Part shown: piece by piece, positions 1-50,578 of the stretch | Position numbering within the stretch: position 1 is the stretch's first letter | Layout: each line of letters opens with the position of its first letter | Virus record (IMG/VR): IMGVR_UViG_3300033148_003387 | Location: 1-50,578 of that record | DNA: 50,578 nucleotides | Origin: a virus | Reading direction: 5' to 3' (one strand) | Position numbers and translations under genes: made by a program | The notes under the pieces: generated by a model | What the model was told of the DNA's origin: nothing | Seen by the model: the letters and a program-made list of their open reading frames with translations, nothing else | Database searches by the model: none

Positions 1-186
1 ATATCTTCTGCGTACTTCATCACTTACAAAAGTGTAATGACATCCATTACAGTATTTTAATTCATTATTTAGGTTGTAATACTTTGCAAAAGATGCATCT
101 GTATCTGGCCAATCTTCTGTCCTTACTAATTCTGATTTAGCTCCTTGATATTTTACGTTCCAATATTCTACTTTAAATGTTTTCAT
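1..186 (-). CDS. Hypothetical protein, 5' part only (runs off the window)
   Basis: An ATG at 186 opens a minus-strand frame that stays open for 62 codons to the left edge, so the C-terminus lies outside the window. The visible residues begin MKTFKVEYWNVKYQG and include a CNGCH motif at residues 46-50 that could bind metal if a second pair of cysteines follows. It is the last visible member of the minus-strand operon and starts 2 nt after the next gene upstream ends at 188. I do not recognise the family. Confidence 0.6.
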   Translation of the reverse strand, partial: MKTFKVEYWNVKYQGAKSELVRTEDWPDTDASFAKYYNLNNELKYCNGCHYTFVSDEVRRRY

Positions 187-187
187 C

Positions 188-595
188 TTATTTGTTATAT
201 TGTTTAATAAATTCTACTACTGCATTGTAGGTAGCATCTAGTTTGTTATCTCCATTCATTTCAATAATAATATCCATTGATTCTCCATCAAGTATGTAAA
301 CAAAATGTTGTTCTATTCTGAAATTATATAAATGACCTCTCATCGAATCTCCATCATTTCCGTCTTGAAAACTCTCTATCTTCTCCACTACAGGCATAAG
401 CCAATCCCAAGAGGTGTGGTATTCAAGACAATCTTTAGGTATCTCCCATATTAGGTTGTCGTTTTCCACTCTATTACTACACCACTCTCTATGGTCACTG
501 GCTAGAAATTGAGGCAAACTATCTGACAATAGATACTCTCCCCTATCCGATATTTTATATCCCATAAATTCTGCTATTAGTTTATTGTTCTCCAT
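188..595 (-). CDS. Phage ABA-sandwich-like protein, copy A
   Basis: A 135-residue protein carrying the pattern IAEFMGY near the N-terminus, YHTSWDWLMPVVEKIE in the middle and AVVEFIKQYN at the C-terminus. I associate this combination with the 'phage ABA sandwich' family, common in Bacteroidota phages and of unknown molecular function. The next gene upstream (582-845) has the same three blocks, so the pair is a tandem duplication; the two frames overlap by 14 bases. Copy A is longer because it has an insertion of about 45 residues before the WDWLMP block and a longer segment after it. The family assignment is from memory of the motif; the duplication is seen directly. Confidence 0.75.
   Translation of the reverse strand: MENNKLIAEFMGYKISDRGEYLLSDSLPQFLASDHREWCSNRVENDNLIWEIPKDCLEYHTSWDWLMPVVEKIESFQDGNDGDSMRGHLYNFRIEQHFVYILDGESMDIIIEMNGDNKLDATYNAVVEFIKQYNK
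194..222. repeat. 29-bp direct repeat, copy 1 (3' end of copy A gene)
   Basis: This 29-bp segment is identical to 597-625. Each copy encodes the C-terminal VVEFIKQYN region of one of the two tandem ABA-sandwich-like genes, so it marks the duplication boundary and could recombine to delete one gene. Confidence 0.9.
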
Positions 596-845
596 CGTTA
601 TATTGTTTAATAAATTCTACTACTGATGGATATGTTACTTCAATATCTCCTACATATTCAAATTCTGGTTTTATAAACAGTATTCTATTTACCACAGGCA
701 TTAACCAATCCCAATCGGTATGATAATGTAGTTCTTCTTCTACACACAAACATTCTAACATATCATCTTTTGTTGCGTAAAATTCTCCATCAACTATTTC
801 TAATTGATATCCCATAAATTCTGCTATTATTTCATTTTGCTCCAT
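582..845 (-). CDS. Phage ABA-sandwich-like protein, copy B
   Basis: An 87-residue paralogue of the downstream gene: IIAEFMGYQ at the start, YHTDWDWLMPVVNRI in the middle and PSVVEFIKQYN at the end. It is the compact form of the family. The aromatic-rich WDWLMPVV block is the best conserved part and is probably the structural core. Its start codon region and its 3' end both have near-identical DNA counterparts in copy A, pointing to a fairly recent duplication. Function unknown. Confidence 0.75.
   Translation of the reverse strand: MEQNEIIAEFMGYQLEIVDGEFYATKDDMLECLCVEEELHYHTDWDWLMPVVNRILFIKPEFEYVGDIEVTYPSVVEFIKQYNDGEQ
597..625. repeat. 29-bp direct repeat, copy 2 (3' end of copy B gene)
   Basis: Perfect partner of 194-222. 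The 5' ends of the two genes (about 561-595 and 811-845) are also closely similar, so the whole gene was duplicated. Confidence 0.9.
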
Positions 846-850
846 AATTT

Positions 851-1015
851 CTATTTTTTATTTAGGTTATTAATTTCAGAATAAAAGTCGTATCCGTATG
901 ACTCTTGATGTTCATCATCTTTGTTGAATCTATCGTATACTACTCCCTCTGTGTCGAATTTTATTTGTATATAGTCACCACTTGGTAAGTATATATATCT
1001 ATATTCTCCGTCCAT
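851..1015 (-). CDS. Hypothetical protein (54 aa)
   Basis: A short frame from ATG at 1015 to TAG at 851, in line with the operon and separated from its neighbours by only 5 and 15 bases. The product (starts MDGEYRYIYLPSG) is rich in tyrosine and aspartate and acidic overall, with alternating hydrophobic residues suggestive of a small beta-sheet protein. No family recognised. Support is positional plus the absence of a better gene here. Confidence 0.6.
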   Translation of the reverse strand: MDGEYRYIYLPSGDYIQIKFDTEGVVYDRFNKDDEHQESYGYDFYSEINNLNKK

Positions 1016-1030
1016 TGTTTAACTTATTAC

Positions 1031-1273
1031 TTATTGTTTTAATAAGAGTTGTATTTTATCTCTTGTTTGTTCTAGTTGTTCTATATCTCTTTGTAAGTGT
1101 GGGTTGCAATCCTGGTTGCCGGTTTGTTCAGACAACAGGAGCTGAAACTTCTTACTGTCAATTAATATGGTTAACTCTGTTATTACAGATATTAACCCCT
1201 TTGCTGTGTTTACGTCCATTTTATTAAGATTAGATATATCATTATTAATATGTTGAGCATTATGCTTATACAC
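1031..1273 (-). CDS. Hypothetical helical protein (80 aa)
   Basis: The product is predicted to be mostly alpha-helical: a central hydrophobic helix (GLISVITELTILID) and a C-terminal charged heptad-like helix (RDIEQLEQTRDKIQLLL) that could form a coiled coil. It lies in the minus-strand operon. The overlapping plus-strand frame at 982-1227 is rejected because every neighbour is on the minus strand and its composition is not protein-like. Function unknown. Confidence 0.6.
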   Translation of the reverse strand: MYKHNAQHINNDISNLNKMDVNTAKGLISVITELTILIDSKKFQLLLSEQTGNQDCNPHLQRDIEQLEQTRDKIQLLLKQ

Positions 1274-1310
1274 GCTAATTCAAATGCTCTTTTGGCTCTG
1301 TGGCTATACT

Positions 1311-1598
1311 TCATATTAAGTCTAGCTTTTCGATTAGTTCTTGTGACTTATACTTTAACATTTTCTCACTATGCGCCTCTAGTATCATTCTATTTAGTAC
1401 ACTCGTTATTCCGCTAATTCCATCTACCATGAAATATGTAGCACTACTGTTATTATTTTTCCTGAAATAATAGAAGCTAGAACCACCATATTTGTTTGAT
1501 AATTTTGTAATATCAGCAGCAAACTTGTCTATTAATTCTCTGCACTCTGCGTTTACTTTAATTTGAAGTGCTTTTTCTATTGCGTTTGTTGTTTCCAT
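1311..1598 (-). CDS. Hypothetical protein (95 aa)
   Basis: A helical, moderately charged protein starting METTNAIEKALQIK, with a central segment SSFYYFRKNNNSSATYF that may be a beta hairpin and a C-terminal helix ending ELIEKLDLI. Its start codon immediately follows the stop codon of the next gene upstream (TAAATG), typical of translational coupling. No known family recognised. Confidence 0.65.
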   Translation of the reverse strand: METTNAIEKALQIKVNAECRELIDKFAADITKLSNKYGGSSFYYFRKNNNSSATYFMVDGISGITSVLNRMILEAHSEKMLKYKSQELIEKLDLI

Positions 1599-1754
1599 TT
1601 ATTTGTTTTTTGGTGAATAATTTTGAATTACATATTTAGCGAACTCTACATAAATGTATTGTTCGTCATACATAAAATAGATTTTGTTTTTATGTATGGC
1701 TTTGAGGTATAGTTTTTTAAATTCTTCAAAGGCTTCCGGGGTGAAGTCAATCAT
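1599..1754 (-). CDS. Hypothetical small protein (51 aa)
   Basis: A frame from ATG at 1754 to TAA at 1599-1601, abutting the next gene with no spacer. The product (starts MIDFTPEAFEEFKKLY) has an amphipathic N-terminal helix and a tyrosine-rich second half. It fills an otherwise empty 155-base gap in the operon and has near-zero spacing on one side and a 2-base gap on the other, which supports it being real. Confidence 0.6.
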   Translation of the reverse strand: MIDFTPEAFEEFKKLYLKAIHKNKIYFMYDEQYIYVEFAKYVIQNYSPKNK

Positions 1755-1756
1755 TT

Positions 1757-2008
1757 TTAAGTTATTTCATTTACGTTATTTATAATTCGTGATTGGTCTT
1801 TGTCGTATTGTTTATAGTCTATAATAAACCCAACTAAGACTATTATGTTCATTCCACAAGAGGCTAATATCTCATGAAGATCCGCATACACATTTAAAGA
1901 TAAATGGATATGCCCTACCATCCAAAAGGGGACGGCAAGGTTTTGACTTATCCATATTAAAGTAAACTTTGTTATGCTTTTTATTTTTAATTTATTTATA
2001 GTATACAT
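1757..2008 (-). CDS. Small membrane protein (83 aa)
   Basis: Two hydrophobic stretches, roughly residues 15-38 and 48-63 (ILASCGMNIIVLVGFII), suggest a membrane protein with one or two spans followed by a charged tail rich in Asp and Asn. It overlaps by 17 bases the 3' end of the glutamine amidotransferase fusion gene upstream, so the two are likely co-translated. There is no direct evidence of shared function. Confidence 0.6.
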   Translation of the reverse strand: MYTINKLKIKSITKFTLIWISQNLAVPFWMVGHIHLSLNVYADLHEILASCGMNIIVLVGFIIDYKQYDKDQSRIINNVNEIT

Positions 2009-3068
2009 TTGTCATTTCATCTATTTGTTCATCTTTATAGGTACTACAAGTCATGCAATAAAGCCTAGCTTCATACTCATCATACCACAACTCATCAGAA
2101 CAGTTATTACAATCAACTCCAGCTTCCATAACTTCACCTTCCATTCTTTCTTCTAAAGGGACATCTTCAAACTTTGGATTGTAATATTCCCAATTACCAT
2201 CATCAGCCCATCTATCTTCTAATAAATAGCTGTCTACATACGATTGATGATGAACCCCACTATCCTTAACGGTGTCGTTAAAGTATGTCCACGCCTCTAC
2301 TATCTCTCCGTTACTTAGTCGTATTGGAGTCTTTTGTCTTTTATACCAATTGGGGTGTCCTTCTAACATATCTATGTCTATCATTGTGTCTTTGTCAACT
2401 AGAAACACATCTACATCTACATTATGTCCTACTCCCTTTTTACTTAGTAGGTATGGTAGTCCCTCTACTATAAGGGGATATTTGTATACAGTTTCACCTG
2501 AGTCTACATATTCTGATTGTGTTAGGTAGCTATAATAATTACTATGTTTATATTTAAGCGTTCCGTATACAGCCATAAAACTAAACCCTAACACATTCTT
2601 CTTGCTATACATAATTCCATCGCTGTCGCTGTGCCACAGTTTAGGATTATATATTTCAAATGTTTTTTCTTTAGTATTAGCAACTACATATCTACAATTT
2701 GTCATTTCCAACACTTTCCTCCAACGACTTGGTGCTAAATCTGCTAGTATTTCAGCCAGCTCCTCAGTGTCGGTTGTTAGTAAATTCCCCAATCCTGGTA
2801 CTGTTCCATTTTGGAATAAAAGATTGTCTTTATCAATACTAAACGGATGACAGTTGTTGAGGTTTATTTTACCTACAGTTGCATACCTAAAGTGAGCTAT
2901 AAACGGTCTAGGCGTTAACAGTTTTTCATATTTTTCACTTGGTATTTTTTCTAGTTCAAAAGTATCTAACCATATAATTCCTAGTCCGTCAGGGTTTTTT
3001 AGTGCTGAAGCAACAAGGGTTGCATGGTTAATGATGTTTTTGTTTTCTTTAATTATTATTACACACAT
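1992..3068 (-). CDS. Class II glutamine amidotransferase / gamma-glutamylcyclotransferase fusion with zinc ribbon
   Basis: A 358-residue three-part fusion. Residues 2-160 look like a class II (Ntn) glutamine amidotransferase: Cys2 directly after Met as nucleophile, then HFRYATVG (59-66), a CHPF block (73-76) and QNG (86-88). Such domains release ammonia from glutamine. Residues 165-265 look like an AIG2/GGCT gamma-glutamylcyclotransferase: YGTL (168-171), YPLIVEGLPYL (197-207) and LEGHP (235-239), whose Glu236 is a candidate catalytic acid. These enzymes cyclise gamma-glutamyl amines to 5-oxoproline. Residues 320-341 form a CxxC...CxxC zinc ribbon. The gene starts one base after the amidoligase gene ends, so they are surely one unit. 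Established work (Iyer and colleagues on amidoligases) links amidoligase, GATase and AIG2 genes in prokaryotic operons. The physiological substrate here is unknown. Confidence 0.85.
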   Translation of the reverse strand: MCVIIIKENKNIINHATLVASALKNPDGLGIIWLDTFELEKIPSEKYEKLLTPRPFIAHFRYATVGKINLNNCHPFSIDKDNLLFQNGTVPGLGNLLTTDTEELAEILADLAPSRWRKVLEMTNCRYVVANTKEKTFEIYNPKLWHSDSDGIMYSKKNVLGFSFMAVYGTLKYKHSNYYSYLTQSEYVDSGETVYKYPLIVEGLPYLLSKKGVGHNVDVDVFLVDKDTMIDIDMLEGHPNWYKRQKTPIRLSNGEIVEAWTYFNDTVKDSGVHHQSYVDSYLLEDRWADDGNWEYYNPKFEDVPLEERMEGEVMEAGVDCNNCSDELWYDEYEARLYCMTCSTYKDEQIDEMTNVYYK

Positions 3069-3069
3069 A

Positions 3070-4365
3070 TTATCTATCGTTTGATGGGTTAATGAATTCT
3101 TCTATTGAGTCGCTTACTTCATCAGCGATCAAGTAAGTTCTAAATGCACAAGCTAAGTCTATAATTTTCTTAACTTTCGCTTTATCGCCATACATTTTCA
3201 TTAATATAGGCTTTACTCTTTTTATTAAAATTCCAAAGGGCGCTGAACCTTGTCCAACACTGGCATTTACAATTTGATACATTAAGTCATATCTTAGCTT
3301 TAGTTGTCTGGTGTTTTGAACTCTGTTCGGCAATCTTATTTCTATAGCACTAATGTTTCTTTTTACCACTACAGTAGAATAATGAGGCGGGTGAGGTAGG
3401 TCCATCTTTTTATTATGCCTACAATGAGTGTTGTTTAATCGATATCTCCATAAAGCATACACTATAGATAAGTTTCCTCTCATTTTTTCAAGTAGATTTA
3501 CGGGATTCATAAACAACTTCTTTTTAGCAAGAGTAGGGTGTAGAGCTGCGCTAATAGTGATATGTCCCCCACAGTCGGTATCACACTCCTCATCTATAAT
3601 ACACTCTGCCTCATCTATCCAATCAAATACTATCTTTCTTTTTTTACTCCTAACCGGTGAGAGAGGTAATATGTGGGTTATAGCTTCCAATCCACAACTA
3701 CTATCCGTTTCGAATTTAGCAAACAAGTCATATTCTCCTATCTCCTCTCCTACATCATCTTGCCCATATCCATTAATGGTTGTTTTCTCAATTTCAAACC
3801 CTATTCTAAATTGAGCATTCATTGATTTATCCTCCGGGTCTGGACCTTTGTGATATTCACTAATGTGATCACATCCTCCATTTTCTTCTACAACATTGTC
3901 TTCATCCCAATAATAACACTCACGAGATTCACACCAGTGGGCGTCATCCTCGTGAACATAATCATCAATATCCTCACAATAACTCACGTCTTCATAATAT
4001 ACCCACTGTCCATCAGCCATACCATACGACACACACTTAAAATCATCTGAGTCTTCTAGCCATTCTTCAGTAGCCGCATTCTCACACCAAGTCATCATAA
4101 TGTCTTGATTATGTATCCATTCCCCCATCATGTCGGACCACTGTACATCATCTAAGTGATATCTACAATCCCTAGAATCAACATAAGGAAAATCGTCTTC
4201 GTGGTCTTGGTGAATAAACCCCCGAGCAGGCGAAATGTTTTCTAAGGTTTCTTCTTTAAGAATGTATTCTTCTTGATATTCACTATAAACTATTTCGTCC
4301 GAGTGAACATCCATTGGTTCGTCTACATTGTAAACGGCAACCAGCTCTTTGCTTTGTGTTTTCAT
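3070..4365 (-). CDS. Amidoligase-family enzyme (glutamine-synthetase-like COOH-NH2 ligase) with Cys/Trp/Asp-rich N-terminal region
   Basis: A 431-residue protein. Residues about 185-415 match the amidoligase signature: GFEIE (189-193), ETDSSCGLE (219-227), CGGHI (265-269) and IEIRLPNR (341-348). Amidoligases are predicted ATP-dependent enzymes that join a carboxylate to an amine, making peptide-like or isopeptide bonds. Residues 60-165 are extremely acidic and aromatic, with recurring units such as WSDMMGEWIH, YCEDIDDYVHEDD and WCESRECYYWDEDN; the spaced Cys, His and Asp residues suggest metal-binding modules or a substrate-recognition region. Immediately downstream is the amidotransferase/cyclotransferase fusion, which could supply or remove amide groups. 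The family call rests on motifs; the target is unknown. Confidence 0.8.
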   Translation of the reverse strand: MKTQSKELVAVYNVDEPMDVHSDEIVYSEYQEEYILKEETLENISPARGFIHQDHEDDFPYVDSRDCRYHLDDVQWSDMMGEWIHNQDIMMTWCENAATEEWLEDSDDFKCVSYGMADGQWVYYEDVSYCEDIDDYVHEDDAHWCESRECYYWDEDNVVEENGGCDHISEYHKGPDPEDKSMNAQFRIGFEIEKTTINGYGQDDVGEEIGEYDLFAKFETDSSCGLEAITHILPLSPVRSKKRKIVFDWIDEAECIIDEECDTDCGGHITISAALHPTLAKKKLFMNPVNLLEKMRGNLSIVYALWRYRLNNTHCRHNKKMDLPHPPHYSTVVVKRNISAIEIRLPNRVQNTRQLKLRYDLMYQIVNASVGQGSAPFGILIKRVKPILMKMYGDKAKVKKIIDLACAFRTYLIADEVSDSIEEFINPSNDR

Positions 4366-4375
4366 ATATTGTTAT

Positions 4376-4606
4376 TTACTTATTAACTTCTTCGTTTAAG
4401 AAATAGATGGTTTCATCTATGACTTCTAGGTAGATTTTACCTAACACAGGATCTATAGTGCCGTCTTGTATATCTTCATTCATATACTCTTGCATTTCAT
4501 ACATATTCTCTAATGCATATTCTACACGATAACTCCTAACTGTGTTGTAGGTGGTAAATGACATTACTCCCAATGTCATAAACCCTAAGATTATTTTCTT
4601 CATCAT
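4376..4606 (-). CDS. Small exported or membrane-anchored protein (76 aa), paralogue of 6300-6566
   Basis: Starts MMKKIILGFMTLGVMSFTTY, a typical signal peptide or anchor (two lysines then a hydrophobic core). The rest is an acidic helix pair with the block MQEYMNEDIQDGTIDPVLGK followed by IYLEVIDETI. The gene at 6300-6566 has the same architecture and block order, so the two are paralogues. The product is probably secreted into the periplasm or held in the inner membrane. A role in superinfection exclusion or envelope alteration is possible but is inference only. Confidence 0.65.
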   Translation of the reverse strand: MMKKIILGFMTLGVMSFTTYNTVRSYRVEYALENMYEMQEYMNEDIQDGTIDPVLGKIYLEVIDETIYFLNEEVNK

Positions 4607-4607
4607 C

Positions 4608-4862
4608 TTAACTTATTACGGGAAACGTCCAGTCTTTTCCATCTTTACTTTGTCCAAACAACGCTCCACCATCATTACCCTCATCATCTCTTGAAGGCAA
4701 CACAAGTGAGCCGTCATCAAACTCAATTACTAATGGTCGATTGTACCAACCCATGTGTTCTTGTTCTTCTTGTGTAATGTATCTTACACTTTTTACTTTC
4801 TTACCGACAAGTCTCGTCCTTGCGTAGCTTGTCCATTGTAACTCTATGTTTTCTTTAGCCAT
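4608..4862 (-). CDS. Hypothetical protein (84 aa), conserved-looking phage family
   Basis: The product contains RLVGKKVKSVRYITQEE, then MGWYNRPLVIEFDDGS, then RDDEGNDGGALFGQ and a C-terminal FPVI. I recall this arrangement in small proteins of other Bacteroidota phages, where no function is known. The alternating hydrophobic pattern suggests a small beta-barrel or SH3-like fold. It is separated from the exported-protein gene by one base. Confidence 0.65.
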   Translation of the reverse strand: MAKENIELQWTSYARTRLVGKKVKSVRYITQEEQEHMGWYNRPLVIEFDDGSLVLPSRDDEGNDGGALFGQSKDGKDWTFPVIS

Positions 4863-4872
4863 AACTTTTATT

Positions 4873-5040
4873 TTATTTATAATTATTATTCATAGCGCCA
4901 TGTATTACATTTTCTTCTAAGAATTCTACTAAATCATTTATAAACTTGTTTGAATGTGGATTAGGTAATCCATATTTTTTACCGTTTACATAATCATTTA
5001 CCATGAATACTATCTCTTGTAATGCTTCTTTATCGCTCAT
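4873..5040 (-). CDS. Hypothetical protein (55 aa)
   Basis: ATG at 5040, TAA at 4873-4875. The product starts MSDKEALQEIVFMVND and is helical, with a second hydrophobic helix (FINDLVEFLEENVI). It fits the spacing and direction of the operon. No family recognised. Confidence 0.6.
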   Translation of the reverse strand: MSDKEALQEIVFMVNDYVNGKKYGLPNPHSNKFINDLVEFLEENVIHGAMNNNYK

Positions 5041-5045
5041 ATTAT

Positions 5046-5270
5046 TTATTTTACTTGATTTTTATAATTTATTATTTTGTTTATTTTTACCACTTGTATC
5101 CACTCTCTATAAGACCATTCACCCTCATATCCCATTTCCTTAGCTTCTTCTATCTCTTTTATACAGTCTTCTTCACTTTGCAATAGTTCATGAGATGAAA
5201 AAAGTTTATTATTTAATAATATGTCCCAATTCTCATCTCTTGTCCATTCTTTTCCATCATTATGTCCCAT
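5046..5270 (-). CDS. Hypothetical protein (74 aa)
   Basis: Acidic, tryptophan-rich small protein (starts MGHNDGKEWTRDENWDILL) with a predicted helix at SEEDCIKEIEEAKEMGYEGE and a basic C-terminal strand. The N-terminal half has the look of a small alpha/beta domain. No family recognised; co-oriented with its neighbours and spaced 16 bases from the upstream gene. Confidence 0.6.
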   Translation of the reverse strand: MGHNDGKEWTRDENWDILLNNKLFSSHELLQSEEDCIKEIEEAKEMGYEGEWSYREWIQVVKINKIINYKNQVK

Positions 5271-5286
5271 AACATTTATTTTATTT

Positions 5287-5544
5287 TTAATCGTATAAAT
5301 CTATTAGAACTGCCATATACATTTCTTCTTGATATATGAAGTTTCTACAAAGTCCCGTTTTATAATAAATATCATAATAATGTTCACACAACAACCACTC
5401 AAGCATTTCTTCTCCTTCTTGATCTAATGTGATTACTTCTATTACTGGATAATACATATCCATTAACTTCATCTCAAAGTGTTCTTTTGCGTGTTCAATT
5501 ATCCCTGCGGGCAGAGGTAATTCTCTTGGTTTTATGTGTTCCAA
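5287..5544 (-). CDS. Hypothetical protein (85 aa)
   Basis: Starts MEHIKPRELPLPAGIIEHAK. Predominantly helical and acidic with several Tyr-Tyr pairs (MYYPVIEV, EHYYDIYY). It overlaps the upstream gene by 13 bases, suggesting coupled translation. Function not recognised. Confidence 0.6.
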   Translation of the reverse strand: MEHIKPRELPLPAGIIEHAKEHFEMKLMDMYYPVIEVITLDQEGEEMLEWLLCEHYYDIYYKTGLCRNFIYQEEMYMAVLIDLYD

Positions 5545-5834
5545 ACTTGTATGTATTTATATAAATGTTCTGAGATATCTTGAGTCATAACGCGGTATCC
5601 CTCTGCCACAGTATATGCTTCAGCCTCCTTGTATGTGTGAAATCCCACAAAAATTCTTTCCTTGGTGTATCTGCCATGTTTATCATTAACAGTATATACA
5701 TTCCACTCAAATCCATTTAGATCAGCTTCGCTTTTATAATCTTCACCCCACCCATCGTCATTTAATAGGTTGATGGTTGCAGGGTCATTCCATCGTAGCT
5801 CTATCCACGCTTCTGGTTTTGTATCTTCACCCAT
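5532..5834 (-). CDS. Hypothetical protein (100 aa)
   Basis: Starts MGEDTKPEAWIELRWND. It has a mixed alpha/beta pattern with a strand-rich centre (FEWNVYTVND, RIFVGFHTYKEAEAY) reminiscent of a small nucleic-acid- or ligand-binding sandwich, but no diagnostic motif. It lies within the operon and overlaps the downstream gene. Confidence 0.6.
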   Translation of the reverse strand: MGEDTKPEAWIELRWNDPATINLLNDDGWGEDYKSEADLNGFEWNVYTVNDKHGRYTKERIFVGFHTYKEAEAYTVAEGYRVMTQDISEHLYKYIQVWNT

Positions 5835-5839
5835 AACAT

Positions 5840-5938
5840 TTATTTATTTATATATCCAATAAAAAAAGCCAACGCTAATGATAGGTTGACTAATAACATC
5901 AAGATATCTCCTTGATACTTCTTTATAAATTGTTTCAT
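5840..5938 (-). CDS. Transmembrane microprotein (32 aa)
   Basis: A short frame from ATG at 5938 whose product starts MKQFIKKYQGDILML and continues with a single hydrophobic span (residues 12-29) and a lysine at the end. The positive N-terminus suggests an N-in orientation. It overlaps by 4 bases the end of the upstream gene (5935). Frames this short can arise by chance, but the charged-then-hydrophobic organisation and the operon overlap favour a real membrane microprotein. Confidence 0.5.
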   Translation of the reverse strand: MKQFIKKYQGDILMLLVNLSLALAFFIGYINK

Positions 5939-6303
5939 TGATTCAATAATTTTGTTAGGTGATACGCTTGTTTTAGACTTATTGTACCTTGCTCTACAAG
6001 ATACGCCTCAAGTTTTGCTTCATCTTCTTCACGCTCTTCTTTAGTACGGTCGTCAATATTAACTTGACTCTCCATTCTAAGTAGATGTTTTTGTTCTTCA
6101 GAAAGCAGATGAGTCAATAGTCCCTGGACCGCTTCATACTTTTCAGCAGCTTCTTCTAATTGACTAATCCATTCGTCTTGTTCCTCTTCGCTTTTAAAAG
6201 GTTCGTTTGTTGCGTTGGGGTATAGTTTGGGGAAAAAAGTCACTGACCCAAATATATTGGATAAAGCGTCTTCTACTAGTTGTCTAAATTTTCTCTTTTT
6301 CAT
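5935..6303 (-). CDS. Hypothetical coiled-coil protein (122 aa)
   Basis: Basic start (MKKRKFRQLVEDAL), a short central region with aromatic residues, then a long highly charged helix (residues 60-110) rich in Glu with heptad spacing, suggesting a coiled coil. It overlaps its upstream neighbour by 4 bases (ATGA), a classic coupled start. No family recognised. Confidence 0.65.
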   Translation of the reverse strand: MKKRKFRQLVEDALSNIFGSVTFFPKLYPNATNEPFKSEEEQDEWISQLEEAAEKYEAVQGLLTHLLSEEQKHLLRMESQVNIDDRTKEEREEDEAKLEAYLVEQGTISLKQAYHLTKLLNQ

Positions 6304-6566
6304 TTTGTAGTCCTTTCTATTTTATTTAAATTATTATACACTACTATCAATCGATCTATGGTTACTTCATACTGCTTTATGTATAAGTCCCCTATCTCTT
6401 CATTAAGAGTCCCATTCTCAATGTCTTGCATTGCCCACTCTATATAATCTTGAAGGTCATTGATTGATTCGCTTACCTCAAACTTAGTCAACTCTAGCTT
6501 AGTTTGACCCATACATACTGACATCATTCCGACCATCAGTATACTTAATGTAATTAGTTTTTTCAT
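6300..6566 (-). CDS. Small exported protein with signal peptide (88 aa), paralogue of 4376-4606
   Basis: N-terminal signal peptide MKKLITLSILMVGMMSVCMG: a lysine pair, a hydrophobic core and a likely cleavage near residues 18-20, with a Cys at residue 18 that is not in a good lipobox. The mature part carries LQDYIEWAMQDIENGTLNEE then IGDLYIKQYEVTIDRL, matching the block order of the protein at 4376-4606. Overlaps both neighbours by 4 bases. Likely periplasmic; function unknown. Confidence 0.7.
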   Translation of the reverse strand: MKKLITLSILMVGMMSVCMGQTKLELTKFEVSESINDLQDYIEWAMQDIENGTLNEEIGDLYIKQYEVTIDRLIVVYNNLNKIERTTK

Positions 6567-6772
6567 CTTAGCATTGTTCCGTAACCTTTTCGTCTTGTCA
6601 TTTTTGCTATTGTTTCAGCATCTTCTCTTGACAATATCTCTATACTGTTACCTGTTTTATGATTAATAACTGGTGAACAACCGTACTTTTGCACAGTTGA
6701 ACACTTAACACATACTTTATACCCCAAGTCTATCCGTCCTTGAGGTATTACTTGATTGCATTTACATTTCAT
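6563..6772 (-). CDS. Small zinc-ribbon protein (69 aa)
   Basis: Starts MKCKCNQVIPQGR, giving a CxC knuckle at residues 3 and 5, and has a second knuckle CVKC at 21-24, with another Cys at 32: a plausible one-zinc ribbon. The C-terminal half is helical and basic (MTRRKGYGTMLR). Small treble-clef or ribbon proteins like this often bind nucleic acid or protein partners, but no specific role can be read here. The ATGA overlap with the downstream exported-protein gene indicates one transcript. Confidence 0.65.
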   Translation of the reverse strand: MKCKCNQVIPQGRIDLGYKVCVKCSTVQKYGCSPVINHKTGNSIEILSREDAETIAKMTRRKGYGTMLR

Positions 6773-6783
6773 TTCTTCATAAT

Positions 6784-6963
6784 CTAATTTTGCTTGATTA
6801 GTCTTAGTTCTTCTTTTTCAACAAAATCAGCCACAGCTCCTACACTAAATGGTTGGTTTTTTTCGACTAAATCATCTATTGCTTGTCGGACTATACGCCC
6901 ATGAGTTTTAAGCATTATTTCATTGAAGTGATCTTCGTTAAGTTGTTTTTTATTTTTCGGCAT
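6784..6963 (-). CDS. Hypothetical protein (59 aa)
   Basis: ATG at 6963, TAG at 6784. The product (starts MPKNKKQLNEDHFNEIM) is helical with alternating charge and could be a small helix-turn-helix type domain: helix, short linker QPFSVGAVADF, helix. It overlaps the upstream gene by 14 bases. No family recognised. Confidence 0.6.
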   Translation of the reverse strand: MPKNKKQLNEDHFNEIMLKTHGRIVRQAIDDLVEKNQPFSVGAVADFVEKEELRLIKQN

Positions 6964-7117
6964 AACATTTTTTTAGCTCAATAAACCCATCTTTAAGGAC
7001 GGTTAGTTCATTGAATAGTTCAACATAAAAAGGTTCTGATAGTCTAAAGGCTCGGTGGGCTACATAATCAATATGTTTAGCCCACGCCTTAAGGTTTTTG
7101 ATTGGCTCTACTACCAT
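6950..7117 (-). CDS. Hypothetical protein (55 aa)
   Basis: ATG at 7117, TAA at 6950-6952. Starts MVVEPIKNLKAWAKHID; a helical protein with mixed charge. It overlaps both neighbours (7 bases upstream, 14 bases downstream), a pattern that would be unlikely for a chance frame. Function not recognised. Confidence 0.6.
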   Translation of the reverse strand: MVVEPIKNLKAWAKHIDYVAHRAFRLSEPFYVELFNELTVLKDGFIELKKCYAEK

Positions 7118-7440
7118 CCTTTTGTTTCCTTTAATTTAGCTATTTTTTGATTAATCTTTTCGCTAGAGTTTAACACCTTTCTTTTATAGGCTGCTCTTTC
7201 TTTAGCTTTTAAAACTTTCCTAGCTTCGCCTACAGTTAAGCTTTTTGTGTTCATAATTTCTCTTAACTTGTCGTATTTTGCAATACCGTCCCAAACTTGT
7301 TTAGATATTCTTTCGTTTTGTGTCATAACATATTTATTTAAAAAACGGTTGCATTTGAAACGTAGCAACCTCCACGCCAATTTATTTATGTAAATGAATT
7401 CTTCTGTTCTAGTCATTATCCAAGGTTTTTGAATTCCCAC
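7111..7440 (-). CDS. Hypothetical basic helical protein (109 aa)
   Basis: Strongly basic (many Lys and Arg), predicted mostly helical. An aromatic/basic N-terminal half (INKLAWRLLRFKCNRFLNKY) is followed by two long charged helices. The composition suggests RNA or DNA binding. An internal ATG at residue 9 (MTRTEEF) is an alternative start; the longer form is kept because it overlaps the upstream gene by 25 bases without cost. No family recognised. Confidence 0.6.
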   Translation of the reverse strand: MGIQKPWIMTRTEEFIYINKLAWRLLRFKCNRFLNKYVMTQNERISKQVWDGIAKYDKLREIMNTKSLTVGEARKVLKAKERAAYKRKVLNSSEKINQKIAKLKETKGW

Positions 7441-7661
7441 TGGACCAGCTTCTCCATTCGTTTATTGTGTAATATTTTCTTTGCTTTATCGAAAGTACAG
7501 TCGTATATCTTTTGACACATCTTAATACTTTCTAAATATGAAGTCATATCTCCCTCACCTAAATCTTTACTTTGTTTTGTTGTTTCAGCTATCAGCTGTT
7601 GCTCTTCCTCGCAAACGAACTGTCTAACAGTCGGTCTGCGTCTTTTGTTTGTGTTTGTCAT
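7416..7661 (-). CDS. Hypothetical protein (81 aa)
   Basis: Starts MTNTNKRRRPTVRQFVCEEE: a basic N-terminal tail followed by helices, including MCQKIYDCTFDKAKKIL and a C-terminal MEKLVQWEFKNLG. The helix pairing around residues 45-70 could be a small helical bundle that interacts with nucleic acid. It overlaps the next gene by 25 bases. Not recognised. Confidence 0.6.
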   Translation of the reverse strand: MTNTNKRRRPTVRQFVCEEEQQLIAETTKQSKDLGEGDMTSYLESIKMCQKIYDCTFDKAKKILHNKRMEKLVQWEFKNLG

Positions 7662-7678
7662 AATATGTTTTTAATATT

Positions 7679-8080
7679 TTAATAGAACCAACCCTGATGA
7701 TAACAATCTTCAGGTCTTTCGTTTACCCATTCAGATATTGGGTTTCTAACTACATTAGGCACAAGTCCTTCAGGCATTTGCTCAAGTATTTGGTCGTAGG
7801 TGTAGCTATTTTTGTTTAAAAATTCTTCGTGCTGGTAATACAGTTTACGCTTTTCTTCCGGTGTCTTAACGAGATCTGTCTCGGACCAAATTCTTCTTGA
7901 TTCTTTGAATGTTTTTCTAGTCATAAACCTACCATATCCGTCATAAACTCCTCCATAAGTGTTACCTAAATGGTCTATTATATATGCAGTTTTAGTGAAT
8001 GGCTCGCTCGGTGTTCCTTCATAGTATTGATTCGTTACCGATTCGTTAGTGTCTTGTGTTATGTAGCTAAAAAATCCCAT
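7679..8080 (-). CDS. Conserved-type phage protein starting MGFFSYITQDT (133 aa)
   Basis: The N-terminus MGFFSYITQDTNESV is one I recall from small proteins of many phages and some plasmids, where the domain has no assigned function. It is followed by AYIIDHLGNTYGGVYDGYG, a beta-hairpin-like segment, and by a helical region and an acidic, aromatic C-terminus. The start is well supported: an unusually strong Shine-Dalgarno sequence lies just upstream (8081-8097). Soluble, cytoplasmic. Confidence 0.75.
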   Translation of the reverse strand: MGFFSYITQDTNESVTNQYYEGTPSEPFTKTAYIIDHLGNTYGGVYDGYGRFMTRKTFKESRRIWSETDLVKTPEEKRKLYYQHEEFLNKNSYTYDQILEQMPEGLVPNVVRNPISEWVNERPEDCYHQGWFY

Positions 8081-8097
8081 TTTACTTTCCTCCTTTT
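8081..8097 (-). promoter_or_regulatory. Strong Shine-Dalgarno leader (copy 1)
   Basis: On the minus strand this reads AAAAGGAGGAAAGTAAA directly before the ATG at 8080, with full AGGAGG complementarity to 16S rRNA. The same 17 bases plus the ATG are repeated at 8198-8214. Most other genes in the window have only A-rich leaders. Confidence 0.8.
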
Positions 8098-8197
8098 AAA
8101 ATTGGTTTGTAATATACATTAAGAATATGTGTAGCATTACAGCTACTGTAGCACCGATCAGCGCCACTACTCCATCATTGTTTAATAACTCTTTCAT
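8096..8197 (-). CDS. Transmembrane microprotein (33 aa)
   Basis: From ATG at 8197 to TAA at 8096. The product starts MKELLNNDGVVALIG and has one hydrophobic helix (residues 10-30) ending MYITNQF. The start is set by a textbook AGGAGG ribosome-binding site, so despite its size this is very likely translated, probably at a high level. A holin-like, toxin-like or membrane-remodelling role would be compatible, but nothing in the sequence selects one. Confidence 0.65.
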   Translation of the reverse strand: MKELLNNDGVVALIGATVAVMLHIFLMYITNQF

Positions 8198-8214
8198 TTT
8201 ACTTTCCTCCTTTT
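8198..8214 (-). promoter_or_regulatory. Strong Shine-Dalgarno leader (copy 2)
   Basis: Exact repeat of the leader at 8081-8097, placed before the ATG at 8197. The identity of the whole leader, not just the AGGAGG core, suggests duplication or selection for equal expression of the two genes. Confidence 0.8.
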
Positions 8215-8409
8215 TTAATTGATTAATCTCATTATTTCGTACACATCTGTAGTTGCATACTGTTTCTTTTTTAATTCTATAAACCCTTCAGCTTTTAGAA
8301 GTTTTTGGTGGTATCTCTTTCTTTGTTCGATATTGAATATATTGTAGTATAACACTACTAATCTATTAGCTTCTTTAAGCTGGTCGAGTTCTGTTTTAAA
8401 TTGTGCCAT
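8215..8409 (-). CDS. Hypothetical helical protein (64 aa)
   Basis: Starts MAQFKTELDQLKEANRLVV and has a three-helix pattern with a basic middle (EQRKRYHQKLLKAEGF) resembling small winged-helix or HTH-type DNA-binding proteins. No sequence-specific motif is visible. First protein-coding gene of ordinary size downstream of the tRNA-like element. Confidence 0.55.
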   Translation of the reverse strand: MAQFKTELDQLKEANRLVVLYYNIFNIEQRKRYHQKLLKAEGFIELKKKQYATTDVYEIMRLIN

Positions 8410-8410
8410 T

Positions 8411-8509
8411 TTACTTATTTAATGATTTAATAAATTGTCTTAACTGATTCACTCTAACATTAGAGCTGTCATTAAGAGCTTCTTTGATTTGCTGTTGTAT
8501 TTTGTCCAT
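8411..8509 (-). CDS. Hypothetical microprotein (32 aa) following the tRNA-like element
   Basis: ATG at 8509 lies three bases after the 3' end of the tRNA-like sequence; TAA is at 8411-8413. The product starts MDKIQQQIKEALNDSSNV and looks like two short amphipathic helices. The tight abutment to the tRNA-like element means RNase P or RNase Z processing of that element would create or remove the 5' end of this message. Small size keeps confidence low. Confidence 0.45.
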   Translation of the reverse strand: MDKIQQQIKEALNDSSNVRVNQLRQFIKSLNK

Positions 8510-8512
8510 AGT

Positions 8513-8573
8513 GGCAATACAGAGAATCGAACTCCGTTACCTATTATTTCAGTTTGTCAACCTGACTATTGCC
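8513..8573 (-). tRNA. tRNA-like element, only 61 nt, apparently lacking a D arm
   Basis: The minus strand folds as a perfect 7-bp acceptor stem (GGCAATA with TATTGCC) and a canonical T arm (CGGAG-TTCGATT-CTCTG, five pairs with one G-U, loop starting TTCGA). Between them are only 37 nt, about 12 short of a normal tRNA. One reading gives an anticodon arm TCAGG-TTGACAA-ACTGA (four pairs plus a G-A) with loop TTGACAA and candidate anticodon GAC (Val), no D arm and a 12-nt variable region. Another reading makes GTCAGGTTGAC a tiny D arm with a poor anticodon stem. No CCA is encoded. It may be a degenerate tRNA or a tRNA mimic; both folds are my own hand folding. Confidence 0.5.
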
Positions 8574-8611
8574 AATAAAAAAAGAGGGCAACTTTTATTG
8601 TTACCCTCTTT
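8574..8611 (-). terminator. Strong intrinsic terminator on the minus strand
   Basis: A 12-bp stem (AAAGAGGGTAAC with GTTGCCCTCTTT, one wobble pair), 7-nt loop and a run of seven T on the minus strand. It ends the gene-free segment 8612-9226 and directly precedes the tRNA-like element, so whatever is transcribed leftwards from about 9226 would stop here. Confidence 0.85.
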
Positions 8612-9226
8612 AGTTTTATCTCCTTATCCATCATTGTCATATATCCGACCTCAGTCTTAATTTTTGACTTAGATATAATTTAACTTTTGAACAGGATCTG
8701 CTCTCCTTATTTATAAACACAACCTAGCAGTTGATAGGAAGCTTAGTATTTCGGCAGTTTTTACCTGCTTTACCCACTTACCAAATATTTCAATTCAGTT
8801 GTCTTTAAACATAGGGTGCAACTTTACACAATGCGCCTCGCTTTACGTGTTTTCGCTATATATTTAACCAGCTCCTGATCGAAAAATCAGTCCATACCTT
8901 AGACCTTAGTTCTAGTTAAACTCTCTGCTTCTTTAGTCCATTTATGCGCACTACTCGAACGCTTTCGCACTCAAAACTTACCTAAATTGCATCTCTAGAC
9001 ATACATACCTGCCTAGTTGGTTTTTAAACTTTCAAAGGGTTAAATAAAACGTGCTGAATTGTTATTGAATTCGCCATTTAAACAACTATAAGAACGCTTA
9101 TAAATGCTGCTAAATGCTTTACGGTAGAGGTTCTAACATTAAGACCTTAAGAACGCTTAAAATCTGTCAGATTTGCTACAATTAACCTTTGAATTAACGC
9201 CCAATTAAAAGGGCGTTAAACGCTTA
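8574..9226 (-). ncRNA. Candidate large structured non-coding RNA (about 650 nt)
   Basis: More than 600 bases in a dense phage genome hold no convincing reading frame, yet are bounded by a promoter-like signal (9232-9261) and a 12-bp terminator (8574-8611). The interior is full of hairpins: a 9-bp stem 9194-9202/9211-9219, AAATC...GATTT at 9159-9175, two near-identical hairpins TTAAG-AACG-CTTAA at about 9148 and 9088, a 5-bp stem at 8875-8890 nested in 8866-8871/8912-8917, a 6-bp stem GGTGCA/TGCGCC near 8815-8837 and GCAG/CTGC near 8753. Phages are known to carry giant ornate RNAs such as GOLLD and ROOL, often beside tRNA genes; this locus resembles that setting. The identity with either class is not established. 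Confidence 0.6.
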
Positions 9227-9231
9227 ATTAA

Positions 9232-9261
9232 AAAAGATATAAAGAACTATTTGCCGTCAAC
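9232..9261 (-). promoter_or_regulatory. Promoter-like sequence for the candidate RNA
   Basis: Reading leftwards, GTTG (9261-9258) is followed after 18 bases by TATCTTTT (9239-9232), one mismatch from the Bacteroidota pattern TTTG-N19-21-TAnnTTTG. Transcription would start near 9226, just before the 9-bp hairpin at 9194-9219. Confidence 0.5.
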
Positions 9262-9308
9262 ACTCAGTTAAAAAACTGTCAACCCTTCGGAAGTTGAACT
9301 GGTGTTTT
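9257..9308. other. Alternative-hairpin element between terminator and RNA promoter
   Basis: CAGTTAAAAAACTG is a local hairpin, and CAAC...GTTG closes a second one around CTTCGGAAG. Alternatively AACACTCAGTT can pair over its length (one bulge) with AACTGGTGTT. Two mutually exclusive folds in 50 bases could be a switch or simply part of the terminator region. Confidence 0.4.
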
Positions 9309-9310
9309 AC

Positions 9311-9335
9311 AAAAAGGGGGCTATTTTGCCCCCTT
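9311..9335 (-). terminator. Intrinsic terminator after the gene at 9340-9771
   Basis: A perfect 8-bp GC-rich stem (AAGGGGGC with GCCCCCTT), 6-nt loop and five T on the minus strand, starting 5 bases past the stop codon. The other strand is also followed by T-rich sequence, so it may act in both directions. Confidence 0.85.
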
Positions 9336-9339
9336 ATAT

Positions 9340-9771
9340 TTATTTAGAATTCTTTGAAAGTCTGCTTAATACATTACACACTTGGTGCGTTGAGAAATAC
9401 TCTTTTTTAACCTCTGTTATAACGTATTTATTACCCTCTTTTACGCTTTTAAACCTTTCGTATCTAGTCAAATTAGATAAGAAAGACTTAACCGTTAACG
9501 CTGAGATATTTAGCTTTGAGTTGTTGGTCTTATTCAGGTAATCAATAAACGCTTGCGTTTGCTCTAATCCCTCACCTTTACAAAATTTTACTATACCGTT
9601 TGCACTTCTAGTAGTTTCTAGGTATTTGCTTTTTACAATTCTTCTCAATTGTACGTTTTCGTTGATTTTAGGTGTTTTTTTAGTTGACTTTGCACCTGAT
9701 AAACTAACTTCTTTTGTTGTTGTTCTTTTACTATTCTTCGAAGAAACAACGCTTTTTATTTGTGTTTTCAT
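9340..9771 (-). CDS. Basic hypothetical protein, possible DNA-binding domain (143 aa)
   Basis: The first 45 residues are a disordered, lysine/serine/threonine-rich tail (MKTQIKSVVSSKNSKRTTTK). Residues 55-140 look like a folded helical domain with a possible winged-helix pattern: helix SANGIVKFCKGEG, helix QTQAFIDYLNKT, helix ALTVKSFLSNLTRYERF, then a hairpin VKEGNKYVITEV. It is the promoter-proximal minus-strand gene facing the G-rich control region and has its own terminator, an arrangement typical of an early regulator. Regulatory function is inference. Confidence 0.6.
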   Translation of the reverse strand: MKTQIKSVVSSKNSKRTTTKEVSLSGAKSTKKTPKINENVQLRRIVKSKYLETTRSANGIVKFCKGEGLEQTQAFIDYLNKTNNSKLNISALTVKSFLSNLTRYERFKSVKEGNKYVITEVKKEYFSTHQVCNVLSRLSKNSK

Positions 9772-9993
9772 ATTGCAATAATACGTTATAAATATTTAAT
9801 AAACAAATTATTTACAAGTTTTTTTTATTTTATTTACATTTTACTGAGGTAATTAAGGGGACAACAAAGAGTTAATAAGACAATAGAAAGGTTTTAAGAG
9901 GGTTTAAAGGGGCTGAAATGTTAAGGGGTTTAAAGAGGGGTTGAAGGTGTTATCCCTTTGCTTAAAGGGTGCAAGGGTTAAGAGTTTAATGAA

Positions 9994-10024
9994 GGGTAAA
10001 GGGGGACGGGGTACGGGTACGGGG
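9994..10024 (+). other. Canonical G-quadruplex motif
   Basis: Five G tracts (3, 5, 4, 3 and 4 G) separated by loops TAAA, AC, TAC and TAC, satisfying the G3+N1-7 rule on the plus strand. A second, looser cluster of four G tracts lies at about 9898-9943. Confidence 0.75.
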
Positions 10025-10063
10025 TTGAGTATTGCAGTAATGAGGGGGGGGAGTTAGTGAGAT

Positions 10064-10113
10064 CAGGCGCGCGCGTGTCCACGCGTTAGCGCGCAAGCGC
10101 GCGAGTGCGTGCG
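10064..10113. repeat. GC-rich palindromic block
   Basis: GCGCGC/AA/GCGCGC centred at 10095-10096 extends outwards, with one mismatch and two wobble pairs, to CACGC/GCGTG, giving a hairpin over 10080-10111. An overlapping hairpin CGCGTG-TC-CACGCG lies just to its left. The GC content is extreme for this genome. Confidence 0.8.
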
Positions 10114-10258
10114 AGGTGTGCGAAAACGTGAAAAAGTTCGGGCGAAATTTTTTAAAAAAAGAACCCCCCTTGTTTTTTAAATCGTTTTTCTGGTGGGGTC
10201 GAGTCGTCAGCGCGTGGGGGTCATCCCCTGGTTATATGTATGTGATAAAATTTTTTGC

Positions 10259-10266
10259 TATCTTTG
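10259..10266 (+). promoter_or_regulatory. -7 promoter box TATCTTTG
   Basis: Matches TAnnTTTG of Bacteroidota sigma-A promoters, 16 bases before the ATG at 10283. No clear -33 TTTG at the standard distance. Confidence 0.6.
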
Positions 10267-10282
10267 TTATAAACTATACAAC

Positions 10283-10495
10283 ATGAAAAAGATTAGACGA
10301 AAAAAGAATTTAAGCTACGATCACGATTATACTATAAAGAAAGGTAGACTTATTAATAATGCTCCAGAAACAACAACAGGACTTTGGAAGGAAGCACAAA
10401 GAAGAAAGGCTATGAAAAGAGCTGACAAGGTTAGGATGATAGCTGAAGCAAACGAACTAGCTAACATGAATATAGACCTATTTAAAAAAATATAA
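10283..10495 (+). CDS. Small basic protein (70 aa), first rightward gene
   Basis: The ATG at 10283 is chosen because the TATCTTTG box at 10259-10266 lies inside the longer frame that begins at 10193, so the longer form could not be made from this promoter. The product (starts MKKIRRKKNLSYDHDYTI) has a very basic N-terminus, a middle with NNAPETTTGLWKEAQRRKAM and a helical C-terminus. It forms a single-gene unit with its own promoter and terminator. Function unknown; the composition suggests nucleic-acid contact. Confidence 0.65.
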   Translation: MKKIRRKKNLSYDHDYTIKKGRLINNAPETTTGLWKEAQRRKAMKRADKVRMIAEANELANMNIDLFKKI

Positions 10496-10527
10496 CGATT
10501 TCTTTTCTCCATAGTTCGTCTAAAATC

Positions 10528-10559
10528 GGGAACGTTTTCACTCAGCGTTCCCTTTTTTT
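10528..10559 (+). terminator. Intrinsic terminator
   Basis: GGGAACG/CGTTCCC 7-bp stem with an 11-nt loop followed by seven T, 32 bases after the stop codon at 10495. Confidence 0.85.
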
Positions 10560-10601
10560 ATGTTATAAATCTAAGTTTTATGTTGGTTTTATGTTATAAA
10601 T
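10557..10601. repeat. 14-bp direct repeat upstream of groEL
   Basis: TTTATGTTATAAAT occurs at 10557-10570 and again at 10588-10601, with a partial third copy (TTTTATGTTGG) between. The spacing of 31 bases is about three helical turns, as for a pair of operator sites. The rest of 10602-10736 is AT-rich with no visible gene. Confidence 0.6.
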
Positions 10602-10736
10602 TCAAACCTAACTTGTTGTAAACCAATAGTATATGTTACCATGTTACTTTCTACTCACACCCGTTAAGTATAAAAAAATAAAAAGTATAAAAAAAAATAA
10701 AAGTGATATAGGTACGGAAAACCAACATTCCAACAT

Positions 10737-10767
10737 TTTGCTACTCTTCATATTTTGCGTAGATTTG
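10737..10767 (+). promoter_or_regulatory. Bacteroidota-type promoter for groEL-groES
   Basis: TTTG (10737-10740), exactly 19 bases, then TAGATTTG (10760-10767): a full match to the TTTG-N19-21-TAnnTTTG consensus. The groEL ATG follows 29 bases later. It is the best complete promoter in the window. Confidence 0.8.
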
Positions 10768-10795
10768 TATTAACAATAAACTACAATACAATACA

Positions 10796-12367
10796 ATGAT
10801 AGTAAAAGATATTAGCTTTGGCGATGAAGCTAGAGGTGCCTTAATCGCAGGCATAAACAAAATCGCTAATGCTGTAAAAAGCACACTAGGTGCGCGAGGT
10901 CGCACAGTCTTAATTGAATCAACTGAGCACATAGGCGGTATAACGGTAACAAAGGATGGAGTAACTGTTGCTAACAGCATCAACCTTATGGACCCGACTG
11001 AAAATTTAGCTGTAGTAATGATGCGTCAAGCTGCATCCAAGACAGCTAGTGAAGCTGGTGACGGAACGACTACAGCTATAGTGTTAGCTCAAGCATTGAT
11101 CCATGAAGCTCAAACACGTATAAAGCCGGAGATGAACTTGACTCAGATTATGAGAGCTATTCAATCTAGTTCGGATTACATACTAAAGCTATTAACTGAC
11201 ATGTCGGACCAGGTGAATGAGGATAGGCTGCTAGATGTCGCCTCTATTTCAGCTAATAATGATTCGGAGATTGGGGAAATAATATACAACGCTTACAATA
11301 ATGTAGGTAAGCATGGAGTGGTGACGGTAGAGAATGCGCAAGGGTCTGAGACTTATTGCACAGTTAGTGAAGGTATGCGTATAGCCCGTGGGTATTTGTC
11401 TAGGTATTTTATAACTAACAAGAAAACCAGTGAATGCGTTTTGGAGAAACCATACATCTTAGTTCTTGATCAAGAGGTTGAGCAGTTCGGGAATATTGAA
11501 CAGGTCCTGGCTGATGTGTACAAAGAAGGGCGTTCCATACTAATCATTTCTAACTTAAGTCCAAACATTATAAACACACTAAACCTCAACCGAGCTAGAA
11601 ATGGTTTAAAGGTTTGTGCTATTCAACCACCGCAGTTTGGTTGGAAGTCAAACGAGCTGATGGAGGATATAGCGATAGCAACTGGCGCAACATATTTTAG
11701 TGAGTCGACTGGCGACAATCTACAATCAGTCTCCATAGCCGATCTTGGTTTCTGTGATAAAGTAATCGTAGACCAAACACATACCATACTAGTGCGAAAC
11801 GAGGACAATGACCAAGTGGTTAATGACCGAGTGTCCGTCCTGTGGGAAGAGCATGATAACCATAAAAATAAAGACACTCAAGAATTTATTCGCGAGCGCA
11901 TAGCTGTACTGTCAGGACGAATCGGAGTAATCCACGTAGGAGCCAATTCAGACATAGAGCAAAAAGAAAAGCGCGATAGGGTGGATGATGCTGTCTGCGC
12001 GACTCGCGCAGCACTGGAGGACGGAATTCTCTCCGGAGGTGGTGTCGCACTTAGGGACATCTCCACAAAGGTTGGCTCTCAAAAAGGATCATGTGAAGAA
12101 GATCAGGTCGCTTACGCAATTTTAGAAAAAGCACTGCGTGCTCCTTATAATCAAATATTAGCCAATGCGGGTCTGGACTATCCAGCACCCTCTGGACAAA
12201 GAAAGGGCTACGGCATAAATGTCAAGACTATGAAAAGTGGGAACATGCGTAAGCTAGGCATCATTGACCCAACTAAAGTAACAAAGAGTGCTATAGTAAA
12301 TGCGATATCTGTAGCTACAACTATCCTATCAACTAATGCTATAATAACAAACATAAGACAACAATGA
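10796..12367 (+). CDS. groEL: Phage-encoded 60-kDa chaperonin (GroEL homologue)
   Basis: A 523-residue full-length chaperonin. The equatorial ATPase elements are present: KSTLGARGRTV (28-38), TKDGVTV with Asp54 (52-58), and GDGTTTA with Asp89 (88-94); towards the C-terminus come the DDAVCATRAALEDG and ILSGGGVAL blocks. The apical domain is present but divergent. The C-terminus ends in a short polar tail without the GGM repeats of cellular GroEL, so the cavity floor differs. It would fold phage proteins such as the capsid or tail proteins in the host cytoplasm. It overlaps groES by four bases, so the pair is co-translated, in the reverse order to most bacterial operons. Intact active-site motifs argue for a functional enzyme. 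Confidence 0.95.
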   Translation: MIVKDISFGDEARGALIAGINKIANAVKSTLGARGRTVLIESTEHIGGITVTKDGVTVANSINLMDPTENLAVVMMRQAASKTASEAGDGTTTAIVLAQALIHEAQTRIKPEMNLTQIMRAIQSSSDYILKLLTDMSDQVNEDRLLDVASISANNDSEIGEIIYNAYNNVGKHGVVTVENAQGSETYCTVSEGMRIARGYLSRYFITNKKTSECVLEKPYILVLDQEVEQFGNIEQVLADVYKEGRSILIISNLSPNIINTLNLNRARNGLKVCAIQPPQFGWKSNELMEDIAIATGATYFSESTGDNLQSVSIADLGFCDKVIVDQTHTILVRNEDNDQVVNDRVSVLWEEHDNHKNKDTQEFIRERIAVLSGRIGVIHVGANSDIEQKEKRDRVDDAVCATRAALEDGILSGGGVALRDISTKVGSQKGSCEEDQVAYAILEKALRAPYNQILANAGLDYPAPSGQRKGYGINVKTMKSGNMRKLGIIDPTKVTKSAIVNAISVATTILSTNAIITNIRQQ

Positions 12368-12621
12368 AAGCAATAGGTAAATATTTGCTGATTGAATCTC
12401 AAGCAGAAGAACACACTACCAAAAACGGATTGCTGATAACTGGAGATGATGTAGCTCAAGTTAGATATGCTCGCGGAAAAGTTATTAGTGTGGGATCGGA
12501 TGTAAAACATATATCACAAGATGATATTATATATTACGACAAACGAAACACGCATATAGCAAGAATTGAAGGTGCTGCTTATCAAGTTGTTCCTGAAGCT
12601 TGTGTGGTAATTGTTTTGTAA
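12364..12621 (+). CDS. groES: Phage-encoded co-chaperonin (GroES homologue)
   Basis: An 85-residue protein with the GroES pattern: an N-terminal strand (MKAIGKYLLIES), a mobile-loop region around residues 15-30 with TTKNGLLITG, the turn ARGKVISVG, a central DDIIYYDK and a C-terminal strand ACVVIVL. The GLLI of the mobile loop corresponds to the GIVL/GIII motif that docks on the GroEL apical domain. It is shorter than E. coli GroES (97 aa). ATGA overlap with groEL. Confidence 0.9.
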   Translation: MKAIGKYLLIESQAEEHTTKNGLLITGDDVAQVRYARGKVISVGSDVKHISQDDIIYYDKRNTHIARIEGAAYQVVPEACVVIVL

Positions 12622-12630
12622 AAAAATACT

Positions 12631-12638
12631 TATCTTTG
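12631..12638 (+). promoter_or_regulatory. -7 promoter box TATCTTTG
   Basis: Lies 18 bases before the ATG at 12656 and 10 bases after the groES stop; it separates the chaperonin unit from the basic-protein cluster. Confidence 0.6.
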
Positions 12639-12655
12639 GTGTATAAATTATACCA

Positions 12656-12952
12656 ATGGCAAAAACTTCTAAAGCAAGCATGCCTTGCAACAAACCAAGG
12701 AGATCTAATCGTCCAGGAAAAAAAATGATGGTTAAAGGCTGTGAAGGTGGAAAGGAAAAACTTCTACACTTTGGAGCTAAAGGTTATGGTCATAATTATT
12801 CTCCAGCAGCTCGTAGGTCATTCAGAGCTAGACACAAATGTGCTACAGCTACAAGTAAATTAACGGCTAGATATTGGGCGTGTAAAAAACTGTGGGCTGG
12901 AAAAGGGGGCTCCACTAAAAGCTCTCCAAAAAATAAACAAGGAAAATATTAA
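12656..12952 (+). CDS. Small basic Cys-containing protein (98 aa), phage-type
   Basis: Lys/Arg-rich throughout. The central stretch GAKGYGHNYSPAARRSFRAR followed by HKCATA and TARYWACKKLWAG resembles a block I recall from small proteins of marine phages and giant viruses (SFRARHKC...TARYWSC); no function is known for it. The two Cys at about 62 and 75 with His and aromatic residues could form a zinc-binding or disulfide core. Both ends are disordered and basic, consistent with binding packaged DNA. It is the first gene of a run of tiny basic proteins. Confidence 0.7.
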   Translation: MAKTSKASMPCNKPRRSNRPGKKMMVKGCEGGKEKLLHFGAKGYGHNYSPAARRSFRARHKCATATSKLTARYWACKKLWAGKGGSTKSSPKNKQGKY

Positions 12953-12956
12953 CACA

Positions 12957-13142
12957 ATGAATTATAGAACATCACTTCCATTACATGAGACAGAGTTTCT
13001 TGATGAGTGGCCCAAAAAGAAAAGAAAAAATAAATCAAAAGGGAACAATAGGTCTATTAAGGATAAAAGAAGAGCTCATAAGAAGCAGCTAAAAAAGTGT
13101 GGTAAAAAAACCTTGGGAAGCTGTAAGGTTGTAAAAAGATAA
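12957..13142 (+). CDS. Tiny basic protein with N-terminal YRTSLPLH tag, copy 1 (61 aa)
   Basis: Begins MNYRTSLPLHETEFLDEWP, then is almost entirely Lys/Arg/Asn/Gly with a GSCKVV end. The first 14 residues recur nearly unchanged in the genes at 13384 and 13582, while the remainders differ. A conserved N-terminus joined to variable basic tails suggests a targeting or docking tag, for example to a virion or scaffold component, with the tail contacting DNA. That is inference; the shared tag is seen directly. Confidence 0.7.
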   Translation: MNYRTSLPLHETEFLDEWPKKKRKNKSKGNNRSIKDKRRAHKKQLKKCGKKTLGSCKVVKR

Positions 13143-13186
13143 GATATAGCTAAGAAAAGAAAAGTAACTAGAAAAAAAAGTAAGAC

Positions 13187-13387
13187 ATGAGTAAGATGAC
13201 TAACAGAAAACGCAAATGCCCTAAAGGAGAAAGGTTTAATAAGGGTAAAAACAAATGTGTAGAAACACTTATTAGTAAAGCTGGCATAGACAGCCCAGGG
13301 GCTGTAGCTGGTTTAATTGGTGTTTTAGGTGGAGGATTAGGAGCTTACGCTAAAGTAAAGTCGGATATTAAAAAGCAAGGACGATGA
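13187..13387 (+). CDS. Small basic protein with Cys motif and a Gly-rich hydrophobic helix (66 aa)
   Basis: An N-terminal KRKCPKGERFNKGKNKCVE motif (two Cys spaced 13 apart) is followed by GAVAGLIGVLGGGLGAYAKV, a Gly/Ala-rich hydrophobic helix that could be a membrane segment, and a short basic tail. The Cys motif is similar to the C-terminal part of the frameshifted gene downstream (RCEKKGYTWNNNTNTCEKK). The stop overlaps the next start as ATGA. Possibly a membrane-active or virion-associated peptide. Confidence 0.65.
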   Translation: MSKMTNRKRKCPKGERFNKGKNKCVETLISKAGIDSPGAVAGLIGVLGGGLGAYAKVKSDIKKQGR

Positions 13388-13551
13388 ATTATAGAACATC
13401 GCTCCCGTTACACCCAACCGAATTTCCTGAAGTGTCTAAAAAAGATAGACGAAAGGTTAAAAGATATTCCCGCAAAGCGGTAAAAGGTAAGTCCACAAAG
13501 AAAAGTAGACGAGAGACTAGTAAGTTATATTATAAAATAGTAGGATTGTAA
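13384..13551 (+). CDS. Tiny basic protein with N-terminal YRTSLPLH tag, copy 2 (55 aa)
   Basis: ATG at 13384 overlaps the upstream stop (ATGA); TAA at 13549-13551. It starts MNYRTSLPLHPTEFPEV and continues with a Lys/Arg/Ser-rich tail ending YYKIVGL. The tag is identical to copy 1 except for one residue in the first 14. Its DNA also resembles copy 1 and copy 3, pointing to duplication. Confidence 0.7.
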   Translation: MNYRTSLPLHPTEFPEVSKKDRRKVKRYSRKAVKGKSTKKSRRETSKLYYKIVGL

Positions 13552-13581
13552 AGAATCTTAAGAAACAAACAAGAAATAATT

Positions 13582-13884
13582 ATGTCATATAGAACCTCAT
13601 TACCATTGCACCCAACTGAATTTGGAAAACCTTTAGTAACTAAGAAAAGGAAAAAACACGCCAGATCTATTCGCCCTACATCTAGAAAAAATCCAGATGG
13701 AAGTAGAAGTTCACATATAATGGAGTCTGGTGAGTCTGACGGCAAGTACAAATATCAAGTAGCACAGCAGGGTGGAGAGAAGCACAGAAACGAGGAGAGG
13801 TATATGGATTTAAGAGTAAGAAAAGAGCTGAAAAGTTTGCTTATGGCAGTTGGAAAAAGGGAAAAGATAAAAGAACCGGCATGA
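13582..13884 (+). CDS. YRTSLPLH-tagged basic protein, copy 3, with a probable frameshift
   Basis: The frame starts MSYRTSLPLHPTEFGKP and is convincing through KNPDGSRSSHIMESGE and DGKYKY. From about 13750 the sequence in this frame stops looking like a protein (HRNEERYMDLRVRKELK), whereas the frame one base earlier becomes strongly protein-like (see 13740-13976). The real product is probably the first ~57 residues joined to that second segment. Either a base is missing from the sequence, or the gene is broken, or translation shifts by -1; no good slippery heptamer is visible. The annotated end at 13884 is therefore probably wrong. Confidence 0.55.
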   Translation: MSYRTSLPLHPTEFGKPLVTKKRKKHARSIRPTSRKNPDGSRSSHIMESGESDGKYKYQVAQQGGEKHRNEERYMDLRVRKELKSLLMAVGKREKIKEPA

Positions 13885-13976
13885 AGCACTATCGTTGTGA
13901 GAAAAAAGGATATACCTGGAACAACAATACCAATACTTGTGAGAAAAAGAAAACAGGTAAAAAAAGAAACAAATAA
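13740..13976 (+). pseudogene. Downstream part of the frameshifted copy-3 gene
   Basis: In this frame, open from 13740 to TAA at 13974-13976, the product contains WREAQKRGEVYGFKSKKRAE, then KFAYGSWKKGKDKRTG, then MKHYRCEKKGYTWNN and a final Cys-Lys tail. The block RGEVxGFKSK..AEKFAxGSWKKGKD is one I recall from small proteins of marine phages, usually downstream of a DGSxSxH segment like the one in the other frame. The frame is closed by TGA at 13737-13739, so it has no start of its own except the internal ATG at 13881. It is best read as the C-terminal half of the gene that starts at 13582. Confidence 0.6.
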
Positions 13977-13982
13977 AATAAC

Positions 13983-13990
13983 TATCTTTA
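13983..13990 (+). promoter_or_regulatory. -7-like box TATCTTTA
   Basis: One mismatch from TATCTTTG, 16 bases before the ATG at 14006, the same spacing as at the other promoters. Confidence 0.45.
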
Positions 13991-14005
13991 CAAAAAAACA
14001 AAATT

Positions 14006-14242
14006 ATGAAACAAGGATATAACTCAAGACTAGATGAATCTTTAGGTGCAAAGCACGGAAAGAAGTCACAAAGCTATGCGTCAAGAAGACATGAAAGCGA
14101 AGCTATGGAAAAAAAATATCATGGTCACAAGTATGGATCAGATGCAGATATGTCTTATAGAGACAATTTTAAAGACAAGTGTGCGCACGTTGTAAAAGGT
14201 GGACACGTTGCTAAAGCACTAGAGCATCAATTTAGAAAATAA
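14006..14242 (+). CDS. Small basic His-rich protein (78 aa)
   Basis: Starts MKQGYNSRLDESLGAKHGKK. It is rich in Lys, His, Ser and Gly with recurring HG/GH pairs and ends KGGHVAKALEHQFRK. The opening segment RLDESLGxxHG is a pattern I recall in other phage-encoded small basic proteins, with no assigned function. One Cys at about 60. Likely intrinsically disordered; could bind DNA, membrane or metal. Confidence 0.65.
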   Translation: MKQGYNSRLDESLGAKHGKKSQSYASRRHESEAMEKKYHGHKYGSDADMSYRDNFKDKCAHVVKGGHVAKALEHQFRK

Positions 14243-14245
14243 GAC

Positions 14246-14506
14246 ATGGCTAGTAAGTTAGAAAAAATGAGGGAAAAGCCCGGAGGTTCTAACGCTGGTA
14301 AATACAAAAACGTTTCTAAAGGAGACTTTTGTGGACCATCAGGAGGAGCACCTCAAGGTAGTTACCCGGTAAACACAAGGGAGAGAGCTGAATCAGCTCT
14401 TAAGCTTGCTCACAATGCACCTAATCCAGAAGGGATTAAGTCTTGTGTGTATAGGAAATACCCAGGTCTTAAGAAAAAAAGCTTAATGCATAATCGTAAG
14501 AAGTAA
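14246..14506 (+). CDS. Small basic protein (86 aa) with GDFCGPSGGAPQGSYPVNT motif
   Basis: The block GDFCGPSGGAPQGSYPVNT followed by ERAESALKLAHNAPNPEGI and YRKYPGLKKK is characteristic of a small-protein family found in many marine phages: a loop with FCGP..GSYPVN, a helix RA.SAL.LAHNAP, and a basic RKYP tail. The family has no known function to me. The gene shares a one-base stop/start overlap with the following gene (TAATG). Confidence 0.75.
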   Translation: MASKLEKMREKPGGSNAGKYKNVSKGDFCGPSGGAPQGSYPVNTRERAESALKLAHNAPNPEGIKSCVYRKYPGLKKKSLMHNRKK

Positions 14507-14874
14507 TGTCTAAACTAGGTGGAGGTAAGCACGAGCGTCAATTAAAGAGAGAGGAGCGTAGGCGTAGGCGTCAGTGGCAAAAAAGATCTTCAGCAAAAGG
14601 TGTAGAAAAACCTAATTGCACTACTCTTTCTTGTCGAAACCCAGGGACTAAGAGTAAAGCTCAAAGACAAAGGGAGAGAGAGGCTCGTAAAGATGAGCGT
14701 CAAGACAACAGAGCTAAAAACAAGCAATTAAGAAAAGATAAAAGAGAGCTAAAAAAAGACATTAGAAAAGAAAAGAGAGCGGTGAGAAAGAGTTCTAAAA
14801 CGAAACCCATCCCATCTTTAATTGCTGGTCCTCCAAAATCTAAAGAAAAATCTAAAAACCCTAGGTTTATGTAG
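14506..14874 (+). CDS. Highly basic Arg/Lys-rich helical protein (122 aa)
   Basis: About half of the residues are Arg or Lys, arranged as a long helix of KR/RE/DER units (residues 45-100), after a short Cys-containing segment (KPNCTTLSCRNPGTK). It ends with a proline-rich tail. Histone-like DNA condensation or packing is an obvious possibility; a coiled coil is also likely. It converges with the minus-strand gene at 14876, the two stop codons lying one base apart. Confidence 0.65.
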   Translation: MSKLGGGKHERQLKREERRRRRQWQKRSSAKGVEKPNCTTLSCRNPGTKSKAQRQREREARKDERQDNRAKNKQLRKDKRELKKDIRKEKRAVRKSSKTKPIPSLIAGPPKSKEKSKNPRFM

Positions 14875-14875
14875 A

Positions 14876-15289
14876 TTACCATCTTCCTTGATTAATATCT
14901 TTTATAACCTTACGATAAACTTTATCATTATATGTAACCCGCTCTTTTAGGAGTGGGTTTCTTTTTGGTGTAGATGGAATCTTCTCTTCACCATTAAGTA
15001 TTTTGTATGCTCTATTAACCAAAGTCTTAGCTTTATGTGAAAGCTCATAAAGAGAATACCCACGACCATGTTGTTTCCTCCAGGTCACAATCCACCCTTC
15101 ATTCATTAAACGTTTAAATCGTTTTCGCTCCCAATTAAAAACAGCTTCATAGTCATCAAATATTTTTTTAGTGAACCTACCTTCACTATATAAAAAAAGA
15201 ATAAGATCTAAATCTGACTGATTTAAATTATATTTACGTTTGATGTAATAGCGAACTACGCGCCAATGTTTCAGGAAGTCTGTGTTCAT
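14876..15289 (-). CDS. Winged-helix (MarR-like) DNA-binding protein
   Basis: The only minus-strand gene in the right arm. The 137-residue product has the helix order of a winged helix-turn-helix: LNQSDLDLILFLYSEGRFTK (helix 1 and 2), WERKRFKRLMNEGWIVTWRK (recognition helix and first wing strand), RGYSLYELSHKAKTLVNRAY (wing and following helix). The family typically controls transcription. It is divergent from the gene at 15340, and the 50-base gap between them contains a TATCTTTG box, so it may regulate that promoter. No ligand-binding domain is evident. Fold call is from pattern only. Confidence 0.7.
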   Translation of the reverse strand: MNTDFLKHWRVVRYYIKRKYNLNQSDLDLILFLYSEGRFTKKIFDDYEAVFNWERKRFKRLMNEGWIVTWRKQHGRGYSLYELSHKAKTLVNRAYKILNGEEKIPSTPKRNPLLKERVTYNDKVYRKVIKDINQGRW

Positions 15290-15313
15290 AAAAACTAATA
15301 TAACATTTTTATT

Positions 15314-15321
15314 TATCTTTG
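15314..15321 (+). promoter_or_regulatory. -7 promoter box TATCTTTG
   Basis: 19 bases before the ATG at 15340, in the divergent gap shared with the winged-helix gene. Confidence 0.6.
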
Positions 15322-15339
15322 CAATAAACCTAATTAAAT

Positions 15340-15504
15340 ATGAAAAGTAGAGGACTAGGAGATAGTATCCATAAAATTACCAAAGCTACAGGTGTTCACA
15401 CCTTAGTTGATAAAGGAGCGAAAGCTTTAGGAAAGTCAGATTGCGGGTGTGATAAGCGTAGGGATACATTGAATCGTTTAATACCTTATCGCAAAAATAA
15501 ATAA
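15340..15504 (+). CDS. Small Cys-rich protein with CGCDKR motif (54 aa)
   Basis: ATG at 15340, TAA at 15502-15504. The product starts MKSRGLGDSIHKITKATGVH and ends CGCDKRRDTLNRLIPYRKNK. The pattern GLGD.I.KITKATG ... CGCDKR...LN.L.PY is one I recall as recurrent in small proteins beside structural genes of Bacteroidota phages. The CxC could bind metal or be a redox or disulfide site. The gene is one base from the next (TAAAATG). Confidence 0.7.
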   Translation: MKSRGLGDSIHKITKATGVHTLVDKGAKALGKSDCGCDKRRDTLNRLIPYRKNK

Positions 15505-15505
15505 A

Positions 15506-15973
15506 ATGGCATATCAAAAATTACAAGTAAGCAGAGCTCTAGTAGTTATACCTAGTGACACCGTAGACATTCCGTTCCCAGGAGCACTTATGATCAGTAG
15601 TACCACAACTGGAGTGCCAGCTGCTCTTAACGTGGTGGATTTAGGCGGAGATTTTATAAACAAAGGAGTAAGACCTGGGGATATTATTTACTCCGGAACT
15701 ACTATAGCCGCCACCGTGGTTACTGTGGATAGCGCAACGGAATTAACCGCCACAGCTGCCGTACCAAACGCAACCGATTATAAGATATACAAGGCGGGGG
15801 CAAATGAAGGCTGCGTATTGTATGTGGGTACAGGTGGAAATGTAGATTTAATTACAGCTGGTGGAGACACTGTGTTGTACACTGGTGTCCCAACAGGTAT
15901 GTTTATGCCGGTTCAAGTGAAAAGAGTAAAAGCCTCACTTACTGGAGCCTCAACCATTATAGCGCAGTGGTAA
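15506..15973 (+). CDS. Beta-rich structural protein (155 aa)
   Basis: The sequence is rich in Thr, Val, Gly and Ala with no long helices. A central repeat-like unit, GGDFINKGVRPGDIIYSG then TIAATVVTVDSATELTAT, is very similar in plan to a segment of the 32081-32584 protein (GQDFLTSVTVGDVVWN...). Such 'GDxV...V.DS.TL' units are frequent in phage head-decoration, fibre and spike proteins. Probably part of the virion surface. Position within a fibre/lysis block favours a fibre or adaptor role. Confidence 0.55.
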   Translation: MAYQKLQVSRALVVIPSDTVDIPFPGALMISSTTTGVPAALNVVDLGGDFINKGVRPGDIIYSGTTIAATVVTVDSATELTATAAVPNATDYKIYKAGANEGCVLYVGTGGNVDLITAGGDTVLYTGVPTGMFMPVQVKRVKASLTGASTIIAQW

Positions 15974-15974
15974 A

Positions 15975-17393
15975 ATGGGAATAATTAACGGAATAGGAGT
16001 AGCTATTGAAAGTAGCACACAAGACGGTGTTCCTCAAGGTGGGGGAGGATTTCCCAACACGTATTCGTTAGAATTTGACGGAGTTGACGATGTTGTAAAT
16101 GGCGGCAATTCAAGTGAGTTACAAATTACATCTGACATAAGTATATCAGCTTGGTTTAAAACTACCTCAACTAGCACTATGATTATAGTTGCTAAAAGAG
16201 ATAGTCCTCTTGGCGGAAGCACTTATGGTTATCAGGTATATTGTTCGGGGGGTAAAGTAGTGTTTTTAGTCACAAGGTCAGGACCAACAACAACTTCTAT
16301 TTTAGGAACAACAACTATTTCTGATGGTGCTTGGCATCATGTTTTATGTACTATTAATCAAGCTTCACAAATATCTATAATTTTAGATGGATCAACAGAA
16401 GGCACTGCTTTATTACCAGCGGGTACTTTTATTGATAGTGATAGTGACTTGAGAATAGGTTACAATCAAATTGGTTCTTCTAATTACTATTTTAATGGAA
16501 CCATTGATGAAGTGGCTATTTTTGACTCATTACAAAGTGGCTCTGTTATTTATAATAATGGTAAACCCGATGATTTAACTCCACTTAATCCCGTTGCTTG
16601 GTATCGAAATGGCGACAACGGTTCATACAAATCTCCACAGTGGTTAATACCTAATAATATTAATAAGGATAAAGTATCGAATTATAGTTTTGAGTTTGAT
16701 GGTATTGGGGACAATATAAACTTAGGCACAAGTGTCCTTGACGGCTTAGGTGCTTTTAGTATTTCTTTTTGGTTCAATACAAGTTATGATAATTGGCAGT
16801 ATTTTATGGGTGATAATAGCTTTAGATTTACTATGAAGCAATCTACTGACGATGTAAGAATAAATTTTAATGGTAGTGCTGTTTATAGAGCTGACCCTTT
16901 ACCTGTAACTTTAAACACTTGGAATAATTTTGTTTTTATTTTTGACGGCTCTTTAGCTCAAGCGGATAGAATGAAATTATATCTAAATAACTCTTTAGCA
17001 ACTAATATTCTTGGTGGCACACCAGATACTACTTTTGTAGCGAGTAATGATTTTAGACTTGCAAGAGTAGGCTCTTATAGTGCAAAGCTGTTTGTTGGTA
17101 TGATGGATGATGTTGCATTTTTTAATACAGCTTTAACTCCTGAAAATGTAGATTCAATTTATAATGGTGGCGAACCAACAACATTACCAAGTGGTACAGT
17201 AGCACATTACCCAATGGGGGAAGAAGCAACATTTAGTACCAACTGGACAATACCTGATGGAGTGGGAAGTGCTGACGGTACGTCTGAAAATATGACAATA
17301 CAGGATAGAGTAGGCGAAGCAAGTGCCAGCGCTTCAAACGCAGTTAGTCTTAACATGATTGAAGGGAGCAGAGTAGAGGATGTTCCAAGTTAA
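15975..17393 (+). CDS. Tail fibre or adhesin-like protein with two LamG/ConA-like lectin domains
   Basis: A 472-residue protein with two tandem concanavalin-like (LamG_3) units: YSLEFDGVDDVV...ISISAWFKT...GAWHHVLCTI...GTIDEVAIF (about 30-205) and YSFEFDGIGDNI...FSISFWFNT...WNNFVFIFD...GMMDDVAFF (about 236-390). Each ends with a short YNGG/YNNG..P region and a W/H-Y.. segment. These jelly-roll domains bind carbohydrate in many phage and bacterial adhesins, so binding to host capsule or lipopolysaccharide is likely. The C-terminal 50 residues are low in complexity and may be a trimerisation or attachment part. Confidence 0.75.
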   Translation: MGIINGIGVAIESSTQDGVPQGGGGFPNTYSLEFDGVDDVVNGGNSSELQITSDISISAWFKTTSTSTMIIVAKRDSPLGGSTYGYQVYCSGGKVVFLVTRSGPTTTSILGTTTISDGAWHHVLCTINQASQISIILDGSTEGTALLPAGTFIDSDSDLRIGYNQIGSSNYYFNGTIDEVAIFDSLQSGSVIYNNGKPDDLTPLNPVAWYRNGDNGSYKSPQWLIPNNINKDKVSNYSFEFDGIGDNINLGTSVLDGLGAFSISFWFNTSYDNWQYFMGDNSFRFTMKQSTDDVRINFNGSAVYRADPLPVTLNTWNNFVFIFDGSLAQADRMKLYLNNSLATNILGGTPDTTFVASNDFRLARVGSYSAKLFVGMMDDVAFFNTALTPENVDSIYNGGEPTTLPSGTVAHYPMGEEATFSTNWTIPDGVGSADGTSENMTIQDRVGEASASASNAVSLNMIEGSRVEDVPS

Positions 17394-17405
17394 AAATAAA
17401 TTTAT

Positions 17406-17413
17406 TACCTTTG
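17406..17413 (+). promoter_or_regulatory. -7 promoter box TACCTTTG
   Basis: Fits TAnnTTTG and lies 17 bases before the ATG at 17430. Confidence 0.55.
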
Positions 17414-17429
17414 TTAAAACAATAAAATT

Positions 17430-18035
17430 ATGGCAACAATACCAAGTAATGAGCAGTTTGTAGGGATTAACGCCTCTCAAGACTTAACAGAGAGAAGTTC
17501 TGCTCAAACGAATAGTGCAAGAGAAATATATACCTATGCAGAACTAATGGCAGGAGCCACTGGGGCCACCGAACTAGAAAGTGGGACAGGTGGAATTTTT
17601 GCAGGAGTAAGCAAATTAGGAGCCACCTACAATATAGGGGGTGTTGAGTATGACTCTTATAACTTAAAGTGTATTGTGTCTCTAACTCCCGAAGCTACAG
17701 TTCATATTGTAACAATAGGGTCTATCGAAGTAGGCGCGGGAAACATATTTTTCATTAACAACCGATCTAATATTGAGTCTGTAGACTTTAATGGATTAGG
17801 AGGGTATACAAATAACCCATTAAACCTTGGAGCGATGGTTGATGATGCCACAGACACATCACGACCACTAGCAGGATTATTTTACGTTAATCAAGAAAAC
17901 GTACCAACCTATCCTGTAGAGTTTAATGCGATGTATATTATAGCCGCAGATGCAGCAAATTTCGAGGCAGATGTGTATGTGGACATGGACTTTATCGCTC
18001 AAAAAGATACAACCGTAGAATTTACAATAGCTTAA
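17430..18035 (+). CDS. Predicted beta-structured virion or fibre protein (201 aa)
   Basis: Starts MATIPSNEQFVGINASQDLT. Rich in Gly, Ala, Thr and Asn with alternating beta patterns (VHIVTIGSIEVGAGNIFFIN, ADVYVDMDFIAQKDTTVEF) and no catalytic motif. It sits between the LamG adhesin and the lysis cassette, and small proteins with this kind of N-terminus accompany tail-fibre genes in related phages (from memory). Structural role inferred from composition and location. Confidence 0.5.
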   Translation: MATIPSNEQFVGINASQDLTERSSAQTNSAREIYTYAELMAGATGATELESGTGGIFAGVSKLGATYNIGGVEYDSYNLKCIVSLTPEATVHIVTIGSIEVGAGNIFFINNRSNIESVDFNGLGGYTNNPLNLGAMVDDATDTSRPLAGLFYVNQENVPTYPVEFNAMYIIAADAANFEADVYVDMDFIAQKDTTVEFTIA

Positions 18036-18044
18036 AAATAAATA

Positions 18045-18470
18045 ATGGAAAGAATAATAACAGTAACAGACGATAAAGGAACGGTTCTTAGACCTATAGA
18101 TGCAACTTTTGAAGTAGACTACAAGTATTCGGGAGAAGCTGCACCTGAAAGAGTATTAGAAGGTGAAGTGAAAAGAGGGGGAGTAGTTGCGAACCCATTT
18201 CCTGAAGCTGACCCTACAAAAACTTTGGAGTATTCAGAAATATCAATTACAGTTAAAGACAAACCAGGGGGATGGGATGCTTATTCATCAAAGTCTCGTA
18301 GATTTGCGGGGAGAATTCCTGTGAAAGATTCTCCTAAAGAAGGCGTAGATATGCAATTACCATTTAAGGGTGTAATACCGACTACAAAACAAGAGAAAAG
18401 AGAAGCGTTACAAAATAGAAGAGACGTTATTTTTAATGCTCTTGAAAAAATATACCCGCCCAAAAAATAG
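18045..18470 (+). CDS. Hypothetical protein (141 aa)
   Basis: The first 60 residues form a beta-rich domain (MERIITVTDDKGTVLRPIDA, FEVDYKYSGE) and the last 50 a basic helix (TTKQEKREALQNRRDVIFNA). No family recognised. It follows the preceding structural gene by 9 bases, within the same unit. Confidence 0.55.
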   Translation: MERIITVTDDKGTVLRPIDATFEVDYKYSGEAAPERVLEGEVKRGGVVANPFPEADPTKTLEYSEISITVKDKPGGWDAYSSKSRRFAGRIPVKDSPKEGVDMQLPFKGVIPTTKQEKREALQNRRDVIFNALEKIYPPKK

Positions 18471-18475
18471 AAACA

Positions 18476-18730
18476 ATGTTAAATAACTTAGTATATGCTA
18501 TATGCAATATTGCAACAGATTTGCAAAACATTGATTTTTCACAAGTAGGGCAAAGTTCAGCTGGAACAATTAGAAGAAGTTTAGATGATACTCTTTTTGT
18601 AATTAAATACAATATAGAGCCTACATTTATAAAGGACGGCACTGTTGTACCAAGTCAAACGTTAACACATGAAGAAGCACTTACCTTAATGAGTACCCCA
18701 GCCTGGGAAGAACCTATTCCTGAACAATAA
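18476..18730 (+). CDS. Hypothetical small protein (84 aa)
   Basis: Helical N-terminus (MLNNLVYAICNIATDLQNID), then a strand and turn region with FVIKYNIEPTFIKDG, then HEEALTLMSTPAWEEPIP. The TPAWEEPIP ending is one I have seen in other phage small proteins. Neighbour of the lysis genes; no function assigned. Confidence 0.55.
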   Translation: MLNNLVYAICNIATDLQNIDFSQVGQSSAGTIRRSLDDTLFVIKYNIEPTFIKDGTVVPSQTLTHEEALTLMSTPAWEEPIPEQ

Positions 18731-18736
18731 AAGGAG

Positions 18737-19108
18737 ATGTCGCCCGATGAAATACATATAAACATTAAGGATGTTATATATATCATTGGATTTATTGTAA
18801 CTTTATTAACAGCGTGGTTTAAATTAAAGCACGACAATGATAGGCAAACGGAAAAAATTAAAGAATTAAGTGTCCGGGCTGATCGTTATTACAACGAATG
18901 TAAAGAGGAATTTATGAACGCTAAAAACGGCAGAGTATCTATTCGTAGAGATATAGACACTAGAATGGAAAAATTAAACGAGGTTATTCAATCTAATAAA
19001 GACCTGGTTAATTCTGAAATGAAAGAAATGTCCACAGCTATTAATAAAGTTAAATCAGACACAGCAGAAATAAAAGGGATGATATCAACCCTTCTAAATA
19101 AAAAGTAA
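18737..19108 (+). CDS. Membrane-anchored coiled-coil protein of the lysis cassette
   Basis: An N-terminal membrane span (residues 11-27, DVIYIIGFIVTLLTAWF) after a short polar start, then a long charged coiled coil (28-123, heptads such as MEKLNEVIQSNKDLVNSEMK). The architecture resembles XhlA-type haemolysin or inner-membrane spanin proteins. The ATG directly follows a purine-rich AAAGGAG, which is unusually close for a ribosome site. The stop overlaps the next start as TAATG, tying it to the endolysin-like gene. Confidence 0.6.
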   Translation: MSPDEIHINIKDVIYIIGFIVTLLTAWFKLKHDNDRQTEKIKELSVRADRYYNECKEEFMNAKNGRVSIRRDIDTRMEKLNEVIQSNKDLVNSEMKEMSTAINKVKSDTAEIKGMISTLLNKK

Positions 19109-19710
19109 TGAAAGGCGTATCTACGTATGATGTTATTAGATCTTTAAAAAGACTTAATTATTCAGTATATGAGCATGACTCAAAACCTTACAACCTTAAC
19201 ATAGTAGGGATTAGAGCAACCAATCCAGTTGTTAACGACTTCAACGATTTAATGTGTGTTTTTTGGAAATTCAAAGGAAATTGGAATGCATACAAAATGG
19301 TTTGCACTACCTTACCAGGATTAAAATATTTAGAAACACCTCTCAACCCGGCTGGATGTGCAATACTCGTACCCAACCAATATAAGGGGGTTTATTGTGT
19401 TGATAAACATAATGGGAAGTATGACGCTTTATGTCAGCGACTGGGAGATGTTACAGTTTATCGAGATGATGACAAAGATCAAAATTATGACATGATAGAC
19501 GTGTCAGAACAAACAGGAATGTTTGGAATAAATATTCATCAAGCTGATGATGAGTTTAGTATAGACCATGTAAATGGTTATTCAGCTGGTTGCCAAGTAA
19601 TTCAAAATCCAAAGGAATATGAGATTCATATGGATATTGTGAAAATGTCAGCCGAAGTATGGGGAAATAGTTTCACCTATACATTAATTAACGAAAAAGA
19701 TTTATTATGA
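19108..19710 (+). CDS. Candidate endolysin with YkuD-like active-site motif
   Basis: A 200-residue cytoplasmic-type protein (no signal peptide). Residues 140-165 contain GINIHQADDE followed by NGYSAGCQVI: a His (144) about 15-20 residues before S-x-G-C (159-162), the arrangement of the L,D-transpeptidase/YkuD-type catalytic site (H...S/HxGC). The surrounding lysis genes (coiled-coil membrane protein, holin-like protein and spanin) support a peptidoglycan-degrading role. The bond cleaved cannot be told. The ATGA overlap with the holin-like gene points to coupled expression. Confidence 0.65.
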   Translation: MKGVSTYDVIRSLKRLNYSVYEHDSKPYNLNIVGIRATNPVVNDFNDLMCVFWKFKGNWNAYKMVCTTLPGLKYLETPLNPAGCAILVPNQYKGVYCVDKHNGKYDALCQRLGDVTVYRDDDKDQNYDMIDVSEQTGMFGINIHQADDEFSIDHVNGYSAGCQVIQNPKEYEIHMDIVKMSAEVWGNSFTYTLINEKDLL

Positions 19711-19886
19711 AAAATAGGTTATTCTCAAACTACGTTACCACTATATTAGGTGTGTTGATTATTATTTTTTGCGGTGTTATGCTGTTTATGGAAAAAGCCA
19801 CGCCTATGGACATGTCTGGCTGGCTTGCAGTTGGATTATTGTTTTTAAGATCAAAAGATTCTTTAATTGCACTTCCTAAAGAGTAG
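19707..19886 (+). CDS. Holin-like membrane protein (59 aa)
   Basis: ATG at 19707 overlaps the endolysin stop (ATGA); TAG at 19884. One strong span (residues 9-27, VTTILGVLIIIFCGVMLFM) and a weaker second one (37-47, MSGWLAVGLLFL), with a basic start and a charged end: the class II holin plan. It is in the right place between the endolysin and spanin genes. The 3' end overlaps the spanin frame by 20 bases. Confidence 0.65.
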   Translation: MKNRLFSNYVTTILGVLIIIFCGVMLFMEKATPMDMSGWLAVGLLFLRSKDSLIALPKE

Positions 19887-20307
19887 CATATTAATTTTAT
19901 TGTTAGTAGCCTGTTCACCTCAAAAAAGGATGAATAGGCTTATTAGCAAACATCCTGAATTACTCGAACAAGATACTTTAAATTTAATTTTACATGATAC
20001 TGTAGTAATAGAATCAGTTTCACACGATACTACTACTCAGCTTATTTATCATGACTCTACGATTATAGTTAATAATGAAAAAGTATTTGCTAAGTATTAT
20101 TATGACACTATCACACGAGAGTTTCATCATTACGTGGAATGCAAAGGAGATACAGTTACTATTATTAAAGAAATAGCTATTCCTTTTGAGAAAGTAGTTA
20201 TCAAGGAATTAACTTGGTGGCAGAAATATGGAAGCATTATTCTTATACTTTCTTTTTTATTTCTGTTTTTGCTCATCCTAAAGAGGTTTGGAAAATTATT
20301 ATTATAA
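19867..20307 (+). CDS. Unimolecular spanin (lipoprotein with C-terminal membrane anchor)
   Basis: A 146-residue protein with a lipoprotein signal (LILLLVAC, lipid-modified Cys16) and a C-terminal membrane span (122-138, GSIILILSFLFLFLLIL). One molecule would therefore bridge outer and inner membranes, as in u-spanins that fuse the two membranes at the end of lysis. The periplasmic part is beta-rich (HDTVVIESVSHDTTT, YHDSTIIVN), as described for u-spanins. The start used is TTG at 19867, embedded in the holin gene. No other in-frame start precedes the lipobox, so TTG is probable. Confidence 0.75.
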   Translation: MHFLKSSILILLLVACSPQKRMNRLISKHPELLEQDTLNLILHDTVVIESVSHDTTTQLIYHDSTIIVNNEKVFAKYYYDTITREFHHYVECKGDTVTIIKEIAIPFEKVVIKELTWWQKYGSIILILSFLFLFLLILKRFGKLLL

Positions 20308-20312
20308 ATTAC

Positions 20313-20320
20313 TATCTTTG
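20313..20320 (+). promoter_or_regulatory. -7 promoter box TATCTTTG
   Basis: 17 bases before the ATG at 20337, with a TTTG at 20287-20290, 22 bases upstream, as a possible -33 element. Confidence 0.6.
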
Positions 20321-20336
20321 TATAAACACAATTATT

Positions 20337-20558
20337 ATGGCACATAAAAGAGATTTAAGCAGCCCGCTTGCGGCTACACCTGATTTTAATTTTTTAAAAC
20401 CAGATCCAGACAAAAAAGCAGCTAGGCAAGCTAAGAAAAAGGCCAGGAAAAATGCTAGAGGTGCTCGTAAAGCTTTGAAAAGCTCTAAAAGACTAGAGGC
20501 TGGAAAAGGAAAAGGGGTTCAACCCGTACAGGAAAAATATTATCCTTTAAATGATTAA
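20337..20558 (+). CDS. Small basic protein (73 aa) with KAARQAKKK helix
   Basis: Start at 20337 because the TATCTTTG box at 20313-20320 precedes it; the longer frame from 20214 overlaps the spanin gene and lies upstream of the promoter. The product starts MAHKRDLSSPLAATPDFNF, which loosely recalls the YRTSLPLHPTEF tag, then runs into a Lys/Arg helix with KAARQAKKKARKNARGARK, and ends VQEKYYPLND. The KAARQAK helix is repeated in the next gene. Confidence 0.65.
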   Translation: MAHKRDLSSPLAATPDFNFLKPDPDKKAARQAKKKARKNARGARKALKSSKRLEAGKGKGVQPVQEKYYPLND

Positions 20559-20560
20559 AA

Positions 20561-20872
20561 ATGAGAGAACCTAAATACAATAGTATAGGCTTTAAAGATT
20601 CTTTTATTGATCGTGAGGAGAGAAAAGCGGCTAGGCAAGCTAAAAGAAAGAAACGTAGAGAGGATTGGAAAAAGCGAAACGAACTCACTTCTTATGTAGT
20701 GGGTCAAAACGAACAAGGGAACGATATTATTAGAGTTACAACTAATAAGAGAAAGAAGAGGATGGAAAAACAAGCGGATCGCAACAAAAGACGTAATGAA
20801 AGAAAAGCTAACACAAAAAAATCCAAGGGGAAGAAAGTTAAACAAACAAGGAGAGTTAGAGCTCAATTTTAA
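20561..20872 (+). CDS. Small basic protein (103 aa), KAARQAKRK paralogue
   Basis: Starts MREPKYNSIGFKDSFIDREE. It contains RKAARQAKRKKRRED, the same helix as in the preceding gene and also recognisable as a near-repeat in the DNA (GCTAGGCAAGCTAA in both). A less basic centre (TSYVVGQNEQGNDIIRVTT) could be a small beta unit. The C-terminal third is again extremely Lys/Arg-rich. Nucleic-acid binding or packing is likely. Confidence 0.6.
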   Translation: MREPKYNSIGFKDSFIDREERKAARQAKRKKRREDWKKRNELTSYVVGQNEQGNDIIRVTTNKRKKRMEKQADRNKRRNERKANTKKSKGKKVKQTRRVRAQF

Positions 20873-20874
20873 TC

Positions 20875-20913
20875 ATGCCAAGTAAAGTGATATTTAAAAA
20901 GAAAAAGAAATGA
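20875..20913 (+). CDS. Possible 12-residue basic leader peptide
   Basis: ATG at 20875 reads MPSKVIFKKKKK and its TGA overlaps the ATG of the fibre gene (ATGA). Such a short frame could be chance, or a translational coupler that delivers ribosomes to 20910. Confidence 0.25.
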   Translation: MPSKVIFKKKKK

Positions 20914-22538
20914 CCAAGATTGCTTTATACCCAACTACTTTACCAGAACTAACTGATATGTTAATTGGTACTGACGTTAATAATAATAACGCAACCAAAA
21001 ACTTTACTGTAGGAGATGTGGTAGATTTAGCCACTGGCGGTGGAGGTGGACCAGGGATTTTTGGATCTACTTATTTTGTAGCTCCGGAAGGTGATGACGC
21101 CACAGGTACGGTGGGAACTTTGTCTAAACCATGGAAGACTATTTCAGCGGCCAGGGATCAAGCGGTAGAAGATGGTTTGCATAGTTCTTTAATATTTGTG
21201 TATCCAGGTGAATATAATGAAGCGGAAATTCAATACCCTAATGGTCAGTTATATCTTTCACCAGGCGCTCTTATTGTTCCTCCTCCACAAATTAATGGTC
21301 AATTGACAGCCGGTGTAACAGCTATAAATCAAGTATTAAAAAAGTTTAGATTCAATGGAAACTGGGCAGCTTATTTAGAAGTTGGCTCTAGGTTTATTGT
21401 TAATGAAGGTGGGTTAAATCAGATTCCATTTACTATAGTAACTGTAGAGGATGATGGGGCTGAAACCGTCATAGAAGTGTTGGAAGACATTCCATCTCCA
21501 TTACTTTTAGGATACTTGCGAAATACGGCTGCGGTTATAGCTTTAGGAGTAATTCCTTTAAATGCTCCCGTTACCAGTTCTTCGGAAAAGTTCTCAGTTT
21601 TTGGCGAAGGAGATATTAATGTATTAGAAAGTGTAGATAACAATTGGGCTGGAGGTATAGTGAGAAGCGAGGGGACTTCAGAATTTTATGGTGAAGCTGT
21701 AAGCTGGAGACAAGAACAAGGTGTAATGTTAACCGCTTTAGATAGTTCTAAGTTAGTTTTTAATGGTAGTCTAATGGAGATATACGGTGCCGGTGGATAT
21801 ATTTGTACCGCCAGAGACACCTCTCAAACAACTTTTAATTTTGATAGAATTAAAAATTCAGGTAGTTGGACTTTTTACTGTAGAGGAGGTAATACACCAA
21901 GTTTCTCAGGAACATGTGTAGTTACAGCTAATAGGATTACTCAAACAGGAGCTTTTCAAGTTTATGCAGTACAGGATATGGTGGATGGAGCTAACGTGGT
22001 TGTAAACTGTCCTATTGTGGAGTGTGAAAACTATATAGTAAACTTTAATGATATTTCAGGAGGCTCGTACATAGTTAATGGGAATTTATTTTCTACTACC
22101 GCAACAGGGAATGGATTAATAGGTCAAAATATGTCAGGAGGTAGTATTACTATCAACGGAAACATAACCACAGAAACTGGTCGGGCAATTCTAACCCTAG
22201 GCGGTATGACTGGGGGAGATATAAGACTTAATGGAGAGTTGAGTTGTCCAAGCGGAAACGATATTGATTTAGTAGAGATAACCGGGACAGGAACTAATTA
22301 CTATTTAGATGGATCTATAACAAACACTAATGGCGGAACCTGTGTTGGAATTACCAAAAAGGGAGGTAATTTAGTGATAGGAAATTTAAAGATTCTTTGT
22401 GACGGAGATAGCATTGACGCCACTACACCACAAGATATTAATGTAATTCACAGCCTAGCAGCCAACACAGCTCTAGACGCTAACATTACAAATATAGTTA
22501 CAGGTAGTAATGTAATAATTGATGCAAACGTAATATAA
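20910..22538 (+). CDS. Tail fibre or spike protein with parallel beta-helix
   Basis: A 542-residue protein. The N-terminal 35 residues (LPELTDMLIGTDVNNNNATK, FTVGDVV) resemble tail-fibre attachment segments and are similar in plan to the start of the 40278 protein. A YFVAPEGDDATGTVGTLSKP.KTI segment at about 60-85 is the typical entry of a right-handed beta-helix. From 270 on, short repeated strands (GSYIVNG, GSITING, GDIRLNG) mark the helix rungs. Beta-helix fibres bind or degrade surface glycans; no enzymatic residues can be recognised. Receptor binding is inferred. Confidence 0.65.
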   Translation: MTKIALYPTTLPELTDMLIGTDVNNNNATKNFTVGDVVDLATGGGGGPGIFGSTYFVAPEGDDATGTVGTLSKPWKTISAARDQAVEDGLHSSLIFVYPGEYNEAEIQYPNGQLYLSPGALIVPPPQINGQLTAGVTAINQVLKKFRFNGNWAAYLEVGSRFIVNEGGLNQIPFTIVTVEDDGAETVIEVLEDIPSPLLLGYLRNTAAVIALGVIPLNAPVTSSSEKFSVFGEGDINVLESVDNNWAGGIVRSEGTSEFYGEAVSWRQEQGVMLTALDSSKLVFNGSLMEIYGAGGYICTARDTSQTTFNFDRIKNSGSWTFYCRGGNTPSFSGTCVVTANRITQTGAFQVYAVQDMVDGANVVVNCPIVECENYIVNFNDISGGSYIVNGNLFSTTATGNGLIGQNMSGGSITINGNITTETGRAILTLGGMTGGDIRLNGELSCPSGNDIDLVEITGTGTNYYLDGSITNTNGGTCVGITKKGGNLVIGNLKILCDGDSIDATTPQDINVIHSLAANTALDANITNIVTGSNVIIDANVI

Positions 22539-22547
22539 ATATAAGCT

Positions 22548-22673
22548 ATGGCAAACCCGATTGAAACATCAAACCAAGAGGCTGACGAGATATATTTTAA
22601 ATTGTTTGGATACTATCCTTCGGATGTTCCTCCCAATCCTAATGTACCTACACCTCCAGAAGGTAGAAAATAA
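22548..22673 (+). CDS. Small protein (41 aa) with proline-rich tail
   Basis: ATG at 22548, TAA at 22671-22673. Starts MANPIETSNQEADEIYFKLF and ends GYYPSDVPPNPNVPTPPEGRK. The acidic helix plus a proline-rich tail could be a docking peptide. It lies 9 bases after the fibre gene, in the same unit. Confidence 0.55.
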   Translation: MANPIETSNQEADEIYFKLFGYYPSDVPPNPNVPTPPEGRK

Positions 22674-22700
22674 ATTAATAATAAAATAAAATAAAATAAA

Positions 22701-22958
22701 ATGTCAAAAAACAAACTAGATTCTTCGGAGTTAGAAAAACTTCGTACACTCAATAAACAAGTATTTGATTCTATGTCTAAATTAGGTGAAGTTGAATTTG
22801 CTATACACAACATGGAGGACAAAAAGAAGTCTTTACTTGAAGATCACAAAACAGCAAGAAGATATTTACAGGCAGAACAAAAAGCTTTAGCAGAAAAATA
22901 CGGAGAAGGGCGTGTAGACCTGGACACTGGATCTGTTCAAGAAGATGTCAATAGTTAG
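22701..22958 (+). CDS. Coiled-coil protein of the packaging block (85 aa)
   Basis: A continuous helical heptad pattern (SSELEKLRTLNKQVFDSMSK through HKTARRYLQAEQKALAEKYG) ending with a short acidic tail. Preceded by a leader of tandem AAAAT units (22680-22700) and no Shine-Dalgarno. I recall similar short coiled-coil genes just upstream of terminase in related phages, function unknown. Overlaps the next gene by 14 bases. Confidence 0.6.
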   Translation: MSKNKLDSSELEKLRTLNKQVFDSMSKLGEVEFAIHNMEDKKKSLLEDHKTARRYLQAEQKALAEKYGEGRVDLDTGSVQEDVNS

Positions 22959-23169
22959 AAAAATTTCTATAGGAAGTGATTACACTAACTCTATGAATTA
23001 CGTTGTAGGTCAGCCTGTACTTCGCGTATACACAATTCATTTAATTAAAAAAAATCACTCTCAACAAGAAGTTGAAATATATATCGAGCATGAAAATGGA
23101 GAAATAACACTCTGGAAAAGCGTTAGTATGACTATGCCTTTTTTGATAGAGTATAATATTAATTTTTAA
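22945..23169 (+). CDS. Hypothetical protein (74 aa), conserved-looking
   Basis: Starts MSIVRKISIGSDYTNSMNYV. It has a beta-rich layout: VRVYTIHLI, EVEIYIEHENGEITLWKSV and a final FLIEYNINF. The motif RKISIGSDYxNxMNYVVGQ is one I associate with a small conserved protein of this phage group, always near the packaging genes. Coupled to neighbours at both ends (14-base overlap and one-base overlap). Confidence 0.65.
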   Translation: MSIVRKISIGSDYTNSMNYVVGQPVLRVYTIHLIKKNHSQQEVEIYIEHENGEITLWKSVSMTMPFLIEYNINF

Positions 23170-23765
23170 TGAAGTCTCCTTATTGTTTTGTAGTATCTCC
23201 CGTAGACGGTGTTAAGTATAATATATTTAGTCAATATGGTGATGGAAAATTAATTACCAGTACGTCTAAAGAAAATCACTTAGCTACTAATAGGTTTGGA
23301 ATTGTTAAATCTATTCCTTTAAATTATGGAGGGGATGTAGAAGTAGGCGATACAGTTGTAGTTCATCACAATGTGTTTAGAAAATACTACGACATGAAGG
23401 GTAGAGAGCGATCAGGTCCCTGTCATTTTAAACATGATATATATATTGTAGAAGTAGATCAAGTGTATTTACACTTAAATAATAATGAATGGAAATGTCC
23501 TGAACCTTATTGCTTTTTAAAGCCATTAGCAAAAGTTCATCAAGATTTATTATCTTTAGAAACAGAAGAAAAAGAAGTTGGAGAACTTGTATTTCTTAAT
23601 ACAGAGTTAATTCGTTTAGGTTTAAAAAAAGGGGATGTAGTATCTTTTTTACCTGATTCAGAGTATGAATTTACAATAGATGGAGAGAAGTTATACCGTA
23701 TGAGGACACGGAACATAACTGTAAATCTTACTCAATGGAAAGTCAGAAACTTAAAGAACGAATAA
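23169..23765 (+). CDS. Protein with two GroES-like beta-barrel repeats (198 aa)
   Basis: Residues 42-102 (FGIVKSIPLN, VEVGDTVVVHHNVFRKYY, IYIVEVDQVYLHL) and 137-187 (VGELVFLNTE, LKKGDVVSFLPDSEYEFT, IDGEKLYRMRTRNITVNL) each follow the GroES pattern 'GxV..., VKVGDxV.F, IDGEE.LIxxExDI'. Two barrel-like units in one chain are not the usual GroES plan. It has no evident mobile loop with GIIL. It lies between two small genes immediately before the large terminase, so a role in packaging or prohead maturation, or as co-chaperone for the phage GroEL, is possible. Homology is from pattern and should be checked. Confidence 0.55.
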   Translation: MKSPYCFVVSPVDGVKYNIFSQYGDGKLITSTSKENHLATNRFGIVKSIPLNYGGDVEVGDTVVVHHNVFRKYYDMKGRERSGPCHFKHDIYIVEVDQVYLHLNNNEWKCPEPYCFLKPLAKVHQDLLSLETEEKEVGELVFLNTELIRLGLKKGDVVSFLPDSEYEFTIDGEKLYRMRTRNITVNLTQWKVRNLKNE

Positions 23766-24007
23766 TAAGCGCTGGTCGCGTGGCTGTAACTCAATTAATT
23801 GCAGTCGCAGAAGAGCGTATTATATCGCCAGATCCTGAAGATGATTTGGCAGCAGATAGATTAAAGAATGCGGCAGCTACTAAAAAGCTCGCAATTTTTG
23901 ATGCATTTGAAATATTGTCCAGAATTGAAGACGAGCAAGCTATGTTAGAGGGTAGGACTTTACAGAAAAAAGTTTCAAGTGGTTTTGCTGAAAAAAGAGC
24001 GTCATGA
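23735..24007 (+). CDS. Putative small terminase or terminase-associated protein (90 aa)
   Basis: Helical and acidic; overlaps the preceding gene by 31 bases and the large terminase gene by 4 (ATGA). Residues 30-60 (SPDPEDDLAADRLKNAAATK, KLAIFDAFEILSR) form a helix-rich core. Position directly before terL fits a small terminase subunit, but no helix-turn-helix is obvious and the assignment rests on location. Confidence 0.45.
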   Translation: MESQKLKERIISAGRVAVTQLIAVAEERIISPDPEDDLAADRLKNAAATKKLAIFDAFEILSRIEDEQAMLEGRTLQKKVSSGFAEKRAS

Positions 24008-26223
24008 ATCTAGACTTATACACTATAGAAACAAACCTTATACCCAAAACCGTTTTGGTAAATGGGAATAAGCACAAATCCTGGAAATATGGATATAACG
24101 AAAAGTATGATGTTGTTATAGTGTCTAAAGATGGAACATTAGGAGAGGTTTACAATATTCAGGGATTAAAAGTAGGCTTACCATTAGCTCCAAATGGTTT
24201 AAAAACCGGTGCAAATAAATGGGAGGTTCAAGATATTCCCGAAACATTAATAAAGATTAGAAGTATTTTTGAGTGGAACAAAAGAGATGAAGCTTTTAAA
24301 AATAAGTGGATTGAATATATTGAAGGTGAGTTTGATAAACGCGAGGATGGTTATTGGTTTGTAAACAACAACAAGCCTACATATATAACTGGAACTCATT
24401 ATATGTATCTTCAATGGACTAAAATAGATATTGGCAAGCCTGAGTTTAGGGAAGCTAATAGAATTTTTTATTTGTTCTGGGAAGCGTGTGTAGCTGACCA
24501 CAGATCTTTCGGGATGTGCTATTTAAAAAATAGGCGTTCCGGTTTTTCATTTATGAGCTCATGTGAAGGAGTGAATACAGCTACTCAGAGTCGTAATTCG
24601 CGAATAGGTATACTTTCTAAAACAGGAACAGATGCTAAAAAAATGTTTACAGACAAGGTGGTTCCAATATCTAATAATTATCCTTTCTTTTTCAAACCCA
24701 TACAAGATGGTATGGATAAGCCTAAAACAGAGTTAGGATATAGAGTCCCGGCCTCTAAAATAACAAGAAACAATTTAGATCATGTAGAGGAAGTTAGTTT
24801 AGATGGTTTAGATACAGTAATAGATTGGAAAAACACCTCTGACAATAGTTATGATGGTGAAAAATTAAAGCGTTTAATTCACGATGAAAGCGGTAAGTGG
24901 GAAAGACCGGAAAACATAAAGAACAACTGGCGAGTAACTAAAACCTGTTTGCGTCTAGGTCGTAAAATCGTAGGAAAATGTTTAATGGGTTCTACGTCTA
25001 ATGCTTTAGATAAAGGGGGGCAAAACTTTAAGGATTTGTATGAAGACGCTAAAGTTGAAACTAGGAATGCTAATGGTCAAACTAAAACGGGACTATACGC
25101 ACTATTTATCCCTATGGAATGGAATTTTGAGGGATATTTAGATGAGTATGGTATGCCTGTTTTTTACACACCTGAAACCCCCGTGAGAGGTATAGATGGG
25201 GAAATGATAAAGACGGGAGTTATTGATTATTGGAATAATGAAGTAGAATCATTAAAAAATGATGCAGACGCTTTAAATGAGTTTTATCGTCAATTCCCTA
25301 GAACAGAAGAGCATGCGTTTAGAGATGAGAGTAAGAATTCACTATTTAATTTGACTAAGATTTATCAACAAATGGATTACAATGATAATTTAGTTAAGTC
25401 TCATTATTTAACAAGAGGAAGATTTCATTGGAAAAATGGAGAAAAAGATACAGAAGTAATTTGGGAGCCCGACAATCACGGGAGATTTTTAGTTTCATGG
25501 CTTCCGCCAGCCCACTTACAAAACCGAATACAATTTAGGAGAGGCGTGAAGTATCCTGGTAATGAGCATATTGGGGCTTTTGGTTGTGATCCTTATGACA
25601 TATCCGCGACAGTAGATGGAAGGGGGTCTAATGGTTCGCTGCATGGAAAAACAAGCTTTACTTTAGATGAGGCGCCTAGTGATGAGTTTTTTTTAGAATA
25701 TGTAGCTCGACCTCAAACAGCGGAGATATTTTTTGAAGAAGTGTTAATGGCTTGTGTGTTTTACGGAATGCCTGCCTTAATTGAGAATAACAAAACCCGA
25801 CTATTATATCATTTTAAAAACAGAGGTTATAGGGGGTTTTCTATGAATAGGATAGATAAGAAATTTAATAAGCTATCTAACTCTGAAAAGGAATTAGGAG
25901 GAATGCCAAACTCTTCGGAAGATATAAAACAAGCTCACGCTTCATCTATTGAGACTTATATTGAAAGGAGAGTAGGATTAGATTTGTCAGAAAGATATCG
26001 TGATCCAGACGAAATGGGCTCTATGTATTTTAATAGAACCTTAAAGGATTGGGCTAGATTTGACATTAACAAACGAACTAAATTTGATGCCTCTATTAGT
26101 TCAGGATTAGCCATTATGGCCACGCAAAAACATGTTTATACACCTCAACGGCAAGAGTCAAAAATAAGCATTAACTTTGCAAAGTATAAAAACACAGGAA
26201 TGGTTAGTGAAATTATAAAGTAA
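24004..26223 (+). CDS. terL: Terminase large subunit
   Basis: A 739-residue protein with a large N-terminal ATPase and C-terminal nuclease. A Walker-A-like loop KNRRSGFSF (175-183) replaces the classical GK(T/S), as in other phages with K-x-R-R-G-F-S motors. Walker B with catalytic acid is LIHDE (291-295), and CLMGSTSN (326-333) is the coupling motif. The nuclease part has Asp529 in GAFGCDPYD and a later LIENNKT. It would translocate DNA into the prohead and cut it. The gene overlaps the upstream small gene and is two bases from the portal gene. Length is greater than the usual 450-600 residues because of N-terminal and inserted segments. Confidence 0.9.
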   Translation: MNLDLYTIETNLIPKTVLVNGNKHKSWKYGYNEKYDVVIVSKDGTLGEVYNIQGLKVGLPLAPNGLKTGANKWEVQDIPETLIKIRSIFEWNKRDEAFKNKWIEYIEGEFDKREDGYWFVNNNKPTYITGTHYMYLQWTKIDIGKPEFREANRIFYLFWEACVADHRSFGMCYLKNRRSGFSFMSSCEGVNTATQSRNSRIGILSKTGTDAKKMFTDKVVPISNNYPFFFKPIQDGMDKPKTELGYRVPASKITRNNLDHVEEVSLDGLDTVIDWKNTSDNSYDGEKLKRLIHDESGKWERPENIKNNWRVTKTCLRLGRKIVGKCLMGSTSNALDKGGQNFKDLYEDAKVETRNANGQTKTGLYALFIPMEWNFEGYLDEYGMPVFYTPETPVRGIDGEMIKTGVIDYWNNEVESLKNDADALNEFYRQFPRTEEHAFRDESKNSLFNLTKIYQQMDYNDNLVKSHYLTRGRFHWKNGEKDTEVIWEPDNHGRFLVSWLPPAHLQNRIQFRRGVKYPGNEHIGAFGCDPYDISATVDGRGSNGSLHGKTSFTLDEAPSDEFFLEYVARPQTAEIFFEEVLMACVFYGMPALIENNKTRLLYHFKNRGYRGFSMNRIDKKFNKLSNSEKELGGMPNSSEDIKQAHASSIETYIERRVGLDLSERYRDPDEMGSMYFNRTLKDWARFDINKRTKFDASISSGLAIMATQKHVYTPQRQESKISINFAKYKNTGMVSEIIK

Positions 26224-26224
26224 A

Positions 26225-28651
26225 ATGAAGGAAATAAAAACAATTTTAAATCCAATTAACTTTCCAAATCAACTTGCAACAGATGCGGAAAAAGCAACTG
26301 AAGACTACGGGTTAAGAATAGGTCAAGCTATTCAGTATGAATGGTTTAAGAGAGATGGACAGTCGTGTAGGTATTGGAGTAGATGGATGGAGTTTAATAA
26401 TAGACGGCTCTATGCTAGAGGAGAGCAAAGTATCGCTAAGTATAAAAAAGAATTCGCAGTTGATGGGGATATATCTTACTTAAATCTAGACTGGACTCCA
26501 GTTCCTATTATTCCTAAGTTTGTAGATATTGTAGTTAACGGAATGAGTGACAGGCTTTTTACTGTTAAAGCTTTTGCTCAAGACGCTTTAGCTGCTGAAG
26601 CTAGAAATGCATATCAAGAAAACATTGAAAAAGACATGGTTGCAAAACCATTGTTAATGCAAGCAGACGAACAATTAGGAGTGGATATTTTTAACACACC
26701 TAAAGAAGATTTACCCGAAAGCTCGGAAGAGCTACAGCTCCACATGCAACTTAATTATAAGCCAGCTATAGAAATTGCTGAAGAAGAGGGGTTGAGTACG
26801 ATTTTTGAAATGAATCATTATGAGGATATTCAAAAAAGAACCAATTATGATATGAGTGTCATAGGTATGGGTGTCAATAAGCATTCATTTTATCCAGGAA
26901 CGGGTGTAAAAATTGATTATGTAGACCCCGCTACTTTTGTGTGGAGCTACACAGAAGATCCTTTCTTTAAGGATTGTTTTTATTTTGGAGAAGTAAAGCA
27001 AGTTCCCTTAACTGAGTTATTGAAAATAAAGCCTGATTTAACTAGAGATGAATTAAAAGAAATTCAAGAACTGGGGTCTGCGTGGTTTAATTATTATGGA
27101 ATGATTAGACCTTACATGAATGATTTGTTTAATAAGGATGTGGTTACATTACTTTATTTTAATTACAAAACATTTACCAATGTAGTTCATAAGAAAAAGA
27201 AGAAAGAGAATGGTGGCGACAGGGTTATATTAAGAGATGAAGGATTTAATCCGCCAGAAGAAACGGAAAACTTCTCTAAAATTCACCAAAAAGATGAGGT
27301 GTGGTATGAAGGTATAATGGTAATGGGTAGTAGTTATTTACTTCAATGGGAAATAGCTGAAAACATGGTAAAACCTGATTCTGCCACTCAAAGAGTAAGA
27401 CCAAACTATGTGTTGTGTGCTCCAAGAATGTATAAAGGAGCTATTGATTCTTTAGTTAAAAGAATGATACCATTTGCGGATTTGATTCAAATGACACACC
27501 TGAAACTACAACAAGTAATTTCTCGAGTGGTGCCAGATGGTATATTCATAGATGCTGATGGATTAAATGAAGTAGATTTAGGAACGGGCGCTGCTTACAA
27601 TCCAGAAGACGCTCTTAAGTTGTATTTTCAAACGGGTAGTGTTATTGGTAGAAGTTTTACTCAAGATGGAGAGTTTAATCATGGGAAAATTCCTATTCAA
27701 GAACTAGGAACAAGTAGTGGCCAACAAAAAATGGCCGCTTTAATTGGTAACTACAATCATTATCTAAATATGATAAGGGACGTGACCGGACTTAATGAAG
27801 CTAGGGACGCCTCTACACCTGATCCTAATTCGTTAGTTGGTCTACAGAAATTAGCAGCCCTTAACTCAAACACTGCTACTAGGCATATATTGGACGCTAG
27901 TTTATTCATTACTAGGACATTAGCTGAAGATTTATCTTGTCGTATTTCTGATATATTAGAATACGCTTCATTTAGAAATCAATTTGCTAACCAGATAGGT
28001 AAAAATAATGTAGCAATCTTAGAAGATATAAAAAATCTTTACCTACATGACTTTGGTATTTTCATTGAAGTGTCTCCAGATGAAGAACAAAAATCTCAAC
28101 TTGAAGCTAACATCCAAATGGCTCTTAGTAGAGATCAGATAGATTTAGAAGATGCAATTGATATTAGGGAGGTTAAAAACCTAAAAGTAGCTAATCAGTT
28201 ACTTAAGTTGAAAAGAAAAAGAAAAGAAGAAAGGGATCAAGCAAGAGAAAATGAGAAAATGCAAATGCAAGGAGAGGTTAATCAACAATCTGCTCAAGCT
28301 GCGGCATCTGCTAAAATGGAACAAATTCAAGCTCAAGCTCAAGCTGATATTCAAGTTCAAGAAATGGAGGCTGCTTTTCAAATTAAAAAAATGCAAGGAG
28401 AGGCTCAATTGAAAAAAGATTTAATGAAGGTAGAGTTTGAGTATAATATGCAACTAAGAAAGGTAGACTCAGACAACATTAAAGGGAGAGAAGAGATGAA
28501 AGAAAAGGCAAAAGATAAAAGAATAAGCTTAAACAACTCTGAACAATCTCAACTTATTGAACAAAGACAAAATAAAGGACAGCCTAAGAATTTTGAATCT
28601 AATGAAGATAGTTTAGATGGTTTTGATTTTTCTGAATTTAATCCACGTTAA
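26225..28651 (+). CDS. Portal protein
   Basis: An 808-residue protein placed between terminase and scaffold. The N-terminal part has RLYARGEQSIAKYKKEF and SYLNLDWTPVPIIPKFVDIV, a block I recall from crAss-like and Cellulophaga-type portals; the centre has the stem/crown helices. From about 655 a long Gln/Lys/Glu coiled coil (AQADIQVQEMEAAFQIKKM and similar) forms a barrel-like C-terminal extension. The portal is the DNA gateway at one capsid vertex and binds terminase and the ring proteins. Annotation rests on these blocks and on gene order. Confidence 0.85.
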   Translation: MKEIKTILNPINFPNQLATDAEKATEDYGLRIGQAIQYEWFKRDGQSCRYWSRWMEFNNRRLYARGEQSIAKYKKEFAVDGDISYLNLDWTPVPIIPKFVDIVVNGMSDRLFTVKAFAQDALAAEARNAYQENIEKDMVAKPLLMQADEQLGVDIFNTPKEDLPESSEELQLHMQLNYKPAIEIAEEEGLSTIFEMNHYEDIQKRTNYDMSVIGMGVNKHSFYPGTGVKIDYVDPATFVWSYTEDPFFKDCFYFGEVKQVPLTELLKIKPDLTRDELKEIQELGSAWFNYYGMIRPYMNDLFNKDVVTLLYFNYKTFTNVVHKKKKKENGGDRVILRDEGFNPPEETENFSKIHQKDEVWYEGIMVMGSSYLLQWEIAENMVKPDSATQRVRPNYVLCAPRMYKGAIDSLVKRMIPFADLIQMTHLKLQQVISRVVPDGIFIDADGLNEVDLGTGAAYNPEDALKLYFQTGSVIGRSFTQDGEFNHGKIPIQELGTSSGQQKMAALIGNYNHYLNMIRDVTGLNEARDASTPDPNSLVGLQKLAALNSNTATRHILDASLFITRTLAEDLSCRISDILEYASFRNQFANQIGKNNVAILEDIKNLYLHDFGIFIEVSPDEEQKSQLEANIQMALSRDQIDLEDAIDIREVKNLKVANQLLKLKRKRKEERDQARENEKMQMQGEVNQQSAQAAASAKMEQIQAQAQADIQVQEMEAAFQIKKMQGEAQLKKDLMKVEFEYNMQLRKVDSDNIKGREEMKEKAKDKRISLNNSEQSQLIEQRQNKGQPKNFESNEDSLDGFDFSEFNPR

Positions 28652-28669
28652 TCTTAAAAAAAAGTTTAT

Positions 28670-28677
28670 TATCTTTG
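28670..28677 (+). promoter_or_regulatory. -7 promoter box TATCTTTG
   Basis: 21 bases before the scaffold ATG at 28698, in the gap after the portal gene. It would give a separate scaffold-capsid transcript. Confidence 0.6.
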
Positions 28678-28697
28678 TATAACTTAAATATAATATA

Positions 28698-29774
28698 ATG
28701 GATAAAATACAAGTAAAAATAGTAGATGACACTATAGAAGATAAAGGGGTTCAGCAAATTGAACAAGAGTTGGTAGATAAACACAACAAAGAAGTTGCTG
28801 AAGCTAATGAAGAATTAAAAGAAGAAAACCCTGAAACGGAGGGTATAAATGACGTTGACGTTCTTTCATATATTAAAAATAGATACGATAGAGATATCAA
28901 ATCTATTGATGAGTTGTTTGACGCGAGACAACAAAATGAAGAGTTACCAGAAGATGTGGCTAGTTTTTTTCAATTTAAAAAAGAAACAGGTCGAGGAATG
29001 GAGGACTTTTTAAAAGCGCAACAAGATGTAGAAGATATTTCAGATACTGATTTAATTTCTAATTATTGGAGCGACACTCAACCTCACTTAGACGGAGAAG
29101 ATATAAAATTTGAATTTAATAATAAATTTGGATTTAATCCGGATGAAGATGATGAGTCTTTTGTAAGGGAGAGAAAAATCGCTAGAAAAGCAGAACTTGC
29201 TAAAGCTAAGAAACACTTTAAAGAGCTTCAAGATAAATACAAAACACCTTTATTTGAGTCAAATACTGGTGAATTTACCTCGGAAGATCACAAAGAATTT
29301 CTAGCTTACAAGGAAGCTCAAAACCAAGCACGCACCCAGCAAGAAGAAAGAAGCCGGTATTTTACCGAAAAAACTAATGATGTTTTTAATGATGAGTTTG
29401 AAGGTTTCAACTTTACTATTAATGACAACACTTTTTCATATAAACCGGGGGATGCTAATAAAATGCGTGAATCACAATCTGATTTACAAAATTTTATGAA
29501 GCAACATTTAACTGATGAAGGGTATATTGCAGACGCTAGAAAGTATCATAGAGCCTTAGCGGCAGCTATGAACCCAGATGCATTTGCAAGATATTTTTAC
29601 GAGCAGGGTCAGTCGGATCAAGTTACCGAATCAGCTAAAAGATCAAAAAACATTAACATGGGAGATGATTTAAGGCGATCACCACAAGGAAAAATTTCTA
29701 GTGGTTTCAAGGTAGCAAGTGTTCCTACTAGTCACGGTAATGGGCTACGAATAAGAAGTAAAAATAAAAACTAA
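28698..29774 (+). CDS. Capsid scaffolding protein
   Basis: A 358-residue strongly acidic and helical protein immediately before the major capsid gene, the standard place for a scaffold. Recognisable segments are LSYIKNRYDRDIKSIDELF (55-73) and long charged helices with many E/D/K (140-210). The C-terminus is basic and disordered (GLRIRSKNKN), as expected for the part that binds the inner face of the capsid. No protease motif was seen. It is expected to leave the head or be degraded during maturation. Confidence 0.75.
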   Translation: MDKIQVKIVDDTIEDKGVQQIEQELVDKHNKEVAEANEELKEENPETEGINDVDVLSYIKNRYDRDIKSIDELFDARQQNEELPEDVASFFQFKKETGRGMEDFLKAQQDVEDISDTDLISNYWSDTQPHLDGEDIKFEFNNKFGFNPDEDDESFVRERKIARKAELAKAKKHFKELQDKYKTPLFESNTGEFTSEDHKEFLAYKEAQNQARTQQEERSRYFTEKTNDVFNDEFEGFNFTINDNTFSYKPGDANKMRESQSDLQNFMKQHLTDEGYIADARKYHRALAAAMNPDAFARYFYEQGQSDQVTESAKRSKNINMGDDLRRSPQGKISSGFKVASVPTSHGNGLRIRSKNKN

Positions 29775-29792
29775 AATTTAAAATTTAAAATT

Positions 29793-31214
29793 ATGGCATT
29801 AAATGTACCAGGGTTTCAATTAGAGCCCTCAGCGGAGAAAATCGCTACTGCCTCAAATTATATCACAGATTTTAATTTTATGAATCAGTATTTACCTGAT
29901 ACATACGAGAAAGAATTTGAGAGATATGGTAATAGAACGATTTCGTCCTTCCTTAGAATGGTTGGCGCTGAAATGCCTACTAACTCTGACCTTATTAAAT
30001 GGGCGGAACAAGGTAGGTTACACACCAAATATGAAGGTTGCACTTTTGGCGCGTTTGCGGCAGGGCAACAAACTTTTACTGTAGCAGGTGGTGCAAATTG
30101 CAACTTTAGAGTTGGACAAACAGTAATGTTGTCTTCTGAGCAAGTAGCAAGTGAATCAGCAAAAGCACTAATCGTAACAGCAGCTTTAAATTCTTCAACT
30201 TTTACAGTGGCTTACTACGATGCTTTGGTAGCGAGTCCTTTTACAGGGGCTACATTAGGAGTTACTGCTTTCGTTTATGGTTCTGAGTTCCGACAAGGAA
30301 CTGCCGGAATGGAAGATTCTTTAGAGGCTCAAGATGAGTTCTTTGACAACAAACCAATTATCATTAAGGACAAGTACATTGTATCTGGTTCTGACATGGC
30401 TCAAATTGGTTGGGTTGAAATTACAACAGAGAACGGAGCAAACGGATATCTATGGTATTTGAAATCAGAACACGAAACTAGACTTCGTTATGATGATTAT
30501 CTAGAAATGTCAATGATTGAAGGTATCCCTGCTGAAGCGGGATCTGGAGCAGCAACTGCATTAAATGCAACGACAGCATATCCAGCTGGTTCGGTATTGG
30601 ATGTAGGCGCGGGTACGCAAGGTCTTTTTGACGCTGTAGAACAACGTGGAAACGTATGGACTGGAGCTGGACCTGTTGCTTTAGCTGACTGGGATACAAT
30701 TGTAGACCGTTTAGATAAGCAAGGATCTATTCAAGAGAATGTAGTGTTTGTTAATAGAGATTTCGGTTTTGACATAGATGATATGTTAGCTGCTCAAAAC
30801 TCTTATGGCGCAGGCGGTACTTCTTTTGGACTGTTTGATAATGATGAGGAAATGGCTCTTAATTTAGGTTTTACAGGGTTTAGAAGAGGTTACGACTTCT
30901 ACAAAACTGACTGGAAATATCTAAATGATATTACTTTAAGAGGTGGTCTTGTTGGTGGTAAAGTTAATGGAATTATGGTTCCAGCTGGCTCTACAACTGT
31001 ATACGATCAAGTTTTAGGTAAAAACGCTAAGAGACCATTCTTACACGTTAGATATAGAGCTTCAGAAACTGAAGACAGACGCTACAAAACTTGGTTGACT
31101 GGTTCTGCTGGTGGAGCAAGAACAAGCGATCTAGATGCGATGGAAGTTAACTTCCTATCTGAAAGAGCATTATGTACTTTAGGTGCAAATAACTTTGTGT
31201 TATTCAATGCTTAA
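29793..31214 (+). CDS. Major capsid protein
   Basis: A 473-residue protein expected to adopt the HK97 fold. The N-terminus MALNVPGFQLEPSAEKIATA and YLPDTYEKEFERYGNRTIS are typical of this phage group (from memory). Residues about 85-165 form an inserted beta-rich region (AAGQQTFTVAGGANCNFRVG, TAALNSSTFTVAYYD) that probably projects from the capsid surface. The leader AAAATTTAAAATTTAAAATT is extremely A/T-rich without Shine-Dalgarno, and a terminator follows at 31235, both fitting very high expression. Identification is by position between scaffold and ring genes plus sequence style. Confidence 0.85.
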   Translation: MALNVPGFQLEPSAEKIATASNYITDFNFMNQYLPDTYEKEFERYGNRTISSFLRMVGAEMPTNSDLIKWAEQGRLHTKYEGCTFGAFAAGQQTFTVAGGANCNFRVGQTVMLSSEQVASESAKALIVTAALNSSTFTVAYYDALVASPFTGATLGVTAFVYGSEFRQGTAGMEDSLEAQDEFFDNKPIIIKDKYIVSGSDMAQIGWVEITTENGANGYLWYLKSEHETRLRYDDYLEMSMIEGIPAEAGSGAATALNATTAYPAGSVLDVGAGTQGLFDAVEQRGNVWTGAGPVALADWDTIVDRLDKQGSIQENVVFVNRDFGFDIDDMLAAQNSYGAGGTSFGLFDNDEEMALNLGFTGFRRGYDFYKTDWKYLNDITLRGGLVGGKVNGIMVPAGSTTVYDQVLGKNAKRPFLHVRYRASETEDRRYKTWLTGSAGGARTSDLDAMEVNFLSERALCTLGANNFVLFNA

Positions 31215-31234
31215 TTAGATTTCTAATATAACCC

Positions 31235-31259
31235 AAAGCCCCATGTAATGTGGGGCTTT
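31235..31259 (+). terminator. Terminator after the major capsid gene
   Basis: AAAGCCCCA/TGGGGCTTT, a 9-bp stem with a 7-nt loop, followed by AATTTTAAT. The T-run is weak, so it may be a partial terminator that lowers downstream expression relative to capsid. Confidence 0.7.
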
Positions 31260-31286
31260 AATTTTAATACAATAAAATATAATATA

Positions 31287-32036
31287 ATGAAACCAAAAAA
31301 ATTTACACCTCAAGATAGGATTTATCGTCTTAAGACAAAACAAACTCCTTTAGCGCTATTAATCGACACAGGAAGCGCAAAAAAGAAACCCCTCATTGTG
31401 TGGGATGAAGAAAAACAAGAAAATAGAGCTATTCGTTACGCAGCTAATCAACGTACATGTTATGTAGATGAGCAAGATGGAAATGCTGTTTTATCACCTA
31501 TTATTTTTGAAGATGGTTTTTTAATGGTCCCTAAAACCAATCCAGTCTTACAACAGTTCTTGCAAATGCACCCAAGAAACAATTCATTGTTTGAAGAGGT
31601 TAATGAAGAAGCTAATGCTAGTGAGGAATTACACTATATGGATATGCAAGATGAGGCTAGGCAAATAGCTAAAGACTTGACTATAGATCAAACCGAAATG
31701 ATTGCTAGAATTTTAATGGGAAGTGAAGTAGAAAACTTAAAAAGCTCAGAATTAAGGAGAGATGTTAGGTTGTACGCAACTCAAAATCCAGGAGAGTTTT
31801 TAGAACTTTTAGATGATCCAGACATTAAATTAGAAAACGTAGTAGCTAAAGCATTAGATGGTAGATATATCGCTTATAGAAACAACAAAAGAGATATTCA
31901 CTGGAACTTAAAAGAGAATAAAAAAAGACTCATAACGGTACCTAAAGATGTAGAGCCTAACAGAGCTTTAGTGTCTTATTTATTATCTGAAGAAGGGGAA
32001 GAAGCTTTAACTATACTTGAAAAATTAGTTGAATAA
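31287..32036 (+). CDS. Hypothetical virion-assembly protein (249 aa)
   Basis: The ATG at 31287 is preferred because the longer frame from 31248 starts inside the capsid terminator stem. The product (MKPKKFTPQDRIYRLKTKQT) has a beta-rich first half (YAANQRTCYVDEQDGNAVLS) and a helical second half (DLTIDQTEMIARILMGSEVE). A two-domain layout of this kind directly after the capsid gene occurs in related phages; head completion is possible. I do not recognise a specific family. Confidence 0.65.
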   Translation: MKPKKFTPQDRIYRLKTKQTPLALLIDTGSAKKKPLIVWDEEKQENRAIRYAANQRTCYVDEQDGNAVLSPIIFEDGFLMVPKTNPVLQQFLQMHPRNNSLFEEVNEEANASEELHYMDMQDEARQIAKDLTIDQTEMIARILMGSEVENLKSSELRRDVRLYATQNPGEFLELLDDPDIKLENVVAKALDGRYIAYRNNKRDIHWNLKENKKRLITVPKDVEPNRALVSYLLSEEGEEALTILEKLVE

Positions 32037-32042
32037 TTTTGT

Positions 32043-32050
32043 TATCTTTG
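32043..32050 (+). promoter_or_regulatory. -7 promoter box TATCTTTG
   Basis: 30 bases before the ATG at 32081. Confidence 0.55.
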
Positions 32051-32080
32051 TTAAATATTAATAACTAAAAACTTTTAAAA

Positions 32081-32584
32081 ATGTCTAATTATATTTCAAT
32101 ACCTGTTGCCGCATCACCAGCTTCTGGAACAACTTCAGGAACATCCGCTGATCAATTAGTTGATGCAGGGCAAGATTTTTTAACCTCAGTCACTGTAGGT
32201 GATGTAGTGTGGAACACCACTGATGAAACATCAGCTATTGTTACTAATGTAGTAGATGATGATACGCTAGATCTTTCTGATGATATTATAGTGAGTGGAA
32301 ATACTTTTATCATATTATCTCCTACCGAAGTGGCTTCTAGTCAACTTGTGAACGGTGAGTTAGTTGTTTTAGTGGTTGCGTCTAGCACTATTGAAACAGT
32401 TCTATCTCTAGGTACAGCAGCTAACAACACTGTAACTATTGCACACGCTCCTAACGCAAACGCAGCGGAACTTATTCAGGACGCTATTTTAGCTCCTAAA
32501 CAAAACACTAGACCTTACCAACCTAATGCTTCAGTAGAAGGTGGTTCAGATGGTCTATTAGTTGAATCTATAGCTGTAAGTTAA
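32081..32584 (+). CDS. Putative capsid decoration or head-fibre protein (167 aa)
   Basis: Beta-rich and rich in Thr, Ser, Val and Ala. Residues 25-75 contain GQDFLTSVTVGDVVWNTTDE and VVDDDTLDLSDDII, the same unit as in the 15506-15973 protein and similar to the insertion in the capsid protein. The rest has repeating strands. It lies after the capsid gene, has its own promoter box and is followed by a strong terminator, as expected for an abundant single-gene unit. Decoration or fibre function is inferred. Confidence 0.6.
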   Translation: MSNYISIPVAASPASGTTSGTSADQLVDAGQDFLTSVTVGDVVWNTTDETSAIVTNVVDDDTLDLSDDIIVSGNTFIILSPTEVASSQLVNGELVVLVVASSTIETVLSLGTAANNTVTIAHAPNANAAELIQDAILAPKQNTRPYQPNASVEGGSDGLLVESIAVS

Positions 32585-32632
32585 TTGTTTGCCTGTATTT
32601 AATTAGGCATTTTGTAATGGCAATTCAAGAGA

Positions 32633-32663
32633 AGGGCACTCCAAAAAGAGTGCTCTTTTTTTT
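32633..32663 (+). terminator. Intrinsic terminator
   Basis: AGGGCACTC/GAGTGCTCT 9-bp stem (one G-T), 6-nt loop CAAAAA and eight T. Directly followed by the next promoter box. Confidence 0.85.
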
Positions 32664-32665
32664 GT

Positions 32666-32673
32666 TATCTTTG
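32666..32673 (+). promoter_or_regulatory. -7 promoter box TATCTTTG
   Basis: Begins 3 bases after the terminator T-run and 24 bases before the ATG at 32690: a compact terminator-promoter joint. Confidence 0.6.
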
Positions 32674-32689
32674 TAGGAAATGATTCCTA

Positions 32690-33487
32690 ATGATAAATGA
32701 AGTCCGTAATACAGTCCTAGCTCTTCTTAATAAAAACAACAATGGATACTTAACTCCAGAAGAGTTTAATTTATTAGCCAAGCAAGCTCAGTTAGAGATA
32801 TATGAAGCATACTTCTATAACTATAACGATTGGTTAAATAAACGTAACGCTAGAGTTTCTAATAGTGAATCAGCAGATATTGCTAGAGGATACATAGAAG
32901 TAATAGATGGTTTCAGAGAACCTAATGTACAATTAACTAAAGGGCTTTTAGGTAACGGATACTTTGAACTACCTAATAACTGGTATACTGTAGATGATGT
33001 TTATTTAGACCCTACAGGATTAGGTGTTAATTTTGAATCTTTTGTTCAAGCTGATAGAGTGAGCGCTACTAAAGCTTCTAGACTGTTAAGGTCTAACCTA
33101 ACTACTCCAACTGTTGAATACCCTATTTATTTTATGGCTGAGGACACTAACAATCCCCAACCAGGAAACACCACTGAAAGTGGAATTAAATTTTATCCTA
33201 TTTTCTTAAGCGATGGTGTAACACCAGTTGACACAGGAGATGTATATATAAACTATGTAAGATATCCTTTGGACCCTAAGTGGACTTATCAAAGTATAGG
33301 TGCGGATGGGGATCCTATTTTTGATCCAAATCAACCTGATTATCAAGATTTTGAAATACCTCTTGCTGATTTCATAGGTTTGGTTATCAAGATTTTAGAA
33401 TACTCAGGATTAGTTATTAGAGAGCAAGAAGTTATGGCTTTCGCTAACTCTGAGGATATGGAAATTACACAACAAGATAATAGCTAA
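32690..33487 (+). CDS. Ring/adaptor protein 1 (head-tail connector)
   Basis: A 265-residue protein with a helical N-terminal part (GYLTPEEFNLLAKQAQLEIY, EAYFYNYNDWLNKR) and a mixed C-terminal part, a layout I recall for the first ring protein below the portal in crAss-like and T7-like podoviruses. It shares one base with the next gene (TAATG). It should bind the portal ring and the second ring. Assignment by order and style. Confidence 0.7.
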   Translation: MINEVRNTVLALLNKNNNGYLTPEEFNLLAKQAQLEIYEAYFYNYNDWLNKRNARVSNSESADIARGYIEVIDGFREPNVQLTKGLLGNGYFELPNNWYTVDDVYLDPTGLGVNFESFVQADRVSATKASRLLRSNLTTPTVEYPIYFMAEDTNNPQPGNTTESGIKFYPIFLSDGVTPVDTGDVYINYVRYPLDPKWTYQSIGADGDPIFDPNQPDYQDFEIPLADFIGLVIKILEYSGLVIREQEVMAFANSEDMEITQQDNS

Positions 33488-34407
33488 TGGCATATATAAC
33501 CGCATATCAATACTATACTAATGGAGGTGTAGCACCCACTAATGCAAATTGGGGGAGCTATCAGTACGTTTCACTTAAAGACATTGTAAACAATTTTATG
33601 TTAATGTACCAGGGTGATGACAAGCTTCTAAATAACGTAAGCAAACATTTAGTTTTATTTCACGCTAAACGAGGGATACAAGAATTAAATTATGATGCTT
33701 TAAGAAGTATTAAGGTTTTAGAATTAAGCGTCTGTCATGATTTGAAGTTTATTCTTCCTCCTGATTATGTTAATTATGTAAGAATATCTTTAGAAGTGGG
33801 TGGCATTTTATATCCACTGCATGAAAATTCCCAAGTTAATTACGCTACAGCTTATTTACAAGACAACAATTGTGAGGTTCTTTTTGATATTGATGGAGAT
33901 GTGTTAGAGGCTGAAGAATCTGAATTAGTCAAAGCTAGGATTGAAGGGGTGTCTTTACAGCAATACTTATTAGCTGGACCTTATTACGGTAGATGGGGCT
34001 GGTGTTTAGATGGTTGTTGGTATTTTGGATACGGAGTGGGCGGATATTTTGGATTAAATACAGCCGAAGCTAATGTTAACCCTTCTTTTAGAATAGATAA
34101 AGCTGGAGGAGTTATAAACTTTAGTTCCGGGGTTAGAGATAAATTAGTAGTCTTAGAATATATTTCAGACGGAATGGAAAATGGAGATAACGCTAGTGTC
34201 ACTATTAATAAACTAGCTGAAGAATTTTTGTATAGCTATATTAGATGGGCTATTTTAGACAATAAAATAGGCGTTCAAGAATATGTAGTGAGAAGGGCTA
34301 GGAAAGATAAATGGGCTACTTTAAGGAACGCAAAAATAAGATTGAGTAATATTCACCCTGGCAGATTATTAATGCCTTTACGAGCACGTGATAATTGGAT
34401 TAAATGA
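33487..34407 (+). CDS. Ring/adaptor protein 2 (tail hub)
   Basis: A 306-residue protein with HAKRGIQELNYDALRSIKVL and ILPPDYVNYVRISLEVGGIL, a pair of blocks I recall from second ring or stabilisation proteins of crAss-like phages. The C-terminal helix region YSYIRWAILDNKIGVQEYVV is also typical. An unusual aromatic/Gly stretch (GRWGWCLDGCWYFGYGVGGY) lies near residues 170-190. The gene overlaps the giant nozzle gene by 4 bases (ATGA). Confidence 0.75.
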   Translation: MAYITAYQYYTNGGVAPTNANWGSYQYVSLKDIVNNFMLMYQGDDKLLNNVSKHLVLFHAKRGIQELNYDALRSIKVLELSVCHDLKFILPPDYVNYVRISLEVGGILYPLHENSQVNYATAYLQDNNCEVLFDIDGDVLEAEESELVKARIEGVSLQQYLLAGPYYGRWGWCLDGCWYFGYGVGGYFGLNTAEANVNPSFRIDKAGGVINFSSGVRDKLVVLEYISDGMENGDNASVTINKLAEEFLYSYIRWAILDNKIGVQEYVVRRARKDKWATLRNAKIRLSNIHPGRLLMPLRARDNWIK

Positions 34408-37400
34408 AATTAACTAGAGGATTTATAGCCGGCATTATGAATAAAGACCTGGATGAGCGATTGCTCCCTCCTGGTCAATATAGAGATGCTTTAAATGTAG
34501 GAGTTTCAACGTCAGCAGAATCTGACGTGGGAGCTATTGAAAACCAATTAGGCAACACTAACATGTCTAATTTAACGTTAGATCCTAGCGCTGTAACAAT
34601 AGGAGCTGTATCTAACGATTCTGATAAGAATATTTATTGGCTGGTTTCTTCAGACACCTTTGATTACGTTTTTAGATATAATGAAGATTTAAATCTAACA
34701 ACCACGCTACTTCAAGACACTAAAGGGAGGTTATTAAATTTTGATTCCGCATACTTGGTAACAGGTATTAATATCATTAATGATTTATTATTTTGGACCG
34801 ACAACTTAAACCCACCTAGAAAGCTAAATGTAACTAGAAACTATTTAGTAGACGGTTTTGAGGAAGACGACATCTCAGTAATTGTTAAACCTCCATTATT
34901 TGCTCCTATAATAAATATGGGAAGCACGTTGCCTGTAGGTGGAGCAGGGAATATAACCGGTCAAGAAAACAACTTAGAAGAAACGTTTGTTGAGTTTTCT
35001 TATAGGTATAAGTACCTAGACAATGAGTATAGCGCCATGGCTCCTTTTTCCTCAGCCGCTTTTAATGCCTCTGTTTATCAATATGATTATGCTAATTGGT
35101 ATTTAAAATCTATGACGAATGCCAATAATTTGGTGAACATAACTTTTAGAGTAGGGGGTCCCCAAGTAAAAGAAATACAACTATTATTTAGAGAATCCCA
35201 AAGCACTAATGTATATGTAGTAGAGTCTTATGACTATAGCGCGCCATTTAATTGGGATTTCGGAGACAACGCGCAGGCGGGCGCCTACGCAGCCGCAGTA
35301 GCCTTAACTACTTCTTTCCCTGGAAATGTGGCATTTACAACCCAACCCGGTTTTGGCTTTGGTTTATCAGGAGAAGGTATCCCAGATAGTTATGAAGTTG
35401 GTGACACTGTTTTCATTGATCAAGATCCAGGTTTTACTCATGCTTCATACAATGGAGAACACATTATTGTAGAGATTATAGATAGGTATACTATTGTTAT
35501 TGATGTATTATTCGCAGGCGCTACACCTGTGGAGTCGGGTTCAGTAACCCTTGAAACAAAAACGATTGAATTTGTCAATAATAAAATATATACCGTTTTA
35601 CCTTCAGATGAGTTGGGTAGGCTGTTTGATAACGTCCCATTAAAGGCTTTAGGTCAAGAATTGATAGGTAGTAGATTGGTGTATGGAAATTATGTGCAAT
35701 TTTTTGATTTAGTGAATCAAAACAATGAAGCTATAGCTTTAGATTTTGACCTATATTTAGAATCTAGAGCGGTAGGAGGTTTGCCGGAACGAACTTTTAG
35801 AAGCGATAGAGATTATGAAATAGGTATTTGTTATTTAGATAGTTATGGCAGAATGACTACTGTATTAACTGCTCGCGAAAACAATCTTTATATTTCTCCC
35901 GATAACTCTAATTCAGTTAATGATATTCAAGTATACATTAATAGTCCAGCTCCATCATTTGCTAGCCATTATAGATTATACATTAAACAAGCTAAAGGAG
36001 ATTATCAAAACATTATACCTTCCTTTTTTGTACAAGAGGGTTTAAAAAGATGGTTTCAAATTGGCCCCGGAGATATAAATAAAGTAAAAAAAGGGGAATA
36101 TCTTATTTGTAAACACACTCCAGAAGGACCCACTTTTAGTAATACTCAATATAAAGTTTTAGACATTGAGTCCAAGCCAAAGGATTTTTTAAACATACCT
36201 GGCACGCCTCAAACAGCGGGGGTTTATTTTTGCATTAATGACCCTTCGGGCTTATTTAATACCGCTAGTTTAGATATTTACGCAACTACAAATAGTAGTG
36301 TTGGTGGACCGGTAGGATTTGCGAATTTGGGTAATATTTTTTATAGTCAAATAGATAATCCCATATTTTACGGGCAATCTACCACGGCAGACCGCGTAAA
36401 AGTCGTTGCTGTCCCTGGAATTGCAGCTAGTACAGCTCATCAGTCAGCACAATACAAAGCCTTCAGAATTAAACTTACTGTAGTTAATGGGGCGACTAAT
36501 GAATTTAAGTATGAATTTATGTCTCAGGAGGGAGCTTACTCCAACCCCTTAATGGTAGATACTTCGCTTAGTTCTTTCACACTAACAATGTCTAATAATC
36601 CAGCCGCCCCTAATATTTTTTATAACATAACAGTAAATTCAGTAGGGGCAGTAATCTATGGTGATCCAGTTGCCGCGGTTGTGTGGCCAGATTTACCTAA
36701 CTCTTATTTAACTAACGACTATTTTATCATTAACGTACACTCGGAAGAGGCTAAATATACTCTTGATAATAACCTAAATGAAACCCAAGGGAGTGTCCCT
36801 GTGCCAGCCACCACCTTTTCCAATGTAGGATACCCTAAAGACAAGGTAATACAAGCGGGCGCGCAGATTACTTTTAAGTTAACACATCACAGGTCTACTG
36901 GAGAGAATTATGAGGATCCCGCCCAGGTGTTTATCTCTAGCAAAGAATATCTAAATTTAGAAGAATGGTTTTGGGAAGATCAAATTTATAGTGCGTTTAA
37001 TAATCTAACTCCAGAGGGAACCTCCGGTGGATTTGGAGGGAATCAAAGCAATACAGGTGCAAGTTTAATAAGTTTTGCTCGAGCGTGGGCGACAGGTGTG
37101 AACTCAAGTGGAAACACTTATGATGTGTGGCAAAGTAACACTTCTGGACCCTTTAGTGGTTACGCTAATTGGAATGAACTTTTAGTATCTGAGGGAAGTA
37201 TTTGCATGAGAATTGGGACTCCGATAAGTGCTCTAAACGCTGGTACTGGAGTTGGTTGGTCTTTAACTGTTACTTTTGAAGTTATACAAACCCCAGGGTT
37301 GACAGTATTTGAAACCCTACCAGCTGATAATGTACCAGAAATTTACTTTGAAACCAATAAAACTTTTGCTATATCTAACGGTGTGCATGAGGGGAACCTC

Positions 37401-40259
37401 CAGAATCAAGTCTTAGGACAATCCCCAGCTAAAGTAAGCTTAAATCCAGGTGTACTTACAGGGGCGACCACAGAAGATAAAGAGAATAGCAACTTTAACG
37501 CATGGGTCTTTTCTAATGCCTTAGAAAGTTATCGAATTAAAGACGCTTGGAATGGCTATCAACTTAAATACAGCCCTAGAGCAAGTACCGTAATAGATGA
37601 CTATGAAGAACAAAGGGCTGCTGAAGCTCTTACCTACAGTGGTATATATAGAGAAAACACAGGTGTTAATAATCTAAACGAGTTTAATCTTTCTATAGCT
37701 AACTTTCGATACTTAGATAAGTTCTTTGGGTCTATTCAAAAACTTCATGCTCGAGATACGGATGTAATTGTTTTTCAAGAGGATAAAATAACTAAAGTTT
37801 TATATGGTAAAAACTTATTAAATGACGCTATAGGTGGTGGAGATATTGTTTCAATTCCCGAGGTTTTAGGTACGCAAATTCCTTTTGAAGGTGAATATGG
37901 GATAAGTAGTAATCCTGAAAGTTTTGATTATTGGGGGCCAGACATGTTTTGTACTGATGCAAAAAGAGGTAGTGTGTTGAGTATAAACTCACAAGGCATA
38001 TACCCTATTTCATCTTCAGGAATGATGGATTACTTTAAAGATGTTTTCATATCTTCTCCTAACACTCGAAAAATAGGAGGTGTTGATCCTTTTAAACAGT
38101 TTTATACTTTATTTGAAAGCGATATAGAGTTTCCGTGTACTTTTAAATTATCGGTTGGTAAAGAGCGTCCTTGGGTTAATCCATTTGATTTATCTTGGAG
38201 ATCTAGAAACGTATGTGTAACCATCAGTTCTAATGCGACTTGGGGTATTACTTTAGTGGATACAGGTGATGGTACCGCTTGGTGTCAAATAAATGGATTC
38301 CCGGGACCCACGTATTCCGGTCTAGGCAACGCACAAGTCTGTTTTAATTTTAATAACAATAACAGTGGAGCAACTAGGTCTCTCCAAATTATATTTCAAG
38401 GTTGTGATGAAAGTTATGTCTACAACGTTAATCAATCAGCGTGGAGACCTATTGAGGTTGATAGTTGGGTGATTGGAAGTCCGATATTAAAACCTCTTAA
38501 CCCTGTGTGTGTGGGAGATGACGGTGAGTATGTTTCAGATGTGGAATATGATTTTAGCTCTAACACTGGGGGTCCTATTGAATTCCCTTCCACTAGAATG
38601 AGAAATAAGCCTATTTCTTTTGTCAATAGATATAAAGGTATCGCTGGTCAACAGTCTGTACCTACACCTGGTGACACTGTTACGTTAAAAGCTTATACAG
38701 CGCAAACCCTTAGTAAACAAGGGTTTAATATTGATTTTGGAAACACACTAAGATACTTGGTTTCAGATGTTCCATACACTGAAGAACAAGTAGAGGATTT
38801 ATTAGCTCTTTCTACTGCCGCACCATTAGTTCCAGGGGCTGGGTTTGTAGAAGGTAGTTTTACGTTTAATGTTCCCAATGATGAAGGGTTTTTATATTTA
38901 ATTTGGGATTTTAGAAACATAAGAAATCCAGGTGTAAGTATTGTGTCTCCTTCAGGTTCAGAAGGCACAACCTATCATAGTATAAACTACAATGACACGG
39001 TAGGTGTTTCTAGAATAAACTATAATGCCAATGCTATAGCTAACAGGTTTAGGGTTAAATATGGAAACACAGAAGTATTTGATACTGGTTTTGTGGTAGG
39101 TGCTGGCTCTTTTAATATTCAGAAAAGTGTTAAAGAAATAGAGAGCGCTTGCTTGATTGTAGAAACTAGCGGTGTAGATGACGGATGGGACGTGGTTCCT
39201 GATCCAACCGCATTAACAAGTTTCTTAACCAATAACGCTGGCACTACTTTTCCACTTATATGTGCGGCTCCCGTCCCTGTGACTACTAGGTGGCACAACG
39301 GAATAAACCCTCTTCCTGTTTTAGGGGACACTATTTTTGAAAACCCTTTTGGTAGTTCAGTTTTACCTGGTGGTGACTTATATTGGAGAGTAGGGGTTGG
39401 TCCCGATGGAGATTATGTTTCATTTGGTGATGATGGAGTAGTGTTTATAGAAAATAATTGTGCTGCATGTACTGAGGTGGCGGTACCTGTTATAACGGTT
39501 CCTGATTTAAACCTCGAGTTAGGTCAAGAAATAAGTCTGCAACTTACAGCTACTAATAACCCTGAGTCATGGAATTTAGTTAGTTCTTGCGTTTCTTATT
39601 CCTTTTTAGGTGGAGAAACGGGTGGAATTTATGAATACACATCTTGTGAAGACGGTGTAATTAGAGAGGTTTCAGTTCCTCTTCAAGGAAGACAAGTTAT
39701 ATGCTCTTCGACTGTCCCTGTTTTAATTGACGGTTCAGATTCTAGTTTTACTGTTGTAGATATTTGTGAGGCGGAGGTAATGCCTCCAACTTTACGATTA
39801 GATCAATTTAAAGGCGTGTTAAGCGGAACTATTACCGAAACAGGTGTTTATCCAATTGTTATAGAAGCTACTAATTGTTTTGGTACTAGTGCTCCTACTA
39901 CGTTTGTTGTAGATGTGATTAATGCTAGCGCTTACCGTAGATTCAACATGAATACCAACAATCCTGAAACTAATGCCTTAGCCGCGTGTGGAGTTGCTGC
40001 AACTTACAGAATATACTACCATAGTGGATTAAGTCCTTATCCGGTAGTAAATGATTTTGTATACTTTAGATCGGACCGAACAGGTGAATATTTTCCATAC
40101 AACGGTGGGTATTTATGGTATCTTACAGATGGTGGTGAAGCTATAAGAATAGATAGCGTTGGACAAGTGGTAGATGTTAGCATTTGTGGCGTAACAAAAA
40201 CCACAGAAGCTGGTGATGACAAAACAACAGAAAATGATTTAGACAAAACAATAGAATAA
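34404..40259 (+). CDS. Giant tail nozzle (muzzle) protein with Ig-like modules
   Basis: A 1951-residue protein. The N-terminus MKLTRGFIAGIMNKDLDERL, QYRDALNVGVSTSAESDVGA and IYWLVSSDTFDYVFRYNED resemble tail-nozzle proteins that build a beta-propeller on the ring proteins (T7 gp12-like, 'muzzle' of crAss-like phages). Large parts are beta-rich with repeated Gly/Asn/Pro loops. The last 500 residues hold Ig-like modules (PVITVPDLNLELGQEISLQL, and VYPIVIEATNCFGTSAPTTF) that may carry fibres. It is about twice the usual nozzle length because of these modules. It forms the tip of the short tail through which DNA leaves. Confidence 0.8.
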   Translation: MKLTRGFIAGIMNKDLDERLLPPGQYRDALNVGVSTSAESDVGAIENQLGNTNMSNLTLDPSAVTIGAVSNDSDKNIYWLVSSDTFDYVFRYNEDLNLTTTLLQDTKGRLLNFDSAYLVTGINIINDLLFWTDNLNPPRKLNVTRNYLVDGFEEDDISVIVKPPLFAPIINMGSTLPVGGAGNITGQENNLEETFVEFSYRYKYLDNEYSAMAPFSSAAFNASVYQYDYANWYLKSMTNANNLVNITFRVGGPQVKEIQLLFRESQSTNVYVVESYDYSAPFNWDFGDNAQAGAYAAAVALTTSFPGNVAFTTQPGFGFGLSGEGIPDSYEVGDTVFIDQDPGFTHASYNGEHIIVEIIDRYTIVIDVLFAGATPVESGSVTLETKTIEFVNNKIYTVLPSDELGRLFDNVPLKALGQELIGSRLVYGNYVQFFDLVNQNNEAIALDFDLYLESRAVGGLPERTFRSDRDYEIGICYLDSYGRMTTVLTARENNLYISPDNSNSVNDIQVYINSPAPSFASHYRLYIKQAKGDYQNIIPSFFVQEGLKRWFQIGPGDINKVKKGEYLICKHTPEGPTFSNTQYKVLDIESKPKDFLNIPGTPQTAGVYFCINDPSGLFNTASLDIYATTNSSVGGPVGFANLGNIFYSQIDNPIFYGQSTTADRVKVVAVPGIAASTAHQSAQYKAFRIKLTVVNGATNEFKYEFMSQEGAYSNPLMVDTSLSSFTLTMSNNPAAPNIFYNITVNSVGAVIYGDPVAAVVWPDLPNSYLTNDYFIINVHSEEAKYTLDNNLNETQGSVPVPATTFSNVGYPKDKVIQAGAQITFKLTHHRSTGENYEDPAQVFISSKEYLNLEEWFWEDQIYSAFNNLTPEGTSGGFGGNQSNTGASLISFARAWATGVNSSGNTYDVWQSNTSGPFSGYANWNELLVSEGSICMRIGTPISALNAGTGVGWSLTVTFEVIQTPGLTVFETLPADNVPEIYFETNKTFAISNGVHEGNLQNQVLGQSPAKVSLNPGVLTGATTEDKENSNFNAWVFSNALESYRIKDAWNGYQLKYSPRASTVIDDYEEQRAAEALTYSGIYRENTGVNNLNEFNLSIANFRYLDKFFGSIQKLHARDTDVIVFQEDKITKVLYGKNLLNDAIGGGDIVSIPEVLGTQIPFEGEYGISSNPESFDYWGPDMFCTDAKRGSVLSINSQGIYPISSSGMMDYFKDVFISSPNTRKIGGVDPFKQFYTLFESDIEFPCTFKLSVGKERPWVNPFDLSWRSRNVCVTISSNATWGITLVDTGDGTAWCQINGFPGPTYSGLGNAQVCFNFNNNNSGATRSLQIIFQGCDESYVYNVNQSAWRPIEVDSWVIGSPILKPLNPVCVGDDGEYVSDVEYDFSSNTGGPIEFPSTRMRNKPISFVNRYKGIAGQQSVPTPGDTVTLKAYTAQTLSKQGFNIDFGNTLRYLVSDVPYTEEQVEDLLALSTAAPLVPGAGFVEGSFTFNVPNDEGFLYLIWDFRNIRNPGVSIVSPSGSEGTTYHSINYNDTVGVSRINYNANAIANRFRVKYGNTEVFDTGFVVGAGSFNIQKSVKEIESACLIVETSGVDDGWDVVPDPTALTSFLTNNAGTTFPLICAAPVPVTTRWHNGINPLPVLGDTIFENPFGSSVLPGGDLYWRVGVGPDGDYVSFGDDGVVFIENNCAACTEVAVPVITVPDLNLELGQEISLQLTATNNPESWNLVSSCVSYSFLGGETGGIYEYTSCEDGVIREVSVPLQGRQVICSSTVPVLIDGSDSSFTVVDICEAEVMPPTLRLDQFKGVLSGTITETGVYPIVIEATNCFGTSAPTTFVVDVINASAYRRFNMNTNNPETNALAACGVAATYRIYYHSGLSPYPVVNDFVYFRSDRTGEYFPYNGGYLWYLTDGGEAIRIDSVGQVVDVSICGVTKTTEAGDDKTTENDLDKTIE

Positions 40260-40277
40260 ATTTAATAACTTTACATT

Positions 40278-40703
40278 ATGGTTAAAATATCTCAATACAC
40301 ATCAATATCTACACTGGCTGATGAGGATTTATTTGACACTTCTCAATATGATCCCGTAGCCTTAGATTATAATACTAGGTCCATTTCTTATGAAGACATG
40401 ATAGAGTCTATTAAAACGGATATATATACAAGTACGACCGTAGATGCGGCAGCGTCTCCAGGTGTAGGAAACAATAGAACTGTATTTTATTCAGCTACAG
40501 CTCCAGGGAGTATGAGTTTGCCTCTTCCTATTGCGGGTCGAATGATTACATTTGTAAGAATTGCTAATGGTGGTACAGCAGCCACTATCGCAACGACAGG
40601 TCCGGGAGTTTTAATTAATGGGGCTGCTCTTTTTGCGACTGATACTACATTGTATTCAATCCAAACCGCCCATTGTGACGGAACTAATTGGTTTATAGCA
40701 TAA
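40278..40703 (+). CDS. Small tail protein with fibre-type N-terminus (141 aa)
   Basis: The start VKISQYTSISTLADEDLFDT is a common fibre/tail adaptor motif; residues 60-141 are a beta-rich Gly/Ala/Thr domain (NGGTAATIATTGPGVLINGA). Closely follows the nozzle gene and overlaps the next by one base. Possibly a fibre or a nozzle-associated trimer. A weak TAACTTTA promoter-like box lies before it. Confidence 0.6.
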   Translation: MVKISQYTSISTLADEDLFDTSQYDPVALDYNTRSISYEDMIESIKTDIYTSTTVDAAASPGVGNNRTVFYSATAPGSMSLPLPIAGRMITFVRIANGGTAATIATTGPGVLINGAALFATDTTLYSIQTAHCDGTNWFIA

Positions 40704-41461
40704 TGGGAGATACGATAACATATTCGTCAACTGCTAACGGCACCGGTGGATGGACATCCAGGTGGTCTTATGAGCCAGAGTGGATGATAGGAATGAATAG
40801 TATTTTTTATTCGTTTAAAAACGGAAACATATACAAGCATTGGAACAACCCAAGTAGAAATCAATTCTATGGTGTTAATTACCCATCTACTGTAACGCCC
40901 ATCTTTAACGACAATCCTATAGAGTCTAAAATGTTTTTAACGTTAGACTTGGAAGGAACAGACGCTTGGGACGTGGCGGTTACAACAGATTTAAGTGAAG
41001 GTTTTATTGATAAAGATTATTTCGTTAAAAAAGAAGGTGTTTATTACTCTAACATTAGACGATATTTTAACGATGACGACCTAAGTCAAACTTCAGCTCA
41101 AGGGATTGGTCAAGCTTCTAATGTTACAGGTGCGGCTCCAGTTGTTATTGAATTCACTCAACCCATTAGTGGTTTATTGAGTGTAGGCGATATGGCTTAT
41201 ATTGGAGCAGCTGGAGGAATTACTCAAATAGGAGAGGTGTCTAGTTATGTGAATGGCGTTTTTCCTTTACCCTCTTCAATTACTATTAACTTCCCTGTTA
41301 ATTTACCTGTAATTGGTGATTTTATTATGTTCTTAAAGAATAGCGAAGTAGAATCTTACGGATCTCGCGGTTATTATGCTTCTGTCACATTAACCAATAA
41401 CTTAACAACAGAATCAGAATTATTTGCGGTCAGCGCTGAAGTATTTAAAAGTTTCCCTTAA
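40703..41461 (+). CDS. Tail-associated structural protein (252 aa)
   Basis: The start at 40703 is preferred over 40688 because the TAATG overlap with the preceding stop is a standard coupled start. The product begins MGDTITYSSTANGTGGWTSR followed by WSYEPEWMIGMNSIFYSFKN, a block I recall from tail proteins in crAss-like phages. It is beta-rich. Probably part of the tail hub or fibres. Confidence 0.65.
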   Translation: MGDTITYSSTANGTGGWTSRWSYEPEWMIGMNSIFYSFKNGNIYKHWNNPSRNQFYGVNYPSTVTPIFNDNPIESKMFLTLDLEGTDAWDVAVTTDLSEGFIDKDYFVKKEGVYYSNIRRYFNDDDLSQTSAQGIGQASNVTGAAPVVIEFTQPISGLLSVGDMAYIGAAGGITQIGEVSSYVNGVFPLPSSITINFPVNLPVIGDFIMFLKNSEVESYGSRGYYASVTLTNNLTTESELFAVSAEVFKSFP

Positions 41462-41466
41462 TTTAG

Positions 41467-41474
41467 TATCTTTG
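41467..41474 (+). promoter_or_regulatory. -7 promoter box TATCTTTG
   Basis: 26 bases before the ATG at 41500, giving the internal virion genes their own transcript. Confidence 0.6.
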
Positions 41475-41499
41475 TAAAACACCATTTTAATTTACTATT

Positions 41500-42294
41500 A
41501 TGATAGGAACAGCTATGGCAATTGCTCAAGTGGGGATGTCAGCAGTAAAACTGATGAATGAAAAAAATGACCAAAGAGACTTGCGTATAAAATCCGCTAA
41601 TTTAAAAAAAGAAGCTTACGCTTATTTAGACTCATTAACTAATGAGTTTGCAGCTTTTCAAGCTAGCGATACTAAAGAGCGATTAGCTATGGACCAACAG
41701 GCTCAAAATGTAGCTAATGCTATGGAGGTGGCGTCTTCTACAGCTGAAGGAGCGGCACAACTTAGTAACTTGGTAAGAGCTCAAGATAGAACCAATCTAG
41801 AATTAATGGCTGGATTAGATGAAAAAGAAATGAATGCTCAACAAGTGAGAATGCAAGGGGCGGAAAATCTGCGAGACACTCAAGCTAAATATAGAATGGA
41901 CTTCAACAAGCAAGAGCTTATAGGAACTAATGAAGCGTTAGCTGCAAGTAAAGCGAATCAAGGTCAGTTAGAAGCTCAACTAATAGGTGGTATAGGTGAT
42001 TTAGGGGGAGCAATAGTAGATGATTTTGTTGACCCCTTTGCTGGAACAGCTGGAGCTAAGTTAGGAGATGCAAAAGCTAAAGAAGCTAAAATCACCGATA
42101 AGATGGATAAGACCAATGAAAGGTATAACAAAAAGGGGGCAGATTGGTCTGATAAGAAGGTTAAGCGAGTGGGCAATAGACAAGCTAGGAGAAATACACG
42201 TCTTTCACAAAACGCAAGAAACATTGAAACTCTACAAGATATAATTAAAAATCATGGTCTTGGTTATATGGTAGGTAAGGACGAGTTGGAATAA
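41500..42294 (+). CDS. Internal virion/ejection protein (T7 gp14-like role)
   Basis: A 264-residue Ala/Gln/Glu-rich helical protein: a short hydrophobic N-terminus (MIGTAMAIAQVGMSAVKLM), long amphipathic helices (residues 20-160), a Gly-rich hydrophobic segment (QLIGGIGDLGGAIVDDF), and a basic C-terminus. The layout matches the small ejection proteins that podoviruses carry inside the capsid and insert in the cell envelope. Position before two very large internal proteins supports this. Confidence 0.65.
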   Translation: MIGTAMAIAQVGMSAVKLMNEKNDQRDLRIKSANLKKEAYAYLDSLTNEFAAFQASDTKERLAMDQQAQNVANAMEVASSTAEGAAQLSNLVRAQDRTNLELMAGLDEKEMNAQQVRMQGAENLRDTQAKYRMDFNKQELIGTNEALAASKANQGQLEAQLIGGIGDLGGAIVDDFVDPFAGTAGAKLGDAKAKEAKITDKMDKTNERYNKKGADWSDKKVKRVGNRQARRNTRLSQNARNIETLQDIIKNHGLGYMVGKDELE

Positions 42295-42304
42295 ATTAAT
42301 TATT

Positions 42305-44305
42305 ATGGCAAACGGAAGAACAAGCGGAAGTTATTATGGTTACAAAGCTCCACAGGGAAATGTTCCTGACTATGCAGGGGCTTTTAGGTCTGCGCGTAAA
42401 AGTGTAACAGACGCATTAGATAGAAAGAGAGCTGTAAGAGAAAAAGCAGATAAAGAATATCAAGACTCCAAAAACGCCTTAAGTGAAGTTCAAAACGGAA
42501 AAGACAAAGAATTTAACGACCTTATTGGTGAGGGGTTAAACAACACCAGGGACGCTCTTTTTGAAAAACAAAAGCTTTTATATGCAGGGAAAATAAAACC
42601 ATACGATTGGACCGCTTATAATAATAATTTAAAAAATAGTATGACCGCACTTAGTGAGGTATCTACTAATTACAATGAAGTATTTGCTAGTTTCTTAGAA
42701 AGGCAACAAATAGATCCTGAAACAGGTAGAGCCCCTGCGGGGATTCAAGAGGATTTCGCAGCTACTGAATTGGGTGAGTTTGCTGATTTTTCTCATAGAA
42801 AACTAATGGCAGACCCTAGTGGTAACTTCTTTTTTGCTTATGAGAATGATGACGGTAGTATAGATCCAGATAAGTCGGTTAATGTAAATTATGTTAATAG
42901 ATTACAAAACCACCAAACTAACGCAGTCGATTTACCTAGCGCAGTTGCTTCTTATACGGAGCAATTTGGAGACTTTAAAAAAGTTATAGATGATGAAAAC
43001 ATTCAAACAACTGAAGGGTTAAATGCTTTAGAAGGTGCTGGTTTCTTAAATGAAGCTTTAGAAAATTTATATGGCATGTACATAAATAGCCCAAGTAAAT
43101 TGATGAGTGTGTTGGGAGATAATAGCGTGTATAGTGTAAGTGGCACAGCTGGAGATCAAGCTTATTTCACATATAAAACTACAGATTTAGTAGACCCTAA
43201 AGACCCTAGTAAGGGGTTTAAGGACGATTCTAAACATAAAGGCAAGCCTTTAAATCAAGGTATTTTAATGGAGTTAAATCCCGCTGGAGATTGGGAACCT
43301 AAATTAAATGAAGATCAAGTCACACAAGCTAAAAAGGTAATAAGGCAACAATTTTATTTATCTATGGGGATTAAAGAAACAGCCAAGCCTCAATATAGCA
43401 ACGACAGTAACAACTTAAGCGTAAGTCAACAAACCGAATTAAAAAAAGCAAAAAACCTCTACAACAACGCTATGAGTATTGCGACAGGTGAGGTTGCTCA
43501 GTTAAACGGTGTTGAGTACAACAATGGACGAATAGAAGGGGCGAGACCGCATAAAGGTGGTATTCAGTTTTATGTAGTTCAAAAAGATGGAAGTAAACAG
43601 CCTGTGGTAATAAAAAGACCACGTAACGCAAAAGGTGAAAATTTAACCGAAAATGAATTAGCTACTAAATTTGCTAGAAAAGTAATAGCTCCTATTTTAC
43701 AAAACACTGACCCAACAACAGTAGATACAAGGTTTATGACTGGCTCTAAAAACTATAGCCAAAAATATAAAACAGATAACTATCTTAGGTATGATACGGA
43801 CCCATGGGATTTAGAGTCTTATGGTCCATACATTGACTTAGATACAAGGGTAGGGAAAATTACTCCTCAAGCACCGGGAACTAAAGATAAGCAATCAGCT
43901 GGAACTACGATATATAGGATAATCCCTCAAACATCCTGGAAAGGAGCTGTTAAAACCTTATCTCAAGGTAATCCTAAAAATAAAGACGATCAATCTGGAT
44001 ATGCTTGGAATGACACCAATAAAACTAAAGCGTTTTTAATGGAAGACATACAATCGTTAACCGAAAAAGCTATGGGAGATTTTATGGGTCAAAAACTCGC
44101 TAAGTCAGATGTGGTAGTGACTCCACAAGGTAAAGATTCCGCGGTAGTAAGTATTACAGTTTTCAATGAATCTAATCCACTTCTCCCCCCTAAGAAAGTG
44201 CAGTATGTGTTTAAAAAAGGAAATGACGAAACTATTTATAATGAAAACTTACAAGCTCTTAATAAAGCGGGGAGAGAGGTTTACAGATTACATTACGGAA
44301 AATAA
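42305..44305 (+). CDS. Large internal virion (cargo) protein (666 aa)
   Basis: Helical N-terminal third with charged coiled-coil pattern (AFRSARKSVTDALDRKRAVR, EKADKEYQDSKNALSEVQNG), then a mixed region. No enzyme motif was recognised. The order small ejection protein, this gene, giant protein resembles the cargo or internal-core set of crAss-like and T7-like phages. It is expected to be packaged in the head and ejected with DNA. Position-based call. Confidence 0.6.
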   Translation: MANGRTSGSYYGYKAPQGNVPDYAGAFRSARKSVTDALDRKRAVREKADKEYQDSKNALSEVQNGKDKEFNDLIGEGLNNTRDALFEKQKLLYAGKIKPYDWTAYNNNLKNSMTALSEVSTNYNEVFASFLERQQIDPETGRAPAGIQEDFAATELGEFADFSHRKLMADPSGNFFFAYENDDGSIDPDKSVNVNYVNRLQNHQTNAVDLPSAVASYTEQFGDFKKVIDDENIQTTEGLNALEGAGFLNEALENLYGMYINSPSKLMSVLGDNSVYSVSGTAGDQAYFTYKTTDLVDPKDPSKGFKDDSKHKGKPLNQGILMELNPAGDWEPKLNEDQVTQAKKVIRQQFYLSMGIKETAKPQYSNDSNNLSVSQQTELKKAKNLYNNAMSIATGEVAQLNGVEYNNGRIEGARPHKGGIQFYVVQKDGSKQPVVIKRPRNAKGENLTENELATKFARKVIAPILQNTDPTTVDTRFMTGSKNYSQKYKTDNYLRYDTDPWDLESYGPYIDLDTRVGKITPQAPGTKDKQSAGTTIYRIIPQTSWKGAVKTLSQGNPKNKDDQSGYAWNDTNKTKAFLMEDIQSLTEKAMGDFMGQKLAKSDVVVTPQGKDSAVVSITVFNESNPLLPPKKVQYVFKKGNDETIYNENLQALNKAGREVYRLHYGK

Positions 44306-44316
44306 CAAGAAATACA

Positions 44317-47300
44317 ATGAACGATAAGACATTAGAATCATTATATAAAAAATTAGGCTTAGAAGCTAATAATGTAAGTTTTGAAGATTTTAAAGGAGCT
44401 TTAGAGGAGTACCCAGAATACAGGGATAATATATTTACAGCGCTTGTAGACGCAAAAGAATATACTCAAGAAGAAAGGGGCGCATTTGATGACTTGTTAA
44501 AAAAAAAAGAAGAAACTTCGGAGTTGGTTGGAAATCAAGCTCCTACCACTACTACATTGGCTACCGATCAGTCGGCTCAGGAAGCTGTTTCGGCTTCTTC
44601 CGATTTAGAAAGTAGTCAAGAACCTCAAAACCCTCAAGATGTAATTCAAGATGAGCAAGAGGTAGTTCAAGCTCAAGACGATACGGAATTACAAATTCAA
44701 CAAGAGAACACTCAAGAAAATACACCTCCACCTGTTATGGCTAACGCTACGGTAGACCAGCCTGAGATTACTAGCGCCACACCTATAATAGAAAACCAAA
44801 CAGACATGACTCCTCCGGCAGAAATGCCAGATGAATTTGCGCCAATTAATGCAGATGATTTAATGACTAGTAAAAGCGAAACTGGTCTGTATCCACAAAC
44901 GCAAGTAGGCTTTGAAGCGGGTAATGAAGAAGATGGAAATTTAGCCAACAAAAAAATGGATTATACTTTTTATCAGATTCCTGTTTCTGAAATGGAGCCC
45001 GACCAGGCTTCAAGAGTGGTTAATTATATGCAAGAAAATGGGCTAACTGAATTAGAGGCTAGAATAAAAAATCCTGACATCTTTATAAACCAAAAGCAAT
45101 TAGACGCTTTAGAACAAGAGAGAGAAGAAACAAATGAATTTTTAGAAGAAGGGGTTGGGAATATAATAAACACTATAGGTGATGACATATACAACGATGG
45201 ATTAGAAGTAACAGAAGGAGAAAATATACCATCGGATTGGAGTACAGAATTATATACTGCACCTAATGGATCTACCTATGACAATAAATTAGAATTTATT
45301 AACTCCCCAGAGGGTAGGCAATTGATTATGGAAGAAAAAACTTCTATAGCTGGAGGTGATATAATGAATTTTGACATTAATCGTCACATTTTAGAAGATG
45401 CTTTTGTTTTCTCAGGAGCCGACCCAGAACAGTTCGGTTATTATAAAAACGAAGACGGTGAATGGGGTGGACCCAGAAGGATGTTTGACTATAGAGGTCT
45501 TACTCAAGAATCCTCTGGTCCTGGATTACAGAATGTATTTGATTGGGGAAGTTTTATTAACCCCGAAACCAATAAACCTTACGACTTAACCAAGGTAAAA
45601 AGCTATGATGATTTATCCGTCTTGTGGGATAAGATGTCTCTACACATGAACGATGATCAAGCTCAACGCATAATGCAAGAGGCTTATAATCAAAGTATAA
45701 ATAGTGTTAATAATAAAATTTATGACTACGGTCAAAATTATTTAGATAGAGCCGACCAAGGGGTTTCTAGGTCTTATAAGCAATTAAGAAACGCTCAATA
45801 CGACTTAAACTTAATAGTAAATAATCTTGCATACTATGAAGGTTTAGATGATAAAATGAAATTTGCTTATGACTCTAAATACACAGAAGCAACAGGATTA
45901 TCGTATGGCGCCTATTTAGCACAACAATGGGATTTCCAGCAGGCTAATGTAGAAACAGCTTTATTAGAATATGAACAACAACGTTCCTCTTGGTATAGTG
46001 ATGAAACTGAACTGATAGATTTAAAAACAGGTAAGTTAATCAACTACGCAGACGCGGATCAAGAAACTTTAGACTATCATCAAAACATAGATGAAAGTGC
46101 GTTAAAATTAGTTAGAAGAAAAGGAAATAACCAAGGGTTTTTAGACGAACACTTAAGACGTTCATATTATAATCTAATGGCAATTTCATCTACAATGCCT
46201 GATAATTTTGCCGAAGCTTGGTGGGAAGGAAATTCTTACTTTGATGTAGCTCAAGGAGCTTTATTAGAAGGAATGGTAGGGTTATCAGCAGAAGCTAATA
46301 AACTGTTTTTTGATGATGAAGAAATGTATAACAACATTAAAGAGATAGGAAATAGCTTTTCTAAATGGGGAGGGACTGACAAGCAGACCCTTATCAATTC
46401 ATCTATGTATGATAAAAACGAAGCCCCTGAATTAAGAGATATGAGGATGAAAAAGCTTTGGTATTTAGATGGTAACTCACCTTGGATAAATACCTTTAAT
46501 GAGGCTTTATATGATTTTCAATCAGCTAATAGAGCTGTAGTGTTAAATGAAGATTACATTCAAAAGGCTAAATTAAACCCTGAGAATAAATTTAATATGT
46601 ACACCAGGGACTTGTTTATGTCCTTTGATTATCCTGACACACCAGGGACTCCTGACGATCCAATGAGTTTTGGTAAATACGGACCAAAAGAGGCTGCCAA
46701 TCATTGGTCTCAAGTTTTACAACAAAATGGAGTGCAAATATCAGATGAAGACATGGCTTTTATGGAACAAACTTTTGCAGAAAAGGGAATTCATATGAGT
46801 GCTCAAATGACTAATTTCCTATATAAATTTGCTTTAACTAGAGGTATGTTTAAAGGAGTAGTGGGAACCACGGGCGCTACAGCAGCAGCTCCTCAAGGAG
46901 TATATAGATGGGACGCTGTTACGGCAGGGTTGGCGGGCTTAGGTCAAAGTAAAGCGTATCAACAATCAGTGTTTCTTCTTTCATCTATGTTGCAAGAAGG
47001 GTTAATAATGGAGGCTTATCAAGAAGGTTTTGAAGGTGGAGAAGGAATGGGTTTTTTAGAGGGTGCCGCTCTCGCTGGAGGCTCTGGCGCAATGAATATG
47101 GCGTGGAAGGCTATTAATAAAATTCCATTTATGGCTAAAATGCCAGCTACCATGGAGAAATTTCTCAATAGTCAATCTCAAGTCGTAGGGGGTATGGGAG
47201 GTATGTACACTTCTGAACTAGTTCACGAATTAGGTCATAATAAAGAGTGGGGAGAAATAGTAAATAATGTGTTTGCTGGTCCTGACAATAGCCCCGGAGA

Positions 47301-50300
47301 AAAAGCTTTGTTGCTTTATTTTATGACCGCTGGTATTCAGTATTCTAAAACTGGGAAAGAAGATATTACACAGTTTAGAGATGCTATAAAAAAAGACATT
47401 CAAAACATATATAATCGAAGCTATAAAAGAGTGCCAGCTTCAATAGCGGCTAATTACAAAAAATTAGGAATACGTCCTGACGCAACTGACCAGGAAGTAG
47501 TAGACGCTTATTTAAAGGCTTCCGAAAAATATGAAGATAAAGGCGGTTACAGAGATCCTAATAAAATGGAAGAGTTTATGGAGCTTCATGAGGCTTACAC
47601 CACTGTTAAAAACCATAGAGGACAAAAATCCAACATAGAACAAGGGTTGGGGGAAATAGCTAAACAAGAACAACAAGATAAATCTAATCAAGAGCGATAT
47701 GATCATTTAGATGATTTAGCAATTAAAACTACAGATCCTAGAACTGTAATGTTGGGGATTCCAACCTCAACTGAAAATTTAACAACCCTACCTTCAGAAC
47801 AAAGGATATTAGAAGAAATGCAACCCACGTTTAATGCGGAGGAAGCTAACTTTTGGGCTAACAAGAGTGAAGTAGAGATTAAAGATTCTTATGGTTATAT
47901 AAATAATTTAGTAAAACAAGGCGAAGTTACATCACTTCAAGGAGAACACATGAAGCAACAAATTTCTAATGTTCGTGAAATGATGAAAGGATTAGAGGTG
48001 ATTGAAAACCCTGAAGCCAAGGCAGAGGCTTATGATTTATCTAATGAATTAATTCAACAAGAAAGATTATTAAACCTATATCAATCATCAAAAGTGTCTC
48101 CATCTCAAAAAATCAAGCAAGTTGAAGCTAGAATAAAAGAGATTAATAGTCGATTAACCGAAATAGGAAATAACATTGAAGCACCCGCAAGTCCTATAGA
48201 AAAAGCGCAAAATGAATTCAACAGGCTTTTAGAAGAAAAAAGAATGATTGAAAGCCCAAGCTTTAGAAGTAGTAACTCTAAAGAATATGTAGAACAAATG
48301 TTGAGAGATATTAACGGTAAGATTAGTGCTCAAGAGGAAAAAATGATTAACGAGTTTGGTGGTCAGTTTTCTGGGGGAGGTTCTAATAGAGTTTACGTAG
48401 AAGAAGTAGGTCCTTCTAAGTCTAAAACCGAAACGGAAAAGGGAGATAGAATAAAAGTAGGAGAGCAAGAGGTTATTGAGGAAGTTCCTGAAAACTTAGA
48501 AAGAGAAAATCCAGAGCTGTTAGACGCAGAGCAAAAATCATCTCGAGACCAAAAGATAGAGGAAATGCAAGCAGAGGGAGAACAAGCTAGGATTACTCAA
48601 CTCAAAGATTACATAAAAGAATTAAAAGAAAAAGGTGGAGATGAAAAGCGCGTACAGGAATTAGAAAAAGAATTAAACGATTTAGAGTCGAAACAAGTTG
48701 AACCATTAAAAACTGAAAAAGATGCCGATAGTGAGCCAGAACCAATGGAAGTACCTAGCGAAGAACAAGCCGAAAGTGTTCAAGAGACTGAAGAGATACA
48801 ACCCGATGACGCGACTCCAGGACCTTCCGAAGTCAGCGCCCAACCGAAAGCCGACAAGACGACCCCACCGAAACGTTACAAGGACCTAAGAGATTCTGAA
48901 AACACCTCTGGAGACCCTCAATTAGAAAGAGTATATGGCGAGATTGAAAGTGAAATTGCTGAAAAAGTTGAAGCTAGAGACAGAAGAGATAGATACGTGA
49001 AAGACAGGTCAGCTATGACTACTAAACAACAAGAAGCTACAGACCGAAGGGTAAATGCGGAAACTAAAGAGGCTGCTTTAGAATACTTAATGAGGTCTAA
49101 ATGGTATGAAAACGCCACAGACCTACAAAGAGATGCCGCCTTTAAAGAGGTGAGTTATCGATTTGGAGCGCCTAAGAAGCGATTAAACGCTCAAGACAGA
49201 GCTAACCAAGCTGTAGGGAATAAAGGACGTCAGAAGTTCGTAGATGAGCTCCAAATGCTTAAAGATCAATTTAAGATAGCTAATAAGGCTGGGAAAGATG
49301 TTAGGTATATAGTAGACAATATTCGTAAATATGTAGATCGAAACTTCACTTCTAAAAAAGGAGGGGTAAAAATCAACTGGACTACCGGTGACGCTAAGAA
49401 GCTTTATAAAAAACTAACAGATGAAAGAGCTGTTCTAGAAAAAGCTTACACAAATAAAAACGGAGACAGGATTAAAAAGTCTATTGCTCGTTTAGAAGAA
49501 ATAACGAAAGAGATAGACCAGCTTATAGAAAACAAAACTCGCCCTACTTATGTAGCGTGGTTAAAAGAAAATACGGTAGTAGATAATTTAACTACTGAGT
49601 CTGGTAGTGCTCAAATCTCGGTGAATAAAATTAAAGAACTAAGACAGTATGTGGATAATTTAAAAAAACCATTTGAGGAAATGACCACTACCGAACTAGA
49701 GCAAACTATTAGTGATGTTCAACAAATTATAAAAGAAGGTAAAGACGCTAAAACATTAGAGAGAAGTCGTAAGCAAAAATCTCAAATGGAAAATAAGGGT
49801 AAAATAGCAAAAGAGTTATATGTTGAAGGGGAAGATTTTAGCCAAGATGTAAACACCTACGAGGAGGCTGAGGCATATTTAGGATCTCAGAAAACTGACC
49901 TTAAACAACCCTTAAAAACTTTAGAATTAGACCAAGAAAAAACTTTTAAAAACGAACAAGGAGAAGAGGTGTCGTTAGAAAAAGGAATTAGCGACAAGCG
50001 ATCAAAATTAAGAAAATTAAGAGAAGAGGCAGAAAATATTGAAGAGGAAGTAATTGCTGATGAGGTGGTTGCTGATGAGGTGGTTGCGGAAGAACCTGTC
50101 TCAGATGAGGTAATAGAATTAGAACCAATAGACCCAACAGAAGCTGACTTTTCATCTTATGATGTTAAAAACGCTGAAGAGAATCCAGCATTGGAGCCCT
50201 ATATTAATTCAGAGGTGGAATCATCTAGAGATATGTTAGGGGGTCCAAAAGCTATTCAAGAAACGGCAGAATTAGGAAAAAAATTAGATGCAGACAATGC

Positions 50301-50578
50301 TAATGTGGTGTTTAAGAGAGATTTAGGGATTGTAGGTGGTCGAAGAATATTTGAATTTGAAGTAGAAGGTACAGGAGAAAAATTCTTAATGTACAAATCT
50401 AAAGGAGAGGGAACTGGTCCTGAATCAAAAGGAAAATGGGTTCCTTTAAAATACTTCGCTAAAGACGGTTGGTTTGTTAAAGGAAGAGTAGATAACGAGG
50501 GTAACTTAAGTATGGAGCCACTTACTAACGAAAACAATCCGAAGTTTAATAAATACGGAAGTGAGACCTTTAAAGAGT
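44317..50578 (+). CDS. Giant virion polyprotein, incomplete at the window end (>2087 codons)
   Basis: Opens at ATG 44317, 12 bases after the preceding gene, and stays open to the right edge. Residues 1-65 (MNDKTLESLYKKLGL, SFEDFKGALEEYPEYRDNIF) form a small N-terminal domain I recall at the start of giant phage proteins, followed by a Gln/Pro/Thr-rich linker (65-180). HELGH occurs at 970-974. Residues 1047-1100 resemble a J domain without HPD (YKKLGIRPDATDQEVVDAYL). Residues about 1210-1900 are mainly charged coiled coil and disordered acidic linkers. Near the edge, FLMYKSKGEGTGPESKGKWV and a KYGSETFKE end resemble a domain I remember from other giant phage proteins. Injection with the DNA is likely; any enzyme would lie downstream of the window. 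Confidence 0.75.
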   Translation, partial: MNDKTLESLYKKLGLEANNVSFEDFKGALEEYPEYRDNIFTALVDAKEYTQEERGAFDDLLKKKEETSELVGNQAPTTTTLATDQSAQEAVSASSDLESSQEPQNPQDVIQDEQEVVQAQDDTELQIQQENTQENTPPPVMANATVDQPEITSATPIIENQTDMTPPAEMPDEFAPINADDLMTSKSETGLYPQTQVGFEAGNEEDGNLANKKMDYTFYQIPVSEMEPDQASRVVNYMQENGLTELEARIKNPDIFINQKQLDALEQEREETNEFLEEGVGNIINTIGDDIYNDGLEVTEGENIPSDWSTELYTAPNGSTYDNKLEFINSPEGRQLIMEEKTSIAGGDIMNFDINRHILEDAFVFSGADPEQFGYYKNEDGEWGGPRRMFDYRGLTQESSGPGLQNVFDWGSFINPETNKPYDLTKVKSYDDLSVLWDKMSLHMNDDQAQRIMQEAYNQSINSVNNKIYDYGQNYLDRADQGVSRSYKQLRNAQYDLNLIVNNLAYYEGLDDKMKFAYDSKYTEATGLSYGAYLAQQWDFQQANVETALLEYEQQRSSWYSDETELIDLKTGKLINYADADQETLDYHQNIDESALKLVRRKGNNQGFLDEHLRRSYYNLMAISSTMPDNFAEAWWEGNSYFDVAQGALLEGMVGLSAEANKLFFDDEEMYNNIKEIGNSFSKWGGTDKQTLINSSMYDKNEAPELRDMRMKKLWYLDGNSPWINTFNEALYDFQSANRAVVLNEDYIQKAKLNPENKFNMYTRDLFMSFDYPDTPGTPDDPMSFGKYGPKEAANHWSQVLQQNGVQISDEDMAFMEQTFAEKGIHMSAQMTNFLYKFALTRGMFKGVVGTTGATAAAPQGVYRWDAVTAGLAGLGQSKAYQQSVFLLSSMLQEGLIMEAYQEGFEGGEGMGFLEGAALAGGSGAMNMAWKAINKIPFMAKMPATMEKFLNSQSQVVGGMGGMYTSELVHELGHNKEWGEIVNNVFAGPDNSPGEKALLLYFMTAGIQYSKTGKEDITQFRDAIKKDIQNIYNRSYKRVPASIAANYKKLGIRPDATDQEVVDAYLKASEKYEDKGGYRDPNKMEEFMELHEAYTTVKNHRGQKSNIEQGLGEIAKQEQQDKSNQERYDHLDDLAIKTTDPRTVMLGIPTSTENLTTLPSEQRILEEMQPTFNAEEANFWANKSEVEIKDSYGYINNLVKQGEVTSLQGEHMKQQISNVREMMKGLEVIENPEAKAEAYDLSNELIQQERLLNLYQSSKVSPSQKIKQVEARIKEINSRLTEIGNNIEAPASPIEKAQNEFNRLLEEKRMIESPSFRSSNSKEYVEQMLRDINGKISAQEEKMINEFGGQFSGGGSNRVYVEEVGPSKSKTETEKGDRIKVGEQEVIEEVPENLERENPELLDAEQKSSRDQKIEEMQAEGEQARITQLKDYIKELKEKGGDEKRVQELEKELNDLESKQVEPLKTEKDADSEPEPMEVPSEEQAESVQETEEIQPDDATPGPSEVSAQPKADKTTPPKRYKDLRDSENTSGDPQLERVYGEIESEIAEKVEARDRRDRYVKDRSAMTTKQQEATDRRVNAETKEAALEYLMRSKWYENATDLQRDAAFKEVSYRFGAPKKRLNAQDRANQAVGNKGRQKFVDELQMLKDQFKIANKAGKDVRYIVDNIRKYVDRNFTSKKGGVKINWTTGDAKKLYKKLTDERAVLEKAYTNKNGDRIKKSIARLEEITKEIDQLIENKTRPTYVAWLKENTVVDNLTTESGSAQISVNKIKELRQYVDNLKKPFEEMTTTELEQTISDVQQIIKEGKDAKTLERSRKQKSQMENKGKIAKELYVEGEDFSQDVNTYEEAEAYLGSQKTDLKQPLKTLELDQEKTFKNEQGEEVSLEKGISDKRSKLRKLREEAENIEEEVIADEVVADEVVAEEPVSDEVIELEPIDPTEADFSSYDVKNAEENPALEPYINSEVESSRDMLGGPKAIQETAELGKKLDADNANVVFKRDLGIVGGRRIFEFEVEGTGEKFLMYKSKGEGTGPESKGKWVPLKYFAKDGWFVKGRVDNEGNLSMEPLTNENNPKFNKYGSETFKE
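47221..47241 (+). other. HELGH (HExxH) motif in the giant protein
   Basis: In frame, VHELGHN at residues 969-975. HExxH is the zinc-protease signature, but the expected third ligand spacing of metzincins (HExxHxxGxxH) is absent and the surroundings (SELVHELGHNKEWGEI) are a plain helix. Confidence 0.3.
47455..47620 (+). other. J-domain-like segment (no HPD) in the giant protein
   Basis: Residues 1047-1100: YKKLGIRPDATDQEVVDAYL, then KASEKYEDKGGYRD and a helix FMELHEAYTTVKN. This follows the DnaJ helix I-II-III plan (YxxLGxxPDAT.xEI..AY..L..KYHPDK...F..I.EAY..L), with KYEDKGG where KYHPDKG would be. Confidence 0.5.
50056..50085 (+). repeat. Tandem 15-bp repeat (two copies)
   Basis: GCTGATGAGGTGGTT occurs twice in tandem, encoding ADEVVADEVV in an acidic linker of the giant protein. 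A degenerate third and fourth unit (AEEPVSDEV) follow. Confidence 0.85.

Follow-up and report, generated by a model that had tools for sequence, protein, structure and literature searches.

GOLLD and ROOL are large phage-borne RNAs that form RNA cages and are located near tRNAs; GOLLD lies beside tRNAs or contains them, and ROOL is often found near tRNA islands (PMC12286853). The kayvirus vB_SauM-515A1 has long non-coding RNAs (lncRNAs) of 525 nt and 570 nt that adjoin tRNA genes and are strongly transcribed; its lncRNA2 has a typical early promoter and represents 8.4% of normalised reads (PMC7698491). In phage K, lnc001 and lnc002 also adjoin tRNA genes and are strongly transcribed (PMC9241854). 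The animal nuclear RNAs mascRNA and menRNA (RF01684) are tRNA-like in shape and lie immediately downstream of the long non-coding RNAs MALAT1 and MEN beta.

The stretch of DNA analyzed here, termed the window, is a 50,578-base viral record. Matches to PHROGs families identify a terminase, a portal and virion proteins, and a phage GroEL is also encoded. The terminase has 69% identity to that of podovirus MW202828 and 44% to those of Flavobacterium elemoviruses. The window is a fragment of an elemo-like podovirus. Genes from ~9,771 down to 188 are on the minus strand and the remainder of the window is mostly plus strand; at the 3' terminus a single open reading frame (ORF) runs past the record end. 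Positions 1992-3068 encode a gamma-glutamyl cyclotransferase domain with an N-terminus that is weakly glutamine amidotransferase-like, and MW202828 likewise has a gene annotated as a cyclotransferase. Another terminase with 69% identity to that of the window is present at CP070801.1 861143-883347, in a 1.05-Mb contig labelled as a Candidatus Aenigmatarchaeota chromosome, which is possibly a mis-binned or chimeric phage.

The early, minus-strand part of the window contains a candidate untranslated RNA that is followed by a tRNA-shaped element (Table 1). By architecture, its closest precedent is the kayvirus lncRNAs. These also occupy a long non-coding gap on one strand, have a nearby terminator and have a body without an Rfam family at gathering threshold, and lncRNA2 precedes tRNAs as the window element precedes the tRNA-shaped element. 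(The 3' end of phage K lnc001, positions 833-969, scores 43.4 bits with the DUF3800-I RNA model, just below its gathering value of 44.2.) However, the kayvirus lncRNAs come from a Staphylococcus host and show no sequence similarity to the element by blastn; their transcription is proven and their tRNAs are real, whereas the window has a predicted RNA and an element that lacks the D arm. ROOL (RF03087) is similar in length (574 model positions), but its model does not match the element up to E 10. GOLLD is also a large RNA, but many members are >800 nt and the element has no Rfam match. The likeness to the kayvirus lncRNAs, GOLLD and ROOL is at most one of position and length. That to mascRNA and menRNA is an analogy only: the tRNA-shaped element scores far below gathering, and an intrinsic terminator is present between the candidate RNA and the tRNA-like element.

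Table 1. Coordinates of features at the locus and of tRNA-shaped elements in related phages
Feature	Position	Strand	Description or basis
Candidate untranslated RNA, ~650 nt	8576..9226	-	non-coding, between two terminators; no Rfam family
Upstream early gene, basic 143-aa orphan protein	9340..9771	-	ORF
Terminator ending upstream gene	9314..9335	.	GGGGGC-AAAATA-GCCCCC, minus-strand TTTTTGT after
Candidate Bacteroidota-type promoter TTG-N18-TATCTTTT	9232..9260	-	transcription start expected near 9226
5' structured domain	9024..9225	-	9-bp hairpin, then multibranch closed by long stem
9-bp perfect hairpin TTAACGCCC-TTTTAATT-GGGCGTTAA	9194..9219	-	sequence and MFE structures
First sister mini-hairpin, 5 bp	9147..9160	-	CGTT loop; plus strand TTAAG-AACG-CTTAA
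Second sister mini-hairpin, 6 bp	9087..9102	-	CGTT loop; plus strand TATAAG-AACG-CTTATA
Intrinsic terminator of candidate RNA	8581..8611	-	stem of 12 pairs, one of them G-U; run of 7 T
tRNA-shaped element without D arm	8512..8573	-	Rfam sub-threshold, ARAGORN mitochondrial mode, descriptor versus shuffles
Possible 32-aa ORF	8411..8509	-	translation; ATG 2 nt past tRNA-like element
Next early gene, 64 aa	8215..8409	-	ORF; no Pfam or PHROGs match
Long tRNA-shaped element	G048 ~13,205-13,350	-	relative
Long tRNA-shaped elements, two in tandem	G001	-	relative
Long tRNA-shaped element	MW202828, locus L089 523-629		relative
Long tRNA-shaped element	G006, locus L131 17729-17866		relative

A gene-free gap between two terminators

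The non-coding stretch at positions 8410-9339 (930 nt) is the longest in the window, which is 93% coding when ATG ORFs of at least 50 aa on the main strand of each half are counted. There is no ORF of at least 40 aa on either strand of 8661-9301, and start-to-stop ORFs within 8612-9301 reach 27 aa at most. The longest stop-free minus-strand stretch there is 30 codons, compared with 51 in dinucleotide shuffles; a stretch this short is found in 2 of 400 shuffles, and stops are spread more evenly over the minus frames than in shuffles. These results bear out the first-pass annotation, which had described about 650 bases without a plausible gene in a genome that is otherwise nearly gapless. Translation of the gap through its stops in six frames gives no PHROGs family up to E 1, and six-frame tblastn against the sequences of 17 related phages is likewise negative. 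Because stops close the frames evenly and both searches are silent, a recently decayed gene in the gap appears unlikely.

The genes that border the gap are orphans, with no relatives found for their proteins. The 143-aa protein has no Pfam or PHROGs match, its NCBIfam matches are all sub-threshold, and no relatives are present among viral contigs or phages; a single-sequence fold has a pLDDT of 42 and is uninformative. The 32-aa ORF downstream has no known homologue and may not be a gene. The second largest gap in the window (9772-10282, 511 nt) is partly GC-rich, is located between the early and late strands and possibly represents an origin or control region. In relatives, too, the divergent region upstream of groEL contains long gaps, two of which are 70% alike over 298 nt.

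The terminators on the two sides of the element are the only strong minus-strand terminators in the whole window, as defined by a fully paired stem that has four or more G-C pairs and is followed by T at 6 of 8 positions; shuffling the first 9.95 kb 60 times yields none. The downstream one, which had been described earlier as a 12-bp terminator with seven T and is found as such, has a local fold z of ~ -4.4. With terminators at both sides, transcription between them depends on a separate promoter or on read-through. At the candidate promoter, five of the six fixed positions in TAnnTTTG agree and TTG is correctly spaced. This agrees with the Bacteroidota-type signal proposed in the first pass, but there are 103 such sites in the window (1.02 per kb per strand) and the match is therefore weak when taken alone. 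The minus strand has just two such sites between 5877 and 9950, at 9232-9260 and at 9783, the latter upstream of the 143-aa gene. No host-type promoter was found from the terminator at 8581-8611 through the early genes to 5935, and the next site is at 5877. Given the flanking terminators and the closed frames, a separate non-coding minus-strand unit beside the tRNA-like element is a well supported prediction.

Fold of the candidate RNA and the tRNA-shaped element

The minus-strand minimum free energy (MFE) has a z of -2.1 to -2.7 when the terminator is included and -1.3 without it. For 16 coding-strand controls taken from this phage, z lies between -4.4 and +1.0, so that a strong z is no proof of RNA structure; the fold energy without the terminator, both global and local, is inside the range of the coding controls. 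The RNAs of phage K, known from RNA-seq, serve as a calibration, with z values of -0.9 to -1.1 for lnc001 and -3.7 to -5.0 for lnc002. The overall z of -1.3 is compatible with a real RNA, because the transcribed lnc001 reaches only -0.9 to -1.1.

The fold signal is concentrated at both ends: at 9060-9340, and at 8500-8700, where the terminator and the tRNA-like element lie. The 5' domain, with borders picked after the fold was known, has an MFE of -52.4 kcal/mol and a z of -4.23 (0 of 200 dinucleotide shuffles); 2 of 149 coding-strand windows of 200 nt come near this z. Its closing stem pairs 9182-9193 with ~9031-9043. The middle of the element (8612-9020, ~400 nt) has a z of -0.39 and folds like random sequence. 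Greater stability than in shuffles is confined to the 200-nt 5' domain, the terminator and the tRNA-like element. The 9-bp perfect stem near the predicted 5' end and the two sister mini-hairpins with the same AACG loop, both pointed out in the first pass, are present; the latter are found as direct repeats and also by a pattern scan. The further description of the region as crowded with hairpins is not confirmed over the whole length; only the 5' domain stands out. An 18-nt complementary pair (9024-9041 with 9281-9298, 83%) competes with the closing stem of the 5' domain for one 3' strand; this pairing would need a transcription start upstream of 9298.

The minus-strand sequence of the tRNA-shaped element is GGCAATA-G-TCAGG-TTGACAA-ACTGA-(12 nt)-CGGAG-TTCGATT-CTCTG-TATTGCC-A. 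It has a perfect 7-bp acceptor stem, a 5-bp T stem with a TTCGATT loop, and an anticodon arm with a 4-bp stem (one mismatch in the arm) and a 7-nt loop. A descriptor of acceptor plus T arm with perfect pairing finds this single place in the window, compared with a mean of 0.12 per shuffled window. The tRNA-like neighbour reported in the first pass is thus present in its acceptor, T and anticodon arms, but it does not qualify as a full tRNA: the D arm is absent, the Rfam tRNA model gives 19 bits compared with a gathering value of 29, and ARAGORN accepts it in mitochondrial mode only, with a negative result in bacterial mode. The best Rfam match by E-value is the mascRNA model (8513-8573; 22 bits, E 0.02-0.09, gathering 42.5).

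The relatives have ordinary tRNA genes together with abnormally long tRNA-shaped elements of 104-162 nt. These long elements of related Bacteroidota podoviruses have good acceptor and T arms with long inserts; when introns are allowed in ARAGORN, two of them are read as intron-containing tRNAs and the others are not bacterial tRNAs. A 146-nt example from one relative has no blastn relative among phage records. In G006 the element at 37,729 immediately follows a strong terminator at 37,708, an arrangement shared with the window. The G006 terminator hairpin and tRNA-shaped element (locus L131 17641-17868) align over the full length, but weakly, with the Rfam DUF2693 RNA; this identity was rejected, with 20 bits compared with a gathering value of 81.

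Search for relatives of the element

The first-pass annotation had suggested either GOLLD or ROOL membership or a new class, and the membership is not borne out. None of the 4227 Rfam families matches the element at gathering, and GOLLD and ROOL are unlisted even at E 5-10. The ROOL model RF03087 gives no match up to E 10, although its control genomes gave no match either. A group I intron core (AAGGTATGGACTG, resembling an S element) was considered and rejected; the Rfam intron models are silent and there is no exon context.

The homologues that the first pass had proposed to look for were also not found. Blastn of the element shows no homologue in 50,697 phage records (at E thresholds of 1e-5 and 10), 50 related viral records or 413 genomes, i.e., 17 with related terminases and 396 of one order; matches in these phage, viral and genome sets are 11-42 nt only. 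Six IMG/VR scans built from the element or its neighbours gave no homologue, one of them being flawed in that it used a stop-substituted translation whose back-translation put K and W codons at stops. Two matches to exact 17-18-mers (two were used) were rejected as both are within unrelated coding sequence, and eight matches to the paired sister hairpins were rejected, as all eight look coding. Kayvirus matches to the terminator, a 36-nt intergenic hairpin, were set aside as terminator similarity. Relatives of the GroEL and of the terminase were found, and the element is absent from them, including those with a 73% identical terminase. The large gaps of relatives were rejected as counterparts, as they represent other regions (the divergent early/late region and tRNA genes). 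The block thus appears to be private to a lineage that is hardly sampled by the searched collections. Of the earlier proposal of a giant structured RNA, the separate non-coding unit and the 200-nt 5' domain are supported, but the middle 400 nt is no better than shuffles, and the name is not yet warranted because no relative is present in the searched collections.

Interpretation of the locus

That the region makes an untranslated RNA is probable from its sequence. The reading we favour, and consider rather likely, is that it represents an independent early minus-strand transcription unit whose ~650-nt RNA would probably act in trans. Transcription would start between the upstream terminator and ~9226 and end at the terminator at 8581-8611, and the product would consist of the compact ~200-nt 5' domain and a 400-nt middle in which structure is not evident from energy. 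It would most likely be a trans-acting early phage RNA of the kayvirus lncRNA kind, i.e., abundant and beside tRNA genes. If transcription reads through, the tRNA-like element could be a site of RNase P cleavage, which would give an RNA with a defined 3' end. A bolder form, in which a new class of long RNA in Bacteroidota podoviruses has its own early transcript and an RNase P-generated 3' end at a D-armless tRNA-like element, by analogy with MALAT1/mascRNA, is doubtful. Counting against an independent unit are the weak promoter match, the shuffle-like middle and the early genes downstream of 8411, for which no clear separate promoter is seen until 5877; transcription might thus have to pass the terminator, as it would in a leader.

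Phage HK022 has put RNAs, structured RNAs that let RNA polymerase read through terminators. The region could similarly be the long leader of an early operon, with the terminator at 8581-8611 as an attenuator and the structured 5' RNA permitting read-through into ~25 small early genes. As no host-type promoter was found between that terminator and the first genes, this is the main rival, although unlikely. The genes from 8409 down to 188 are all on one strand, and a 5'-proximal structured domain is the expected look of a cis-acting antitermination RNA. However, a leader of this kind would be long at 650 nt, candidate antiterminator sequences located upstream can pair with the terminator arms at just 10 of 12 positions, which is unremarkable, and the promoter scan would miss phage-specific promoters. 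A trans-acting RNA and a leader both predict transcription of the 5' domain and differ on passage beyond 8576.

It is unlikely that the region is neutral or decayed DNA, or regulatory DNA in which the inverted repeats at 9087-9219 are operators of a dimeric repressor, with spacer making up the remainder. The sister hairpins do double as short DNA palindromes, the middle 400 nt is no more stably folded than expected, and the block is missing in relatives with a 73% identical terminase, as unconstrained DNA would be. Nevertheless, further copies of the repeats in the window are no more frequent than chance predicts, the open stretches are shorter than those left by decayed genes and PHROGs finds none, and a spacer has no need of two strong terminators. 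If the models had failed to recognize a divergent GOLLD or ROOL RNA, or one from another described large RNA family, the length, phage setting and tRNA-like neighbour would fit (PMC12286853), but the Rfam results and the unstructured-looking middle, which speaks against an ornate fold, make this very improbable.

Long untranslated RNAs beside tRNA genes are found in a few phage groups, where they are strongly transcribed and have no known role. The general question is open to testing, as related elemoviruses can be grown on a cultured Flavobacterium strain. If the favoured reading of an independent untranslated RNA is true, the locus would be a sequence-unrelated example in Bacteroidota podoviruses, which would suggest that such RNAs are a recurrent phage strategy and not a quirk of two or three RNA families.
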